Positions 1 through 64,000 of a DNA stretch of 64,000 nucleotides are shown piece after piece. Within the stretch, counting starts at the first letter, position 1. Every line of letters starts with the position of its first letter. The stretch is from Pseudomonas sp. B21-056. Its GTDB lineage: Bacteria > Pseudomonadota > Gammaproteobacteria > Pseudomonadales > Pseudomonadaceae. A program made the translations under genes and the position numbers. Location of the stretch: the NCBI RefSeq assembly GCF_026016325.1, contig NZ_CP087203.1, forward strand, positions 1,550,001 to 1,614,000, read 5' to 3'. Below the pieces are notes generated by a model, which saw only the letters and a program-made list of their open reading frames with translations, searched no databases and was not told where the DNA came from.

Positions 1-693
1 TGGACATACTCAATGCGTCAGCGGCTCCCTGATCTCAGGGCTTGGCAACACCGAGGGCACGGCCCGTGCACTCGATCCGCAAAAACTCAAGAATTGGTAC
101 GACCTTGCCGTCATCGGCAAGTCGCGTGTGGCCGGGCGACCGGCTGTCATCGTTTCCCTGACACCCAGGGACCAGCATCGCTACGGCTTCGAGCTGCATC
201 TGGACAAGGAAACCGGCCTGCCGCTCAAATCCCTGCTGCTCAACGACAAGGGGCAGTTGCTCGAGCGGTTCCAGTTCACTCGCCTGAACATTGCCGAGCC
301 GGCGGACAGCGACCTGCAAGCCAGTACCGAATGCAAGGCAGTCGTCCAGGACGCCGGCAAGGCCGCTGTGGTGAAAACCAGCTGGCATTCCGATTGGCTC
401 CCCCCGGCTTCGAGTTGACCAACAGCGCCGTGCGCAAGGATCCGGAGACCAACGTCCAGGTCAGCAGCCTGATGTACGACGATGGCCTGGCCCGTTTCTC
501 GGTGTTCCTGGAGCCCCTGAACGGCGCGACCGTCACCGACACGCGCACCCAGCTCGGCCCTACGGCAGCCGTCTCTCGTCGCCTCACGACGCCCCAGGGC
601 GAAATGATGGTGACCGTGGTCGGCGAAATCCCTATTGGTACGGCTGAGCGGATCGCGCTGTCCATGCGTTCCGACGCCACGGCAACACAGTAA
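1..693 (+). pseudogene. mucB: MucB/RseB anti-sigma co-factor, 3' part, frameshifted
   Basis: MucB is a periplasmic protein that binds the anti-sigma factor MucA, shields it from AlgW cleavage and so keeps the envelope-stress sigma factor AlgU inactive. The gene enters from the left edge and reads in the frame of base 2 through typical MucB sequence (YGFELHLDKETGLPLKS). After SWHSDWLPP it runs into a TGA at 416-418. The expected continuation (GFELTNSAVRKDPET up to GEIPIGTAERIALSM) is intact in the next frame and ends at a TAA at 691-693. One base is missing in the C6G2 tract at 400-407, where WLPPGF would need GGG. The truncated product loses about 95 C-terminal residues. It may be a true mutation or a homopolymer sequencing error. 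MucA and AlgU would lie upstream, outside the window. Confidence 0.88.
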
Positions 694-785
694 TATGCTG
701 GCGCGGTGGTTCGGTCTTGATCGAAATGCCGAAACTTCCTGTCAGCATTTTCATTTGCAAAACTTCAAGTTTTTTTCTATTAGGT

Positions 786-803
786 CAGAGCCGCTCGGCT
801 CTG
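786..803 (+). promoter_or_regulatory. Hairpin between mucB and mucD
   Basis: A 7-bp inverted repeat, CAGAGCC-GCTC-GGCTCTG, is followed nine bases later by TTTTT. It sits in the 208-bp gap between the mucB stop and the mucD start, where P. aeruginosa carries mucC. It could be a partial terminator or attenuator of the algU operon. The U-run is too far from the stem for a classic terminator. Nothing else was recognised in the gap. Confidence 0.35.
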
Positions 804-901
804 GCCTTGCCTGTTTTTCCGGAACGATAATACCGACGTGTCTTTCCACTGGTATTCCTTGTTCCATATCGCTTAACCCTGCTCGTCGTAACGGGAGCCG
901 T

Positions 902-2332
902 ATGTCGATACCAAGCTTGAAAACCTGTTTCTCCATCCTTGCCACCGTGCTGGTGCTCGGCCAGGCCGTTCCCGCCCTGGCGGACAGCTTGCCTGACTTC
1001 ACTCAGTTGGTCGAAAACGCCTCGCCTGCGGTGGTGAACATCAGTACCACCCAGAAGCTGCCGGATCGCCGCGTCTCGGACCAGCAGATGCCGGATCTGG
1101 AGGGGTTGCCCCCCATGCTGCGCGAGTTCTTCGAACGCGGCATGCCGCAGCAACCGCGTTCGCCTGGCGGCGGTCGCCAGCGTGAAGCGCAATCCCTGGG
1201 CTCGGGTTTCATCATCTCGCCCGATGGCTACATCCTGACCAATAACCACGTAATCGCCGATGCCGACGAAATCCTGGTACGTCTGTCTGATCGCAGTGAG
1301 TTGAAGGCCAAGCTGATCGGTACCGACCCGCGTTCCGACGTGGCGCTGTTGAAAATCGACGGCAAGGACCTGCCGGTGCTCAAGCTCGGCAAGTCCCAGG
1401 ACCTGAAGGCCGGTCAATGGGTTGTCGCTATTGGTTCGCCGTTCGGCTTCGACCACACCGTGACCCAGGGCATCGTCAGTGCGATCGGTCGCAGCCTGCC
1501 GAACGAAAACTACGTTCCGTTCATCCAGACCGACGTGCCGATCAACCCGGGTAACTCCGGTGGCCCATTGTTCAACCTGTCCGGTGAGGTGGTGGGCATC
1601 AACTCCCAGATCTACACCCGTTCGGGCGGTTTCATGGGCGTGTCCTTCGCGATTCCGATCGATGTGGCCATGGACGTATCCAACCAGTTGAAAAGCGAAG
1701 GCAAGGTCAGTCGCGGCTGGTTGGGGGTGGTCATCCAGGAGGTGAACAAGGATCTGGCCGAATCGTTCGGGCTGGAGAAACCAGCCGGTGCGCTGGTGGC
1801 GCAGATCCAGGAAGGTGGTCCGGCTGCCAAGGGTGGCCTGCAGGTTGGTGATGTGATTCTGAAGCTCAATGACCAGCCGATCATCATGTCCGCGGACCTG
1901 CCACACTTGGTGGGCGCGCTCAAGGCCGGTGCCAAGGCCAACCTGGAAGTGATTCGCGAGGGTAAGCGCAAGAACGTCGAGCTGACGGTCGGTGCCATTC
2001 CTGAAGAGGGCGCGGAGCTGGAATCGCAACCCAAGTCCGGCGTCGAGCGCAGCAGCAATCGCCTGGGTGTGGCGGTGGTCGAGCTGACGGCCGAGCAGAA
2101 GAAAGCCCTGGAACTGCAGGGTGGCGTGGTGATCAAGGAAGTGCAGGACGGTCCTGCTGCCCTGATCGGCCTGCAACCCGGCGACATCATCACGCACCTG
2201 AACAACCAGGCCATCGGCTCCACCAAGGAGTTCACCGATATCGCCAAGGCCCTGCCGAAGAATCGCTCGGTCTCGATGCGCGTTCTGCGTCAGGGACGTG
2301 CGAGCTTCATCACCTTCAAGCTGGCCGAATGA
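902..2332 (+). CDS. mucD: Periplasmic DegP/HtrA-type serine endoprotease MucD
   Basis: MucD degrades or refolds misfolded periplasmic proteins and restrains the AlgU response. The product is 476 residues. It has a signal peptide (about 1-27, cut after ALA), a trypsin-like domain with the triad His116 (TNNHVIAD), Asp146 (RSDVALL) and Ser219 (NPGNSGGPL), and two PDZ domains (about 270-360 and 385-470). The ATG at 902 follows GGGAG, and an upstream in-frame extension has no signal peptide or family match, so it is rejected. The gene follows mucB directly, without mucC, and ends before a strong terminator. Confidence 0.96.
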   Translation: MSIPSLKTCFSILATVLVLGQAVPALADSLPDFTQLVENASPAVVNISTTQKLPDRRVSDQQMPDLEGLPPMLREFFERGMPQQPRSPGGGRQREAQSLGSGFIISPDGYILTNNHVIADADEILVRLSDRSELKAKLIGTDPRSDVALLKIDGKDLPVLKLGKSQDLKAGQWVVAIGSPFGFDHTVTQGIVSAIGRSLPNENYVPFIQTDVPINPGNSGGPLFNLSGEVVGINSQIYTRSGGFMGVSFAIPIDVAMDVSNQLKSEGKVSRGWLGVVIQEVNKDLAESFGLEKPAGALVAQIQEGGPAAKGGLQVGDVILKLNDQPIIMSADLPHLVGALKAGAKANLEVIREGKRKNVELTVGAIPEEGAELESQPKSGVERSSNRLGVAVVELTAEQKKALELQGGVVIKEVQDGPAALIGLQPGDIITHLNNQAIGSTKEFTDIAKALPKNRSVSMRVLRQGRASFITFKLAE

Positions 2333-2350
2333 CCGGTTAGTGGCTCAATG

Positions 2351-2381
2351 AAAAAACCGCCTCGGGAGAGGCGGTTTTTTT
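2351..2381 (+). terminator. Rho-independent terminator after mucD
   Basis: The stem CCGCCTC-GGGA-GAGGCGG (2357-2374) is followed by seven T and preceded by six A. The flanking A/T runs make it potentially bidirectional. It closes the algU-muc operon. Confidence 0.93.
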
Positions 2382-2420
2382 GTGCCTGGTGAAAGGACAG
2401 CCATTGGCGAATATATAGCC

Positions 2421-2514
2421 CCTGTGGGAGCGAGCCTGCTCGCGATAGCGGTGGGTCAGTCGAAAGAGATGTCGGATGTGCTTCCGTCATCGCGAGCAGG
2501 CCCGCTCCCACAGG
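2421..2514. repeat. REP pair (REPIN), inward arrangement
   Basis: Two copies of the GTGGGAGCGAGCCTGCTCGC element face each other across about 45 bases, so the whole unit can fold into one long hairpin. The right arm has one change (GGCCCGCTCCC). Confidence 0.92.
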
Positions 2515-2547
2515 GAAAGTGCCTGGCCGCGAATCCCTGTCTCACCC

Positions 2548-3981
2548 TCAACCCATCATGTCCTTGACCATGCGCTCCTGCTCCATGAGTTCCCGCTGCC
2601 GGGCATCGATACGTGACGACAGCGGGAAGTTGGTGCCGGCGCGGCGCTTGGCGAAGTCCAGTTGCTGGATGGCCTGGCGGTAATCACCCACCAGGGCGAA
2701 GTACTCGGCCCGGGCCTGGTGCAAGCCGATGATGTTGCCCGACAGCCCACGGGTCTCGGCCACCAGGTACCAGACATCCGGATCGTTCGGGCGGGTTTTG
2801 AGCAGCGCTTCCAGGGCCTTCTCGGCATCGGCGGCACGGTTCTGCTTGAGCAACAGGTCGACGCGCACCTGATTGAGTGGGTAATTGCCCGGGTATTGGG
2901 TCAGCATCCGGTCTACGCGAGATTGAGCGTCGGCCAGCTTGTTGCTGGTGATGTCCAGATCGACCTGGGCCAGGTTGTAGATGATTTCGTTGGGGGACTT
3001 GGCCAGCAGCGGCGCGAGGTTCTCCCGGGCTTCATTCAACTGGCCGCCCTTGATCTGCGCAATTGCCAGGCCATAGCGGGCGACGTCGTTCTTGGGGTTT
3101 TCATCCAGTTGTGCCCGGAAGCGCTTGGCGCCCAGGCCCGGGGTTTCCTCGTAGGTCAACTGGACGCGTGCGCGGATCAGTTGATAGCGCATGCTGTCCT
3201 CGATGCCCCCCGGCTTGGCCTGTTCGGCGCGGTTGCGGGTGTCGGCGATCCGGGACTCGGTGACCGGGTGAGTCAGCAGGAACTCCGGTGGCCTGGCATC
3301 GAAGCGGTACTGGCGCATCAGCCGTTCGAACATGGTCGGCATGGAGCGTGGATCGTAGCCGGCCTTTTCCAGGTTCTGGATACCGATGCGGTCGGCTTCC
3401 TGTTCATTCTGGCGCGAAAAACGCCGTTGTTCCTGGATGGCGGCCGCCTGGGTCCCGGCAATGGCCGCGATCCCGGCATCACCACCGCCGGCAGCGGCGA
3501 TCACGATACCGGTCAGCAGCGCGGCCATCATCGGTACCTGCATGCGCTGCTGGGCTTCGACGCCGCGGGCGAAGTGGCGTTGCGACAGGTGAGCCAGTTC
3601 GTGGGCCATCACCGAGGCGTATTCGCCTTCGGTCTGGGCGTTGAGAAACAGACCGCCGTTGACCCCGACGATCCCGCCGGGTGCGGCGAAGGCGTTGAGC
3701 TGCGGGCTGTTGATCAGGATGAACTCCAGGCGCCGGTCGTTGACCTGGCTGGTTTCCACCAGTTTGTACACGCTGCTCTCGACGTAATCCTTGAGCTGTG
3801 GATCATTGAGCTGTGTGACCTGACTGCGCAGCAGGGCCAGCCAGGCGCGCCCCAGCTGGTGTTCCTGCTCCGGCGAGACAATGGCAGAACTGGCATCGCC
3901 AAGTGACGGCAGGTCGTCGGCGAAGCCTGGTGAGGCGAGCAGGCAAGCGAGCGTCAGCAGGGTGGGGCGCAGAAATGTCAT
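2548..3981 (-). CDS. bepA: M48-family periplasmic metalloprotease/chaperone BepA (YfgC)
   Basis: BepA works with the BAM complex in outer-membrane protein assembly and degrades stalled LptD. The 477-residue product has a signal peptide ending FADD, a zinc motif HELAH at 127-131 with the downstream EQEAD ligand near residue 195, and a C-terminal TPR region (about 290-460), the standard BepA order. The ATG at 3981 begins directly with the signal sequence. It is divergent from the TusA-like gene, and the 99-bp gap presumably holds both promoters. Confidence 0.93.
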   Translation of the reverse strand: MTFLRPTLLTLACLLASPGFADDLPSLGDASSAIVSPEQEHQLGRAWLALLRSQVTQLNDPQLKDYVESSVYKLVETSQVNDRRLEFILINSPQLNAFAAPGGIVGVNGGLFLNAQTEGEYASVMAHELAHLSQRHFARGVEAQQRMQVPMMAALLTGIVIAAAGGGDAGIAAIAGTQAAAIQEQRRFSRQNEQEADRIGIQNLEKAGYDPRSMPTMFERLMRQYRFDARPPEFLLTHPVTESRIADTRNRAEQAKPGGIEDSMRYQLIRARVQLTYEETPGLGAKRFRAQLDENPKNDVARYGLAIAQIKGGQLNEARENLAPLLAKSPNEIIYNLAQVDLDITSNKLADAQSRVDRMLTQYPGNYPLNQVRVDLLLKQNRAADAEKALEALLKTRPNDPDVWYLVAETRGLSGNIIGLHQARAEYFALVGDYRQAIQQLDFAKRRAGTNFPLSSRIDARQRELMEQERMVKDMMG

Positions 3982-4080
3982 GCACGGGGGCCTTAGTCGA
4001 CAAAGACCCTACTGTAGCCGGACACCGGGCCCGGGACCAGATATTCTAGGCCGCTCTACGACCCGCTGCGGAGTGAACCG

Positions 4081-4320
4081 ATGACCGATGCTGTAGCCCA
4101 CGATGCCGAACTGGACGCCAGCGGCCTGAACTGTCCGTTGCCATTGCTCAAGGCCAAGCTTGTGCTCAACAGCCTGGCCAGTGGCGCCGTGCTCAAGGTC
4201 ATCGCCACGGACGCGGGCTCCCAGCGTGATTTCCGCACCTTCGCCCGGTTGGCCGGTCATACGCTGCTGCATGAGGAAGACGACAATGGCGTCTTCCGTT
4301 ATTGGCTGAAAAAAGCCTGA
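4081..4320 (+). CDS. TusA/SirA-family sulfurtransferase-like protein
   Basis: A 79-residue protein of the TusA fold. The family carries persulfide sulfur on a cysteine in a CPxP motif, here NCPLP with Cys18. The true tusA of Pseudomonas is usually elsewhere, so this is probably the paralogue found next to the PerM-type permease rather than the tRNA-thiolation protein. The 30-bp gap to the next gene suggests co-transcription. Confidence 0.85.
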   Translation: MTDAVAHDAELDASGLNCPLPLLKAKLVLNSLASGAVLKVIATDAGSQRDFRTFARLAGHTLLHEEDDNGVFRYWLKKA

Positions 4321-4350
4321 ATAACCGATGGTGTTGCTTAAGGATTTTTA

Positions 4351-5421
4351 ATGTTCAAAGTGTTACGCGACTGGATCCAGCGCTACTTCTCCGACGAAGA
4401 AGCGGTGGTCCTGGCAGTGCTGCTGTTCTTGGGGTTCGCGGCAGTCCTCACCTTGGGCGGTATGCTGGCACCGGTGTTGGCGGGGATGGTGCTGGCGTAC
4501 CTGATGCAAGGCTTGGTCACCACGCTGGAGCGCCTGCGGCTGCCGGGCAGCGTCGCGGTGGCGCTGGTGTTCGCCCTGTTCATGGGGCTGTTGGTGGTGT
4601 TCATCGTGATGATCGTGCCGCTGCTCTGGCACCAGTTGGTGACGCTGTTCAACGAATTGCCGGGCATGCTCGCCAAGTGGCAGTCCCTGTTGTTGCTGCT
4701 GCCTGAGCGCTATCCGCACCTGGTGTCGGACGAGCAGGTGCTCCAGACCATCGAAGTGGTGCGCGGCCAGATCGGCAAGTTCGGCCAGTGGGCGCTGACG
4801 TTTTCGTTGTCGAGCCTGCCGCTGCTCGTGAACATCATGATTTACCTGGTGCTGGTGCCGATCCTGGTGTTTTTCTTTCTCAAGGATCGGGAAATGATCG
4901 GCCGTTGGGTCCGTGGCTACCTGCCCCGTGAGCGGGCGCTGATCACCCGGGTGGCCCAGGAGATGAATCGCCAGATTGCCAATTACATTCGCGGAAAGGT
5001 CATCGAGGTTTTCATCTGCGGCGGCGTGACCTACATCGGCTTCGTGGCTCTTGGGCTCAATTACGCCGCATTGCTGGCGCTGCTGGTGGGGGTTTCGGTG
5101 GTGGTGCCTTATGTCGGCACGGTGGTGGTGACCGTGCCGGTGGCCTTGATTGCGCTGTTCCAGTGGGGCTGGAGCGATCAGTTCATTTACCTGATGGCGG
5201 TCTACGGCATCATCCAGACGCTGGACGGCAACGTGCTGGTGCCGCTGCTGTTCTCCGAAGCGGTGAACCTGCATCCGGTGGCGATCATCTGCGCGGTGCT
5301 GTTGTTTGGCGGGTTGTGGGGGTTCTGGGGGGTGTTCTTTGCGATTCCCCTGGCGACGCTGTTCAAGGCTGTGCTGGATGCGTGGCCGAGCAAGGAGCCG
5401 GTTGTCGCGCCGCTGCTCTAG
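4351..5421 (+). CDS. AI-2E/PerM-family inner-membrane permease
   Basis: A 356-residue integral membrane protein of the AI-2E transporter (PerM/YdiK) family. Hydrophobic segments lie at about 20-65, 75-100, 155-180, 215-260 and 270-340, with the family pattern VVPYVGTVVVTVPVALIAL and a C-terminal GGLWGFWGVFFAIPLATL. Substrate is unknown; several members are Na+/H+ antiporters rather than AI-2 exporters. The ATG at 4351 has AAGGA seven bases upstream. Confidence 0.9.
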   Translation: MFKVLRDWIQRYFSDEEAVVLAVLLFLGFAAVLTLGGMLAPVLAGMVLAYLMQGLVTTLERLRLPGSVAVALVFALFMGLLVVFIVMIVPLLWHQLVTLFNELPGMLAKWQSLLLLLPERYPHLVSDEQVLQTIEVVRGQIGKFGQWALTFSLSSLPLLVNIMIYLVLVPILVFFFLKDREMIGRWVRGYLPRERALITRVAQEMNRQIANYIRGKVIEVFICGGVTYIGFVALGLNYAALLALLVGVSVVVPYVGTVVVTVPVALIALFQWGWSDQFIYLMAVYGIIQTLDGNVLVPLLFSEAVNLHPVAIICAVLLFGGLWGFWGVFFAIPLATLFKAVLDAWPSKEPVVAPLL

Positions 5422-5450
5422 CTGATTTATCGGGTGGGGCTGATGGCTTC

Positions 5451-5525
5451 ATCGCGAGCGGGCTCGCTCCCACAGGGATTTGTTAACGCCGAAAATCCAG
5501 TGTGGGAGCGAGCCTGCTCGCGATG
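5451..5525. repeat. REP pair, outward arrangement
   Basis: Two REP elements point away from each other (ATCGCGAGCGGGCTCGCTCCCAC, then GTGGGAGCGAGCCTGCTCGC) with a 29-base spacer. It lies between the convergent permease and bcp genes. Confidence 0.9.
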
Positions 5526-5549
5526 GGGCCCGACTAGCAATAAAAAGTC

Positions 5550-6023
5550 TCAGATCTTGTCGAGCGCCTGAGCCGCCGCCAGCACCGCATCCACATGCCC
5601 GGGCACTTTCACCCCACGCCATTCCTGGCGCAGCACGCCGTTCTTGTCGATCAGGAACGTGCTGCGATCCACGCCCAGGTATTCCTTGCCATAGAGCTTT
5701 TTCAGCTTGATCACATCGAACAACTGGCAGACGGCTTCGTCCTTGTCGCTGATCAGCTCGAACGGAAACTCCTGCTTGCACTTGAAGTTTTCGTGGGACT
5801 TGAGGCTGTCCCGGGAGACGCCGAACACTTCGGTGTTGGCCGCCTGGAATTGTGCGTACTGGTCACGAAAGCCCTGGCCTTCGGTGGTGCAGCCTGGGGT
5901 GCTGTCCTTCGGATAGAAGTAGATCACCACCTGCTTGCCTTTCAAGGCCGCGAGGCTGACAGTCTGCCCGCTGGTGGCGGGTGCCTGGAAATCGGTAACC
6001 GGCTGGTCGATGGCAACGGCCAT
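5550..6023 (-). CDS. bcp: Thioredoxin-dependent thiol peroxidase Bcp (PrxQ)
   Basis: A 157-residue cytoplasmic peroxiredoxin that reduces hydrogen peroxide and organic hydroperoxides using thioredoxin. The peroxidatic Cys45 lies in DSTPGCTTEG. The nearby second Cys of E. coli Bcp (position 50) is absent, but Cys82 (NFKCKQEF) is available as resolver, as in several PrxQ subtypes. The gene starts 10 bp after gcvR, an operon pair conserved in Pseudomonas. Confidence 0.95.
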   Translation of the reverse strand: MAVAIDQPVTDFQAPATSGQTVSLAALKGKQVVIYFYPKDSTPGCTTEGQGFRDQYAQFQAANTEVFGVSRDSLKSHENFKCKQEFPFELISDKDEAVCQLFDVIKLKKLYGKEYLGVDRSTFLIDKNGVLRQEWRGVKVPGHVDAVLAAAQALDKI

Positions 6024-6033
6024 GAGCGCTTCC

Positions 6034-6594
6034 TTACATTGGGTTTTGTGGGCGCCACGGTTCGATCAGTGCGTCCAGGTTCATCGCGTCGGCGAAGTCC
6101 AGGAACTGATCGCGCAGCCAACTGATCTGGGTGCCGGCCGGCAGGGTCACGGTGAATGTGGCGTTGAGCATGGTGCCGCCGGTCTGCGGCGCCTGGTAGG
6201 TGTCGCAGGTGAGGTTTTCCAGCTCGACGTGGTGGTCCATGAAGAACTGGCACAGCTCGTTGATGATGTCCGGGCGGTAGGCCGAGCTCACATAGGCCAC
6301 GTAGGGCAGGGCCTGTGGACGGTTTTCCAGCGCGGCGCTGCGCACCACATTGACGGTGAAGGTGTGTTTCTTGGCCAGCACCGGCAGGCTGCCTTCCAGG
6401 CGGGCCAGGGCGTCCCAGCTGCCGGAAACCTCAAGCACGAGCGCACTGCATTCGCCGTGGCGGGTCAGGCGTGAGGTCACGACGGCGCAGCGGTTCTCAT
6501 GGCTGGCGCGGCACAGGACGTTGGTCAGCTCCATGGGGTTGGCGCCAAGGGCACTGATGACAAGGAATTGTTCGCGGACTGTGGGGGTGGACAT
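6034..6594 (-). CDS. gcvR: Glycine cleavage system regulator GcvR-like (two ACT domains)
   Basis: A 186-residue cytoplasmic regulator with two tandem ACT folds, about 8-85 (LVISALGANPMELTNVLCRA) and 95-175. In E. coli GcvR binds glycine and antagonises the activator GcvA. It is first gene of the gcvR-bcp pair and divergent from dapA across 316 bp, the conserved Pseudomonas arrangement. The ATG at 6594 is chosen because the domain starts immediately after it. Confidence 0.9.
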   Translation of the reverse strand: MSTPTVREQFLVISALGANPMELTNVLCRASHENRCAVVTSRLTRHGECSALVLEVSGSWDALARLEGSLPVLAKKHTFTVNVVRSAALENRPQALPYVAYVSSAYRPDIINELCQFFMDHHVELENLTCDTYQAPQTGGTMLNATFTVTLPAGTQISWLRDQFLDFADAMNLDALIEPWRPQNPM

Positions 6595-6910
6595 GCAGCA
6601 TTCCTAAAGCGATGAGCGGTCGATACCTACGCCATCCTGCACGGCGCCGGCCTGCGAAAACGAACGACTCAAGCCCTGTGCCTGGGGTTGCCCGGCATTC
6701 CGCAACAGAGGGGAAATACGCCGGGACAAACACAGGATCGGGGCTTGTGGCGACGAAAACGGAGGCTGGGAACCGGCCTGTGAGCGTGTCGGTACCGATC
6801 AAAGTCTGAAGGGTAGCGAAAACCATCGCCAAGGGGAATGGGAGTTCGCTTGTACAAGCATCTTGGCGCCAGTACCATTACGGCTCTCTTTTTCCGGCAG
6901 GAGCGGTTTC
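6595..6910. other. Divergent gcvR/dapA intergenic region
   Basis: 316 bp separate the gcvR and dapA starts. It should hold both promoters. I see no convincing -35/-10 pair, repeat or small gene. Confidence 0.5.
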
Positions 6911-7789
6911 ATGATTGCGGGCAGTATGGTGGCACTGGTCACACCCATGGATGCACAAGGGCGTCTTGACTGGGCCAGCCTCAGCAAACTCGTGGACTTC
7001 CACCTTGAAAACGGCACCCATGCCATTGTCGCCGTCGGTACCACCGGCGAGTCGGCGACTCTCGATGTCAACGAACACATCGAAGTCATCCGTGCCGTGG
7101 TCAAGCAGGTCAACGGCCGCATTCCGGTCATCGCCGGTACTGGCGCCAACTCGACCCGCGAAGCCGTCGAGCTGACCCGCAACGCCAAGGAAGCCGGTGC
7201 CGACGCCTGCCTGCTCGTTGTGCCTTACTACAACCGGCCGACCCAGGAAGGCTTGTACCAGCACTTCAAACACATCGCCGAAGCGGTCGACATCCCGCAG
7301 ATCCTCTATAACGTTCCCGGCCGCACCTCCTGCGACATGCAGGCCGAGACCGTGATCCGCCTGTCCACCGTCCCGAACATCATCGGCATCAAGGAAGCCA
7401 CCGGCGACCTGAAGCGCGCCAAGGCCATCCTTGATGGCGTGAGCAAGGACTTCATCGTGATGTCTGGTGACGATCCGACGGCGGTCGAGCTGATCCTGAT
7501 GGGCGGCAAGGGCAATATCTCCGTCACCGCCAACGTCGCGCCGCGGGAAATGGCCGACCTGTGCGAGGCCGCGCTCAAGGGCGACGCCGAGACCGCACGG
7601 GCCATCAACGAAAAACTGATGCCGCTGCACAAGGACCTGTTCATCGAAGCCAACCCGATCCCGGTGAAGTGGGCGCTGGTGGAAATGGGCCTGATGCACG
7701 AAGGCATCCGTCTGCCGCTCACCTGGCTGAGCAACGCCTGTCACGAACCGCTGCGGCAGGCCATGCGCCAGTCCGGCGTCCTGGTTTAA
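6911..7789 (+). CDS. dapA: 4-hydroxy-tetrahydrodipicolinate synthase
   Basis: DapA condenses pyruvate with aspartate semialdehyde in the first committed step of lysine and meso-diaminopimelate synthesis in the cytosol. The 292-residue TIM-barrel enzyme shows [10 protein letters not shown], the catalytic tyrosine in VVPYYNRPT and the Schiff-base lysine in IGIKEATGD. The ATG at 6911 follows CAGGAGCGGTTTC and matches the family N-terminus [13 protein letters not shown]. bamC follows 17 bp downstream, as in most gammaproteobacteria. Confidence 0.97.
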
Positions 7790-7806
7790 TTGAGGAAGTA
7801 CACCGC

Positions 7807-8922
7807 ATGAAGCGAATTGCCGGACTTTCCGCACTTGCCTTGATTATCTCCAGCACCAGTGGCTGTGGGTGGATCTGGGGCCCGGAAGGTTACTTCCGCG
7901 ATCGTGGTAGCGATTACCTGAACGCGCAACAGACTGCACCGATGCAACTGCCGCCGGACGTCCACGTCGCCAAGCGCCTGGACCCGCTGCTGCCGATTCC
8001 GCGTAACGTGGCCGACGACACAGCCAAGGGTGAATACGTGGTTCCTCGTCCGCAGCCGCTGTCGGCCATCGCCGATGCCAGCGACTACACCCTGCAGAAG
8101 AGTGGCGATTCACGTTGGGTCATGGCCCAGCATCCGCCGGCCGAAGTCTGGCCGGTGGCGATCCAGTTCTTCCAGGACAACGGTTTCCGCATTGATGAGC
8201 AGCGCCCGCAGACCGGCGAGTTCACCACCACCTGGCAACACGCCGATGAACTGTCCGCCGCCATGGGCAAGCGCCTGAGTGCTGCCGGTGTCGCCAGCGA
8301 CAGCGAATCCCGCGTGCGGGTGCGCATCGAGCCGGGCGTGCAGCGCAATACCAGTGAAGTCTATGTGGTCAGCGCCGAGCGTCCTGCTGGCAGCACCGCC
8401 GACGTGGCGTTCACCAACCGTTCGGTCAATACCGGCCTTGACGCTGCGCTGGTGGACGACATGCTCGCCAGCATGAGCCGTTCGGCAGAGCAGGGTGGTT
8501 CGGTTTCGATGCTGGCTTCCCGGGATTTCGACACGCCGAGCCGTGTCAGCCTGACCGAAGACGGCAGCGGTAACCCGGTGCTCAACGTCGGCTCCGACCT
8601 GGACCGTGCGTGGTCGAGCGTTGGTCGTGCGCTGGAGCAGGGCGAATGGCGGGTTGAGGACATCAACCGCAGCCTGGGCCTGTACTACATCAACCTCGCC
8701 GAAAAAGCCGAGAAGAAAGACGAGAAGCCAGGCTTCTTCAGTGGTCTGTTCGGCAGCAAGCCGAACAAGGAAGAAATCGAGGCGCGCGCCGAGCGTTATC
8801 AGGTTCGCCTGAGCAAGGTGGGCGACAACGTTCAGGTGACCGTCGAGAAAAACATCAATACCGTGGCGCCGGCCGAAGTGGCCCGCAAGGTATTGGGCGT
8901 GATTCAGGACAACCTGGGCTGA
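7807..8922 (+). CDS. bamC: Outer-membrane assembly lipoprotein BamC
   Basis: BamC (NlpB) is a lipoprotein of the BAM complex that inserts beta-barrel proteins. The 371-residue product begins with a lipoprotein signal whose acceptor Cys falls in [12 protein letters not shown] flexible N-terminal part (about 21-90) is followed by two helix-grip domains. GAGG precedes the ATG at 7807, and an earlier in-frame extension overlapping dapA is rejected. It is co-transcribed with dapA. Confidence 0.95.
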
Positions 8923-8926
8923 TCCG

Positions 8927-9685
8927 ATGCGTTTTGCCGTTCTCGGCAGCGGTAGCCAGGGGAACGGCACGCTGGTAGCCAGTGCCGGTACGTACGTGCT
9001 GGTCGATTGTGGTTTCTCCCTGCGGGAAACCGAGAAGCGCCTGCTGCGCCTGGGTGTGCATCCGGCGCAACTGAGCGCGATACTCGTGACCCATGAACAT
9101 GCCGACCATGTGCATGGCGTGGGTCTGCTTTCTCGGCGCTACAATCTGCCGGTGTACCTGAGCCGTGGAACCTTAGGCGGCCTGCGCAAGCCCATTGAGC
9201 CGGCGGGTTTCGTCGCCGGTGGCGAGCAACTGCGCATCGGTTGTCTGGATATCAACGTGGTCAGTGTGGCGCATGACGCCCGTGAGCCGACGCAGTATGT
9301 ATTCAGCGACGGCGAGCGGCGTTTCGGCTTGTTGACCGACCTGGGATCGTATTGCGACAGGGTCATGGACAGCTATCGGGATCTCGATGCCTTGATGATC
9401 GAGTCCAACCACTGCCGCGATATGCTGGCACGCGGGTACTACCCGTACTTCCTCAAGCAGCGGGTCGGCGGGGAACACGGACATTTGAACAACCACCAGG
9501 CGGCGTACCTGGTGGCCGAGTTGGGCTGGCAAGGCCTGCAACACCTGGTCCTGGCCCATCTGAGCAGCAAGAACAACCTGCCGCAGCTGGCCCGGCAATG
9601 TTTTGTCGACACCCTCGGGTGCGACCCGGACTGGCTGCAACTGGCCGATCAAGATTCAGGGCTCGACTGGCGACATATCGCCTAG
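8927..9685 (+). CDS. MBL-fold metallohydrolase (YycJ/WalJ-like)
   Basis: A 252-residue metallo-beta-lactamase-fold hydrolase. Metal motif THEHADH is at about 46-52, with further ligands in ESNHCRD and GGEHGHLNN. It resembles the YycJ group, for which nuclease activity has been proposed. Substrate is unknown in Pseudomonas. It starts 4 bp after bamC and precedes purC, so it is translationally coupled within the dapA-bamC-purC cluster. Confidence 0.9.
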   Translation: MRFAVLGSGSQGNGTLVASAGTYVLVDCGFSLRETEKRLLRLGVHPAQLSAILVTHEHADHVHGVGLLSRRYNLPVYLSRGTLGGLRKPIEPAGFVAGGEQLRIGCLDINVVSVAHDAREPTQYVFSDGERRFGLLTDLGSYCDRVMDSYRDLDALMIESNHCRDMLARGYYPYFLKQRVGGEHGHLNNHQAAYLVAELGWQGLQHLVLAHLSSKNNLPQLARQCFVDTLGCDPDWLQLADQDSGLDWRHIA

Positions 9686-9713
9686 CCCATCTACTTAGCA
9701 AGCGGAGCCCATC

Positions 9714-10427
9714 ATGGAAAAACGTGAAGAACTCTACCGCGGCAAAGCCAAGTCGGTTTACAAGACCGACGACGCTGACCGCTTGGTCCTGCTGTTTCGC
9801 AACGACACCTCGGCGTTCGACGGCAAGCGCATCGAACAGCTCGACCGCAAGGGCATGGTGAACAACAAGTTCAACGCCTTCATCATGCAGAAGCTCGAAG
9901 CCGCCGGCGTGCCGACCCAGTTCGACAAGTTGCTGGGCGACAACGAATGCCTGGTCAAGAAACTGGACATGATCCCGGTCGAGTGCGTCGTGCGTAACTA
10001 CGCCGCCGGCAGCCTGGTCAAGCGCCTGGGTGTGGAAGAGGGCATGAAGCTCAATCCCTACACCTTCGAACTATTCCTGAAGGACGACGCCAAGGGCGAC
10101 CCGTTCATCAACGAATCCCACGTCGTGGCCTTCGGTTGGGGCACTGCCGAGCAACTGGTTCGCATGAAAGAGTTGTCCCTCAAGGTCAACGACGTGCTGA
10201 GCAAACTGTTCGACGACGCCGGCCTGCTGCTGGTGGACTTCAAGCTCGAATTCGGCGTATTCAGCGACGGTTCCATCGTCCTGGGTGACGAATTCAGCCC
10301 GGACGGCTGCCGCCTCTGGGACAAGGCCACCAAGAAGAAAATGGACAAAGACCGCTTCCGCCAGGGCCTCGGTGACGTCATCGAAGCCTACGAAGAAGTC
10401 GCCCAGCGTCTGGGCGTGCCGCTGTAA
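9714..10427 (+). CDS. purC: Phosphoribosylaminoimidazole-succinocarboxamide synthase
   Basis: PurC joins CAIR and aspartate with ATP to form SAICAR in purine synthesis. The 237-residue product has the usual bacterial length and motifs: [13 protein letters not shown] at the N-terminus, [15 protein letters not shown] and [13 protein letters not shown]. The ATG at 9714 has GGAG seven bases upstream. It is the last gene of the dapA-bamC-MBL-purC run. Confidence 0.97.
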
Positions 10428-10471
10428 TCGACGCAAGCATCTGATAGCACGGAAAAAAATTCGCTCGGGGG

Positions 10472-10500
10472 TTCGCTTCCGACGAATGTGCTGGTATGAT
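10472..10500 (+). promoter_or_regulatory. Sigma-70-type promoter of tRNA-Ser
   Basis: TTCGCT (10472-10477) and TATGAT (10495-10500) are separated by 17 bases and sit 11 bases before the tRNA. The -35 is a weak match, the -10 a strong one. Confidence 0.6.
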
Positions 10501-10510
10501 GCGCGCCACT

Positions 10511-10600
10511 GGAGAGATGCCGGAGTGGCCGAACGGGACGGATTCGAAATCCGTTGTACTGGCGACAGTACCTAGGGTTCAAATCCCTATCTCTCCGCCA
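10511..10600 (+). tRNA. tRNA-Ser (anticodon CGA)
   Basis: A 90-base class II tRNA. The acceptor arm GGAGAGA pairs with TCTCTCC, the anticodon loop TTCGAAA gives CGA (reads UCG), there is a long variable arm, the T loop is GGTTCAAATCC, and the 3' CCA is encoded. Accessory genes begin shortly downstream, but I found no second copy of the tRNA 3' end that would mark an integrated island. Confidence 0.97.
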
Positions 10601-10615
10601 TTATTGAATACGACT

Positions 10616-10652
10616 AAGCCCCTGAAATGGTTGAACATTTCAGGGGCTTTTT
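10616..10652 (+). terminator. Rho-independent terminator of tRNA-Ser
   Basis: A 14-bp perfect stem, AAGCCCCTGAAATG paired with CATTTCAGGGGCTT, with a 6-base loop and a T-run. Confidence 0.95.
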
Positions 10653-10708
10653 CGTTTCTGACGTTTGATTTTCAGGCGGTGATTTCGCTACAACGCCACG
10701 ACTCGGGA

Positions 10709-11062
10709 CTAGCGCGGATCGACGCTATCCAACGCCCGATTCGCCAACAACTCGCTCAGCTCAATCACCTGCTGAATTCCCAGCGCCACATGCCGGCGTG
10801 ACCCTTCAAGGTCGAATGCCAGGTCGTTGATCATGGCGTTGGCTGAGGCCAGGCTTTCGCTGAGGTTGGCAAGCAGGCTTTCGGTGTCGATGCCATCGAC
10901 GACGGTGAAGAGCTGACCTGGTGCGGGATCGCTTTTGGTATCTGCATCTTTGCGTTTCAAATAGAAATCCAGCGCCCGGTCGGTGGCTTCCTGGACTTTT
11001 TTCGGATCGAGGCGGGTGGCGGTTGGGTCCGTTTCCGGGGGATTGGGTGTGGCCTTGAACAT
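10709..11062 (-). CDS. Pseudomonas DUF6124/DUF3077-like protein
   Basis: A 117-residue soluble protein of unknown function. The core TVVDGIDTESLLANLSES and LEGSRRHVALGIQQ matches a family that I recall as common and often multicopy in Pseudomonas, usually called DUF6124 (earlier DUF3077). It has no signal peptide, a charged linker at 35-48 and helical C-terminal half. CAGGAG lies seven bases before the ATG. A 195-bp leader encoding a tiny peptide lies immediately upstream, and a near-identical leader precedes the gene at 14437-14877, which suggests shared control. Confidence 0.75.
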   Translation of the reverse strand: MFKATPNPPETDPTATRLDPKKVQEATDRALDFYLKRKDADTKSDPAPGQLFTVVDGIDTESLLANLSESLASANAMINDLAFDLEGSRRHVALGIQQVIELSELLANRALDSVDPR

Positions 11063-11103
11063 GGTGAATCTCCTGAACCTGATTGAGCCACCATGACTTG
11101 TCG

Positions 11104-11253
11104 CTAAGCAAGTAAGGGTGGCGGCTGCACGCAGGTTAGCGAACCGGGGGTACAGGAGCCCGGCAGATCCGAAGATCTCCCGCGCACAGCCACCATTACA
11201 ACCATTGCAGACATAAATACCTGCAACGAGATCAGGAGTGCTGATGCGTCCAT
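11104..11253 (-). CDS. Tiny hydrophobic peptide, copy A (49 residues)
   Basis: A short reading frame beginning MDASALLISLQVFMSAMVV and continuing to VRGR, then 24 unrelated residues before a TAG 41 bp from the next gene. The first 26 residues match copy B at 14983-15069 except for one Met/Ile change, while four of the five base differences in that stretch are silent. That pattern argues for selection on the peptide. It has one predicted transmembrane helix. AAGGG lies too close to the ATG for an ordinary ribosome site, and a 6-bp hairpin sits just upstream. Function unknown; it could be a leader peptide or a type I toxin-like peptide. Confidence 0.5.
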   Translation of the reverse strand: MDASALLISLQVFMSAMVVMVAVRGRSSDLPGSCTPGSLTCVQPPPLLA

Positions 11254-11370
11254 ACCCTTCGGGTCGCTAAACCCGATCACTGATGATCAGTGACGGGAAC
11301 CAAGCTACCGGTGCGGGCCAAGGCACACAAGCGGGCGGATTCTGGCTTAGTTGTAGGCAAAGGCGCAAGG
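11176..11370 (-). repeat. 195-bp duplicated leader element, copy A
   Basis: This stretch aligns without gaps to 14992-15186 (offset 3816), with about 18 differences by eye, near 90% identity. Both copies end about 115 bp upstream of a minus-strand gene start. Read on the minus strand it holds a perfect palindrome around TCACTGAT-C-ATCAGTGA, then the hairpin TCGGGT-TTAGCG-ACCCGA (11259-11276), then the tiny peptide gene. The copies are direct repeats flanking the DUF4132 unit. Confidence 0.85.
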
Positions 11371-11477
11371 TGACGTAGCCTCGCTCCATGGGCCAGGTGT
11401 TTCTGCGTATGTTTGGTTACGGCCTCACGTCAAGCAGGACAATTCGCCTGAAAACACGATTGGCCAACAGCCCAACA

Positions 11478-14408
11478 TCAACTCCCCCGCTCTATCTGCT
11501 CCAATATCTGACTGTCGGTGATATTCATGTCGTCCAGCAGCAGAAACATCTTGCTCAGTACTTCGGCCATTTTCCGGTCGGTGTCGGCGAACGGCAGGTA
11601 GAACTCGGGGGAGCTGCCGCCAACAGGCACGATGCACAGGTAGTTGCCGGGTTCGATATGGATGGCTGCGCTGCCCAGATGAATGCGGTAGTTCGCACGC
11701 TGGCCGGTAATGTGCAGGAAATGTCCCTCACATTTGACGTTTTGCAGTCCCAACCCTTCAACCAGTTCGCCGACCAGTTCGGCGCGTCGCTGCAGGGTTT
11801 CGTGACTGGTGCTGTAGCCGTCCGCGGCGTGGGCCACGGAGACCAGCAGGTCGGCATCACGCATGACTTCTGAAAACAGCAGTGGCGGTACCTGTTCAAG
11901 CGACAGGGCTTTCTGGTCGCGGTGGAACGCTATCGTGTCAAAGGTGAAGTGTTCGGTTTCTGACAGGTAATGGCCGGTCTCCAGAAAGTTGAACGTGGCG
12001 TGAATGCCGTGCTCCTTGCTCTCGTAATAGATGTCTTCGACGCTTGAGGTCGACCAGTTGCGGACCTGCAGCAACCGGGCGGCTACTTTGCCTTTGAGGC
12101 GGTGGCCGGCAAATCGATTGGACCACAAGCGCGTCTCTCGCTCGGCAGGTGTCAGCAGGTACAGCTCGCGAAAGGCCTGTTTGAACGGCTGCACGCGACG
12201 ATGGCTGACGACTTCTTTCTGCCAGGCCGACAGTTGTCCTGCCGTGAACAGATGATAAGGGTGAGCAATGCGCAGGTTCTGTTCAATGGCGTGTTGGCGG
12301 CCTTCAAGGTCGGTCACCGTCAGCGTTGTGCTGTCGAGCCAACCCAGCGCCGCGTCATCGGCCTGCACGATCAGTTGTTCCAGCAGCAGGCGAACCGCGG
12401 GCATGTTCAACAGGGTTTTCAGGACATCCAGGACCAGGGTTTCGCCGCTGCTCATCATCGTTTCCAGGGTGCGGCAGAAGCGTGCGATCTGCTCCTGGAG
12501 TTGGATCTGCTGGGCTTTGAGGGCGACGAAGTCTGCGCTTTTGCGAATCGCCGGCGGTGCGGTCTTGAGTGTCTTTTCGGCTTTGCAGACGCGCAAGGTG
12601 GGCGACAAGCCGTCGATCACCAGCGTGACGTCATAGCCGTCGATGGAGGCGGCCATTAGGGTGGATTCGGCGATCTCCGACTCCATGGCCCATTCCAGGC
12701 GAATCGCTGAGGGATAACCGGCAACACGCGCCAGGTTTTCCAGCCCCGCCTGAATCGCTGCGTGGGAGTTGGCCTGCCGTTGAGCGCCGTACTTGCGCAC
12801 CTCCTTGTGCAGTTTCTTCAGCGTCAGATAGCGCTGGCGTACGTCGTCCGGATGTGTGACGGGGAATACCCCATAGATGCGCATCGCCGACTGTGCGTGG
12901 CGGGTCAGCTTCTTTTCCAGTGCAGGTCTATCGATGCCCTGATAGGCATCGAGCAGCACGCGCGTTTCAGGAAATGCCCAGTGCGAAGGGGCGAGTGCGG
13001 CGAGATATTCGCGCAAGTGCTGTGGGTCGGCCTCGGACAACGCTTTGTCCAGCAGGTAGCGGTCCACCACACCTACGGTTTCATCCAATGAATTGGGCAG
13101 GTCGCGGGCCCAGCCGGACTGAGGTGCGAGGGCGATGTTCAGGTATTCACGCTGGAAGGCTTGCAGATCATGCCAGCCGAGCGCATCGAGTATCACTCGG
13201 CTGGCTTGCCCGGCGTAGGGCAGGGCGGTCAGCAGGGTATTTCTGGAAAAACCGGTCAGCGACGCGAGCAGCTCTGCCGATTGGTCCTTGGGTAATTCCT
13301 GGAGTAAGAGGAAACGTTCGAGCACCGCGGCCGTATCGCCGAAGCTGTCATGAAAGGTGTCGGGGGTCATGCCCAGCCGTTCAATGACCGCCAGGGCCTG
13401 CAGCATCCAGCGGGTCTGATAGACCTCTACCGAACGGAAGGTGTCAGCCAGTTTTCCGGCGTTATCGGGTAATCCGGCCAGGGCGTCCTCGACATAACGA
13501 ACGGTGAAGTTCGCCAGTTCAGGTGGCACGTCGGTCGGTTCTTCAATCAGGGGATCTTCGCTCTGAGGTTGCTCTGCCTCGAATCCTTCATCGTCAGGGG
13601 CTTCATCATCCGGTTCGTCTTCGTCGAGCGCTTCATCGGCGTACCGATCCAGCTCCAAGTCATCGCTCGCGAGCCCGGCGTCGTCTGTATAGAACATCAT
13701 GGCGCGCCCCCAGGTGTTGGCCGCCCGGACGAAGCGAGGGTAATCGAGCCGACCAGCTTCCATCAGGGCCAAAGCAATGCGCTCGATGTCCTTGTACACG
13801 TAGGTGTACGCGTCAGCGATTTTCCGTTGTTCTTCATCAGGCGAGGAGGAGGGTTGCACACGGTTCCAGCTGCCGTCCAGCAACCATTCGGCGAACGTTT
13901 GCCAGGCCGGGGTGGGCGGATAGTTGCTCAGGCGGTTGATGCAGGCCGGTACATCGGGGAAGGCCCAGGCATGTTCCGGGCGTCTGCGGTAATAGGCAGG
14001 ATCGTCGTCCTCAGTGGGCAGTGGATAGTCGCTGTCCTCGAACGCAAATTGCAGCATGTGCTGCAGTCGTACACAGATCTGCTCCAGTGCGTAGGCATCG
14101 GGGTGAGCCGTGATCCACGCATCGCAGAGGCGATATTGCAGGCCATAGCGCTGCTGGTCGCGGCGATCCTCCAGGTCTTCCCAGACGGTCGGGAACACAA
14201 AGCCGTCAGCCAATGCCCGGGTGCCGTCCTGTGGATCCTGCCTGACCCAGTCATCGGCAATGCGCAGGAAGTCGAAGTCATCCCAGAAATTGAGCTCGAA
14301 TAGCTCATCGCGGCTGAATTCGGGATAGGTATCCAGCGCTCTGTCACAGAAGGCTCTCAGTGCAGCGAGGCGTGTGGCTTGGTCGGGCAGGGGACGGCGT
14401 GATTGCAT
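11478..14408 (-). CDS. Large DUF4132-domain protein
   Basis: A 976-residue protein of unknown biochemical function. The C-terminal part (about 700-976), with QAFRELYLLTPAERETRLW, NRFAGHRLKGKVAARLL, SEVMRDADLLVSVAHAADG and the final GNYLCIVP block, matches the DUF4132 type seen with WGR/MolR-like proteins. Residues about 255-305 are a very acidic, low-complexity linker. No signal peptide or membrane segment is seen. The ATG at 14408 has GGAA seven bases upstream; an in-frame TTG at 14447 would overlap the upstream gene but lacks a ribosome site. It follows the Gly-Gly protein by 28 bp, so both form one operon. Confidence 0.75.
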   Translation of the reverse strand: MQSRRPLPDQATRLAALRAFCDRALDTYPEFSRDELFELNFWDDFDFLRIADDWVRQDPQDGTRALADGFVFPTVWEDLEDRRDQQRYGLQYRLCDAWITAHPDAYALEQICVRLQHMLQFAFEDSDYPLPTEDDDPAYYRRRPEHAWAFPDVPACINRLSNYPPTPAWQTFAEWLLDGSWNRVQPSSSPDEEQRKIADAYTYVYKDIERIALALMEAGRLDYPRFVRAANTWGRAMMFYTDDAGLASDDLELDRYADEALDEDEPDDEAPDDEGFEAEQPQSEDPLIEEPTDVPPELANFTVRYVEDALAGLPDNAGKLADTFRSVEVYQTRWMLQALAVIERLGMTPDTFHDSFGDTAAVLERFLLLQELPKDQSAELLASLTGFSRNTLLTALPYAGQASRVILDALGWHDLQAFQREYLNIALAPQSGWARDLPNSLDETVGVVDRYLLDKALSEADPQHLREYLAALAPSHWAFPETRVLLDAYQGIDRPALEKKLTRHAQSAMRIYGVFPVTHPDDVRQRYLTLKKLHKEVRKYGAQRQANSHAAIQAGLENLARVAGYPSAIRLEWAMESEIAESTLMAASIDGYDVTLVIDGLSPTLRVCKAEKTLKTAPPAIRKSADFVALKAQQIQLQEQIARFCRTLETMMSSGETLVLDVLKTLLNMPAVRLLLEQLIVQADDAALGWLDSTTLTVTDLEGRQHAIEQNLRIAHPYHLFTAGQLSAWQKEVVSHRRVQPFKQAFRELYLLTPAERETRLWSNRFAGHRLKGKVAARLLQVRNWSTSSVEDIYYESKEHGIHATFNFLETGHYLSETEHFTFDTIAFHRDQKALSLEQVPPLLFSEVMRDADLLVSVAHAADGYSTSHETLQRRAELVGELVEGLGLQNVKCEGHFLHITGQRANYRIHLGSAAIHIEPGNYLCIVPVGGSSPEFYLPFADTDRKMAEVLSKMFLLLDDMNITDSQILEQIERGS

Positions 14409-14436
14409 GAGGGTTTCCGAAGAAATGAACGACGGG

Positions 14437-14877
14437 TCAGCCGCCAATCAGCGGCATCAGACGGATAAACGCAAGCGTGGAAGGGGGGCTTAAATCGATG
14501 GGGTCATTCAGGCTTTGCAGCATGACGCCATTGTGCAGAACGCGGAAGGCGCGGTTTTCAAAGCCCTTCAAGGCTTGCTCGATCTCGACGTCGACATCCA
14601 GTCTGGGAGATTCGCTGGCTTGCGGCATCACGATTGCACCTTCACTGGCTTGCCGGCGGATGTCCCGCTCGCTCAGGTACTGGCGATCAAGCACCTCGCG
14701 CATGGATGCCTGTTCCAGCCAGTGCTGGACCGACAGCGCGGCGATCTGTTCGGCAACGGTGAGGCGAATGAGCTCGGCGACCGTCAGGGTCGACGAGGTC
14801 GGTGTCAGGGTGACGGGGGGAAGCAATGGCTCCTGGCGTGCGCCTTTCAGGCAATAGCTATGAACCACCAACTCCAT
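14437..14877 (-). CDS. Small protein with ubiquitin-like Gly-Gly C-terminus
   Basis: A 146-residue protein that I do not recognise. An N-terminal segment LTVAELIRLTVAEQIAAL is helical; a charged middle follows. The last 35 residues (FRVLHNGVMLQSLNDPIDL, then STLAFIRLMPLIGG) look like alternating strands ending in Gly-Gly directly before the TGA. This recalls the C-terminus of MoaD/ThiS and other beta-grasp proteins (..PPVAGG). The ribosome site AAGGAG is seven bases before the ATG. It is the first gene of the DUF4132 operon. No E1-, E2- or JAB-like gene is adjacent, so activation of the tail is speculation. Confidence 0.6.
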   Translation of the reverse strand: MELVVHSYCLKGARQEPLLPPVTLTPTSSTLTVAELIRLTVAEQIAALSVQHWLEQASMREVLDRQYLSERDIRRQASEGAIVMPQASESPRLDVDVEIEQALKGFENRAFRVLHNGVMLQSLNDPIDLSPPSTLAFIRLMPLIGG

Positions 14878-14982
14878 AACGTACTCCTTGCAAGCCAGGC
14901 CAGTCGGGCGGAAGGCAGCTTAGCAAGCTTGCGGTCAGTGTGCCTGATGCGCGTTACGGTTTTGCCAAACCGTACGCATCGT

Positions 14983-15069
14983 TCAGAAGGTTCTCCCGCG
15001 CACAGCCACCATTACGACCATCGCAGAGATGAATACCTGCAACGAGATCAGGAGTGCTGATGCATCCAT
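14983..15069 (-). CDS. Tiny hydrophobic peptide, copy B (28 residues)
   Basis: Starts MDASALLISLQVFISAMVV and ends VRGRTF before a TGA 105 bp upstream of the Gly-Gly protein gene. It is the clean version of copy A, with a single hydrophobic helix followed by a basic tail, the layout of many type I toxin peptides. The AAGGG seen before copy A is CGAATGGT here, so translation would be weak or regulated by the hairpin at 15075-15092. Confidence 0.5.
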   Translation of the reverse strand: MDASALLISLQVFISAMVVMVAVRGRTF

Positions 15070-15186
15070 ACCATTCGGGTCGCTAAACCCGATCACTGAT
15101 GAGCATTGATGGGAACCAAGCTACCGTTACGGACCAAGGCACACAAGCTGGCGGATTCTGGATTAGTTGCAGGCAAAGAAGCAAAG
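14992..15186 (-). repeat. 195-bp duplicated leader element, copy B
   Basis: Direct-repeat partner of 11176-11370. The hairpin TCGGGT/ACCCGA is fully kept (15075-15092), while the neighbouring palindrome is degraded. The conserved block covers the tiny peptide gene and about 115 bp upstream of it, as expected for a promoter plus 5' leader. Confidence 0.85.
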
Positions 15187-15234
15187 CGATCAACAGGTTG
15201 TTCTCCGGCTGATATGCGTTTGCGACCAAAGATG

Positions 15235-16530
15235 TTACGGTTGTGAGTAAATGTTAGCTTGAGATGATTTCATGACATTCAGGACATCCATTTTGTTGGC
15301 GTAGAATGTATCGATCTCCCACTGTGCCAAACGACCAGATTCTTGGTATTCAAAGAAGCGCCGTTCAAATCGTTGTGCATCTAGTTCTTTTCCAAGGCCA
15401 AACAAAATTTGTGCCATAGACGCCAGTACCCACTTCTGATCAGATCGCTCTGTAAAGTTGGGCGATAGGATAATATCGTTTAAGATGGACTCAAGCTCTT
15501 CTCGTGTCTTGCGAGCGCTTACCCGATAGTAGCTCTGTTCGATCGGATCTGTTTCCAGCTCAGATCGATAGTTTAGGCAGATGGCTTGGTTTTCACCTGT
15601 ATAGTAATCGCGGCGAATGTCGAATCCGCGCCCATAATATTTGATGGAAAGCTCCAGCTCTGCGGGATCTTTGGTGATTTTCCAGAGGCGCTTGTGAATG
15701 GCTCCTGCTATTCCCAATGTTTCGGGATCGTTGGATGAGTCCGGAGAGAGTTCGTTGATGATTTTTAGTGCATTGACCAGCGATGCGATCTGTGAGGGAG
15801 CTTGACTCTTGTATGTGGAAAGAGCCAGTCGTTGAGTTATGTAGGGGTCGCCAGGTTTTATTTGTGAAGCGGCAAAAAAATTTGCGACGGCCGTATCAAA
15901 CTGATCACTACGTAAAGCCTCTTCGGCACACTCGAAGATATTAGAGAAATGCTCTTCGCTATCTTCACTTTGCTGTATGAGCGCTTCGATTTGCTCTTCC
16001 GACATTTGAGGTTGGATCAAGCGAGGGATGAACGTGTATACCGGGCTATCAGGTCGTGAGTGGGTAAGCACTTCACCAATCAAATTAGTCAGATCCAGGA
16101 TGGCGCGTCGAGCCTCGCTGGCACCAATATCTTCACCCAAATGATCATAAGAAAATGTATTGGTGTGGTTTAAGTCGAAATGTAGTTTGCCTTTGCTCTC
16201 TTTCATAATAATTGTAGAGAACGGCTTGAGTGCATGTCGCACACCCAGTTCATACAGTGCATTTGGATTGCCGGTTGAGATGTCGGCAATGACAAGATCA
16301 GCCCGCAGAAGCATTTCATACATTGGCAAGTCAATGTGTCCCGAATGCATGACCTCGTCAGCCCGGATACACCGTAAACCTGCGGAAATGACTGCAGGCT
16401 TGATGATTTCTCTATAGGTTGCATTCAGATCAAGGGTGCGTCCTGTTTCATAGTCAGTTTTTTTGCCAAACCCCATTACTACAAAACAGAGTTTGGCATC
16501 GGCCGGATACATTACATCGCCGTGACTCAT
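15235..16530 (-). CDS. Deoxyribosyltransferase-like (DRHyd) plus TRAFs-binding/TPR protein
   Basis: A 431-residue soluble protein. Residues about 12-135 form a nucleoside 2-deoxyribosyltransferase-like domain: CFVVMGFG, ADEVMHSGHIDLPMYEMLL, ADLVIADIST (Asp83) and GNPNALYELGVRH (Glu94), with the residues used for glycosidic-bond hydrolysis in that fold. Residues about 180-410 are helical and match the TRAFs-binding (DUF4071) type region also present at the N-terminus of animal ASK-type MAP3 kinases. It lies 37 bp after the TIR gene on the same strand, and both are AT-richer than their neighbours. By family logic it could be the effector that responds to the TIR product. No direct evidence of that exists here. 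Confidence 0.75.
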   Translation of the reverse strand: MSHGDVMYPADAKLCFVVMGFGKKTDYETGRTLDLNATYREIIKPAVISAGLRCIRADEVMHSGHIDLPMYEMLLRADLVIADISTGNPNALYELGVRHALKPFSTIIMKESKGKLHFDLNHTNTFSYDHLGEDIGASEARRAILDLTNLIGEVLTHSRPDSPVYTFIPRLIQPQMSEEQIEALIQQSEDSEEHFSNIFECAEEALRSDQFDTAVANFFAASQIKPGDPYITQRLALSTYKSQAPSQIASLVNALKIINELSPDSSNDPETLGIAGAIHKRLWKITKDPAELELSIKYYGRGFDIRRDYYTGENQAICLNYRSELETDPIEQSYYRVSARKTREELESILNDIILSPNFTERSDQKWVLASMAQILFGLGKELDAQRFERRFFEYQESGRLAQWEIDTFYANKMDVLNVMKSSQANIYSQP

Positions 16531-16567
16531 GAAGAGGTACCTTCTCAGTTGGCTATGATCGTTCTAT

Positions 16568-16981
16568 TTAGAGCGCGTATTTTCGAATGGCGGTTACGAT
16601 GCTATCAGTGTTCCAACGCACCATTTCTTTGGCAGCGGTCTGCACAATCAAAGGGGTACGCTGCTGTCCCCACGGAACGACGCCAATAATGGGCTTTTGA
16701 TACTTTGCGGCAATGGCAATCTCTGCGCTAATCCAGTCGCTGTGAGCGGCATGCATGCCAGCTAGGATTAGAACAACATTCGTGATACGAATTTGCTCAT
16801 CCAAGGCAGCAGTCAGTTTTGCGGTGGTAATTGGTGAGGGTATCGGATCGGTACGGGGTACGGAGGAGTTGCGGAACAAAAAATTGGGAGTTGCCGCTAA
16901 CATTTTTGTTAAACGTTCATATTCATCGTGGTAGTCCCAAGCATGGGAAATAAAGCCGACATAGGTTTTCAGCGCGGGCAT
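16568..16981 (-). CDS. ThsB-like TIR-domain protein
   Basis: A 137-residue single-domain protein. The order YVGFISHAWDYHDEYERL, then ITNVVLILAGMHAAHSDWIS with a conserved Glu87 (SDWISAEIAIA), then KPIIGVVPWG fits the TIR-like fold of Thoeris ThsB (DUF1863/MTH538 group), where that Glu processes NAD+ into a signalling nucleotide on phage infection. An upstream in-frame ATG at 17029 exists, but GGAG six bases before the ATG at 16981 fixes the start. It is the first gene of a two-gene operon with the DRHyd/TRAFs-binding protein. Neither Thoeris ThsA form (SIR2-SLOG or Macro) is present nearby. Confidence 0.75.
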   Translation of the reverse strand: MPALKTYVGFISHAWDYHDEYERLTKMLAATPNFLFRNSSVPRTDPIPSPITTAKLTAALDEQIRITNVVLILAGMHAAHSDWISAEIAIAAKYQKPIIGVVPWGQQRTPLIVQTAAKEMVRWNTDSIVTAIRKYAL

Positions 16982-17192
16982 GTGCTCTCCGGCGACGCTT
17001 GTGATTGAGTACGGATGAGAATGTAGCACAGTGCCACTGCTGTGCGAAGGTTTGGATCCAATAAATTTCGTATGAAATCAGGCCCTCCTGAGCGCGAAGG
17101 TATCCGAGAGTTGGGATGGCTAACCACCATAAATCTATTGCTTGGCGACGCTCAGTTTGCGTTTCAAGTGCATGCTAGCCCGGCAATGTAGG

Positions 17193-17210
17193 TGTCACTC
17201 CTTTGTGACA
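17193..17210. promoter_or_regulatory. Inverted repeat upstream of the chemoreceptor
   Basis: A perfect repeat, TGTCAC-TCCTTT-GTGACA, lies in the gap between the TIR operon and the chemoreceptor, about 75 bp before the latter's ATG. It could be an operator; the binding protein is unknown. Confidence 0.4.
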
Positions 17211-17225
17211 ATTAGACTAATGGTC

Positions 17226-17252
17226 TATAGCTCAAGGCATACCTGCCGATAG
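17226..17252 (+). promoter_or_regulatory. Sigma-28 (FliA)-like promoter
   Basis: TATA, 15 bases, then GCCGATAG. The FliA consensus is TAAA-N15-GCCGATAA, so 10 of 12 positions match at the right spacing. It lies 32 bp before the chemoreceptor ATG, where such genes are usually flagellar-regulon members. Confidence 0.65.
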
Positions 17253-17284
17253 GTACATCAAACCCCGTAAAAGGAGTAGTTCCC

Positions 17285-18919
17285 ATGCTGCGGTTCTTTG
17301 CCGACCTGGGCTTTCGCTGGAAAATCACCCTGCCAATCGCTTTCCTGGCGTTGCTGTTGGTGTTGATGGGCTGGTCGGGTGTGCGTGGAATCGATCAGGT
17401 GACTGACTCCAGTACGGAGCTGACCAAGCGCTATCTGCCGGCCATCAGTTTGCTGCTCAATGCCGACCGCGATCTCTACCAGGCGTTCGTGGCCGAGCGC
17501 AGCCTGCTGGTCGGTAATGCGGGCGATCATGTGCAGGCGTTGCGCACCAGTCACGCCGAGAATCTGAAGCAAGCCTATGATCGCGTGCACAAGTACGCGG
17601 CCATGCAGCCGGGGACCGAGGCGCTGGCGTTGGTCAAACAGTTCGATGACAGTTTTGCCCAGTGGGCGCAGCTTTCGCGGCAAGTGGTCGAGCAGGCCAC
17701 GACCAATCCGCAGGCGGCCAGTGCCCTGAGCTTCGGCGACGGCGAAAAGCGGTTCGACACCATGCGCGATGCCATCGACAAGCTGGGTGAGCTGGAAGAC
17801 CAGGCGTCGCTTCGCGAGGGGCAGGCGGCGATCGACCATGGCGAAGCTGTCGGACGGCAACAGGGCGGTATTCTGTTGATCGGTCTGCTCGGCTGCGCTC
17901 TGGTTGTTTTTGCCTTGCCGCTGGTGGTGCTGCATCCGATGCGTCGATTGCTCCACCGCGTCGAGCAGATTGCCGAGGGCGGCGGTGATTTGAAGGGCCG
18001 CCTCGAGGTGCGTTCGGCTGATGAGCTGGGGCAGCTTGGCAGTGCTTTCAACCGTTTCCTCGACAAACTCCAGCCGCTGATTGCCGAGGTGGGCCGGGTG
18101 ACCGGGGAGGTCGATGCCGCGGCCCGCACCATGGCCAGTATGGCTGCGACCAATGATCAACTGATCAGCAGCGAACATGCGGCGCTGGATCAGGTCAGTA
18201 CCGCCGCCACCCAGATGAGCGCGGCCGTGCATGAGGTGGCGCACAGTGCCGTGAATGCCTCCGACGCCGCCAAACAAGCCAGCAGCCAGTCCCGTGACGG
18301 CGCCGAAGTGGTCAGCAGCACCATCGACTCGATCCGCCAACTGGCCCAGGAAGTGGAAAGCGCCTCGGGTACCATCGGAGCGTTGGCCCAGGAAACCTCC
18401 AGCATCGGTGCCGTGCTCGAGGTGATTCGAGGCATCGCCGAGCAGACCAACCTGCTGGCGCTGAACGCCGCCATCGAGGCCGCGCGGGCCGGCGAACAGG
18501 GTCGCGGGTTTGCCGTGGTGGCCGACGAAGTCAGGGCCCTGGCGGCACGTACCCAGGACTCGACCAAGGACATCCAGGTGCGCATCGAACGGCTGCAGAG
18601 CGGGGTGGCAAAGGCGGTGCAGGCCATGCAGGTCGGCAGCGACAAGGCCCGCGACAGCGTCGAGCGCGCCGCGGGCGTCGATCAGGTCCTCAGCGGCACC
18701 AGTGGCTCGATACAGCGGATCAACGACATGGCCGCGCAGATCGCCAACGCTTGTGAAGAGCAGAGCAGCGTCACCGAGGAGATTGCCCGCAACATCTCCG
18801 ACATCCGCGACCTGTCCAACGAAGCGGCAGAGAATTCCGCCCAGAGCATGCAGGCCAGCCGGCAGTTGTCCAATCTGTCGAAGAGCCTGGCGGAACTCAC
18901 CGGCCGCTTCCGCACCTGA
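17285..18919 (+). CDS. Methyl-accepting chemotaxis protein
   Basis: A 544-residue inner-membrane receptor that signals to CheA/CheW. Transmembrane helices lie at about 13-33 and 195-220, enclosing a periplasmic helical-bundle sensor (about 34-195). A HAMP domain (about 215-270) and a cytoplasmic hairpin with the conserved tip [20 protein letters not shown] follow. Ligand is not predictable. AAGGAG precedes the ATG, and a sigma-28-like promoter is upstream. Confidence 0.95.
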
Positions 18920-18985
18920 GTCGGGCACGGCCGTGTCCCGCAAGTCCCAGGCGGCGCTCACCCGCGACCGCCTGCGGGCCTTGCA

Positions 18986-19600
18986 TCAGGAAGCCGGGTT
19001 CGACTGACTGCCCGGCGCCTCAACCCCCAGGCGTTTTCCAACCATCTGCAACAGGTGTTCCGCCACATTGCTCACCCCCTTGTTCTGGGCGACAACCTGG
19101 GCACCTTCGAGCAGGAACGTCAGCTCGCGGGCGACGTTCTGGGCATCGGGCAGCTTCGCCTCCTGGCACAGGCTGACCAGTCGCTGGAACTGACGTTGCT
19201 TATGCGCCTCGATCAGCTGCCGCGCCGGATGTTGCGGGTCGGCCAGTTCGGCCAGGCAATTGGTGAAGGAGCAGCCGCGATAGCCCGCCCGAGCCAGGTC
19301 TTGCGCAATGAACCGGGTAAACCCCAGTAACTGTTGAATTGGCTGGCCTGGCCATTGCGCCGCGAGGTCGTCGAGCACCCTGCTGTACTGGGCGGTGAGC
19401 AAGCGCAGCCATTGCAGCACCAGCACATCCTTGGTTTCGAAATGCCGATACAAGGTCATCTTGGTCGAGCCGGCGAGGGCGGCGATGGCATCCACGGTCA
19501 CCCGGGTAATGCCCTGTTCAACGAACAGGGCATGGGCAGCATCAATGATGCGTTCACACGGTGGTAACTGCGCGATGCGTTCAGGGTGAATGAGCTTCAA
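18986..19600 (-). CDS. TetR-family transcriptional regulator
   Basis: A 204-residue repressor with an N-terminal HTH (RVTVDAIAALAGSTKMTLYRHF, about residues 30-52, with the TetR hallmark TLYRHF) and a helical ligand domain. A TTG start at 19600 is preferred because GGAG lies six bases before it; the in-frame ATG at 19636 has no ribosome site and abuts the operator cluster. It is divergent from the amidase gene, and three operator-like repeats lie between them, so it very likely represses itself and the amidase. Confidence 0.88.
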   Translation of the reverse strand: MKLIHPERIAQLPPCERIIDAAHALFVEQGITRVTVDAIAALAGSTKMTLYRHFETKDVLVLQWLRLLTAQYSRVLDDLAAQWPGQPIQQLLGFTRFIAQDLARAGYRGCSFTNCLAELADPQHPARQLIEAHKQRQFQRLVSLCQEAKLPDAQNVARELTFLLEGAQVVAQNKGVSNVAEHLLQMVGKRLGVEAPGSQSNPAS

Positions 19601-19637
19601 AGGGTTCTCCGAGGGATTGAGATTTCTGCTTGACATG

Positions 19638-19693
19638 AATACTACATGGTATTGCATGATACTAAACAGTATCGTCCGATACTTTGTGGTATC
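19638..19693. promoter_or_regulatory. Three operators at exact 20-bp spacing
   Basis: Three 16-bp inverted repeats follow the pattern GATAC-N6-GTATC: AATACTACATGGTATT (19638-19653), GATACTAAACAGTATC (19658-19673) and GATACTTTGTGGTATC (19678-19693). Their centres are 20 bp apart, close to two helical turns, so bound dimers would line up on one face. The array fills the gap between the divergent TetR and amidase genes. Confidence 0.85.
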
Positions 19694-19712
19694 TGTGTGG
19701 GTAGGAGGTCAT

Positions 19713-21185
19713 ATGAATCGCTTTGAATACGCCGAACAGGATGCTGTTGGTCTGGCGCAGTTGATCAGGGATCGCCAGGTCAGCCAGGAGCAAGTGCGCA
19801 GCGCCGCGTTAGCGGCCATCGATGCCGTCAATCCCAGCATCAACGCGGTCATCGAGGTCTGGAAGAATGAGCCGGAACCGCTGTCCGGGCCTTTCCTGGG
19901 CGTGCCATTGCTGGTCAAGGACCTGGGGTTGACCGTGCGCAATCGTCGTAATGAATTGGGCAGCCGTCTGGCCACAGGTTGCGTTGCCAGCGCGGATTCC
20001 GAACTGATGCTGCGGCTGCGTCGGGCAGGCCTGTTGCCCTTGGGGCGCACCACCACGCCGGAACTTGCCGCCAGCACCACCACCGAGAACCGGGTGGATG
20101 GGCCGACTCGTAATCCTTGGAATCTGGCTCGCAGTGCAGGTGGTTCAAGTGGCGGCTCGGCGGCTGCGGTAGCGGCCGGAGCGGTTCCCGTCGCCCATGC
20201 TACCGATGCCGGCGGCTCTATTCGCGTGCCCGCCGCGTCCAATGGGCTGTTCGGCCTCAAGCCCAGCCGTGGACGCCTGCCCATGGGGCCTGATGTAGAC
20301 GAAGTGTGGTCCGGGCTGGCGGTGCACGGCGTGTTGAGCCGCACGGTGCGGGACACCGCCGCCTTGCTGGACTGTTTGCACGGGCCCGCCGCGGGCGATC
20401 CGTTCCATGTAGCACCTCCTGCCGAACGCTATGCGTCCTTACTTGACCGCGACCCCGGCCCCTTGCGCATTGCCGTGCAACATCAGGCCTTGAACGGCCG
20501 GTTGAACGCACCCGCAGTGGATGAAGCCCTCGACCGGGTGTGCAAGGTTCTTGAAACCCTTGGGCATCGGGTCACCCTCGTATCAACGGACATCGGACTG
20601 AGCTGGGAAGCATTCGTCGAACTCAATGCCTGCTTCTGGTCGAGCAATACCGCCGCCTGGATCGACGCCATCGCGAGCGCGACCGGACGCCCCATCGATG
20701 CCAGCACCCTGGAGCCGGCCACCCTTGCCTTGTACCGCATGGGCCAAGGGCTGAGCGCAATGCAGTTGTTGGGCGCGATGCACAATCGCAACCTGGTGAC
20801 CCGGCGCATGGGGCAGGTCCTCACCGATTACGACGTGTTAGTCACTCCCACACTGCCGGACGTCGCCCCGTTGATCGGGGAGTACAACGCCGGCCAGGAG
20901 CTGCTCAACGGCCGCGAGTGGATGGCCCGGGTATTCAACTACTCGCCGTTCACCGCCGTGTACAACGTCAGCGGTTGTCCCGCCATGTCCGTGCCCCTGG
21001 CCCATGATACGCAGAGCGGCCTGCCCATCGGGCTGCAGTTTGGAGCGGGTTACGGTCGTGAAGACCTGCTGCTGCAACTGGCGGCACAGCTGGAGCGTGA
21101 GATGCCCTGGCGAGACCGGCGGCCAAAAGTGTGGGCTGGCGACCAGGATGCTCAAGCCCCAGCGGAGCACGCATCAGAAGGCTGA
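19713..21185 (+). CDS. Amidase-signature family amidohydrolase
   Basis: A 490-residue enzyme of the Ser-cisSer-Lys amidase family that hydrolyses a carboxamide. Seen are the lysine motif GVPLLVKDLG, the Gly/Ser-rich core SAGGSSGGSAAAVAAG with the cis-Ser, and the nucleophile Ser in DAGGSIRVPAA. Substrate is unknown; it is not a GatA, as gatBC are absent. AGGAGG before the ATG at 19713 fixes the start; an in-frame upstream extension runs through the operators and is rejected. Confidence 0.9.
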   Translation: MNRFEYAEQDAVGLAQLIRDRQVSQEQVRSAALAAIDAVNPSINAVIEVWKNEPEPLSGPFLGVPLLVKDLGLTVRNRRNELGSRLATGCVASADSELMLRLRRAGLLPLGRTTTPELAASTTTENRVDGPTRNPWNLARSAGGSSGGSAAAVAAGAVPVAHATDAGGSIRVPAASNGLFGLKPSRGRLPMGPDVDEVWSGLAVHGVLSRTVRDTAALLDCLHGPAAGDPFHVAPPAERYASLLDRDPGPLRIAVQHQALNGRLNAPAVDEALDRVCKVLETLGHRVTLVSTDIGLSWEAFVELNACFWSSNTAAWIDAIASATGRPIDASTLEPATLALYRMGQGLSAMQLLGAMHNRNLVTRRMGQVLTDYDVLVTPTLPDVAPLIGEYNAGQELLNGREWMARVFNYSPFTAVYNVSGCPAMSVPLAHDTQSGLPIGLQFGAGYGREDLLLQLAAQLEREMPWRDRRPKVWAGDQDAQAPAEHASEG

Positions 21186-21226
21186 TCCGCCATCCTCGCG
21201 ATCCAATGAGCGCTCGGAGGGCGACC

Positions 21227-21595
21227 TCAGATCCAGACATCGTTGTCTGCCGTTCGCTCATGGGTTTCGCCCGTGTTGATGACCCCGCGAGGTTCGATCA
21301 ACAGCACTTTCACTTCCTGGGCAGCCCAGGGCTTGTGTTCGATGCCTTTCTTGACGACGTACATCTCGCCAGGGCCGATCGTCACCGCGCCGTCGCGAAA
21401 ATCGATACGAAGCTCGCCTTCCAGCACGATGAAGGTTTCGTCGGTGTCTGCATGGGAGTGCCAGACGAAATCGCCTTCGAGCCGGGCGACCTTGAACTGG
21501 TAGTCGTTCATTTCAGCCACGACCTTGGGGGCCCACTGATCCTGGAACAGGGCGTACTTCTGGGCAAAGTTGACAGGGGAATCATGGGTAGCCAT
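21227..21595 (-). CDS. Cupin-domain protein
   Basis: A 122-residue single cupin. Motif 1 is WHSHADTDETFIVLEGEL (two His and a Glu for metal) and motif 2 is GEMYVVKKGIEHKPWA. Members bind Fe/Mn/Zn and act as small dioxygenases, isomerases or sensors; this one cannot be assigned. The start MATHDSPVNF at 21595 places the cupin at a normal distance; the longer frame overlaps the YegP-like gene. Confidence 0.85.
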   Translation of the reverse strand: MATHDSPVNFAQKYALFQDQWAPKVVAEMNDYQFKVARLEGDFVWHSHADTDETFIVLEGELRIDFRDGAVTIGPGEMYVVKKGIEHKPWAAQEVKVLLIEPRGVINTGETHERTADNDVWI

Positions 21596-21698
21596 CGCGC
21601 AGTGCTCGTTATGGGACTTGGATGAAGCCGCAACAAGCTGCTCGACAGGCAGGGCAGCCTGGCGGAGCAGCTTGTGGACAGTGTGGCGCGACGCTGTT

Positions 21699-21890
21699 TC
21701 AGATTTCCCTGACGGGCGTCTCACCCTGGACGTTTTTGATCAACCCGATGACGTGCAGGCAGTCAGCCTTGTTCACGTAGGATTCGCCGCTGGCGATCGT
21801 TTCGTGATTACCCGCTCTCAAGCGCCAGCGCCATTGGCCTTTTCCGCTGCTCTGGGTGCCTCGGGTCTGTCTGTAGATTTCAAAGTACAT
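21699..21890 (-). CDS. YegP/DUF1508 family small protein
   Basis: A 63-residue protein with one DUF1508 (UPF0339) unit: YFEIYRQ, GQWRWRLRAGNHETIASGESY and a C-terminal helix. Function is unknown. GGGAG seven bases before the ATG at 21890 supports this start over one 30 bp upstream. It is divergent from the LysR gene. Confidence 0.82.
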   Translation of the reverse strand: MYFEIYRQTRGTQSSGKGQWRWRLRAGNHETIASGESYVNKADCLHVIGLIKNVQGETPVREI

Positions 21891-22057
21891 CGGTTCGCTC
21901 CCTGCGATTGACTCATTCAAGACATGTTTTTGAACATGTCGTCGAAAGCCTAGCCAAGCTGAAAGTTTTCGCTATCGGAAATACGTTTCCAATGGTTATG
22001 AAATATTGCCGATAATGACAGCGTTCGCTCGAACTGACTCGAACCGGGAGCAAGTGG

Positions 22058-22987
22058 ATGAACCGCAACGAATTGCGCAAGGCCGACATCAACCTGATGG
22101 TGGTGTTCGAAACGCTGATGCTTGAGCGCAATGTGACACGGGCGGCGGAAAAGCTGTTCCTGGGCCAGCCGGCCATCAGTTCGGCCCTCAACCGGTTGCG
22201 TGCGCGGTTCAACGATCCGCTGTTCATCCGCGTCGGCCATCGCATGGAGCCCACGGCGCGGGCGGAGGAGATCATCCGGCACCTGTCGCCGGCACTGGAC
22301 TCGCTGTCGGTGGCCCTGAGCCTGACCCACGATTTCGACCCGGCCAGCAGCAACATGACGTTTCGTATCGGCCTGTCCGACGACGTCGAGTTCGGCCTGT
22401 TGCCGCCGTTGTTGCGCAGCCTGCGCCAGGAAGCGCCGCAGGTGGTGTTCGTGGTCCAGCACGTCGATTACTGGCGGATTCCCGATTTGCTGGCGTCGGG
22501 CGACATCACCGTGGGAATCAGCCAGACCCGCGGGCTGCCGGCCAATGCCAAGCGCAAGCTGTTGCGACACATCCAGCCTTGCGTGTTGCGGGCTGATGCC
22601 TCGCAGACGCCGCTGACCCTGGATGAATACTGCTCGCGACCCCACGTGCTGGTGTCCCATACCGCGAACGTGGCCGGTTTCGCTGACGAATGGCTGGCCG
22701 AGATCGGTCGCAAGCGCCAAGTGGTGCTGTCCGTGCCGCAGTACAGCGCGTTGCCGGCGCTGCTGGCCGGCACCGATATGATCGCCAGCCTGCCGGACTA
22801 TACCGCCGTCGCCATGGCCGCTTCGGGCCAGTTGTTCAACGAGCCCTTTCCGTTCAAGACACCGACCCTGGACCTGTCCATGGTCTGGCTGAGCCATGTC
22901 GACAGCGATCCGGCGGAACGCTGGTTGCGGTCTCGGCTGGAGGCGTTCATGAGTGAGCGCGGGGTTTCGGCGCAATTGCTCGGTTAG
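22058..22987 (+). CDS. LysR-type transcriptional regulator
   Basis: A 309-residue regulator. The winged HTH is at about 9-67 (NVTRAAEKLFLGQPAISSALNRL), with a periplasmic-binding-like sensor domain from about 95. It looks like the NodD/PcpR-type group with MxxxDLNLL-like N-terminus (LRKADINLMVVFETL). GGGAG is seven bases before the ATG. Its last 84 bases are copied in a tandem duplication immediately downstream. The target is not evident; the divergent YegP-like gene is the closest candidate. Confidence 0.92.
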   Translation: MNRNELRKADINLMVVFETLMLERNVTRAAEKLFLGQPAISSALNRLRARFNDPLFIRVGHRMEPTARAEEIIRHLSPALDSLSVALSLTHDFDPASSNMTFRIGLSDDVEFGLLPPLLRSLRQEAPQVVFVVQHVDYWRIPDLLASGDITVGISQTRGLPANAKRKLLRHIQPCVLRADASQTPLTLDEYCSRPHVLVSHTANVAGFADEWLAEIGRKRQVVLSVPQYSALPALLAGTDMIASLPDYTAVAMAASGQLFNEPFPFKTPTLDLSMVWLSHVDSDPAERWLRSRLEAFMSERGVSAQLLG

Positions 22988-23221
22988 AGCAGTACATGGC
23001 TTTCTGTGGCGAGGGGATTTATCCCCGCTGGGGCGCGAAGCGGCCCTCTGCGTTGGACCTGACACGCCGCAGCGACAGTTGGATTTTTGGGTCTGCTTCG
23101 CAGCCCAGCGGGGATAAATCCCCTCGCCACAAAGTTCTGTGTTTATCCCTGGAATCTGGTTTAACCAAAAAGCTCTGCGCTTAGTCCCGCAGGGGGACTC
23201 AACCACAGGATTCTGTGCTTG
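22904..23221 (+). repeat. 318-bp tandem duplication, first copy
   Basis: The unit covers the last 84 bp of the LysR gene and 234 bp downstream, including a GTGGCGAGGGG-type repeat. It recurs from 23222; the first 210 bp are identical by eye (22904-23113 and 23222-23431). Confidence 0.92.
23003..23131. repeat. GTGGCGAGGGGATTTA-type inverted repeat
   Basis: Long inverted arms (TGTGGCGAGGGGATTTATCC and its complement) enclose CCCGCTGGG-type inner arms and a variable centre. It is a second intergenic repeat family, distinct from the REP pairs. Confidence 0.88.
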
Positions 23222-23482
23222 AGCGATCCGGCGGAACGCTGGTTGCGGTCTCGGCTGGAGGCGTTCATGAGTGAGCGCGGGGTTTCGGCGCAATTGCTCG
23301 GTTAGAGCAGTACATGGCTTTCTGTGGCGAGGGGATTTATCCCCGCTGGGGCGCGAAGCGGCCCTCTGCGTTGGACCTGACACGCCGCAGCGACAGTTGG
23401 ATTTTTGGGTCTGCTTCGCAGCCCAGCGGGGCGGTGCGACGTGAGGTGGTCAACTTTTTCCGGACACCTCAATCGGTGTTTT

Positions 23483-24690
<1,208 letters not shown>

Positions 24691-24878
24691 TCAACGTTTC
24701 GCTAAATCCCCTCGCCACAAAGTTCTGTGTTTATCCCTGGAATCTGGTTTAACCAAAAAGCTCTGTGCTTAGTCCCGGAGGGGGATTTAACCACAGGATT
24801 CTGTGCTTGAGCGCCAAGTAGGGGTATGGTTGCGTCGGCTGAATTTACCTCGTCACATTTCGAACCGGAGTCGAACCC

Positions 24879-25241
24879 ATGCCTCACCTGCACATCGAAT
24901 ACACCGCCAACCTGCCCGAGCTGAACGCCGACGTCGCGTTGCTGCGCTTGAACAACGCGCTGGTGGCGTCCGGTCAGTTCGCGGAGACGGACATCAAGAG
25001 CCGGGCGGTGAAGGTCGAGCATTTCCGGGTGGGTACCGGTTTGGGCGAGCGTGGTTTCGTGCACGTGCAGTTGGCGTTGCTGAGCGGTCGCTCGCCGGAA
25101 ATCAAGAAGCAACTGGGAGAAAGCCTGTTGACCGTGATTCAGGACCTGGGCCCGTGGCCGACCGGTCTCAGCGTGCAGTTCAGCGTTGAGATCGTCGATA
25201 TGGATCGCGGCTGCTACGCTAAGGCTATCCTCGACAACTGA
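24879..25241 (+). CDS. 5-carboxymethyl-2-hydroxymuconate isomerase
   Basis: A 120-residue tautomerase-superfamily enzyme, CHMI/HpaF type, of the homoprotocatechuate (4-hydroxyphenylacetate) meta-cleavage route. Pro2, which becomes the N-terminal base after Met removal, starts MPHLHIEYTANL, and the C-terminus has FSVEIVDMDRGCYAKAIL. GGAG precedes the ATG. No other hpa gene is nearby, so it stands alone and its physiological substrate is uncertain. Confidence 0.9.
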   Translation: MPHLHIEYTANLPELNADVALLRLNNALVASGQFAETDIKSRAVKVEHFRVGTGLGERGFVHVQLALLSGRSPEIKKQLGESLLTVIQDLGPWPTGLSVQFSVEIVDMDRGCYAKAILDN

Positions 25242-25244
25242 AGC

Positions 25245-25565
25245 TCAAGCGTCAGCCTGGTGCACGGCCAGGCAATCTGGCAGGGGTGAGCCTGCACCGG
25301 CATGGCACAGATTGATGCTTTGCAAGATGGTGCGCACATGGTCGTACATGCCTTCGGCTTTGAACGTGGGACGCATGCCGGTGCGGGTGTTGATGAACAG
25401 TTCGTCCTTGAAGCAGGTCCGCAGTTTCTTCAGGCAGTAACTCACCGTCGACTGGCTGACACACAATGCCTCGGACACGCTGCTGACACTGCTTTGCTCG
25501 TACACGGCGCTAAACACCATGAGGTCTTGCATATCGAGCTTTCTGAGGGAGTTACTGTTTAGCAT
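25245..25565 (-). CDS. HTH-only LysR-type regulator
   Basis: A 106-residue protein with a LysR winged HTH (LMVFSAVYEQSSVSSVSEAL, QSTVSYCLKKLRTCFKDELF) but no effector domain; a normal LysR has about 300 residues. The frame ends 3 bp from the convergent CHMI stop, and no remnant of a sensor domain is seen. AGAAG is seven bases before the ATG at 25565; a TTG 45 bp upstream is less likely. It may be a truncated relic or a small stand-alone regulator of the gene at 26082. Confidence 0.75.
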   Translation of the reverse strand: MLNSNSLRKLDMQDLMVFSAVYEQSSVSSVSEALCVSQSTVSYCLKKLRTCFKDELFINTRTGMRPTFKAEGMYDHVRTILQSINLCHAGAGSPLPDCLAVHQADA

Positions 25566-25592
25566 CCGTTGCTTCTCGCTGTGCTCCTTGCG

Positions 25593-25616
25593 CGGATCTT
25601 GCGCAAACAAGATCCG
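25593..25616. promoter_or_regulatory. 9-bp inverted repeat upstream of the short LysR gene
   Basis: CGGATCTTG-CGCAAA-CAAGATCCG, perfect over nine pairs, lies 27 bp before the ATG at 25565. It could be an autoregulatory operator or a leader hairpin. Confidence 0.55.
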
Positions 25617-26081
25617 TGATCCTAACGGAACGATGGTCCCAAGTGAATGCCGTCGGGACTGTTTCGCTGTCGGGAACGGGACAGATTCTGTAGGGAATAC
25701 GACGAACAGAATGTCTTACGCGTACCGAGATTGTTTAGCGCATTCCCATCCATGCTCCATCAAATCCAGGTTTAACGACGCGGGTCGGCGTGGGACGCTC
25801 CCGGGGTGTGTTTCCTGTGATGCGCTTATGGACGGTCGGCCTGCAGCATGCCTGTACCCATCATCTGCCCCGGTCGGTCCGGTCGGTCGACTCACGCCTG
25901 TCTTCGCTCCGTCATTGTGTGCCTTGCCTTCTGAGCTGGCTTTCTGGGCCCTCTGGCATTGCCGTCACGCCCGTCCTCCAGATGTCCGTATTTCCTGTTG
26001 ATCACTCACGGTGTCCGCTCATGGTGGGCACAGACTGACGGCGCCTAGGCGTTCGTCCGACATGGAAATACGAGCATTCTC
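25617..26081. other. 465-bp region with no recognised gene
   Basis: Between the short LysR gene and the glutamine synthetase-like gene. Two open frames exist on the plus strand (25519-26001, 25790-26038), but their codon use and products (Cys/Ser/Pro-rich) look non-coding. It probably holds divergent promoters; no clear elements were seen. Confidence 0.5.
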
Positions 26082-27464
26082 ATGAGCATTGCCAATCCTG
26101 TTTTTGCGCCCGTTGAACAAGCCCGGGCATTCCTAGCCCAGCACCCGGATATCGAACTGTTCGAACTGTTTATCCTCGACAACAATGGCGTGCCCAGGGG
26201 CAAGTTGTTGCACCGGGATGAATTGCTGGCGGTCTATGAAAGCGGCCGTCCGCTGCCGAGCACGATCCTCGGGTTGACCCTCAACGGTGATGATGTGGAA
26301 AACTCGGGGCTGGTGTGGGATGTCGGTGATATCGATTGCCGGGCCTACCCCATCAGCGGCAGTTTGCAACGCATGCCGTGGCGGTTGATTCCCACCGCTG
26401 CCGTGCAGGTCGCCATGCATCCCCAGGAAGGCATGCCGGCGGCCATCGCCGATCCGCGTTATCTGCTCAGCCGAGTGGTCGAGCGCTTGCAGGCCGACGG
26501 CTATTACCCGGTGATGGCGGCCGAGTTGGAGTTCTATCTGCTGGATGCGCAACGCGACAGCCAGGGCCGGCCGCAACCGGCGCGGGATGCCGATGGTGGC
26601 CGGCCGCGTGCCACCCAGGTCTACGGTCTGCGCGAGCTGGAGCAGATCGAGCCGTTCCTGGCGGACCTCTATGCGGCTTGCAAACTCCAGGGCATTCCGG
26701 CTCGCACGGCCATTTCCGAATACGCCCCGGGCCAGGTGGAAATCACCCTCGAACACCGCACCGATGCGTTGCAAGCCATGGATGAAGCCGTGCGCTACAA
26801 GCGACTGGTCAAGGGCGTGGCGCATAAACATGGCATGCTGGCGTGTTTCATGGCCAAGCCGTTCGATCATCTGGCGGGTTCCGGCATGCACATGCACGTC
26901 AGCCTGGCGGACCGCGAGGGCAATAACCTGTTTGCCAGCGAGGCCGCCGATGGCACGCCGTTGCTGCGCTGGGCGATAGGCGGAATGCTCGACACCCTGC
27001 TCGATTCGTTGCTGATGTTCTGCCCGAACGCCAACTCCTACCGGCGATTCCAGAGCAACAGTTACGCGCCCCTGACGGCGACCTGGGGCGTGGACAACCG
27101 CACCGTGAGCCTGCGGGTGCCAGGCGGTCCGGCCTTTTCCCGGCACATCGAGCATCGCGTCTGTGGCGCCGACGCCAACCCGTACCTCGCGGCCGCGGCG
27201 ATACTGGCCGGCATTCACCGTGGCATACGGGAACAGTGCGATCCCGCTGCGCCCGTCGAAGGCAATGGATATGCGCAAGCGACCCGTTTATTGCCCACCG
27301 ACTGGCTCACCGCCCTGCGCGCGCTCGAGGCCTCGGTCTGGGCACAAGAAGCCTTCGGTGGCGAATTCCTTGGTGTTTACCTGGCAGTCAAACGCGCCGA
27401 ATACCGTCAGTTCATGGGCGAGGTGGGGGAGCAGGACTGGCGCTGGTACCTGAATCAAGCCTGA
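26082..27464 (+). CDS. Glutamine synthetase-family ligase (gamma-glutamylpolyamine synthetase-like)
   Basis: A 460-residue type III glutamine synthetase-fold enzyme. Seen are YPVMAAELEFYLL, YAPGQVEITLEH, AGSGMHMHVSL and NRTVSLRVPGGP, the ATP and metal sites of the fold. The FILDNNGVPRGK N-terminus and length fit the PuuA/Spu group that couples glutamate to polyamines or other amines in catabolism. The exact amine is unknown. The ATG at 26082 has only a weak ribosome site. Confidence 0.88.
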   Translation: MSIANPVFAPVEQARAFLAQHPDIELFELFILDNNGVPRGKLLHRDELLAVYESGRPLPSTILGLTLNGDDVENSGLVWDVGDIDCRAYPISGSLQRMPWRLIPTAAVQVAMHPQEGMPAAIADPRYLLSRVVERLQADGYYPVMAAELEFYLLDAQRDSQGRPQPARDADGGRPRATQVYGLRELEQIEPFLADLYAACKLQGIPARTAISEYAPGQVEITLEHRTDALQAMDEAVRYKRLVKGVAHKHGMLACFMAKPFDHLAGSGMHMHVSLADREGNNLFASEAADGTPLLRWAIGGMLDTLLDSLLMFCPNANSYRRFQSNSYAPLTATWGVDNRTVSLRVPGGPAFSRHIEHRVCGADANPYLAAAAILAGIHRGIREQCDPAAPVEGNGYAQATRLLPTDWLTALRALEASVWAQEAFGGEFLGVYLAVKRAEYRQFMGEVGEQDWRWYLNQA

Positions 27465-27480
27465 CGACTGCGTCAGGTTT
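27460..27480 (+). terminator. Possible terminator at the end of the ligase gene
   Basis: A stem CCTGACG-ACTG-CGTCAGG overlaps the TGA and is followed by only TTTG. It is weak as a terminator. Confidence 0.4.
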
Positions 27481-27485
27481 GTCAC

Positions 27486-27501
27486 TTAAATAATAATTTA
27501 A
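27486..27501. promoter_or_regulatory. AT-rich palindrome upstream of eptA
   Basis: TTAAAT-AATA-ATTTAA, a perfect repeat, is 129 bp before eptA. It resembles a PmrA/AT-rich operator region only loosely. Confidence 0.35.
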
Positions 27502-27630
27502 TAGCAACTTTTTCACGAAAAATTGATGGTGGGCTGCCTAAAGTTTGTGCTGCCGTAGGAAACGAATTTTTCACACTTTCCTTAGGCACTTCTTCTCCAA
27601 AGAGCAACTTTCAGGAAAACGCCCACCATC

Positions 27631-29280
27631 ATGCTGACCATTAAAGCCGTGCGCCCCGAGTGGGTGACGCTGCTCGCCAGTGCCTTTTTATTAGTTGGTT
27701 TCAACGTCATTCTCTGGCAACACCTGCTGACGATCACGGCGGCTGACGGTCGGGGCCTGCTGATGTGCGCGGCCTTTGGCGTGATGATTTTCTGTGCATT
27801 CAACCTGGTACTGACCCTCGTGGCGTTCCGTCCGCTGCTCAAGCCCGTGCTGATGCTGATCTTCCTGATCAGCGCCGGCGTGGCGTATTTCATGGGCCAA
27901 TACGGTGTCTTGATCGACGTCGGCATGTTGCGCAACTTTGCTGAAACCAATGCCACCGAAGTCCGTGATCTGTTGTCGCTGAAGTTATTTGCCTATCTCG
28001 GGTTACTTGGTGTCTTACCCTCCTGGTTATTGTTCAAGACACCAATCAAGTACCGTAGCTGGCCTAAAGAGTTGCTAAGTAAGCTGATGGTCGGCGTGGC
28101 CTCGGCCGCGATGATTGGCGTGGTCGCCCTGGCGAATTACCAGGGTCTGTCTTCCCTGTTTCGCAACCACCACGAATTGCGCCTGATGATCGTGCCAAGC
28201 AACTATATCGGTGCTTCGATCGGCTACCTGCGCGAGCAGGTCGTGTCGGCCAAGCAACCGTTCGTCAAGCTGGGCGAGGATGCGAGTCGCAATCCGACCT
28301 GGCAGACCCATACCCGCAAGTCCCTGACCGTACTGGTAGTAGGGGAGAGCGCCCGGGCCGAGAACTTCGGCATCCTCGGTTACAACCGTGATACCACGCC
28401 GAAGTTGAATCACGAGGCCGGCCTGATCGCCTTCACGGATGTGCATTCCTGCGGTACCGAAACCGCTGTGTCGGTGCCATGCATGTTTTCCAACATGGGC
28501 CGCAAGAACTACGACGCCAGCAAGGCCAAGCATGAGGAAGGCTTGCTGGATGTACTCCAGCGCGCGGGTCTGGAGGTGATCTGGCGGGATAACCAGTCTG
28601 GCTGCAAAGGTACCTGCGACCGGGTCACCCTGCAGGACGTGAGCAATCTCAAGGATCCGGCCCTGTGCGCCAACAGCGAGTGCCGGGACGAGATCCTGCT
28701 CCAGGGACTGCAGCATTTCATCGACACCCTGGACAGGGACACGGTGCTGGTCCTGCACCAGATGGGCAGCCACGGGCCTGAGTACTTCAAGCGTTATCCC
28801 AAGGAGTACGAACACTTCACGCCGGTGTGCGAAAGCAATGCGCTGAACAATTGCAGCCGCGAAAGCATCGTCAACGGCTACGACAATACGCTGGTGTACA
28901 CCGATCATGTCCTGTCGACCCTGATCGATCTGCTGCGGGCCAACCAGGACAAGGTCGATACGGCCATGCTGTACCTGTCGGACCACGGTGAGTCCCTGGG
29001 CGAATACAACCTGTTTCTCCATGGCACGCCCTACATGCTGGCCCCGGAGCAACAGAAGCATGTGGCGATGCTCGCCTGGTTTTCCGACAGCTATCAGAAG
29101 TCCTTCGCCGTAGACACCCATTGCCTGCAGATGAGTCGGGAAAAGCCCTTGAGCCAGGACAACCTGTTTCACTCGATGCTCGGGTTGCTGGAGGTCAACA
29201 GCAAGGTCTATAACCGCGACCTGGATCTGTTCGCCGGCTGTCGCGGCTCAGTGATTGACGGTGTGTTGGCGCGGGAGTGA
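27631..29280 (+). CDS. eptA: Lipid A phosphoethanolamine transferase EptA
   Basis: EptA (PmrC/YjdB) moves phosphoethanolamine from phosphatidylethanolamine to lipid A at the outer face of the inner membrane, lowering the charge that polymyxins bind. The 549-residue product has five transmembrane helices (about 12-32, 45-65, 75-95, 115-135, 150-168) and a periplasmic sulfatase-fold domain. Metal and catalytic residues lie in VVGESARAENFG, SCGTETAVSVPCMFS (nucleophile Thr) and LSDHGESLGEYNLFLHG. Several cysteines form the typical disulfides. No pmrAB pair is adjacent. Confidence 0.95.
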   Translation: MLTIKAVRPEWVTLLASAFLLVGFNVILWQHLLTITAADGRGLLMCAAFGVMIFCAFNLVLTLVAFRPLLKPVLMLIFLISAGVAYFMGQYGVLIDVGMLRNFAETNATEVRDLLSLKLFAYLGLLGVLPSWLLFKTPIKYRSWPKELLSKLMVGVASAAMIGVVALANYQGLSSLFRNHHELRLMIVPSNYIGASIGYLREQVVSAKQPFVKLGEDASRNPTWQTHTRKSLTVLVVGESARAENFGILGYNRDTTPKLNHEAGLIAFTDVHSCGTETAVSVPCMFSNMGRKNYDASKAKHEEGLLDVLQRAGLEVIWRDNQSGCKGTCDRVTLQDVSNLKDPALCANSECRDEILLQGLQHFIDTLDRDTVLVLHQMGSHGPEYFKRYPKEYEHFTPVCESNALNNCSRESIVNGYDNTLVYTDHVLSTLIDLLRANQDKVDTAMLYLSDHGESLGEYNLFLHGTPYMLAPEQQKHVAMLAWFSDSYQKSFAVDTHCLQMSREKPLSQDNLFHSMLGLLEVNSKVYNRDLDLFAGCRGSVIDGVLARE

Positions 29281-29349
29281 TTGCCTACACCTTTTTTTCA
29301 CGCCGCGCCGTTTAAGCTGTTATCTGTCCATTATCCAAGAGCCGTTCGT

Positions 29350-29991
29350 ATGTCCGGGCTATCCCCCTCCACCGTCGAGCTTGAGTTCGCCAGGCATCAC
29401 GACCAGGAGCATGCGCAAGTCTGCTCCCAGCCGGCGCCTCGACGGTTGCGCCTGGCGTTCTGGCGTGATGAGCACATGGTGCGCAACGCCCTGAAAGTGG
29501 CCGGTGAGCCGGGGTTGGTGCTGGACGTGGCGTGTGGGGCAGGGCGGTTCTGGCCGGTGCTGGCCGAACATGCCAACCGGGTGATCCTGGCGGCGGATCC
29601 ATCGCAGGATATGCTTGACCACGCACTTACCCACCATGGCGGCGCGTTGCTCAACCGGGTCAAGACCTTTCCAAGTTCGGCGTTTACCATCGGGCTGTCG
29701 GAAAACGCGGTGGATTGTATTTGTTGCCTGCAATTGTTTCGCCACGTGAGTGCCAGTGAGCATCGCCTGGCGCTGCTGCGCGAGTTTCATCGGGTCAGTC
29801 GCGACACGGTCATCGTATCGGTGCAAATCGACGGACGTTTCAAGCTTGGCCATCCATCGCAACGAAACCTGGCGGACAAGGCTGATGTCGAGGCCGAGTT
29901 CCTCCAGGCGGGTTTCAACGTGCTGTGGCACCAGGACTTCCTGCCCGGTTTTGCGTTGACGCGGGTTTATGTGTTGCGTAAGACCAGTTAG
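29350..29991 (+). CDS. Class I SAM-dependent methyltransferase
   Basis: A 213-residue Rossmann methyltransferase. Motif I is VLDVACGAGRFWPVL, followed by VILAADPSQDML and ENAVDCICCLQLFRHV. It belongs to the broad methyltransf_11 type; substrate is unknown. The ATG at 29350 with AAGAG upstream is preferred to an in-frame TTG at 29281 directly after eptA. Co-transcription with eptA is possible (69-bp gap). Confidence 0.85.
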   Translation: MSGLSPSTVELEFARHHDQEHAQVCSQPAPRRLRLAFWRDEHMVRNALKVAGEPGLVLDVACGAGRFWPVLAEHANRVILAADPSQDMLDHALTHHGGALLNRVKTFPSSAFTIGLSENAVDCICCLQLFRHVSASEHRLALLREFHRVSRDTVIVSVQIDGRFKLGHPSQRNLADKADVEAEFLQAGFNVLWHQDFLPGFALTRVYVLRKTS

Positions 29992-30112
29992 CTTCCAATG
30001 TAGGACTATTCTTGCCGTTGCGCAGGCGATTTCTCTCAGGCTCATGCTCTATGGATGCTCGCAATCGCTGACGGCGATATATACTGCGCGCCATTCTTCA
30101 AGGGAGAGCCGT

Positions 30113-31246
30113 GTGGCCATCGATATTCACTGGATTCGCGACAACGATAGCCTCGGTCGGTTTTGCGCCGAATGGCAGCAGTTGCCCTTCGTCGCCCTCG
30201 ACACCGAATTCATGCGGGTCGACACCTTTTACCCCATCGCCGGTTTGCTGCAGATCGGCGATGGCAAGCGTGCCTACCTGATCGACCCCTTGACCATCGA
30301 CAACTGGCAGCCCCTGGCCGCGCTGCTGGAGAACCCGGCCGTGCTCAAGGTGCTGCACGCCTGCAGCGAAGACCTTGAAGTCCTGCTGCGCCTGACCCGC
30401 AGCCTGCCCGCGCCGCTGTTCGATACACAACTGGCTGCTGCGTACCTGAACCTGGGTTTCTCCATGGGGTACTCGCGTCTGGTTCAGGATGTACTGGGCA
30501 TCGAGTTGCCCAAGGGCGAGACCCGCTCCGACTGGTTGCAACGGCCGCTGTCCGAAACGCAGATCAGCTACGCCGCGGAAGATGCGGTGCACCTGGCTGA
30601 AGTTTTCGTACAACTGCGTCCCAAACTTTCCGATGAGAAGTACGCCTGGGTGCTGGAGGACGGCGCTGAGCTGGTCGCCAACCTGCGCCGCGAAGTCGAC
30701 CCTGATGAGGTGTACCGCGAAGCCAAGCTGGCCTGGAAACTGTCCCGTGCGCAATTGGCCGTGCTGCGTGAGCTCTGCGCCTGGCGCGAGCGAGAGGCGC
30801 GGGCCCGTGACCTGCCACGTAACCGCATCGTTCGCGAGCATTCGCTGTGGCCCCTGGCCCGTACCCAGCCGGATAACATCGGTGCGCTGGCGAAAATTGA
30901 AGACATGCATCCGCGTACCGTGCGCCAGGACGGCGAGTTCCTGCTGGATTTGATCAAGCGCGCTGCCAGCGTACCGCCCGAGCAATGGCCGCCGGCCGTG
31001 GCCGAGCCGTTGCCCATCGAGGCCGCGGCGCTGGTCAAGCGTCTGCGGGCCCTGGGGCAGGCTGAAGCCGAACGCCTGGGCATTGCCCCGGAACTGATGC
31101 TGCGCAAGAAAACCCTCGAAGCGCTGATCAAGAGCGGCTTCCCCGAGGGTCCTTACCAACTGCCTGATTCGCTGCGTGGCTGGCGCCGCGAACTGATGGG
31201 CCAGGCGCTGCTCGACAGCCTGGCCACTGCCGGAGAACAGCCTTGA
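30113..31246 (+). CDS. rnd: Ribonuclease D
   Basis: A 377-residue 3'-5' exoribonuclease of tRNA maturation. DEDD residues appear in [28 protein letters not shown] and [15 protein letters not shown] (the DEDDy Tyr), followed by an HRDC domain (about 210-290). The start is GTG at 30113, with GGGAG upstream; a longer frame reaching the previous gene has no ribosome site. It overlaps ycgL by four bases. Confidence 0.95.
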
Positions 31247-31536
31247 AACGTATTTGCTCCATTTACCGCAGCTCGAAGAAAAACGAGATGTACCTGTATG
31301 TGCTCAAGAGCGATGCTTTGGCCCGTGTGCCTGAGCCGTTGATGAATGCCTTTGGCAAGGCGATCCATGCCTTCGACCTGGTCCTGAGCCCTGAGCGGCA
31401 GTTGTCCCGGGAGGACATCAACAAGGTACTGGAGAACCTCGACACCCAGGGTTATCACCTGCAGATGCCGCCGGCCGAAGACGAGTACATCGAACATTTG
31501 CCCGAAGAGTTGCTGCGACGCAACGACCCGGTCTGA
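31243..31536 (+). CDS. ycgL: YcgL-domain protein
   Basis: A 97-residue cytoplasmic protein of the YcgL family, function unknown. Family features: [20 protein letters not shown] and [15 protein letters not shown]. It starts with TTG inside the rnd stop region; GGAGAACAGCC gives a good ribosome site, and translation is coupled to rnd, a pairing conserved in Pseudomonas. Confidence 0.93.
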
Positions 31537-31659
31537 GGCGATACCGAGGCACCCGTCCTGGGGCCTCTTGAGACACACTGGATTTTCTTGACGATCGCCG
31601 CATGGATGGAGCGACACTCTGTCGGCGTTCGTCTGCACTGTTTTTGAAAGGTTTGATTC

Positions 31660-32592
31660 ATGCGCGTTCTGATTGCCGAACACGACCACGCGGTATATGC
31701 CCAACTGTTGCGCCAGGCTGCACCCGATATCGAAGTGCTGACCAGCGGCGACTCCGCCGAATTGTCGCGGCTGGCTGCCGATTGCACGGTCTGGCTGGGC
31801 CAGCCCGATCTGCTGGCCACCCTGTTGCGCCAGGGTCATCGACCCCGGTGGCTGCAATCGACCTGGGCGGGTATCACGCCGCTGCTGGCCGAGGGGCTGA
31901 CACGTGACTACCGGCTGACCCGTGCGGTGGGCATTTTCGGCCAGTTGATGGCGGAGTACGTACTGACCTACATGCTCGGGCATGAGCGCGAAGTGCTGGC
32001 GCGGCTGGTCAGCCAGGTCGAACGCAAGTGGGACAACCGCCAGGGGCAGGGCCTGGCGGGGCGCAAGGCGCTGATCGTCGGGACCGGTGATATTGGTCAA
32101 CGGATCGCGCAATTCCTGGTGCCGTTCGGGGTTCAGCTCTATGGCATTGCCAGCGAGGCACGGGAGCTGGCGCCTTTCGTCGAAGTCGGGGCGATGCAGG
32201 ATCTGCCGCGCCTGGTCGGCGAAGTGGATTACGTCATCAACCTGCTGCCCAACACGCCCCACACCCATGATGTGTATGACGCGGCGCTGTTCAAGCAATT
32301 CAAGCCCACCGGACTGTTCATCAATGTTGGCCGCGGCGTGGCCGTGGTGGACGCGGACCTGGTGCAAGCCTTGAAAGACGGGCACCTGGCCGGCGCAGTG
32401 ATCGACGTTTGCCGGCAGGAACCGTTACCGCAGCGTCATCCGTTCTGGACAGCCTGGGGCCTGCTGCTGACCGGGCACAGTTCGGCACCGACCTCGCCGC
32501 CGCTGATGATGCAGCTGTTCCTGGATAACCTGCGCGCCTACCAGGCCGGCGAAGCCTTGCGCGGAGAAGTGGACTTCACCCGAGGGTACTGA
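31660..32592 (+). CDS. D-2-hydroxyacid dehydrogenase
   Basis: A 310-residue NAD(P)-dependent oxidoreductase that reduces 2-oxoacids such as glyoxylate or hydroxypyruvate. The Rossmann motif is GTGDIGQRIAQF; the catalytic Arg, Glu and His lie in NVGRGVAVVD, VCRQEPLP and LTGHSSAPT. It resembles the GhrA-type subgroup. Substrate is unproven. AAGG precedes the ATG. Confidence 0.92.
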   Translation: MRVLIAEHDHAVYAQLLRQAAPDIEVLTSGDSAELSRLAADCTVWLGQPDLLATLLRQGHRPRWLQSTWAGITPLLAEGLTRDYRLTRAVGIFGQLMAEYVLTYMLGHEREVLARLVSQVERKWDNRQGQGLAGRKALIVGTGDIGQRIAQFLVPFGVQLYGIASEARELAPFVEVGAMQDLPRLVGEVDYVINLLPNTPHTHDVYDAALFKQFKPTGLFINVGRGVAVVDADLVQALKDGHLAGAVIDVCRQEPLPQRHPFWTAWGLLLTGHSSAPTSPPLMMQLFLDNLRAYQAGEALRGEVDFTRGY

Positions 32593-32607
32593 CCCCACCA
32601 ATCAAAA

Positions 32608-32702
32608 CCTGTGGGAGCGAGCCTGCTCGCGATAGCGGTGTGTCAGTCAACATTGACGCTGGCTGATCCACCGCCATCGCGAGCGGGTTCGCTCCCACAG
32701 GG
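32608..32702. repeat. REP pair (REPIN), inward arrangement
   Basis: Arms GTGGGAGCGAGCCTGCTCGC and ATCGCGAGCGGGTTCGCTCC face inward around the shared middle TGTGTCAGTCAACATTGACG. Confidence 0.92.
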
Positions 32703-32801
32703 TGGCATTGCCCCCCTACCGACAGTCGCCAACGCTTGGCCTGAAGAAGTCCCGGCACTAGACTGTCGGCCTTTTCACCACCTGATGTTGATGCTCGAGC
32801 C

Positions 32802-33251
32802 ATGGCCGCCAAAGTCGAACCCTTCTGGATCCGCAAGACCCTCGATCAGCTCGATGCGCAGGAGTGGGAATCGCTGTGCGACGGCTGTGGCCTGTGCTGC
32901 CTGCAAAAACTCGAAGACGAAGACGATAACAGCGTCTACTACACCCGCATCGCCTGCAAGCTGCTGGACCTGAAAACCTGCCAGTGCACCGATTACCCGC
33001 GCCGCCGCGAGTCCGTTCCCGATTGCATCCAGCTCACGCCGGGCAAGGCCGATGAGTTCAAGTGGCTGCCGCCGACCTGCGCTTACCGGCTGGTCAGCGA
33101 GGGCAAGAACCTGCCGCTGTGGCACCATCTGGTCTGTGGTGACCGCGATGCTGTGCACCACGAACGCATTTCCCAGTCCGGGCGCATGCTGGCCGAAGGC
33201 AGCGTGCCCGAAGACGATTGGGAAGATCATCTGATTTTTCGCGCCGGCTGA
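32802..33251 (+). CDS. ycgN: YcgN/UPF0260 cysteine-cluster protein
   Basis: A 149-residue protein with clustered cysteines ([30 protein letters not shown]) of the UPF0260/YkgJ zinc- or iron-binding type. Function is unknown. It is followed within about 30 bp by the peptidase-fold gene, so they may be co-transcribed. Confidence 0.93.
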
Positions 33252-33283
33252 ATCGTCGGGCGTTGCATCACCGGGGAGAGCCC

Positions 33284-34516
33284 ATGGGCGCAGGATTGAA
33301 ACGGATGCTGGCGGCCGTTGGGCTGCTGGCGGTGTGCGCACCGTTGTGGGCGGCGCAGAAAGTCGATCTGGATTATCACGTGCACCTGTTGCCGCAGAGC
33401 GATCAGGCCGAAGTGCGCATGACCCTGGCCCGAGGCTCGGCGGTGCGCAGCCTGGATTTCGACCTCGGCGACGGCAGTCGCTACAGCGATTTCAAGGCGG
33501 ACGGTCAATGGCAGCTTACGCCGGGTAAGACCGCGCGAGGCCTCTGGCGCCCGAGCGCCGACAAGGCGAGCCTGACCTACCGCGTGCGCATCAGCCATGG
33601 GCGCAAGAACGGCACTTTCGAAACCCGCATGACGCCGGGCTGGGCCTTGTTGCGCGGTGATGACCTGGTGCCGTCGGCCCGGCTCGACCAGCAGGATGGC
33701 GTCGAACTGGTGGCACGTCTGGACGTTGAATTGCCCACCGGCTGGAAAAGCATCGAGACGCCTTGGCCGCGCATCGGCAAGCAACGTTTTCGCATCGACA
33801 ACCCTTCGCGCCTGTTCGACCGTCCCACGGGCTGGATGCTGGCCGGTAAACTCGGCAGCCGCCGCACGCGCCTGGGCGAAACCGAAGTCACCGTAGCCTC
33901 ACCCCGAGGCCAGGGCATGCGCCGGATGGACGTGCTGACACTGCTGACCTTTGTCTGGCCGCAGGTGCAGGCGCTGATACCGCGCCACCCCACCAAGTTG
34001 CTGATTGTCGGAGCCCAGGACCCGATGTGGCGGGGTGCCCAGGCGGGTCATGAGTCGATCTACCTGCACAGCCGCCCGCCACTGGTCAGCGAACGGGGCA
34101 CCAGCCCGTTGCTGCGGGAGCTGGTGCAGACACTCGCCCGTGTCCACGACCGTGAACGCAGCGACTGGATCAGCGAAGGCCTGGCCGAGTACTACGCCAT
34201 CGAACTGCTACGCCGCGCCGGCGGCATGAGCGACGAGCGTTACCAGACTCTGAATGAGCGCCTTGCCCGGGACAGCCAGGGCGTGACGACCCTGCGCGGC
34301 GAGCAGGTCAGCCCCGCGATGGAGGCCAAGGCGGTGCTGTTGCTGCAGGAGCTGGATCGGGAGATTCGTTTGAAAACCCGTAACAAGCGCTCCCTCGATG
34401 ACGTCCTGCAGGCCGCGATGCGCCTGGAGACGGTCGACACCCGGGAGTTCGTGCAGCTCAGTGAGAGCATTCTGGGTGGTGCTTCTACTGTGCTGGATAA
34501 CCGGTTACTCCAGTAA
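33284..34516 (+). CDS. Secreted peptidase-fold protein without its zinc motif
   Basis: A 410-residue protein with a signal peptide (LLAVCAPLWAAQ). The order of a beta domain (about 25-215) followed by a helical domain with DWISEGLAEYYAIELLRR resembles M61/M1-type gluzincins, where WxxEGxAxYY carries the third zinc ligand. The HExxH that should precede it is replaced by RELVQTLARVHD. It is probably a non-catalytic periplasmic relative; function unknown. GGGGAG lies before the ATG at 33284. Confidence 0.7.
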   Translation: MGAGLKRMLAAVGLLAVCAPLWAAQKVDLDYHVHLLPQSDQAEVRMTLARGSAVRSLDFDLGDGSRYSDFKADGQWQLTPGKTARGLWRPSADKASLTYRVRISHGRKNGTFETRMTPGWALLRGDDLVPSARLDQQDGVELVARLDVELPTGWKSIETPWPRIGKQRFRIDNPSRLFDRPTGWMLAGKLGSRRTRLGETEVTVASPRGQGMRRMDVLTLLTFVWPQVQALIPRHPTKLLIVGAQDPMWRGAQAGHESIYLHSRPPLVSERGTSPLLRELVQTLARVHDRERSDWISEGLAEYYAIELLRRAGGMSDERYQTLNERLARDSQGVTTLRGEQVSPAMEAKAVLLLQELDREIRLKTRNKRSLDDVLQAAMRLETVDTREFVQLSESILGGASTVLDNRLLQ

Positions 34517-34521
34517 TACCG

Positions 34522-34587
34522 CATCGCGAGCAGGCTCGCTCCCACAGGGAAGCGCATTCCAATGTGGGAGCGAGCCTGCTCGCGATG
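34522..34587. repeat. REP pair, outward arrangement
   Basis: ATCGCGAGCAGGCTCGCTCCC and GGGAGCGAGCCTGCTCGC point outward around AGCGCATTCCAATG. Located between convergent genes. Confidence 0.92.
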
Positions 34588-34616
34588 GGGCCATCAGCCC
34601 CAGCGCAGTTTTCCGC

Positions 34617-34994
34617 TCAAAGCCCAGCCTTCGGCGAATCCAACGAATCATTCCCCGTCACCGTAGCCGTGCCGGTGGCCGCCTCGGCGTTGGCCTTCAT
34701 GCGGCTCAGTTCATCGCCGGCCTGCTCGATCCGGGCGCGGGCGCTGCTCAGGTTTTGGCGGCTCTTCTCCAGCAGCGTCTTGGCCGAGCAATGCCCGGTA
34801 ATGCCCCGTGCCAGCGCCATGCCACCGATGGCCAGTTGAGCCAGACCAATGATGCCGCCACGCCGCAAGCCCTTGCCCATCATCAGCACGCCGCCGGCCA
34901 GGGAGCCCGCGCGTTCCCAGCCGTGCACGTTTTGCGCAGGGCGGGATTGGAACGGGGTGCTCTCGATCGGCTCGAACGGATTGTTATCGCTCAT
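34617..34994 (-). CDS. DUF2892-like small membrane protein
   Basis: A 125-residue protein with two hydrophobic helices (about 33-48, 50-70) of the DUF2892/YgaP-TM kind, GGIIGLAQLAIGGMALARG, followed by a helical, Ala-rich tail. Function unknown. GGAGA lies seven bases before the ATG at 34994; the longer frame overlapping the methyltransferase has no family match. Confidence 0.75.
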   Translation of the reverse strand: MSDNNPFEPIESTPFQSRPAQNVHGWERAGSLAGGVLMMGKGLRRGGIIGLAQLAIGGMALARGITGHCSAKTLLEKSRQNLSSARARIEQAGDELSRMKANAEAATGTATVTGNDSLDSPKAGL

Positions 34995-35071
34995 GGTCTG
35001 TCTCCAGTGTGGGGATTGGTATAAAGCTGACTGCCGGAGCGAATCCGTCGTTCCATGGAATTTCCCACCGG

Positions 35072-35542
35072 TCAGCGGAATTGCGGCCCCGAGCGGGTGT
35101 TGTTGCCTTTGGCCATGCGGTCGTACAGCACGACGTTGACCGTGGCTGCCAGGTTCATGCAACCGGTGGTGGGGATGTACACCACGTCTTCGCACCAATC
35201 CCGGATGTCTTTGTCCAGCGAGCCGTCTTCGGGGCCGAAGATATACAGCGCCCGGTCCGGGTGGGTGTATTCAGGCAGGGGGCGGGCGCCCTCCACCAGC
35301 TCCACGGCCACCGGCACGCAGCCCAGGGGCAGGATTTTCTTCAGGTCGTCGATGCCGATCAACGGAATGTCGTAGTGGACTTTCTTGGTGTCGGTGACGA
35401 AGTCGGCGGCGCGTTCATAGCGCTTGCCGGTGTAGAACACCGACGCCACGCCGTAGCAGCCGGCAGCACGCATGACCGAGCCGACGTTTTCCGGTGATTT
35501 GGGGTTGAACAGACCGATGCAGCTGTAGCGTTTGTTGGCCAC
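35072..35542 (-). CDS. SpoU/TrmH-family RNA 2'-O-methyltransferase
   Basis: A 156-residue SPOUT enzyme, TrmL-like in length. Motifs: NPKSPENVGSVMRAAGCYG (motif 1), YIFGPEDGSLDKD (motif 2) and IPTTGCMNLAATVNVVLYDR (motif 3, deep-knot). It differs from classic TrmL motif 2 (FGPE-x-G kept). Target RNA is not assigned. Confidence 0.88.
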   Translation of the reverse strand: MANKRYSCIGLFNPKSPENVGSVMRAAGCYGVASVFYTGKRYERAADFVTDTKKVHYDIPLIGIDDLKKILPLGCVPVAVELVEGARPLPEYTHPDRALYIFGPEDGSLDKDIRDWCEDVVYIPTTGCMNLAATVNVVLYDRMAKGNNTRSGPQFR

Positions 35543-35630
35543 GGGCGGGGTGCCTTTGGGAAAAGGCGCGATTATACGGGGAATGGGGGAGGGTGGTCAG
35601 TTTCGAGATTGGCGGTGAAGGGGGCTCCGC

Positions 35631-35697
35631 CATCGCGAGCAGGCTCGCTCCCACATTGGAATGCGATTTCCTGTGGGAGCGAGCCTGCTCGCGATGA
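35631..35697. repeat. REP pair, outward arrangement
   Basis: Outward REP elements with the conserved spacer TTGGAATGCGATTTCC. Confidence 0.92.
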
Positions 35698-35727
35698 GGG
35701 CCTGACAGGCGCTCAGTGCCCTACCGG

Positions 35728-36102
35728 TTACTCGTCTTTCTTCATCAACCCTGCCAGCGCGGCAAACGGGTTGTGAGTCGCCTTGGCGATTTTCGGGGTG
35801 CTCAGGGAGCCGTCGCCGAAGTACTGCTGGTCGGTGTAGCGCGAGTGCTCGTTGTCGTGGCAGTACAGGCACAGCAGTTCCCAGTTGGAACCGTCCTGCG
35901 GGTTGTTGTCGTGGTTGTGGTCGCGGTGGTGAACGGTCAGTTCGCTCAGGCGCTTGCCGGAGAATTCACGGGCGCAGCGGCCGCAGACGTGGGGGTACAT
36001 TTTCAGCGCTTTGTCGCGGTAACCCATTTCCCGGTCACGCTGGGCGTCGGCGAGGATGCGGTCCAACTTCGCGGTATTGGAAGGAGGTGTTGACGAACTC
36101 AT
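35728..36102 (-). CDS. yajD: YajD-family HNH nuclease
   Basis: A 124-residue putative endonuclease. Zinc cysteines (VCGRCAREF, LLCLYCHDNEH) frame the HNH core LTVHHRDHNHDNNPQDGSN. Cellular role is unknown. The C-terminal PFAALAGLMKK is family-typical. Confidence 0.92.
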   Translation of the reverse strand: MSSSTPPSNTAKLDRILADAQRDREMGYRDKALKMYPHVCGRCAREFSGKRLSELTVHHRDHNHDNNPQDGSNWELLCLYCHDNEHSRYTDQQYFGDGSLSTPKIAKATHNPFAALAGLMKKDE

Positions 36103-36150
36103 GGGTTCACCTTTGTAAAAAAGACTGATGACGGTTGTACGAAGTTTAGC

Positions 36151-36837
36151 TCAGCCCTTGAGCTTCTCGGCAATCCAGATGGTGTGGCGGGTGCCTTTGT
36201 TGCCATGGGCGAACACCTGCACCTCTTCGGCCTTGAAACCGGCCTTCTTCAGTTTGTCGGAAAACTGTCGGTCAGCGCTGGCCGACCAGACCGCCAACAC
36301 ACCCTTGGGTCGCAGGGCCTTGGCGCAGGCGGCCAGGCCGCCGGCCGAATACAGCCAACTGTTGGCCTTCTGGGTCAAGCCTTCGGGGCCATTGTCGACA
36401 TCCAGCATGATCGCGTCGAAACCCTGGGGCTCGGCTTGCAGCACCTTGGCCACATCTTCCAGGCGGATCACCGTGCGCGGGTCCTCCAGCGGCCGCCCGG
36501 CCTTTTCGCCCAGGGGGCCACGATTCCACTCCACCACGCCGGGCACCAGCTCGGCCACCACCACTTCGGCGTTCTTACCCAGGTGCTTGAGGGCCGAGGC
36601 GAGGGTGAAACCCATGCCGAGGCCGCCGATCAGCACGCGAGAACCAGGACGACCGGCGACCTTGCGGCAGGGAATTTCCGCCAGGGCGTCTTCGGAGCCG
36701 TGCATGCGGGTGTTCATCAACTGCCCGCCGTCACCGCCCTGGATCTTGATGACGAAGTCTTCGCCGTACTCGAACAGGCACAGGGCACCGCCATTGTCAG
36801 GGATGGGAGTGGTGTCGAGCAGGACAAAACGTTTCAT
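36151..36837 (-). CDS. Spermidine synthase-like Rossmann protein
   Basis: A 228-residue protein of the spermidine synthase/methyltransferase fold. The nucleotide-binding loop is VLIGGLGMGFTLASAL and the aspartate motif DAIMLDVDNGPEGL. The N-terminal beta domain of true SpeE is shortened. Reaction not assigned. Confidence 0.85.
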   Translation of the reverse strand: MKRFVLLDTTPIPDNGGALCLFEYGEDFVIKIQGGDGGQLMNTRMHGSEDALAEIPCRKVAGRPGSRVLIGGLGMGFTLASALKHLGKNAEVVVAELVPGVVEWNRGPLGEKAGRPLEDPRTVIRLEDVAKVLQAEPQGFDAIMLDVDNGPEGLTQKANSWLYSAGGLAACAKALRPKGVLAVWSASADRQFSDKLKKAGFKAEEVQVFAHGNKGTRHTIWIAEKLKG

Positions 36838-36912
36838 GGAAATCTCATGGACAAGGGCAGACCGGCCCGGTAAGGACTAGCCTGAAGACAGACAGTAGCC
36901 ACGGAGCCATTG

Positions 36913-37200
36913 ATGAAGTGCATCATTCTAACGGCCATTGCCCTGGCGGCGCTCTCAATAAGTTATGCACAGGCCCAGCAGCCGACGATTCCGGTCAACC
37001 CTCCGAGCATCCCCGGTTCGCCCGGTACCGCCACACCGATGCCCTACCCACCGGTCGCGCCCAGCAGTGTGCCCAGCGCCGGCCCCGGAAATGCCGGGCC
37101 GCCCTTGCTGCCGCCGATTGAAATGCCCAGGCCGCCGAAGGATCAGCCGTTGCCAGGGATGGAGGTGAAGCCGCCGAAGGTCAAGTCGCCGGGAGGCTGA
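36913..37200 (+). CDS. Small secreted proline-rich protein
   Basis: A 95-residue protein with a signal peptide (TAIALAALSISYAQAQ) and a mature part dominated by Pro, Gly and Ser. Function unknown. ACGGAG is a good ribosome site for the ATG at 36913. Confidence 0.7.
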   Translation: MKCIILTAIALAALSISYAQAQQPTIPVNPPSIPGSPGTATPMPYPPVAPSSVPSAGPGNAGPPLLPPIEMPRPPKDQPLPGMEVKPPKVKSPGG

Positions 37201-37226
37201 ACCCATGTCCCAGGTGAATGAAGAAC

Positions 37227-37320
37227 CCTGTGGGAGCGAGCCTGCTCGCGATAGCGCCGGATCAATCAATATCCATGTGACTGACCCACCGCTATCGCGA
37301 GCAGGCTCGCTCCCACAGGG
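37227..37320. repeat. REP pair (REPIN), inward arrangement
   Basis: Perfect inward arms (CCTGTGGGAGCGAGCCTGCT and its complement). Confidence 0.93.
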
Positions 37321-37331
37321 TTGATGTGCAG

Positions 37332-37805
37332 CTAGACCTGCTGCGACAACAACTGCCCATCAGCCATGCGCAGGCGCTTGGACAGGGAGACGGCGAGGGC
37401 GCGGATGATTTTTGCGGCGACCTTGGGGGCGTCGTTGAGCATTTTCTCCAGAGAGTCCTTGCCCAGGTTCAGCAGTTGGCAATCACTGGCCGCGATGCAA
37501 CTGGCCGAGCGTCGTTCGCCATCCAGCACAGCCATTTCACCGAACGCCCGGCCGCTGCGCAGGGTGGCGATGGTCACCGGTTGCCCGTCGGGACCGGTCT
37601 TTTGCACGGCCACCTGGCCGGTGTGGATGATGCACATGAAACTGCCGGCGTCGCCCTCACGGAAAATCGCTTCGCCCTGGGCGATGGCGCTGATGCTGAA
37701 ATAGCCCGACGCGGCGGCGAAGTCGACAGGCAGCAACTGATCGAACAGGCCGCAGTCCATCAGCCAGTCGCGGATTTCTGTGTTCAACAAGGTTGGTTCT
37801 GGCAT
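37332..37805 (-). CDS. Stand-alone cyclic nucleotide-binding domain protein
   Basis: A 157-residue Crp-like sensor domain (GEAIFREGDAGSFMCIIHTG, the phosphate-binding cassette SGRAFGEMAVLDGERRSASC). It ends soon after the C-helix and has no HTH, so it is not a DNA-binding Crp. Partner unknown. Confidence 0.88.
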   Translation of the reverse strand: MPEPTLLNTEIRDWLMDCGLFDQLLPVDFAAASGYFSISAIAQGEAIFREGDAGSFMCIIHTGQVAVQKTGPDGQPVTIATLRSGRAFGEMAVLDGERRSASCIAASDCQLLNLGKDSLEKMLNDAPKVAAKIIRALAVSLSKRLRMADGQLLSQQV

Positions 37806-37847
37806 GTCTTTACGGTCTGTTCGTATAGTTCAGGCGAATGAGGGCCT

Positions 37848-37938
37848 TTGTGGGAGCGAGCCTGCTCGCGATAGCGGTGGGTCACGCAGCATTGAAACCG
37901 GCTGATCCGCCGCCATCGCGAGCAGGCTCGCTCCCACA
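37848..37938. repeat. REP pair (REPIN), inward arrangement
   Basis: Inward arms around GGTGGGTCACGCAGCATTGA. Confidence 0.93.
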
Positions 37939-38000
37939 TGGGGCCGTGTAGCATTAGAGTTTGCGCATGGAGCTAAGACCCGCCCGCCCCACAGAGTTCC

Positions 38001-40055
38001 TCAACCCCGGCCCAAAATCTTCAACACAAATGCATATTCGAGCGCTACGTCACGCAACCCCTGGTAGCGCCCGCTCATTCCACCGTGACCGGCACCCAGT
38101 TCGGTCTTGAGCAGCAATGGGTTGTCATCGGTCTTGGTGGCGCGCAACTTCGCCACCCACTTGGCCGCTTCCCAGTACTGCACGCGACTGTCGTTGTAGC
38201 CAGCGATCACCAACAGCGCCGGGTACGCCTGGGCGCGGACGTTTTCGTATGGCGCGTAGGCCCGGATCCGATCATAGACGTCCGGCTCCTCCGGATTGCC
38301 CCATTCGTCGTATTCGGTGACGGTCAGTGGCAGGTCCGGGTCGAGCATGGTGTTGAGCACATCGACGAACGGCACTTCGGCAATCGCCACCTTGAACAGT
38401 TCCGGGCGTTGATTGAGTACCGCGCCGATCAGCAGACCACCGGCGCTGCCGCCGCTGATCGCCAGTTGGTCGGCGCGGGTAAACCCCTTGGCGATCAGAT
38501 GCTCGGCGCAAGCGATGAAGTCGCTGAAGGTGTTGTGCTTGTGTTCCTGCTTGCCGGCGCGATACCAGGCTTCCCCGAGCTCGCCACCGCCGCGCACATG
38601 GGCAATGGCAAATGCGACGCCACGGTCCAGCAGGCTCAGCCGCGCATGGGAAAACCACGGGTCGAGGCTCTCGCCATAGGCGCCGTAGCCATACAGATAC
38701 AGCGGCACCGGTTGCCCGAGGGCCTCGCGCTTGACCACCAGGCTAATGGGCACCTGCGTGCCGTCCGGTGCCGTAGCCCAGAGCCGCTGGCTGACGTAGG
38801 CATCGGCGTCGAACGGACCCAGCACCGGGGTTTGCTTGAGCACCACCTGCTCGCCACTGGCGAGGTCCAACTGACGGATCTGCGCCGGGCGGTTCAGGGC
38901 TTCATAACGCAGGCGGATGCGCTCGCTGGCGAACTCCAGGCTGTTCTGCACATGCAGGCTGTAGGCTGCGTCCGGCAGTTGCACGCGATAAGCCGGCAAA
39001 TCCTGTGGGTGAACTTCGATGATCGGCAGGCCGCCTTCGCGCAGGCTCAAGGTCATGGCGCCGGCGTTCAGGCTCAGACCATCGATCATCACCGTGTCGC
39101 TGTGGGGGATCAGGTTCCGCCAGTCAGCCTCGGTCGGCGCTACGCCGGCATCGAGGGCCTGGTACAGCGCGAAATTGATGCCGTCGCGGTTGCTGCGGAT
39201 CAGCCAGGTCCACTGGCCGTCGAGCAGGCCGTGGTCGACGTCGTATTCATGGTTTTCCACCCGTGGCGCCAGGCAGGTGAAGGGCTGCTGCGGTTGGGTG
39301 GCATCGAGTACCCAGGCTTCGCTGGTGGTCTTGCTGCCCAGGGACAGAATCAACTGCCGTTCGGAGCTCGAGCGGTAGCAATGCAGGAAGAAACGGCCGT
39401 CCGGTTCATGGAAGACTTCTTCGGCGGCGGTGCCATCCAGGCGATAGCGCCAGAGTTTGTGCGGTCGGTGGGTGTCATCCAGTTCGCCGAAAAACAGCGT
39501 CAGGCTGTCGTTGGCCCAGGTCATGCTGCCGTCGCAGTCCTCGAAGGACAATTCGCTGACCTTGTCGTTGGACAACTCCTTGACGAACAGCGTGTAGATC
39601 TCGTCGCCCGTGGTGTCCAGGCTGTAGGCCAGGCGCTGGTGGTCGGGGCTGATGCTGAAGGCGCCGAGGGAAAAGAAGCCGCCACCTGCCAGTGCGTTGG
39701 GGTCGAGCAGCAGTTGCTCGTGGCTTTCGTCCACGGTCAGGCTGTCGTCCGCCGGGCGCGGGCAGCGGTAGTGGCGCGGGTATTCGTCACCAGCCGTGGT
39801 ACGGGTGTAATACAGGTAAGGGCCCCAGGGCGAGGGCAGGGACAGATCGGTCTCGAGGATCCGCCCCTTGATTTCCTGGAACAGGGTTTCCCGGAGTTCG
39901 GCCTGGTCGGCGAGCTGGTCTTCCTGGAAGCGGTTTTCGGCCTTGAGGTAGTCGAGCACGGCGTCGGTATCGCGTTCCTGCAACCAGGCATACGGGTCGA
40001 CACCGGCGTCCTTGCGGGCGACCGGGGCGTTGGAAACATGGGCGGATAAGGACAT
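38001..40055 (-). CDS. ptrB: Oligopeptidase B / prolyl oligopeptidase family (S9A)
   Basis: A 684-residue cytoplasmic serine peptidase that cuts short peptides, in the B type after basic residues. An N-terminal beta-propeller (about 75-400) caps the hydrolase. The triad is Ser in ISGGSAGGLLIGA, Asp in GYNDSRVQYWE and His in GAGHGGMSGR. Arg-binding acidic residues near the C-terminus were not verified. The ATG at 40055 has GAGAG upstream; the frame extends further to 40664 but that part is antisense to the next gene. Confidence 0.92.
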   Translation of the reverse strand: MSLSAHVSNAPVARKDAGVDPYAWLQERDTDAVLDYLKAENRFQEDQLADQAELRETLFQEIKGRILETDLSLPSPWGPYLYYTRTTAGDEYPRHYRCPRPADDSLTVDESHEQLLLDPNALAGGGFFSLGAFSISPDHQRLAYSLDTTGDEIYTLFVKELSNDKVSELSFEDCDGSMTWANDSLTLFFGELDDTHRPHKLWRYRLDGTAAEEVFHEPDGRFFLHCYRSSSERQLILSLGSKTTSEAWVLDATQPQQPFTCLAPRVENHEYDVDHGLLDGQWTWLIRSNRDGINFALYQALDAGVAPTEADWRNLIPHSDTVMIDGLSLNAGAMTLSLREGGLPIIEVHPQDLPAYRVQLPDAAYSLHVQNSLEFASERIRLRYEALNRPAQIRQLDLASGEQVVLKQTPVLGPFDADAYVSQRLWATAPDGTQVPISLVVKREALGQPVPLYLYGYGAYGESLDPWFSHARLSLLDRGVAFAIAHVRGGGELGEAWYRAGKQEHKHNTFSDFIACAEHLIAKGFTRADQLAISGGSAGGLLIGAVLNQRPELFKVAIAEVPFVDVLNTMLDPDLPLTVTEYDEWGNPEEPDVYDRIRAYAPYENVRAQAYPALLVIAGYNDSRVQYWEAAKWVAKLRATKTDDNPLLLKTELGAGHGGMSGRYQGLRDVALEYAFVLKILGRG

Positions 40056-40145
40056 GAAAGGCTCTCGAACATAATCATGGCGCACGTCTGGGCAGCCTGA
40101 CGAGCGAAAAGCCGTTACTATAAGCGCCTCTTTGCCTGCCTTGCC

Positions 40146-40646
40146 ATGGACACCATGACCGAGAACGACTATCTGATCGCCTGGGGCCTCTACGCCTTCG
40201 CCGCACTGGGCTGCCTGCTGGTATGGATGCGCATGACCCGCTGGATGTGGCGCTGGTTGCGCGAGCCGCTGCGGTTGCTGATGGCGGTGTTGCTGTTCTG
40301 CCCCACCATTGTCGACCCGGTGAAGGACAAGTTTGCCCCGGCCGTGGCCATTGTTGCCCTGGACATCCTGTTCAAGGTCGGCAACAACGTCTGGCGGGCA
40401 GCGTCCGACCTGCTCATGTACGGCATGATTGCTTTCGGCGTCTACTTGATCTTCGCGTTGATCCGCTTCCCCATCGAGCGTGCCTCCAGCGCTCGCAAGG
40501 AAAGGGCTGCCGCCGCGAAAGCCGCTGCCGCCGCGGCTGATGCAGAGGATGACGAGCCGCCGTTCGGCGTGGCCGGTGATGACCGTTACGGTCGCCCGCC
40601 GGTGCCGAGCAATCCCCAGCGTTCGCGTATCGAGCCGCGTCTGTAA
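40146..40646 (+). CDS. Small inner-membrane protein of unknown function
   Basis: A 166-residue protein with hydrophobic segments at about 10-27, 40-55, 62-80 and 90-107, then a long Ala/Lys/Glu-rich cytoplasmic tail (about 110-166). A second ATG at 40155 could be the start. It is divergent from ptrB and followed closely by the amidotransferase. Confidence 0.75.
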
Positions 40647-40678
40647 TCCGGCCTGCCCCTTCAAGCGAGAGTCCGAGC

Positions 40679-41455
40679 ATGTGTGAGTTACTGGGCATGA
40701 GTGCCAATGTGCCGACCGACATCGTGTTCAGCTTCACCGGGCTGATGCAGCGCGGTGGCAAGACCGGGCCGCACCGGGATGGCTGGGGCATCGCGTTCTA
40801 TGAAGGCCGCGGCCTGCGCCTGTTCCAGGACCCGGCGGCCAGCAGCGAGTCGGAAGTGGCGAATCTGGTGCAGCGTTACCCGATCAAGAGTGAAGTGGTG
40901 ATCGGGCATATCCGCCAGGCCAACGTCGGCAAGGTCTGCCTGTCCAACACCCACCCGTTCGTGCGTGAATTGTGGGGACGGAACTGGTGTTTTGCCCATA
41001 ACGGCCAGCTTGCCGGTTTCCAGCCGGGAGTGAGTTTCTACCGTCCGGTGGGCGATACCGACAGCGAAGCGGCGTTCTGCGACCTGCTCAACCGCGTGCG
41101 CCAGGCTTTTCCGGAGCCGGTGGAGGTGGAACTGCTGCTGCCCTCGCTGATCCAGGCCTGTTCCGAGTACCGCAGCAAGGGCGTGTTCAATTGCCTGCTC
41201 AGCGATGGCGACTGGCTGTTCTGCTATTGCTCGACCAAACTGGCCCAGATCACCCGTCGCGCGCCGTTTGGCCCGGCGCGGCTCAAGGATGTGGATGTGA
41301 TTGTGGATTTCCAGGCCGAAACCACGCCCAACGACGTGGTCACGGTGATCGCCACCGAACCCTTGACCGAAAACGAAACCTGGACCCGCTACGAACCGGG
41401 CCAATGGAGCCTGTGGCGACGCGGCGAATGCGTCAGCCATGGCCGTACCGAATAA
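40679..41455 (+). CDS. Class II glutamine amidotransferase (YafJ-like)
   Basis: A 258-residue Ntn-type amidotransferase. Cys2 ([10 protein letters not shown]) is the nucleophile after Met removal; [30 protein letters not shown] and [10 protein letters not shown] are the glutaminase motifs. No synthase domain is present, so the ammonia acceptor is unknown. The next gene follows 12 bp downstream. Confidence 0.93.
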
Positions 41456-41467
41456 GGACGTCACGTT

Positions 41468-42010
41468 ATGTTGCTCAGTTATCTACGGCTGGTGTTGTTT
41501 GCGATTGGCCTGCTGGTCGGGGTCCAGGTGCCGGGTTTCATCAGCGATTACGCCAAGCGCGTCGAAGCGCACTTGATCGAGGCCCAGGCCGGCCTGCAGG
41601 GGTTCCAGGGCACTGCCAACCAGTTTTTCAAAGGTGACATGCAGGCCCTGGTGGCCCATTACCGTGCCAGCGAGGACCCTATCTTTCGCAGCGATGCCGA
41701 CAGCCTGAACACCCTGCTGGTGCGCCAGCAGGCGTTGGACAAGCAATTCCAGGCAATGCAAGGCCCCTGGTATATCCGTTTGCTGCAAGTGGCGCTGGCC
41801 GCCGATCCGGATATTCGCAAAGAAACCTGGAACGGCTACAGCTACCAGATCCTGCTGACCCCCGAAGCGATGATCTGGGGCATCAGCGGCGCCATGCTGC
41901 TGTCGTTCGGCCTGGAATGCCTGTTCCGCCTGATCGACTGGGTGGTACTGGGCGGCAAACGCCTGCGTCAGAGCCGGCCGATTGAAGAGCGCGATTTGCG
42001 CGGGCTTTGA
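41468..42010 (+). CDS. DUF2937 family membrane protein
   Basis: A 180-residue protein with two membrane segments (about 4-24 and 138-160) and a periplasmic helical middle. Family features: GVQVPGFISDYAKRVEAHL and DWVVLGGKRL. Function unknown; operon with the amidotransferase. Confidence 0.85.
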   Translation: MLLSYLRLVLFAIGLLVGVQVPGFISDYAKRVEAHLIEAQAGLQGFQGTANQFFKGDMQALVAHYRASEDPIFRSDADSLNTLLVRQQALDKQFQAMQGPWYIRLLQVALAADPDIRKETWNGYSYQILLTPEAMIWGISGAMLLSFGLECLFRLIDWVVLGGKRLRQSRPIEERDLRGL

Positions 42011-42031
42011 CGCAACCCTGATAGCTTTTTT

Positions 42032-42165
42032 TGTGGCGAGGGGATTTATCCCCGCTGGGCTGCGTAGCAGCCCCAAATCAGCCAACTCAATCTGCCTGAT
42101 ACACCTGATTGCCTGGTTTCAGGGCTGCTGCGCAACCCAGCGGGGATAAATTCCCTCGCCACAAC
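42032..42165. repeat. GTGGCGAGGGGATTTA-type inverted repeat
   Basis: Outer arms TTGTGGCGAGGGGATTTATC and GATAAATTCCCTCGCCACAA, inner arms CTGGGCTGCG, with a central CAGGCAGAT-type sequence. Confidence 0.88.
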
Positions 42166-42215
42166 AGCATTCCAACCAGACACTCCACCGTTCCCCACCC
42201 AATCAACTTTTTCTT

Positions 42216-42311
42216 ATGACCCGTCCGCAGTTTTATTCGTTGGACGCGCCGCGCCGTGGGCCCAAGAATCGGGGCAACCGGCCTCAGCGCTTCCAGCGTC
42301 GAGGCTTATAA
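42216..42311 (+). CDS. Possible 31-residue basic peptide upstream of the MFS gene
   Basis: ATG...TAA frame MTRPQFYSLDAPRRGP, Arg/Pro-rich. It has no clear ribosome site and could be chance. It ends 23 bp before the MFS start. Confidence 0.2.
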   Translation: MTRPQFYSLDAPRRGPKNRGNRPQRFQRRGL

Positions 42312-42334
42312 CAATAAAACCGTGGAGAACCACC

Positions 42335-43621
42335 ATGAGTGCCCCTGACACACTCGGCGTCCCCCAATCCCAGGCCCGTTCCGGTCCGTTCGACTGGTAT
42401 CGCAACATCAATCAGCAGGAACGCCGCACCTTCTGGAGCTGCAAGATCGGTTATGCCCTGGATGGCATGGACACGCAGATGCTCAGCTTCGTGGTGCCGA
42501 CCCTGATCGCGATGTGGGGCATCACCACCGGCCAGGCGGGGCTGATCCACACCAGCACCCTGATCGCCTCGGCCATCGGCGGCTGGGTAGCCGGTATTCT
42601 CTCGGACCGCATCGGTCGGGTCCGCACCCTGCAACTGACAGTGCTGTGGTTCGCCTTCTTCACCTTCCTGTGTGGCCTGGCCCAGAGTTATGAACAACTG
42701 CTGATCGCTCGTACCCTGATGGGCTTCGGCTTCGGTGGCGAATGGACCGCCGGCGCGGTGCTGATGGGCGAGGTGATCCGCGCCAAGGACCGTGGCAAGG
42801 CGGTTGGCATGGTGCAAGCGGGTTGGGCGCTGGGCTGGGGCATGACGGCGATTCTGTATGCGCTGCTGTTTTCGGTGCTGGCACCGGAAGACGCCTGGCG
42901 CGCCCTGTTCATGCTTGGCCTGGTCCCGGCGATATTCGTGATTTTCGTCCGGCGCCTGGTCAAGGATCCGGACATCTATAACCAGACCAAGGCCCGCGAG
43001 GAACCGAGCAATCCGGCGAAGTTCTACGAGATTTTCGCCCCCGGCATTCTCTTCACCACGATTCGCGCCTCGTTGCTGACCACCGGTGCGTTGGGTGGCT
43101 ACTACGCCATCACCTCATGGCTGCCGACCTTCCTGAAGAATGAACGTGGCTTGAGCGTGCTGAGTACCGGTGGCTACCTGGCGATGGTGATCGTCGGCTC
43201 CTATGTGGGTTATGTCATCAGCGCCTATTTGACCGATATCCTGGGCCGCAAGAAGAACTTCGTCCTGTTCGCCATCGGTTCGTTCGTCATCGTTCTGCTG
43301 TACACCCAACTGCCGGTGAGCAATAACGTGATGCTCTGGCTGGGCTTTCCCCTGGGGTTCTTCGCGTCGGGGATGTTCAGCGGCATGGGCTCGTTCCTCA
43401 CCGAACTGTTTCCGACCCGCATCCGCGGTTCGGGCCAGGGTTTCTGCTACAACATCGGTCGGGCACTGGCGGCACTGTTCCCGCTGCTGATCGGCCTGCT
43501 GAGCCAGAAGGTGCCATTGAGTGTCGGCATCGGTGCATTCGCGGCAGTGTCCTACGGCGTGGTGATCCTGGCGGCCCTGAGCCTGCCGGAAACCCAGGGC
43601 AAACAGTTGGACGCCGAGTAA
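42335..43621 (+). CDS. MFS transporter (probable 5-oxoproline or carboxylate importer)
   Basis: A 428-residue 12-helix major facilitator of the sugar/aromatic acid:proton symporter type. Signature [14 protein letters not shown] lies in the 2-3 loop and RDGWG-type motifs are absent; [11 protein letters not shown] is in the 8-9 loop. Its place directly before pxpABC suggests it brings in 5-oxoproline or a related acid. TGGAG is before the ATG. Confidence 0.88.
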
Positions 43622-43631
43622 CTGATAACCT

Positions 43632-43649
43632 GTGGGGCGCATGCCCCAC
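43632..43649. promoter_or_regulatory. Hairpin between the MFS gene and pxpA
   Basis: GTGGGGC-GCAT-GCCCCAC, a perfect 7-bp stem with no U-run. It may adjust expression between the transporter and the pxp genes. Confidence 0.45.
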
Positions 43650-43686
43650 GGCCAGAAAAAAGAAACAACCTACAGGAGCGTTCACT

Positions 43687-44439
43687 GTGAACCGCCTGCT
43701 ACTGAACTGCGACATCGGCGAAAGCTTCGGCAACTGGACCATGGGTCTGGACGCCGAGGTGATGCCCTTCATCGATTGCGCCAACATCGCCTGCGGTTTC
43801 CACGCCGGTGACCCGAGCATCATGCGCAAGACCGTTGGCCTGGCCCTGAGCCATGGCGTGCGGATCGGCGCACACCCGGCCTATCAGGACCTGGTGGGTT
43901 TCGGCCGCCGCTCCATGGCCTACACCGCCCAGGAACTGCAGGACCTGCTGCACTACCAGATCGGCGCCCTCGATGGCATCTGCCGGGCCCAGGGCGGGCG
44001 GGTCAGCTACGTCAAACCCCATGGCGCGATGTACAACGACATGATGGCCAACCCGGCACAACTGCGTGCGGTGATCCAGGCCGTCGCGGCCTACGACGCG
44101 CAGTTGCCGCTGATGTTGATGGCGACCCGGGATAACACTGCCGCCCAGGCCCTGGGTGACGAGTATGGCCTGACGCTTTGGTTCGAAGCCTTCGCCGACC
44201 GTGCTTATGACAGCGCCGGCCGCCTGGTTTCGCGACAGTTGCCGGGCTCGGTGCACCACGATGCCGAGACCATCATCGGCCAGGCCCTGAGCATTGCCCG
44301 TGGCGACTCGCTGACCGCCAGCGATGGCAGTGCGTTGCTTCTGCACGCTAACACCTTGTGCGTGCACGGAGACAACGCCAGCTCCGTGGCGGCGGTGCAA
44401 CGCATCCGCGAAGCGCTGGACCGGCAGAGTGCATCATGA
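43687..44439 (+). CDS. pxpA: 5-oxoprolinase subunit A (LamB/YcsF family)
   Basis: A 250-residue subunit that, with PxpB and PxpC, hydrolyses 5-oxoproline to glutamate using ATP. Motifs: [25 protein letters not shown] and [15 protein letters not shown]. It starts with GTG behind CAGGAG and overlaps pxpB by four bases. Confidence 0.94.
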
Positions 44440-45140
44440 AACTACGGGTGGAAGTGGTCGCGGTGGACGGCCTGATGGTGCGATTGTTCGATGATATCGC
44501 CGAGACCAACATGCCGTGGATGCTCGCCGCCAGTGAACGTCTGCGCGAGGTGTTCGCCGAGTACCTGATCGACTTGGTGCCGTCCTACACCACGCTGATG
44601 GTGCATTACGACATGTTGGCGCTGAACCCGGCGCAGGCTCGGGACCTGGTCAACGAGGCGCTGAACAATCTCTCCCCCGACGCCCGCTCGGTCGGCCAGC
44701 GCCATGTGCTGCCGGTGTGGTACGACCCCAGTGTCGGGCCGGAACTGAGCCTGTTGTCGAGCCGCAGCGGGTTGACGGTTGAGCAGGTGATCCGTCGCCA
44801 CAGCGAGCATGAATACCAGGTGTTTGCCCTGGGCTTTGCACCAGGCTTTGCCTTCATGGGACTGGTGGACGAACTGTTGGCAGCGCCGCGCCTCGACACG
44901 CCGCGCAAGCGGGTGGCAGCGGGCAGTGTCGGCATTGCCGAGCGCCAGACCGCGGCGTATCCGCTGGTGTCGCCCGGTGGCTGGAACCTGATCGGCCGCA
45001 CGCCGACGCGCTTGTTCGACCGCGAGCGTGACGGCTACAGCCTGATGCAACCCGGCGACACGGTGCGCTTTGTCGCCGTGGACCACGCCGAATTCATCGC
45101 ATTGGGCGGCGACGACACCCCGCAGGAGGCCCTGGCATGA
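44436..45140 (+). CDS. pxpB: 5-oxoprolinase subunit B (KipI family)
   Basis: A 234-residue PxpB. Typical parts: [38 protein letters not shown] and [15 protein letters not shown] coupling joins it to pxpA and pxpC. Confidence 0.94.
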
Positions 45141-46057
45141 GCCGTTTATTGATCGAGGCCAGCACACCGCTGTGCCTGTTGCAGGACGGCGGCCGTTTCG
45201 GCGTCAGGCATTTGGGCGTGACTCAGGGCGGCGCGGCGGACTGGCTGTCGATGGCCTGGGCCAACTGGATGCTGGGCAATGCCCTGGACGCGGCGGTGGT
45301 GGAGATTACCCTCGGTGGCTTCACGGTGGTGGCCGAAGAGGATTGCGTACTGGCGCTGGCCGGGGCGGATCTCGGGGCGCGGCTGGACGGCCAGGCGGTG
45401 GCGTCGTGGCGCTACTTCAGCCTGCGCAAAGGCCAGACCCTGGCGTTGACCCAACCGGTACTCGGTGCCCGGGCCTACCTCGCGGCCCCCGGTGGGTTTG
45501 ATGCACCGACGGTGCTGGGCAGCCGGGCGACGGTGGTGCGCGAAGCACTCGGTGGCCTGGATGGACTGGGGCGAGCGCTGAGTCGGGGCGAGCACTTGAG
45601 CTATTCAGGCCCGGTCACGCCTCGGCCGATGCCGGGCACGCTGATCCCGGATTTCCAGCAGACGCCACCGCTTGATCTGATCCTCGGCGCGCAGAATGGC
45701 GCATTCAGCGGGCGCAGCCTGTTCGATGCGTTCAATACGCCATGGACCTTGGACAGCCGCGCTGACCGCATGGGCATTCGTTTGCTCGGTACGTCGTTGG
45801 AATATCAGGGCTCGCCGATGATTTCCGAAGGCATCCCGCTCGGCGCCGTGCAGGTACCGCCGGACGGCCAGCCGATCGTGCTGCTCAACGACCGGCAGAC
45901 CATCGGCGGCTATCCGCGCCTGGGTGCCTTGACGCCATTGGCCCTGGCCCGGTTGGCGCAATGCCTGCCGGGGACGCAGGTGCGGTTGCGGCCGGTGGTG
46001 CAGGAGGTTGCGCATCGGCAGCAGGTGGAGTGTTTGCGCCGATTCATGGACCGCTAG
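45137..46057 (+). CDS. pxpC: 5-oxoprolinase subunit C (biotin-dependent carboxyltransferase family)
   Basis: A 306-residue KipA/PxpC protein. Motifs: LLQDGGRFGVRHLGVTQGGA, RAYLAAPGGFDAP and SRADRMGIRL. Last gene of the pxpABC operon. Confidence 0.94.
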   Translation: MSRLLIEASTPLCLLQDGGRFGVRHLGVTQGGAADWLSMAWANWMLGNALDAAVVEITLGGFTVVAEEDCVLALAGADLGARLDGQAVASWRYFSLRKGQTLALTQPVLGARAYLAAPGGFDAPTVLGSRATVVREALGGLDGLGRALSRGEHLSYSGPVTPRPMPGTLIPDFQQTPPLDLILGAQNGAFSGRSLFDAFNTPWTLDSRADRMGIRLLGTSLEYQGSPMISEGIPLGAVQVPPDGQPIVLLNDRQTIGGYPRLGALTPLALARLAQCLPGTQVRLRPVVQEVAHRQQVECLRRFMDR

Positions 46058-46060
46058 AAG

Positions 46061-46127
46061 CATCGCGAGCAGGCTCGCTCCCACAGGGGAACGCATTCCA
46101 AATGTGGGAGCGAGCCTGCTCGCGATG
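46061..46127. repeat. REP pair, outward arrangement
   Basis: Outward REP elements around AACGCATTCCAAATG, the same spacer seen at 34522 and 35631. Confidence 0.92.
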
Positions 46128-46151
46128 AGGCCCTGTCAGGCGGTAAAAATC

Positions 46152-47330
46152 TTACTTGGAAAGAAACCGCATCCCTTCCTCCAACCCCCGCAACGTCAGC
46201 GGATACATCCGGTCCTCCACCAATTCGCGCACGATGTTGGTCGAGGCGGTGTAGCCCCAGGTGTCCTTCGGGTAAGGGTTGATCCAGATGAGCTTCTTGT
46301 ACTTCTCCATGAAACGCTGCATCCACACATAGCCCGCTTCCTCGTTCCAGTGCTCGACGCTGCCGCCGGCCTGGGTGATTTCATAGGGCGCCATCGCGGC
46401 GTCGCCGATGAAGATCACTTTGTAGTCGGCACCGTACTTGTGCAGCAGGTCCTGGGTCGAAGTGCGTTCCGAAGTGCGGCGCAGGTTGTTCTTCCATACC
46501 GACTCGTACACGAAGTTGTGGAAGTAGAAATACTCCAGGTGCTTGAACTCGGTCTTGCAGGCCGAGAACAGTTCTTCGCAGATTTTCACGTGGGCATCCA
46601 TCGAACCGCCGATGTCGAACAGCAGCAACAGCTTGACGGTGTTGCGTCGCTCGGGGCGCATCTGGATGTTCAGCAGGCCGGCGTCCCGGGCGGTATGGTC
46701 GATGGTGCCGTCGATGTCCAGCTCTTCGGCCGCGCCCTGACGGGCGAACTTGCGCAGGCGGCGCAGGGCGATCTTGATGTTGCGGGTGCCCAGCTCCACC
46801 TGGTCGTCGAGGTTCTTGTACTCGCGCTGGTCCCAGACCTTCACGGCCTTGCCCTGGCGTTTGCCGGCGTCACCGACGCGGATGCCTTCGGGGTTGAAAC
46901 CGCCGGAACCGAACGGGCTGGTGCCGCCGGTGCCGATCCACTTGTTGCCGCCGGCATGGCGTTCCTTCTGTTCTTCCAGGCGCTTCTTGAATTCCTCGAT
47001 CAGCTTGTCGAGGCCACCGAGGGACTGGATCTGCGCGCGCTCTTCATCGGTCAGCGAGCGCTCGAATTCCTTGCGCAACCAGTCTTCGGGAATCAGCGCC
47101 TGGAGATGGTCGTCGAGTTTCTCCAGGCCATTGAAGTAAGCGGCGAACGCCCGGTCGAACTTGTCGAAATGGCGTTCGTCCTTCACCAGGATCGCCCGGG
47201 ACAAGTAATAGAACTCATCCATGTCGGCGAAGATCACCCGCTGTTTCAACGCGTTGATCAGGTCCAGCAGTTCACGCACCGACACCGGCACCTTGGCGGC
47301 GCGCATTTCATTGAACAGGTTCAGCAGCAT
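46152..47330 (-). CDS. von Willebrand A (CoxE-like) protein
   Basis: A 392-residue cytoplasmic protein with a helical N-terminus (about 1-140) and a vWA domain whose metal site is FDIGGSMD; IDGTIDHTARDAGL and FIGDAAMAPYEI follow. It is partner of the upstream MoxR ATPase; such pairs act as metal-insertion or remodelling chaperones. Client unknown. Confidence 0.9.
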   Translation of the reverse strand: MLLNLFNEMRAAKVPVSVRELLDLINALKQRVIFADMDEFYYLSRAILVKDERHFDKFDRAFAAYFNGLEKLDDHLQALIPEDWLRKEFERSLTDEERAQIQSLGGLDKLIEEFKKRLEEQKERHAGGNKWIGTGGTSPFGSGGFNPEGIRVGDAGKRQGKAVKVWDQREYKNLDDQVELGTRNIKIALRRLRKFARQGAAEELDIDGTIDHTARDAGLLNIQMRPERRNTVKLLLLFDIGGSMDAHVKICEELFSACKTEFKHLEYFYFHNFVYESVWKNNLRRTSERTSTQDLLHKYGADYKVIFIGDAAMAPYEITQAGGSVEHWNEEAGYVWMQRFMEKYKKLIWINPYPKDTWGYTASTNIVRELVEDRMYPLTLRGLEEGMRFLSK

Positions 47331-47364
47331 GGCAGTTGCCCTCGCGCTTGTTGACGAAGAGGGC

Positions 47365-48210
47365 TCAACGCGTGCCGCGACGGCTCATGAACGCCAGGCG
47401 CTCGAGCAACTGCACGTCCTGTTCGTTCTTGACCAGGGCACCGGCCAGCGGTGGGATGGCCTTGGTCGGATCACGCTCGCGCAGCACCGCTTCACCGATG
47501 TTGTCGGCCATCAGCAACTTGAGCCAGTCCACCAGTTCGGAGGTGGAAGGTTTCTTCTTCAGGCCCGGCACCTTGCGCACATCGAAGAACACGTCCAGCG
47601 CTTCGCTGACCAGGTCTTTCTTGATGTCCGGGTAGTGCACATCGACGATTTTCTGCAGGGTGACGCGGTCCGGGAAGGCGATGTAGTGGAAGAAGCAGCG
47701 GCGCAGGAACGCGTCCGGCAGCTCTTTTTCGTTGTTGGAGGTAATGATGATAATCGGGCGTTGCTTGGCCTTGATGGTTTCATCGGTCTCGTAGACATAG
47801 AACTCCATCTTGTCGAGTTCTTGCAGCAGGTCGTTGGGAAACTCGATGTCGGCCTTGTCGATTTCGTCGATCAGCAGGATGACCCGTTCTTCGGACTCGA
47901 ACGCTTCCCAGAGCTTGCCCTTCTTCAGGTAGTTGCGCACGTCGTGGACCTTGTCCACGCCCAACTGCGAGTCCCGCAGGCGGCTGACCGCGTCGTACTC
48001 GTACAGGCCCTGGTGGGCCTTGGTGGTGGACTTGATGTGCCAGGTGATCAGGCGCGCGCCGAAGGACTGCGCCAGTTGTTCGGCCAGCATGGTCTTGCCG
48101 GTGCCCGGCTCGCCCTTGACCAGCAACGGCCGCTCCAGGGTAATGGCGGCGTTCACGGCCAGCTTCAGGTCATCGGTGGCCACGTAGGCGCGGGTGCCTT
48201 CGAACTTCAT
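47365..48210 (-). CDS. MoxR-family AAA+ ATPase
   Basis: A 281-residue ATPase. Walker A is GEPGTGKT, Walker B LLIDEID, with an Arg finger region DAFLRRCFFHY. GAGGAA seven bases before the ATG at 48210 fixes the start. It forms an operon with the vWA gene 34 bp downstream. Confidence 0.93.
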   Translation of the reverse strand: MKFEGTRAYVATDDLKLAVNAAITLERPLLVKGEPGTGKTMLAEQLAQSFGARLITWHIKSTTKAHQGLYEYDAVSRLRDSQLGVDKVHDVRNYLKKGKLWEAFESEERVILLIDEIDKADIEFPNDLLQELDKMEFYVYETDETIKAKQRPIIIITSNNEKELPDAFLRRCFFHYIAFPDRVTLQKIVDVHYPDIKKDLVSEALDVFFDVRKVPGLKKKPSTSELVDWLKLLMADNIGEAVLRERDPTKAIPPLAGALVKNEQDVQLLERLAFMSRRGTR

Positions 48211-48376
48211 CTGCAATTCCTCAAGCGGTGTCGCCGGCCCGGTGAGGCGGGGCGCGCGAAATAATGTCGTGCCCGACTATAACGCGACGTCCCGCCGACT
48301 GTGAACGCAGACGCTGTATTCAGTCTCTGAATGGAGCGTCACATGTTGACTCAGTCTCGGCTGCTTGCCAGTATTG

Positions 48377-48399
48377 CATATCGCCAATTTGGCGATATG
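48377..48399. promoter_or_regulatory. 11-bp palindrome, probable autoregulatory operator
   Basis: CATATCGCCAA-T-TTGGCGATATG is perfect over 11 bp and lies 9 bp before the DUF4160 ATG. Toxin-antitoxin operons are usually controlled by such sites. Confidence 0.75.
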
Positions 48400-48407
48400 T
48401 TTGAGGC

Positions 48408-48638
48408 ATGTCTACTAAATATCGATTCAAGAACACATATCGCATTCAACTGCGCGAACGGGACCACCCGCCGCCTCATGTCCACCTCACCGGTGGCGGG
48501 CTGGACGTGATGCTGAGCCTGGAAACCGTCGAAGTCATGATGGGCCGGGCGCCGCCGTTGATCATTAAGGAAGCACTGGACTGGGTCAGGGCCCACCAGG
48601 CGCAACTGCTGGAGGATTGGAAACGATGTTACCCATGA
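48408..48638 (+). CDS. DUF4160 protein, toxin-like partner
   Basis: A 76-residue DUF4160 protein: IQLRERDHPPPHVHLTGGG with the family's PPHxH core. Members are predicted type II toxins without known activity. The gene overlaps the next by 13 bp. Confidence 0.85.
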   Translation: MSTKYRFKNTYRIQLRERDHPPPHVHLTGGGLDVMLSLETVEVMMGRAPPLIIKEALDWVRAHQAQLLEDWKRCYP

Positions 48639-49126
48639 AGCGGCCCAGGCTGTTGGCCGTGCAAGCCGTGTTGCCATTCAGCCTGGAGCTGGTGTTCATC
48701 GACGGGCAGAGGCTGATGCTCGACTTGAGCGGCGATGTGCAACGTTACCCGGGGTTGCAGCCTTTGCTTGAGGAGGGTGCGTTTGCGGGCGCGACCCTGG
48801 GCGACGATGGCTGGAGCGTGGAATGGCCCGCGCTGGATATCCAGATCGGCGCCGATACCTTGTATCTGGACGCGCTGGCGCAAAACGCCGAGGACGAAAA
48901 TACCCGTATCTTCATCGAGTGGCGCGCCCGCACTGGCCTGCCGTTGAACAAGGCCGCCGAAGCGTTGGGGGTCAGTGCACGCAGTATCAGCCGCTACAGC
49001 AGCGGTCGCGAGGCTGTTCCGCGTTCGCTGGCCCTGGCGTGCCTGGGCTGGGACTCGCTGCAGCGTGGAGCAGGGGTAGTGGCGGCAGAACCGACCGGCC
49101 GCTATACCGTCACCCGTAAACCGTAG
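48626..49126 (+). CDS. DUF2442/HTH antitoxin-like protein
   Basis: A 166-residue protein. An N-terminal DUF2442 domain (about 8-85) is followed by an HTH (LNKAAEALGVSARSISRYSS). It is the expected DNA-binding antitoxin of the pair. The ATG at 48626 has GGAGG 11 bases upstream, within the end of the previous gene. Confidence 0.82.
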   Translation: MLPMKRPRLLAVQAVLPFSLELVFIDGQRLMLDLSGDVQRYPGLQPLLEEGAFAGATLGDDGWSVEWPALDIQIGADTLYLDALAQNAEDENTRIFIEWRARTGLPLNKAAEALGVSARSISRYSSGREAVPRSLALACLGWDSLQRGAGVVAAEPTGRYTVTRKP

Positions 49127-49141
49127 TGGCCTGTGTGGCCA

Positions 49142-50218
49142 CTAGTCCTTCGAGGGCGGTGGTTGTTCATAACGGGCGTTGAAGGCCTGGACGAAACCGT
49201 TGCGCAGGATCTGCAGGAAGGCTTCGAAGGCGCTGATGTCCTGTTGATGGACATTGCCGTTGAGTTCGACCCGGGTGGCGAACTGGTTCTTGCGCTGGTT
49301 CTTCAGGGCCGTTTCGCCTGCGCCGACCAATGCTTCCCAGATCGAGCGGAAAATGTTCTTTTTCTCGTTTTCCACGTCCTGCTGCCAATCGAACACGTCC
49401 ACGTCCCGCAGGAGCGGTTTGATGTAGCCGCTGAGTCTGGCGTTGTTCGCCTCGGCCTCGATCACCAGGTCGCCATGGCCGGCGTTGAAGTCGAACTTGC
49501 CGTAGGCCGCGGCGAAATCGTTCAGGCGCTTGAGTTCGATGTTCCTGACCCGCAGGCGGAAATCGAAATCTTCGAAATTGCTCAGCGGGTCGAAGGTGGC
49601 CTGCATCTCCAGTGGAGCGTGTTCGGCCACCAGGGCCTTGCCCTCGAAGCGGGCGTCGCGCTTGCCTTCGGTGTCGACCACGTTGGTCAGGTTGTAGAAG
49701 CTGGCGTTGACGGCAGTGGCGCGCAGGTTGACCGGCGGCTGGGAGGTGAAATTGCGGAAAGTGACCTTGCCATCACTGATCCGCACTTCGTTGAGGGTGA
49801 TGGGCAATAGCTTGCTCAGTTGCTCACGCCAGTTGGTGCCCTGGCCGGTCTGGGAGTTCTGCCGGTTGCCCCCGCCGTCGACGAAGTTCACTTCAGGGTG
49901 GGCGAATTCCACTTCGGCCACCACCGCGTGGTCGTACCACAGCGAGTGCCAGCTGACAGACAGGTCGACCAGCGGCGCGTCGACGAACGGTACCGGGACC
50001 TTGCCGTCGACCTTGACGATTTTCAGGCTGTTGATCCGGTAGGCCCCGCGCCACAGCGCCAGGTCTACGTCGGTGACCTGGCCGCGGTAATCGCCCATGT
50101 CGGCGAGTTTGTCGTTCAGGTAATTGCGCACCAGGTACGGCAACGTGAAATGCAGGGCCACCAGCACCGCAACAATGGCCGCGAGGGTCCACAGTGGCCA
50201 GCTGTATCGACGCTTCAT
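49142..50218 (-). CDS. DUF748 (AsmA-like) envelope protein
   Basis: A 358-residue protein with an N-terminal membrane anchor (about 8-28) and a periplasmic beta-rich region ([35 protein letters not shown]). DUF748 proteins belong to the AsmA-like group linked to lipid transport to the outer membrane. Role of this one unproven. Confidence 0.85.
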
Positions 50219-50349
50219 GTCATTCAGTCTCCGGTGATATTAAAACCATTGACCGTTGCAGCAATGTGAACGTTCGGTGCAACTGGACGCCCTTGGGCAA
50301 CAGGCATACCTTTAGGCGCTTGAATTCACGCAGCACTAAGGACCTAGTC

Positions 50350-51324
50350 ATGAGCCGTATCTACGCTGACAACGCCCATTCCATCGGCAATACGCCACTG
50401 GTGCAGATCAATCGCATTGCCCCGCGGGGTGTGACCATCCTGGCCAAGATCGAAGGGCGTAACCCGGGTTATTCGGTCAAGTGCCGGATTGGCGCGAACA
50501 TGATCTGGGACGCTGAAAGCACCGGCAGGCTCAAGCCGGGCATGACCATCGTCGAGCCGACCTCGGGCAACACCGGGATCGGCCTGGCGTTCGTCGCCGC
50601 TGCTCGTGGCTACAAGCTGATGCTGACCATGCCGGCCTCCATGAGCATCGAGCGGCGCAAGGTGCTCAAGGCCCTCGGTGCCGAACTGGTGCTGACCGAG
50701 CCGGCCAAGGGCATGAAAGGGGCCATCGAGAAAGCCGCCGAGATCGTCGCCAGCGACCCGTCCAGTTACTTCATGCCGCAACAGTTCGAGAACCCGGCGA
50801 ACCCGGCGATCCACGAAAAGACCACCGGCCCGGAAATCTGGAACGACACCGATGGCGCGGTGGACGTGCTGGTGTCGGGCGTGGGGACCGGCGGAACCAT
50901 CACCGGAGTCTCCCGCTATATCAAGAACACCTGCGGCAAGCCGATCCTGTCGGTGGCGGTGGAGCCTGAGAGCTCGCCGGTGATCACCCAGGCGCTGGCG
51001 GGCCAGGAAATCAAGCCCAGCCCTCACAAGATCCAGGGGATAGGTGCCGGGTTCGTACCGAAGAACCTGGATCTGTCGATGGTCGACCAGGTTGAGCGGG
51101 TGACGGACGACGAGTCCAAGGCCATGGCCCTGCGCCTGATGCAGGAAGAGGGAATCCTGTGTGGTATCTCCTGTGGTGCGGCGATGGCCGTGGCTGCACG
51201 CCTGGCGGAAAAGCCTGAGATGCAAGGCAAGACGATCGTGGTGATCCTGCCGGATTCGGGCGAGCGGTACTTGTCGAGCATGCTGTTCAGTGATCTGTTT
51301 ACCGAACAGGAAAACCAGCAGTAA
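50350..51324 (+). CDS. cysK: Cysteine synthase A
   Basis: A 324-residue PLP enzyme making cysteine from O-acetylserine and sulfide. PLP-Lys is in [14 protein letters not shown], the substrate loop is [10 protein letters not shown] and the phosphate loop [12 protein letters not shown]. The ATG at 50350 begins the conserved [18 protein letters not shown]; the frame extends upstream without support. Confidence 0.95.
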
Positions 51325-51340
51325 CGGTGGCAGGACAGCT

Positions 51341-51471
51341 TCTGTGGCGAGGGGATTTATCCCCGCTGGACTGCGCAGCAGTCCCCAGTGCGTCTATCTG
51401 AAATACCGTGGCTGCGGACAAATTGGGGGTTGCTGCGCAACCCAGCGGGGATAAATCCCCTCGCCACAGAA
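51341..51471. repeat. GTGGCGAGGGGATTTA-type inverted repeat
   Basis: Outer arms TTCTGTGGCGAGGGGATTTA and its complement. The other 190 bp before lpxO contain only a weak GGGCCA/TGGCCC repeat. Confidence 0.9.
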
Positions 51472-51665
51472 GCCTTCAGCAGGATTGAAGGTGTTTTGAC
51501 TGGCGTCAGCCGGGGTTCAGGTGACGCCTGTTAGGTTTGTTGCGTTCTACACAACAGTAAATATTGCGTCAGACGGTTTTTACCCGGGCCACGAGCATTT
51601 AGCATGGCCCCCGGCCACGTCGGGCAGTTGACGTTGCATCCGTTGTTTTTGACAAGGAGTTGTAA

Positions 51666-52604
51666 ATGACCGTTTCGTTTGTCGCCAAGGCGTCGGTACT
51701 GCTGCTGTTCCTGGGCAGTACCCTGTATGTGCACCTGCGCGGCAAGGCGCGTCTACCGGTGTTGCGCCAGTTCGTCAATCATTCGGCGCTGTTCGCCCCC
51801 TATAACACACTGATGTACTTGTTCTCTGGCGTACCTTCCAGGCCGTACCTGGACCGCAGCAAGTTCCCTGAACTGGATGTGCTCAAGGACAACTGGCAGG
51901 TCATCCGCGACGAGGCGATGCACCTGTTCGACGAGGGTTACATCCGGGCGGCCGAAAAGAACAACGACGCCGGTTTCGGCTCGTTCTTCAAGAAAGGCTG
52001 GAAGCGCTTCTACCTCAAGTGGTACGACAAACCGCTACCGTCGGCCGAAGTGCTATGCCCAAGAACCGTCGAGCTGGTCAACCGGATCCCCAACGTCCGC
52101 GGCGCGATGTTTGCGCTGCTGCCGGGCGATAGCCATTTGAACCCCCATCGCGATCCGTTTGCCGGCTCGTTGCGCTATCACCTGGGGCTTTCCACGCCCA
52201 ACTCCGACGATTGCCGGATCTTTGTCGATGGCCAGATCTATGCGTGGCGCGACGGCGAGGATGTGATGTTCGATGAAACCTATGTCCACTGGGTCAAGAA
52301 TGAAACACCCAAGACCCGCGTGATCCTGTTCTGCGACGTCGAGCGCCCCTTGAGCAACCGGTTGATGACTCGCCTCAATCGTGCTGTCAGCGGCATCCTC
52401 GGTCGCGCCACCGCGCCGCAGAATCTGGATGACGAACGCGTTGGTGGCATCAACCAGGCCTACGCCTGGAGCAAGTCGTTCAGCGATGGCATCAGCGGCC
52501 GGGTCAAGCAATGGAAACGCAAGCATCCCAAGGTGTATCGGGTGATGCGTCCGGTGCTGGCGGTGGTGGTGCTGACGGCGCTTGGCTATTGGCTGTTCGG
52601 TTAG
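51666..52604 (+). CDS. lpxO: Lipid A 2-hydroxylase LpxO-like dioxygenase
   Basis: A 312-residue Fe(II)/2-oxoglutarate enzyme of the aspartyl/asparaginyl hydroxylase family that hydroxylates a lipid A acyl chain. One N-terminal membrane segment (about 6-24) is followed by the JBP-like core with iron His/Asp in NPHRDPFAGSLRYHLGL and His in YVHWVKNETPK. A C-terminal helix may also be membrane-associated. Confidence 0.9.
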   Translation: MTVSFVAKASVLLLFLGSTLYVHLRGKARLPVLRQFVNHSALFAPYNTLMYLFSGVPSRPYLDRSKFPELDVLKDNWQVIRDEAMHLFDEGYIRAAEKNNDAGFGSFFKKGWKRFYLKWYDKPLPSAEVLCPRTVELVNRIPNVRGAMFALLPGDSHLNPHRDPFAGSLRYHLGLSTPNSDDCRIFVDGQIYAWRDGEDVMFDETYVHWVKNETPKTRVILFCDVERPLSNRLMTRLNRAVSGILGRATAPQNLDDERVGGINQAYAWSKSFSDGISGRVKQWKRKHPKVYRVMRPVLAVVVLTALGYWLFG

Positions 52605-52683
52605 CCGTTGCGCAATACATCGGGCGCTGGTTATAGTCAGCGCTCGTCGGGTTCCAGGACCCACCTCCCCAAGAGATCGGCTC

Positions 52684-52848
52684 ATGCCTTTATTCCCTGT
52701 CATCGCGGTTGTGGTTCCAGCGTTCAACGCTGGCGTCGTGCCGTGCGGGAATCAGCAGCCTGTGCAGATCGGTCAATACCCCCCACCTGTCAGTAGCCCA
52801 CCGGTATACGCCGTCGTATCACCGCCGGGTGTTGGCGTTCAGGGCTGA
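52684..52848 (+). CDS. Possible 54-residue proline-rich secreted peptide
   Basis: The frame MPLFPVIAVVVPAFNAGVV continues into CGNQQP and a Pro/Val-rich tail. AAGAG is nine bases upstream. It resembles a signal peptide but lacks a good lipobox. Weak support. Confidence 0.3.
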   Translation: MPLFPVIAVVVPAFNAGVVPCGNQQPVQIGQYPPPVSSPPVYAVVSPPGVGVQG

Positions 52849-52943
52849 TCGGCAACGGTTGCCATCCCCCTGTGCCTGCCTGAAAAAACTACTGGACTTC
52901 AGCCTCGGCTGAGTTGGCTTTTGCCTGACTACAGGTGGTATCC

Positions 52944-53807
52944 ATGTTTTCCCTCTCCAAGAACGCCTTATTGGCGGCGGCTTCCACGAGCCTGTTCGTC
53001 CTGCTGTGGAGCAGCGGGGCAATCTTTTCCAAACTGGGCCTGGCCCATGCGTCACCTTTTGCTTTTCTGCTGATCCGTTTTGCCATTGCACTGTGCGCAT
53101 TGGTGCTCTTGATCCCGGTGTTCAGGTTCCAGTTGCCCAAGGCCGGCAGGCCGATGGTCTATGCCACGGCCACCGGGTTGGTGCTGCTGGGGGCCTATCA
53201 GATTTTTTATCTGCTGGCCCTGCAAATGAACGTGACACCTGGGGTGATGGCAACCCTGATGGGCATACAGCCGATCCTCACGGTGGTGCTCGTGGAGCGT
53301 CAGCGTTCCTGGCAGCGGCTGTTCGGCCTGGCGCTCGGGTTGGTCGGGTTGATCATGGTGGTGTACCAGGGCATCGGGCTGGCCGGCATGTCCTTGACCG
53401 GGATGCTGTGCGGGTTGCTGGCGCTGGTGTTCATGACCGCCGGCTCGATCATGCAAAAGCGCATTACCGATAATCCCCTCGGCACGCTGCCGGTGCAGTA
53501 TCTGGCCGGGCTGGTACTGTGCGCGGTGTTCGTGCCGTTCCAGCCCTTCCATTTCGAGCGCAACGCGGGCTTTATCGTGCCGGTGCTATGGATGGGATTG
53601 GTGGTGTCGGTGCTGGCGACCTTGCTGCTTTACCGGCTGATCGCACGGGGCAACCTGGTGAATGTCACCAGCCTGTTCTACCTGGTGCCGGCGGTGACGG
53701 CGGTCATGGATTACCTGGTATTCGGCAACCGGCTGGCGCTGTTGAGCTTGCTGGGGATGGTGCTGATCGTTGTCGGGCTGGTGTTTGTGTTTCGTAAAAG
53801 TGGCTGA
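52944..53807 (+). CDS. EamA-family (DMT) permease
   Basis: A 287-residue drug/metabolite transporter with ten hydrophobic helices in two EamA halves (about 10-135 and 150-285). Substrate unknown. Start ATG at 52944. Confidence 0.9.
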   Translation: MFSLSKNALLAAASTSLFVLLWSSGAIFSKLGLAHASPFAFLLIRFAIALCALVLLIPVFRFQLPKAGRPMVYATATGLVLLGAYQIFYLLALQMNVTPGVMATLMGIQPILTVVLVERQRSWQRLFGLALGLVGLIMVVYQGIGLAGMSLTGMLCGLLALVFMTAGSIMQKRITDNPLGTLPVQYLAGLVLCAVFVPFQPFHFERNAGFIVPVLWMGLVVSVLATLLLYRLIARGNLVNVTSLFYLVPAVTAVMDYLVFGNRLALLSLLGMVLIVVGLVFVFRKSG

Positions 53808-53833
53808 TCGTTAGATTGCTGTTGGCATAGAAC

Positions 53834-53902
53834 CGCTATCGCGAGCAGGCTCGCTCCCACAAGGGTTGTCCTTGACCTGTGGGAGCGAGCCTGCTCGCGA
53901 TG
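53834..53902. repeat. REP pair, outward arrangement
   Basis: Outward REP elements between convergent EamA genes, spacer AAGGGTTGTCCTTGACC. Confidence 0.92.
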
Positions 53903-53925
53903 GCATTTCCAAACGCGCCGATGCG

Positions 53926-54834
53926 CTATCGGGCAGACACCTCAACCGGCTTCTGCGCCGCTGGCTTCAACACCAGCCACAACGCTGCCGCAATCAGCAC
54001 CCCGCCATACAGATGCGCCATTCCCAGCGGCTCGTCCAGCAACAACGCCCCCCACAGCACGCCGAAGGGCGGGATCAGGAAGGTGACGGTCATGGATTTG
54101 ACCGGCCCGATGGAGCTGATCAGCCGGAAATAAAGGATGTACGCCAGCGCGGTGCACACCAGGCCCAACCCCAGCAATGACAGCCAGACGTTCCAGCCAC
54201 CCCAGCTGGCCGGGGGGTGGCTGATGACGCTGTAGCCGAACAGCGGCAGCAGGAACATCGTGGCGCCGAACATGCTGCCCAGGGTCGAGAGACGGCTGTC
54301 CAGCCCACCTTGCTGATCGAGCCAGCGACGGGTGAAGAAACCGGCGAAGCCATAACAGGTGGTGGCCATCAGGCAGGCGAGGGCACCCATCAGCAGTTGC
54401 AGGTCGAAGGCCACCGGGCCGGCGCGGGTCAGGATGCCGACGCCGAGCAATCCCAGGAACACGCCGCTGACCTTGGCCAGCGTAAGCTGCTCGCTGAAGA
54501 ACAGCCCGCCGATCAACACTCCCATCAGGGGCGTCGTGGCGTTGAAAATTGCCGAGTAACCGGCCGGAAGGGTCTGGGCCGCCAACGAGTAGAAGGTCGC
54601 CGGAATGCCTGAATTGATCAGGCCCAGCCCCATCACGATTTTCAGCTTGCCGCGGAAATTCCAGTCGACCCGCATCAGCGCCAGGATCACCACCAAGCCG
54701 ACAAAGGCGATGGAGACACGAAAAAACGCGGTGGGGATCGTGCCGATGATAGGCGCGATAATGCGCATGAACAGAAAGCTCGCCCCCCAGATGGCGGCCA
54801 ATGACAGCAAACGCAGGAGATCGACGAGGTTCAC
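53926..54834 (-). CDS. EamA-family (DMT) permease
   Basis: A 302-residue permease with ten helices, only distantly alike to the previous one. The start is GTG at 54834, since AAGGAA lies six bases upstream; longer frames lack a ribosome site. Divergent from aceK. Confidence 0.9.
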   Translation of the reverse strand: MNLVDLLRLLSLAAIWGASFLFMRIIAPIIGTIPTAFFRVSIAFVGLVVILALMRVDWNFRGKLKIVMGLGLINSGIPATFYSLAAQTLPAGYSAIFNATTPLMGVLIGGLFFSEQLTLAKVSGVFLGLLGVGILTRAGPVAFDLQLLMGALACLMATTCYGFAGFFTRRWLDQQGGLDSRLSTLGSMFGATMFLLPLFGYSVISHPPASWGGWNVWLSLLGLGLVCTALAYILYFRLISSIGPVKSMTVTFLIPPFGVLWGALLLDEPLGMAHLYGGVLIAAALWLVLKPAAQKPVEVSAR

Positions 54835-54964
54835 AAGGGATTCCTTCCATGGGGTGGGCCGCAAGTGTCGCGCTCCCATGGACCGATGGCAATGGTTGCG
54901 TTGTCGCGTGATTGGCCTCTAAGCTCAGTCGCTCATAACAAGACGCCCCGCCGAGGTTTTCCCT

Positions 54965-56686
54965 ATGCCGCAGCCATGGCCCGCCAGCGATATCGCCCGC
55001 TCGATTCTCGACGGCTTCGACGATTATCGCGAGCATTTCCGGCAGATCACCGACGGTGCCCGTACCCGGTTCGAGCAGGCCCAGTGGCAGGAGGCGCAAG
55101 CGGCGTCGGCGGCGCGGATCAATCTGTATGAGGAAAAAGTCTTTGAAACCGTGGCCCGGCTGCGCAAGGCCTTCGACGCCGAGGCGCTGATGGATGTCGG
55201 CTGCTGGCCGCTGGTGAAAAGTGCCTACATCAGCCTGATCGACCTGCGTTTCGACGATGAACTGTCCGAGACCTGGTACAACTCGATTTTCTGCGGCCTG
55301 TTCAGCCATGACCTGATCAGCGACGGCACCATGTTTATCCACACCACCCGGCCGAGCCTGCGCCGGGCCCGTGCCGCGCAGACCCGTACCTACAAGCCCC
55401 TGGGGCAACTGGACCAGATGCTGGCGAGCGTCTTCGCCGACTACCGCTTCAGCGAAGACTACGCCGACTTGCCGGGCGACCTGCAGCGCCTCGAAGCCCA
55501 ACTGCGGGAAAACCTGCCGGACTGGGTCTGCAAGGACCCGGAACTGACCGTGGAGCTGTTTTCGTCAGTGCTCTATCGCAACAAGGGCGCTTACCTGGTG
55601 GGCCGGATCTACACCCCGGGCGACCAGTGGCCGCTGGTGATTCCGTTGTTGCACCGTGAGGGCCGGGGTATCCAGATCGACGCGCTGATCACTGACGAGG
55701 CCCAGGTGTCGATCATCTTCTCGTTCACCCGCTCGTATTTCATGGTGGACGTGCCGGTGCCGGCGGAATTCATCGGTTTTCTCAAGCGGATCCTGCCGGG
55801 CAAACACGTTGCCGAGCTGTACACCTCCATCGGCTTCTACAAGCACGGCAAGTCCGAATTCTATCGAGCCTTGATCAACCACCTGGCCAGCACCGACGAT
55901 CAGTTCATCATGGCACCGGGCGTGCGTGGCATGGTCATGAGCGTGTTCACGCTGCCGGGCTTCAACACCGTGTTCAAGATCATCAAGGATCGGTTCTCGC
56001 CGTCGAAAAACGTCGACCGCGCCACGGTGATCGAGAAGTACCGCTTGGTGAAAAGTGTCGACCGGGTTGGGCGCATGGCCGATACCCAGGAGTTCGCCGA
56101 CTTCCGCTTTCCCCTGGGAAAATTCGAACCGGCGTGCCTGGAGGAATTGCTGGAAGTGGCGCCGTCCACGGTGTCGGTGGAAGGCGACACGGTGTTGATC
56201 CGCCACTGCTGGACCGAACGCCGGATGACGCCGCTGAACCTGTACCTGGAAAACGCCAACGAGGCCCAGGTGCGCGAAGCGCTGGAAGACTATGGCCTGG
56301 CGATCAAGCAACTGGCGGCGGCGAATATTTTCCCTGGCGACATGCTGCTGAAGAACTTCGGCGTGACCCGTCATGGTCGCGTGGTGTTCTACGACTACGA
56401 CGAGATCTGCTTCCTTACCGAAGCCAACTTCCGCCACATCCCGGAGCCGCGCACGCCGGAAGACGAAATGGCCTCCGAGCCGTGGTACTCCATCGGGCCG
56501 CTGGACGTCTTCCCCGAGGAGTTCCCGCCCTTCCTGTTCGCCGACGCCGGGCAGCGCAAGCTGTTCGACCAGTTGCACGGCGAGCTGTACAACGCCGATT
56601 ACTGGAAAGGCCTGCAAGCGGCCATTCGGGCGGGGAAGGTGATTGATGTGTTCCCGTATCGGCGCAAGGACCTGGATAGCGAATAA
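54965..56686 (+). CDS. aceK: Isocitrate dehydrogenase kinase/phosphatase
   Basis: AceK phosphorylates and dephosphorylates isocitrate dehydrogenase, sending carbon to the glyoxylate shunt. The 573-residue product shows the regulatory N-terminus, the kinase P-loop [26 protein letters not shown] with the ATP lysine, and the catalytic loop [20 protein letters not shown] with YDYDEIC. In Pseudomonas it is not linked to aceA/aceB here. Confidence 0.96.
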
Positions 56687-56708
56687 TCTTCGAAGTGTGC
56701 GCAGATCC

Positions 56709-56801
56709 CTTGTGGGAGCGAGCCTGCTCGCGATGGCGGTGTGTCAGTCGACATGGATATTGATCGGACAATCGCCATCGCGAGCAGGCTCGCTCCCACA
56801 A
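56709..56801. repeat. REP pair (REPIN), inward arrangement
   Basis: Inward arms around GTGTGTCAGTCGACATGG. Confidence 0.93.
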
Positions 56802-56898
56802 GAGAGGATGGCTGGCAAAGAGGGCATGTGTTCGGCGCAGCAGCCGCAAATCTGCGACAATCGCCCCCTGCATAAAACCGACGACCCTTGCGTACCCG

Positions 56899-59800
56899 AT
56901 GACTGACCAAGCCCCCGCTATCGACAAGCTGCTGAAGAACCTCGACCACGCCATGCTCGCCGACCGTCACCGGTTGCGGCGGCAGTTGCTCGAGCTGCGC
57001 AAGAAGCCCGATGAGGCCAAGCTGGTCCAATGGGTGGCGCGCATGCAGGCGTCGTGCGACCAGGTGCTGGCGCGCAAGGCCAGCCTGCCGCTGATTCGCT
57101 ACGACGACAATCTGCCGATTGCCGCCAAGCGTGACGAGATCAAGGACGCGCTGCTCAAGCACCAGGTGCTGATCATCGCTGGCGAAACCGGCTCGGGCAA
57201 AACCACGCAGTTGCCGAAGATCTGCCTGGAAATCGGACGCGGCCAGCATGGCTTGATCGGCCACACCCAGCCGCGCCGGATTGCTGCTCGCAGCGTCGCC
57301 AGCCGGGTGGCCGAGGAACTGGCGACGCCGTTGGGCGCGCTGGTGGGCTATCAGGTGCGGTTCGAGGACCAGAGCGACGCCAACACCCTGATCAAGCTGA
57401 TGACCGACGGCATCCTGCTGGCCGAGACCCAGAACGACCGCTACCTCGAACGCTACGACACGATCATCGTCGACGAAGCCCACGAGCGCAGCCTGAACAT
57501 CGACTTCCTGCTCGGCTACCTCAAGACCCTGCTGCCGCGCCGCCCGGACCTGAAGGTCATCATCACCTCGGCGACCATCGACCTGGAGCGTTTCTCCAAG
57601 CATTTCGATGACGCGCCGATCGTGGAAGTCTCGGGCCGCACCTTCCCGGTGGAAACCTGGTACCGCCCGCTGACCCTGGAGCAGGACGAAGAGGGCAACC
57701 GCGTCGAGGACGACCTGACCGTCGACCAGGCGATCCTCGCCACCCTCGATGAAATCGCCGCGTATGAGCGCAGCGAGCGCCGCAGCCCGGGCGATGTGCT
57801 GGTGTTCCTGCCCGGCGAGCGGGAGATTCGTGACGCGGCGGAAATGCTGCGCAAGGCCCAGCTCAAGCACACCGAGATTCTGCCGCTGTATGCGCGCCTG
57901 TCCCCGGCCGAACAACAGCGGATCTTTCAGTCCCACCCGGGCCGTCGCGTGGTGCTGGCGACCAACGTCGCCGAAACCTCGCTCACCGTGCCGGGCATCC
58001 GCTATGTGATCGACAGCGGCACCGCGCGCATCAGCCGCTACAGCTATCGCGCCAAAGTCCAGCGCCTGCCTATCGAAGCCATTTCCCAGGCCAGCGCCAA
58101 CCAGCGCAAGGGGCGTTGCGGGCGGGTCGAGCCGGGGATCTGCGTGCGGTTGTACAGCGAGGAAGATTTCCTCGGCCGTCCGGAATTTACCGATCCCGAG
58201 ATCCTGCGCACCAACCTGGCGGCGGTGATCCTGCAGATGCTCCATCTGCGCCTGGGCGAAATCACCGATTTCCCGTTTATCGAGCCGCCGGATGGCAAGG
58301 CCATCAGCGACGGTTTCAACCTGCTGCAAGAGTTGTCGGCAGTGGACCGCAACAGTCAGTTGACCCCGCTGGGCCGTCAGTTGGCGCGCTTGCCGGTGGA
58401 CCCGCGCATGGGCCGTATGTTGCTGGAAGCGGCGAAACTGGGCAGCCTGCAGGAAGTGCTGATCGTCGCCAGTGCCATGTCGATTCAGGACCCGCGCGAG
58501 CGCCCGCCCGAACGTCAACAGGCCGCCGACCAGGCTCACGCCCAGTGGAAGGATCCGGACTCGGACTTCGCCGGGCTGGTCAATCTGTGGCGTGGTTTCG
58601 AAGAGCAGCGCCAGGCCCTGACCGCCAGCCCGTTGCGCAACTGGTGCCGCAAGAATTTCCTCAACTACCTGCGTCTGCGCGAGTGGCGCGACTCCCATCG
58701 CCAGTTGAGCCTGATCTGCCGCGACATGCAGTTGAGCCTCAACAAAGACCCGGCCGATTACCCGAAACTGCACAAAGCGGTGCTCTCGGGCCTGCTGAGC
58801 CAGATCGGCCAGAAAACCGAAGACGGCGACTACCTCGGCGCCCGTCAACGGCGGTTCTGGGTCCACCCGTCATCGGGCCTGGGCAAGAAACGTCCGCAGT
58901 GGCTGATGACCGCCGAACTGGTGGAAACCACCAAGCTGTATGCGCGCATGGTCGCCAAGATCGAACCGGACTGGATCGAACCGCTGGCCGGGCACTTGAT
59001 CAAGAAAAACCACTTCGAACCCCATTGGGAGAAGAAGCGCGGGCAGGTGGTGGCGTATGAGCAGATCACGCTGTTCGGGCTGATCGTGGTCGGCCGGCGG
59101 CCGGTGCATTACGGTCCGGTGGACCCGGTGGTATCGCGGGAGCTGTTCATCCGCGAGGCCCTGGTGCGCGGCGAGATCCAGTCCAGGGCCAGGTGCCTCG
59201 GCGCCAATACCAAGTTGTTGGAGCAACTCGACGAGTTGGAAGCCAAGGCTCGCCGTCGCGACATCCTGGCGGACGAAGAAACCCTGTTTGCGTTCTACGA
59301 CGCACGGTTGCCGGCCGAGATCCACCAGACCGCGACGTTCGACAGTTGGTACCGGATCAACAGCCAGAAAGATCCGCAACTGTTGATCATGCGCGAAGAG
59401 GACGTGTTGGCGCGCGAGGCCAGCGAAGTCACCGCCGCGCACTTCCCCGACACCTTGCGCGTCGGCGACCTGACGTTGCCGCTGAGCTACCACTTCGAAC
59501 CCAATCATCCCCGCGACGGTGTGACGTTGCGGGTGCCGGCGCCGCTGTTGCCGATGCTGCCGCCGGAGCGCTTGGAGTGGCTGGTGCCGGGGATGATCGA
59601 GGCCAAATGCATTGCTCTGGTGCGCAACCTGCCCAAGGCCCTGCGCAAGAACTTCGTGCCGGTGCCGGACTTCGTCAAGGCGGCGCTGCAACGGATCACC
59701 TTCGCCGAGGGTTCGCTGCCGCAATCCCTGGGCCGCGAGCTGCTGCGCATGACCGGTGCGCGGGTCAGCGACGAGGCCTGGGCCGAAGCGGCGCAGCAGG

Positions 59801-60810
59801 TGGAAAGCCACCTGCGCATGAACTTGGAAATCGTCGACGGCCAGGGCAAGTTCCTTGGCGAGGGCCGCGACCTGGCTGAGCTCACAGCGCGCTTTGCCGA
59901 AGCCAGCCAAGCTGCATTGGCCGTGCCGCAAACGGCGAAAAGCCAGGAGCCGGTAGAAGCGAAAGTCTTTGCTCCGGTCGCGCAGCAAACTCAACAGAAG
60001 ATTGCCGGGCTGTCGATGACGGTTTATCCGGCGCTGGTGGAAGAGGGTGGCGTGGTCAAGGAAGGGCGTTTTCCGACGCCGGCCGAAGCCGAGTTCCAGC
60101 ATCGCCGCGCCTTGCAGCGGTTGTTGATGCAGCAGTTGGCGGAGTCGGCCAAGTTCCTGCGGGGTAAGCTGCCGGGGCTGACGGAACTGGGCCTGCTGTA
60201 CCGCGAGCTGGGACGCATCGATAACCTGGTGGAAGATATCCTGCTGGCCAGCCTCGACAGTTGCGTACTGGAAGGCGAAGCGAGCCTGCCCCGGGACGGT
60301 GCTGCGCTGGCGTCCCTGGCCGAGCGCAAGCGCGGCGGCTGGACCGAACACGCCGAGCGCCTGGCGAAGCTGACCCTGGACATCCTCAAGCTCTGGCACG
60401 GCCTGCAAAAACGCTTCAAGGGCAAGATCGACCTGGCCCAGGCTGTGGCGCTGAACGACATCAAGCAACAGCTCAGCCATCTGGTGTACCCGGGCTTCGT
60501 GCGCGAAACCCCGCATCAATGGCTCAAGGAACTGCCGCGCTACCTCAAGGCCATCGAGCAGCGCTTCGAGAAGCTCGGTAGCCAAGTGCAGAAAGATCGG
60601 GTCTGGAGCGGCGAACTGTCGAATCTCTGGGCCCAGTACCAGACCCGCGCCGGCAAACACGCCCAGGAAGGCAAGCGCGATCCGCAACTGGAGTTGTACC
60701 GTTGGTGGCTGGAGGAATACCGGGTGTCGCTGTTCGCCCAGCAGTTGGGCACCAAGGTGCCGATCTCGGACAAGCGCCTGGGCAAGCAGTGGGGGCAGGT
60801 GGAGCCCTGA
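56899..60810 (+). CDS. hrpA: DEAH-box RNA helicase HrpA
   Basis: A 1303-residue ATP-dependent helicase; E. coli HrpA rescues collided ribosomes. Motifs: I GETGSGKTTQLPK, II DEAHERSLN, III SATIDLERF, VI QRKGRCGR. Helicase-associated and OB-fold domains (about 450-720) and a long DUF3418 C-terminus follow. Normal length. Confidence 0.96.
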   Translation: MTDQAPAIDKLLKNLDHAMLADRHRLRRQLLELRKKPDEAKLVQWVARMQASCDQVLARKASLPLIRYDDNLPIAAKRDEIKDALLKHQVLIIAGETGSGKTTQLPKICLEIGRGQHGLIGHTQPRRIAARSVASRVAEELATPLGALVGYQVRFEDQSDANTLIKLMTDGILLAETQNDRYLERYDTIIVDEAHERSLNIDFLLGYLKTLLPRRPDLKVIITSATIDLERFSKHFDDAPIVEVSGRTFPVETWYRPLTLEQDEEGNRVEDDLTVDQAILATLDEIAAYERSERRSPGDVLVFLPGEREIRDAAEMLRKAQLKHTEILPLYARLSPAEQQRIFQSHPGRRVVLATNVAETSLTVPGIRYVIDSGTARISRYSYRAKVQRLPIEAISQASANQRKGRCGRVEPGICVRLYSEEDFLGRPEFTDPEILRTNLAAVILQMLHLRLGEITDFPFIEPPDGKAISDGFNLLQELSAVDRNSQLTPLGRQLARLPVDPRMGRMLLEAAKLGSLQEVLIVASAMSIQDPRERPPERQQAADQAHAQWKDPDSDFAGLVNLWRGFEEQRQALTASPLRNWCRKNFLNYLRLREWRDSHRQLSLICRDMQLSLNKDPADYPKLHKAVLSGLLSQIGQKTEDGDYLGARQRRFWVHPSSGLGKKRPQWLMTAELVETTKLYARMVAKIEPDWIEPLAGHLIKKNHFEPHWEKKRGQVVAYEQITLFGLIVVGRRPVHYGPVDPVVSRELFIREALVRGEIQSRARCLGANTKLLEQLDELEAKARRRDILADEETLFAFYDARLPAEIHQTATFDSWYRINSQKDPQLLIMREEDVLAREASEVTAAHFPDTLRVGDLTLPLSYHFEPNHPRDGVTLRVPAPLLPMLPPERLEWLVPGMIEAKCIALVRNLPKALRKNFVPVPDFVKAALQRITFAEGSLPQSLGRELLRMTGARVSDEAWAEAAQQVESHLRMNLEIVDGQGKFLGEGRDLAELTARFAEASQAALAVPQTAKSQEPVEAKVFAPVAQQTQQKIAGLSMTVYPALVEEGGVVKEGRFPTPAEAEFQHRRALQRLLMQQLAESAKFLRGKLPGLTELGLLYRELGRIDNLVEDILLASLDSCVLEGEASLPRDGAALASLAERKRGGWTEHAERLAKLTLDILKLWHGLQKRFKGKIDLAQAVALNDIKQQLSHLVYPGFVRETPHQWLKELPRYLKAIEQRFEKLGSQVQKDRVWSGELSNLWAQYQTRAGKHAQEGKRDPQLELYRWWLEEYRVSLFAQQLGTKVPISDKRLGKQWGQVEP

Positions 60811-60825
60811 AGCAACACACTGATC

Positions 60826-60920
60826 CCTGTGGGAGCGAGCCTGCTCGCGATGACGGCGGCACATTCAACATTGATGCCGCCTGACCCACCGCTATCGCGA
60901 GCAGGCTTGCTCCCACAGGG
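60826..60920. repeat. REP pair (REPIN), inward arrangement
   Basis: Inward arms; the right one has GGCTTGCTCCC. Confidence 0.92.
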
Positions 60921-61084
60921 GATATGAGTGATGGCTGATGGAGAATGGGCCAAACGCCAGCGTTTATGGCAAACTTCGCGCCTATAAATGCCGGTCCCGG
61001 GGTTTTGAGCTTCAATTCCCCGGGCGGATCGGAATAAAGCGATGCCAGGTCTGCTTCCCCGGGATGGGAAAAGACCCTTTGCGT

Positions 61085-61104
61085 ATTGGTACGTCGGTAC
61101 CAAT
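61085..61104. promoter_or_regulatory. 8-bp inverted repeat before the 3-ketoacyl synthase gene
   Basis: ATTGGTAC-GTCG-GTACCAAT, perfect, 32 bp before the ATG at 61137. Likely an operator, binding protein unknown. Confidence 0.65.
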
Positions 61105-61136
61105 GCTTTCTGCCTGAACAGATCAGAGACACGACC

Positions 61137-62258
61137 ATGCATAACGTCGTCATCAGTGGCACCGGCCTGTATACCCCGGCCAACAGCATTTCCAATGAAG
61201 AGCTGGTGCAATCCTTCAACGCCTACGTCGCGCAGTTCAATGCCGACAACGCCGACGCCATCGAGCGCGGTGAAGTAGAGGCGTTGACCGAATCCAGCGC
61301 GGCGTTCATCGAAAAGGCCTCCGGCATCAAGAGCCGCTTTGTCATGGACAAGGACGGCATTCTTGACCCGCAACGCATGACGCCACGCTTGCCCGAGCGC
61401 TCCAATGAGCAGTGGTCGGTGCTCTGCGAAATGGCCATCGGTGCCGCGAAACAAGCGCTGGAGCGTGCCGGCCGTACCGTCGCCGACATCGACGGGGTGA
61501 TCGTCGCCTGCTCCAACCTGCAGCGCGCGTACCCGGCCATTGCCATCGAGGTCCAGGAAGCCCTGGGCATCGAAGGGTTCGGCTTCGACATGAACGTGGC
61601 CTGTTCCTCGGCGACGTTCGGCATCCAGGCCGCGGCCAACAGCGTGCAACTAGGCCAGGCCCGGGCGATCCTGATGGTCAACCCCGAAGTGTGCACCGGC
61701 CACCTGAACTTCCGTGACCGCGACAGCCACTTCATCTTCGGCGACGCGGCCACCGCCGTGATCATCGAGCGGGCGGACCTGGCGACTTCGCCGTACCAGT
61801 TCGACGTGGTCAGTACCAAGCTGCTCACCAAGTTCTCCAACAACATCCGCAACAACTTCGGCTTCCTCAACCGCGCCGCGGAAGAGGGTATCGGTACCCG
61901 CGACAAGCTGTTCGTCCAGGAGGGCCGCAAGGTGTTCCGCGACGTCTGCCCGATGGTGGCCGAATTGGTCGGCGCTCACCTGGAAGAGAACCAGTTGAAC
62001 GTCGGCGAAGTGAAGCGCTTCTGGCTGCACCAGGCCAACCTGAGCATGAATCAGTTGATCGTGCGCAAGCTGCTGGGGCGCGAAGCCACCGAAGAGGAAG
62101 CACCGGTGATCCTCGACCGCTACGCCAACACCAGCTCGGCGGGCTCGGTGATTTCGTTCCACCTGAACCAGGATGATTTGCCCAGTGGCTCGGTGGCGGT
62201 ACTCAGCTCGTTTGGCGCGGGGTATTCGATTGGCAGCGTGATTCTGCGTAAGCGTTGA
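61137..62258 (+). CDS. 3-oxoacyl-ACP synthase III-type condensing enzyme (PA3286-like)
   Basis: A 373-residue thiolase-fold enzyme. The triad is Cys in NVACSSATFG, His in WLHQANLSMN and Asn in RYANTSSAGS. PA3286 of P. aeruginosa, which this resembles in length and gene order, joins an acyl-CoA from beta-oxidation with malonyl-ACP as a shortcut into fatty acid synthesis. It starts at the ATG after ACGACC, with a weak ribosome site; the conserved MHNVVISGTGLYTPA begins there. Confidence 0.88.
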   Translation: MHNVVISGTGLYTPANSISNEELVQSFNAYVAQFNADNADAIERGEVEALTESSAAFIEKASGIKSRFVMDKDGILDPQRMTPRLPERSNEQWSVLCEMAIGAAKQALERAGRTVADIDGVIVACSNLQRAYPAIAIEVQEALGIEGFGFDMNVACSSATFGIQAAANSVQLGQARAILMVNPEVCTGHLNFRDRDSHFIFGDAATAVIIERADLATSPYQFDVVSTKLLTKFSNNIRNNFGFLNRAAEEGIGTRDKLFVQEGRKVFRDVCPMVAELVGAHLEENQLNVGEVKRFWLHQANLSMNQLIVRKLLGREATEEEAPVILDRYANTSSAGSVISFHLNQDDLPSGSVAVLSSFGAGYSIGSVILRKR

Positions 62259-62277
62259 TCCGGTTGTTAGAGGATTT

Positions 62278-62443
62278 ATTGTGGCGAGGGGATTTAGCGA
62301 AACGTCGCACCGCCCCGCTGGGTTGCGAAGCAGCCCTAAAACCAAGCGCTGCGGTGTATCAGGCAAATTGAGTGACTGCTTTCAGGGTCGCTTCGCAACC
62401 CAGCGGGGCGGTGCGACGTTTCGCTAAATCCCCTCGCCACAAT
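62278..62443. repeat. GTGGCGAGGGG-type inverted repeat, long-arm variant
   Basis: Arms TTGTGGCGAGGGGATTTAGC, GAAACGTCGCACCGCC and their complements. This variant carries the arm that also occurs in the second tandem copy at 23431 and marks the IS insertion site there. Confidence 0.9.
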
Positions 62444-62467
62444 GGTGCCAGGCGTATGAGAGGTTGA

Positions 62468-63079
62468 ATGACCACCACCAACGACACTCAACTGCTCCAA
62501 CGCCTGCTGGCGGGGGAGCAGCGCGCCTACAAGGAACTGGTCAGCACGTACCAGAGCCCGATGCGCGCGGTCGCCTATGCCATCGTCGGCAGCCGCCATG
62601 CCGACGAAGTGGTGCAGGATGCCTGGCTGTCGGTGGTGCGCAACCTCAGCGGTTTCCAGGGCCGTTCCAGTCTCAAGACCTGGCTGCTGACCATCACCGC
62701 CAACGCCGCCAAGGGGCGCTACAAGCAGAACCGTCGCGAGGTGCTGCTCGACGACCTGCCGTCGCCCCATGGCACCCTCGGCGATGATCGTTTCGCCGCC
62801 GACGGCCACTGGCTGCTGGCGCCGTTCGCCTGGCACCAGGACACACCGGAAGCGCTGCTCACCGAAAGCGAATTACGCGATTGCCTCGAGCACACGCTGC
62901 TCAACCTGTCGGAACTGCAAGGCAGCGTGTTGACCCTGCGTGAACGCCAGGGGCTGGAGCTGGAAGAAATCTGTAATCTTCTGGACATCTCGCTCTCTAA
63001 CGTACGCGTGCTGTTGCATCGCGCCCGGCTGAAGGTCTTCGCGACCGTGGAACATTTCGAGGAGACCGGTGAATGCTGA
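62468..63079 (+). CDS. ECF-type RNA polymerase sigma factor
   Basis: A 203-residue group IV sigma factor. Region 2 is EQRAYKELVSTYQSPMRAV..ADEVVQDAW, and region 4 LEEICNLLDISLSNVRVLLH. It overlaps the next gene by seven bases. PA3285 of P. aeruginosa holds the same position. Confidence 0.93.
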   Translation: MTTTNDTQLLQRLLAGEQRAYKELVSTYQSPMRAVAYAIVGSRHADEVVQDAWLSVVRNLSGFQGRSSLKTWLLTITANAAKGRYKQNRREVLLDDLPSPHGTLGDDRFAADGHWLLAPFAWHQDTPEALLTESELRDCLEHTLLNLSELQGSVLTLRERQGLELEEICNLLDISLSNVRVLLHRARLKVFATVEHFEETGEC

Positions 63080-63309
63080 CCTGCAAGGAACAAGTGGCAC
63101 GCTCCAGCGATTATCTCGACGGCCAACTGAGCTTTCGCGAACGCCTGATGGTGCGTCATCACCTGATGTTCTGCCCCAATTGCCGGCGTTTCATCCGCCA
63201 GATGAAGCTGATGCAGGCCACCCTCAGAAAACTCCCCGAACCGCCCGTCCCCGACCTGGATCACCTCGCCGAAAAACTCGCCGCCGAGCGCCGCAGGCAT
63301 TCGCGCTGA
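63073..63309 (+). CDS. Zinc-finger anti-sigma factor, soluble
   Basis: A 78-residue protein with the zf-HC2 pattern (MLTCKEQVARSSDYLDGQL, VRHHLMFCPNCRRF): a His-x3-Cys-x2-Cys site. There is no membrane helix, so it is a cytoplasmic anti-sigma, perhaps thiol- or zinc-responsive. Coupled to the sigma factor. Confidence 0.85.
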   Translation: MLTCKEQVARSSDYLDGQLSFRERLMVRHHLMFCPNCRRFIRQMKLMQATLRKLPEPPVPDLDHLAEKLAAERRRHSR

Positions 63310-63330
63310 AACATGAGGCACCATGCCCCC

Positions 63331-63426
63331 CCTGTGGGAGCGAGCCTGCTCGCGATGAGGCCGTGTCAGTCGACAACCCTGTCAATTGACAGACCGCTAT
63401 CGCGAGCAGGCTCGCTCCCACAGGGG
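63331..63426. repeat. REP pair (REPIN), inward arrangement
   Basis: Inward arms around GTGTCAGTCGACAACCCTGT. Confidence 0.93.
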
Positions 63427-63439
63427 GACGGCCAAATGT

Positions 63440-63461
63440 AAAAAGCCTGGCGTTGCCAGGC
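63440..63461 (-). terminator. Terminator of the porin gene
   Basis: On the minus strand, GCCTGGC-AAC-GCCAGGC followed by TTTTT. A second hairpin (GTCGGGC/GCCCGAC) lies between it and the stop codon. Confidence 0.88.
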
Positions 63462-63506
63462 ATAAGATGCGCGTCGGGCTTCCTTGCCCGACGTGTAGGA
63501 CGGTAA

Positions 63507-64000
63507 TCAGAACTTCGCTTCGGCATCCAACTGCAGGGTGTTGATTTTCGAGTCCTTCAAAGTGGCGTTGGTGTAGTCGGAGTCAGCCATGAAGTACGTC
63601 GCGCCCAGCGAGAAGTTCTTGTCCAGTTCGTAGCTCGCTTTCAGCTTGCTGCCACGCGAACCAGTGAAACCGTTGGCGAAGTCGGAGTCGGTGAAGGCAC
63701 CGACCACGGCGTTACGCTGTACGTCGCGATAGTTGTAATCCAGGCCGAAGCCGAAGACCTTGGTCTTGGCACCCACCAGCCAGCCCATGTCCTGATCGTT
63801 GCTGGCGTCCTTGTTGTTGACCACCTGGCCGTACAGCGACAGGGGCATGGGCAGGCCGCCGATATCGAGCTGACCAAAGCCTTCGTACAGCTTGAACTGT
63901 TCGTTGGCGCTGTTGCCGTTGATGGCCAGGCGGCAGGTGTTGGCCGAGCAGGTGTTGTTGATGTCGTTGTCGTTGTCGTAGGCGTAGAGACTGCCACCCA
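63507..64000 (-). CDS. Outer-membrane porin (Porin_5-like), 3' part
   Basis: The last 164 residues of a beta-barrel protein that runs off the right edge. Alternating strands such as KTKVFGFGLDYNYRDVQRN and SKLKASYELDKNFSLGATYF, and the final Phe (DAEAKF), are typical of barrel proteins recognised by BamA. It matches the Pseudomonas 'putative porin' type rather than OprD; certainty is limited by truncation. Confidence 0.8.
   Translation of the reverse strand, partial: GGSLYAYDNDNDINNTCSANTCRLAINGNSANEQFKLYEGFGQLDIGGLPMPLSLYGQVVNNKDASNDQDMGWLVGAKTKVFGFGLDYNYRDVQRNAVVGAFTDSDFANGFTGSRGSKLKASYELDKNFSLGATYFMADSDYTNATLKDSKINTLQLDAEAKF

Follow-up and report, generated by a model that had tools for sequence, protein, structure and literature searches.

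A ThsB-type TIR gene paired with a DRHyd-TPR-S gene in Pseudomonas: a widespread, mobile pair with a probable anti-phage role

A gene for a TIR protein of the ThsB type and a neighbouring gene for a protein that joins a DRHyd-like domain to a TPR-S region (Tetratricopeptide Repeats-Sensor) lie together in the 64,000-nucleotide stretch of Pseudomonas sp. B21-056 DNA analysed here (the window), and comparison with relatives indicates that the pair is widespread and mobile, with a probable anti-phage role. It is read here, with a probability only slightly above one half (about 0.52), as a mobile two-gene conflict system in which the TIR protein would supply a signal, the TPR-S region would be the sensor and the DRHyd domain the effector, an arrangement that would be Thoeris-like with a different responder.

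The two genes

The first-pass annotation, made from the sequence alone, had described a TIR protein of 137 residues with Glu87 and, 37 bp downstream on the same strand, a 431-residue partner carrying Asp83 and Glu94; both reading frames, the gap between them (16531-16567) and all three residues were recovered as described (Table 1). The ORF list also offers a GTG start at 17029, which would lengthen the TIR protein to 153 residues; the ATG at 16981 was adopted because a methionine is aligned at this position in 21 of 22 TIR homologues, the exception (P0209) being a longer protein. The annotation's remark that the operon is AT-richer than its flanks is likewise upheld, with a GC content of 0.468-0.480 across the pair (three 1-kb intervals, 15000 to 16999) versus 0.571-0.607 on one side (1-kb intervals with starts from 11000 to 14000) and 0.580-0.666 on the other (starts from 17000 to 18500). 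A promoter scan gave one site (shuffle mean 3.1) and a terminator scan two (1.9 in shuffles). Each family, TIR and DRHyd-TPR-S, has a single match in the whole 6.45-Mb genome at E<=0.001.

Table 1. Positions of the pair and of accompanying features in the window
Feature	Position	Strand	Description
Accessory insert	11195..17203	.	~6 kb; TIR / DRHyd-TPR-S pair, DUF4132 gene and small ORF; absent from relative G010
TIR protein, ThsB type	16571..16981	(-)	137 aa; ATG at 16981; stop codon 16568-16570; Glu87
DRHyd-TPR-S protein	15235..16530	(-)	431 aa; residues ~13-135 DRHyd-like domain (Asp83, Glu94), 211-319 TPR-S, more helices to ~427
DUF4132 protein	11478-14447	(-)	989 aa; DUF5724 end, DUF4132, DUF7737
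Small ORF	14437-14877	(-)	146 aa; ends -LIGG
Direct repeat, copy 1	11176-11373		198 bp
Direct repeat, copy 2	14992-15189		198 bp
C4 antisense RNA	11114-11200	(-)	RF01695
DUF6124 gene	10709-11062	(-)

The TIR protein

Assignment of the TIR protein to the ThsB type follows from the Pfam family ThsB_TIR (PF08937; E 9.6e-18, 64.9 bits against a cut-off of 21.2) and from the PADLOC ThsB models (best E 1.4e-14). Structure prediction, which the first-pass annotation had named as a check, gave the expected fold: the AlphaFold2 model has a pLDDT of 84, residues 81-90 around the putative catalytic glutamate average 88, and its fold matches include MTH538 (E 1.4e-5), MilB, SARM1 (E 9.8e-4) and ThsB chains (E 4.5e-3 to 2.5e-2). 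Glu87 is invariant in all 68 TIR proteins found paired with DRHyd-TPR-S; in a separate alignment of 22 TIR homologues it is replaced by Asp in one, P0218. We propose that the protein acts as infection sensor and as maker of an NAD-derived signal.

The DRHyd-like domain

The label of deoxyribosyltransferase-like domain, given by the first-pass annotation, survives in its residues and is weak by sequence. In 81 of 81 DRHyd-TPR-S sequences Asp83 and Glu94 are unchanged, as are Asn88, Asn90, Tyr93, and His99. Searched by itself, the domain of the window protein finds nothing in Pfam at E<=10, and PF05014 is hit by 2 of 30 family members (best E 0.026). All 11 matches at E<=10 in a PDB profile search are Rcl/DNPH1 nucleotide N-glycosidases, none of them significant (best E 0.26), and there the Glu94 segment is aligned with the YELG segment of Rcl; these matches are consistent with an N-glycosidase identity of the DRHyd domain and fall short of proof. 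We take the glutamate equivalent to Glu94 to be catalytic in the DRHyd / nucleoside deoxyribosyltransferase-like family. The model of DRHyd-TPR-S is poor in this region, with an average pLDDT of 54 for residues 81-90 and 41 for residues 91-100.

A protein search with the domain alone returned 1430 proteins; the 120 matches listed are 140-266 residues long, and since all but one of these 120 lack a Pfam label, the domain is not tied by them to a named enzyme family. The C-terminal part of the PADLOC model PDLC00733 (named Effector, TIR), which is presumably a CBASS model, is matched by 30 of 30 family members.

The TPR-S region and its enzyme heads

The second half of the partner is identified more firmly, by PF20308 (TPR-S; E 8.8e-20, 71.6 bits, cut-off 27.6). 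In the neighbourhoods of DRHyd-TPR-S genes, other kinds of protein also score above the cut-off of this family: one with an alpha/beta-hydrolase head (L011, E 2.3e-14) and two with a patatin head (L050, E 2.5e-16; L076, E 2.2e-16). Some loci hold two TPR-S proteins. When a profile was built from the DRHyd-linked TPR-S regions, the patatin-linked copies scored 79 and 57 bits and the hydrolase-linked copies scored weakly (L003, 15 bits; L011, 11 bits), that of L009 not being recognised by this profile. Because TPR-S also occurs on alpha/beta-hydrolase and patatin proteins, it is most likely the sensor, with DRHyd as one of several effector heads. The earlier suggestion that the DRHyd protein takes the role of effector or second enzyme in a Thoeris-like system is in this way partly supported, and refined to a TPR-S sensor with a DRHyd effector head.

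Conservation within the partner is concentrated in the sensor region: among 81 sequences, 23 positions conserved at >=95% fall in TPR-S versus 2 in the C-terminal TPR part. The polar ones in TPR-S (Gln233, Lys241, Glu270, Lys280, Tyr299, Tyr309, Tyr310 and Asn314) are a candidate ligand site.

Burroughs and Aravind (2020) reportedly described TPR-S beside TIR and fused to a domain of nucleotide-processing type, and are said to have presented a TPR scaffold that is predicted to sense NAD-derived signals and was taken into the animal ASK signalosome. The kinship with the ASK signalling core that the first-pass annotation had suggested stands as far as the fold is concerned: the model of DRHyd-TPR-S matches the central regulatory TPR region of ASK1 (MAP3K5), and this match lies above the rest; in Foldseek alone ASK1 ranked ninth (E 4.4e-3), the full model there returning TPR and other helical proteins, none at E<=0.001, a result uninformative on the DRHyd half. 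Identity with the ASK1 region is 10%, and the window protein has no kinase domain. PF13281 (MAP3K_TRAF_bd) stays below its cut-off on the window protein (21.2 versus 24.1 bits) and is passed by another TPR-S protein (L076, 475 aa, 119.5 bits). Nor is the idea new, since a 2021 paper, in a passage citing the 2020 work, derives components of the ASK signalosome from conflict systems of bacteria (PMC8195603). A bolder extension, which we hold tentatively and think rather unlikely, is that TPR-S would be a dedicated receptor for TIR-made ADP-ribose messengers that plugs into killing enzymes unrelated to one another (DRHyd, lipase-like hydrolase, patatin), and that the ASK1 central regulatory region would descend from TPR-S and maybe still bind an NAD-derived ligand.

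Linkage of the two genes is strong and one-directional

The DRHyd-TPR-S alignment was scanned against genome contigs, and the best 80 of at least 522 confirmed relatives were used. In 67 of these 80 loci a TIR-family gene is immediately adjacent (same strand in 63 of 80), and in 72 of 80 it lies within two genes; in 5 of 80 there is none within five genes. TIR-family genes make up 83 of the 152 immediate neighbours of the 80 loci versus 8 of 443 genes that lie beyond the sixth position, a count made with a broad TIR profile that was built from the neighbours themselves and may include TIR-like proteins other than ThsB. The 67 paired TIR genes lie upstream in 22 cases, downstream in 41 and on the opposite strand in 4. 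One further Pseudomonas locus (L120), additional to the 80, also has a TIR-family gene next door, and the Pseudomonas stretches L113-L119, which by length are contigs already among the 80, were counted once. Protein searches, from which the best 120 of 4788 relatives (DRHyd-TPR-S) and the best 120 of 467 (TIR) were taken, point the same way: for 15 of the 38 best DRHyd-TPR-S relatives (P0001-P0038, >=63% identity; counted by eye) the longest contig equals in size that of a listed TIR relative.

Seen from the TIR protein the result is different. A DRHyd-TPR-S gene was found beside none of the seven TIR matches, other than the window's own, from 369 sampled genomes of the class (stretch fetched), and beside none of eight TIR genes on viral contigs (stretch examined; 42-55% identity to the window TIR). 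A SLATT-profile gene lies close to 7 of the 8 viral-contig TIR genes (SLATT_1 of Pfam being passed by 6 of 6 checked) and near 2 of the 7 class-genome ones, so that 9 of the 15 TIR relatives overall have a two-TM SLATT neighbour. Linkage of homologues, which the first-pass annotation had named as a check on the operon, accordingly holds for DRHyd-TPR-S and is not reciprocal, at 0 of 15 TIR genes. Four of the seven class-sample matches (L139-L142) look like a different, housekeeping, non-defence group of TIR-like genes; in these genomes, all of the same class, the TIR-like gene adjoins a fatty-acid-oxidation-like gene in four of four and an endonuclease/phosphatase-like gene in three.

Other families recur around DRHyd-TPR-S. 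By profile, the best 80 loci contain SLATT in 32, Ogg-HhH in 18, QueC in 11, PfkB in 11, alpha/beta-hydrolase-TPR-S in 6, CAP12-type TIR in 5 and TIR-TGT in 33, the last count including other TIR proteins as well; the families other than TIR were named by Pfam from one representative each. Of these recurrent neighbours, SLATT, Ogg-HhH, QueC and CAP12-type TIR are of defence type. A PfkB kinase, TIR-TGT, Ogg-HhH and QueC lie near TIR and DRHyd-TPR-S in L025, L027 (about 5.7-11.3 kb), L028, L031 and the plasmid locus L124, except that QueC was not met by profile in L031; the set recalls what we take to be type IV CBASS accessory genes. SLATT, where present, could serve as effector in place of DRHyd.

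These neighbourhoods bear on a reading in which the roles are reversed or shared: DRHyd would be another signalling enzyme, similar to a cyclase or N-glycosidase, and would make or remodel the messenger, and TIR (or SLATT, where present) would be the executioner. The frequency of SLATT and the presence of two TPR-S proteins in some loci speak for it, as does the inclusion of ADP-ribosyl cyclases in the DRHyd superfamily, which is mentioned in the available part of PMC9503650. However, TIR is the only recognised partner in 31 of the best 80 loci, a figure that is an upper bound on minimal pairs because some of these contigs are short and genes were called simply by choosing ORFs that do not overlap, those truncated at contig ends included; moreover, patatin and hydrolase heads, to which TPR-S is also fused, are unlikely signal makers, and the DRHyd region resembles a PADLOC model named Effector. 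We consider the reversed arrangement unlikely.

Divergences of TIR and DRHyd-TPR-S correlate across 68 pairs (r 0.476, reached by 0 of 2000 permutations, with shared species history kept in the test). The correlation also speaks for a reading with no small messenger, in which DRHyd-TPR-S, in complex with the TIR protein, would sense a phage protein directly and release or multimerise TIR, which would then deplete NAD+. TPR scaffolds commonly bind proteins, and recognition of phage capsid or portal proteins by TIR systems is documented (PMC12847820, PMC12578639). Yet the presence of TPR-S on different enzyme heads fits a common ligand, and invariant catalytic positions in DRHyd would be needless in a pure scaffold; a mechanism of this kind appears quite unlikely.

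An accessory insert and the mobility of the pair

The pair is carried on an insert that interrupts sequence shared with a close relative, G010: in its stretch (L107, blastn) the blocks that end at 11194 and start at 17204 of the window are only 216 bp apart. The drop in GC content over the pair also points to an insert. Alignment with G010 gives 95.1% identity over 9001-10666, 92.3% over 17204-18991 and 79.7% in a short block at 11080-11194, and G010 carries about 1.1 kb of different sequence in place of 10667-11079. Of 298 genomes sampled from the genus, 9 have a DRHyd-TPR-S relative, the window's own included. Because of this rarity, and because the other eight are at 50-54% identity versus 79-82% for relatives that, among the matches listed, include Pectobacterium and Ralstonia proteins, the pair is counted as accessory, with a probable source outside the genus.

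Plasmids are one vehicle. DRHyd-TPR-S relatives were found at E<=1e-40 on 41 of 72,556 plasmid records (19 conjugative, 8 mobilizable, 14 non-mobilizable); a TIR gene adjoins in four of the four plasmids opened, two of which also carry a DUF4231 (SLATT-type) gene. On a Pseudomonas plasmid of 9.8 kb the pair is present and the annotation, like the other plasmid gene tables incomplete, lists no DUF4231 gene. In E. coli a partial DNA match was found in 25 of 5426 genomes (covering 21% of the query in the ten matches listed), and in the one genome opened the TIR gene lies 1 bp downstream, with genes for a relaxase and a restriction-modification methylase nearby. Phage records gave 6 matches in 50,697, restricted to the N-terminal domain (27% of the query).

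A stress-response or maintenance pair of toxin-antitoxin kind, not aimed at phage, would suit the plasmid location, the adjoining relaxase gene and the toxin-antitoxin genes found near the pair on two of the four plasmids opened. The recurrent neighbours are nevertheless families tied to defence, and neither protein resembles a small antitoxin, making this the least probable of the readings considered.

The remainder of the insert holds a DUF4132 module. Its 989-residue protein had no counterpart in 28 other sampled genomes at E<=1e-50. The 146-residue ORF overlaps the downstream DUF5724/DUF4132/DUF7737 ORF by 11 bp; its C-terminus is like a ubiquitin-type tail, and it is a possible ubiquitin-like partner of the DUF4132 protein. 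It passed no Pfam cut-off and had no match in PADLOC, NCBIfam, PHROGs or, at E<=10, the PDB. The module is flanked by a direct repeat, about 90% identical between its two copies and with 17 further matches in the genome that are weaker and mostly partial; the repeats may have been used for recombination. A C4 antisense RNA (78.8 bits, gathering threshold 45) lies upstream of the DUF6124 gene, and sub-threshold C4 target-like matches (11256-11308 and 15072-15124) fall inside the repeats.

Comparison with known systems

In Thoeris types I, II and IV, as presented in the accessible part of PMC12847820, a signal produced by the TIR protein is answered by a partner, and effectors already differ among types. 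The window pair resembles Thoeris in having a ThsB-type TIR gene and a second gene in one unit; unlike the SIR2-SLOG, TM-Macro or caspase-like effectors of Thoeris, the responder here would be DRHyd-TPR-S. No effector of these three kinds was found among the window neighbour proteins scanned, which agrees with the first-pass annotation's statement that a SIR2-SLOG or Macro ThsA is missing from the locus; a genome-wide search for STALD gave 0 matches, but its control was likewise without a match. The TIR protein belongs to the ThsB family. Thoeris proper was rejected because neither the partner nor the scanned neighbours include a ThsA-type gene. As the effector is of another kind, the pair is called Thoeris-like and not Thoeris. 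CBASS was also rejected, no CD-NTase being present among seven window proteins by Pfam.

The TPR-S conflict systems (PF20308) are close in layout, with TPR-S beside TIR and fused to a DRHyd-like domain, the latter weakly identified here; their two features, TPR-S above cut-off and a TIR-family neighbour (in the best 80 loci, as above), are both found. Phage-borne TIR-SLATT pairs are described in the available text of PMC9503650, and in that of PMC9122126 a system of TIR and a transmembrane protein in the P2-like phage AC1 protects E. coli C. Their layout is related, SLATT being also a frequent neighbour of DRHyd-TPR-S; they differ in that the window partner is DRHyd-TPR-S and the window unit has no SLATT gene. 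A search for a SLATT partner elsewhere in the window genome gave one distant sub-threshold match (20 versus 26.3 bits), which was not accepted.

Proposed mechanism

We know of no phage phenotype or enzyme activity for a TIR / DRHyd-TPR-S pair. In the reading favoured here, phage infection would lead the ThsB-type TIR protein to convert NAD+, via Glu87, to an ADP-ribose-type signal, which the TPR-S region of the partner would recognise; signal binding would switch on the N-terminal DRHyd domain, and this domain, through Glu94 and Asp83, would cleave an N-glycosidic linkage of NAD+ or of a (deoxy)nucleotide, by which the infected cell would be stopped. This scheme is favoured because of the recurrent pairing, the correlated divergences, the invariant catalytic positions, the occurrence of TPR-S on several heads, the defence-type neighbours, the PDLC00733 matches, the plasmid and accessory context and the related layout of AC1. 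Counted against it are the non-reciprocal linkage, the few TIR-less loci among the best 80, the non-significant DRHyd matches, the poor model at Glu94, the weak recognition of hydrolase-linked TPR-S and the Asp of P0218.

Among the literature matches listed (titles and abstract openings), no experimental study of TIR with DRHyd-TPR-S was found; the 12 TIR systems of E. coli studied by Wang (2024) may include a relative that was tested. As a prediction, the core of the idea has at least in part been published before, given the 2020 prediction described above and the 2021 paper, which already places the origin of parts of the ASK signalosome in bacteria. The present analysis adds a measurement of the one-way linkage, the exchange of partner with SLATT, the occurrence of TPR-S on different heads within shared neighbourhoods, the association with Ogg, TIR-TGT and QueC, an ASK1 fold score for the window protein and the insertion site. 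If the favoured reading is true, TIR signalling would extend to a class of responder beyond SIR2, Macro and caspase-like effectors, and the pair would offer a compact two-gene bacterial system for testing where the ASK1 TPR scaffold comes from and which ligand it may bind.
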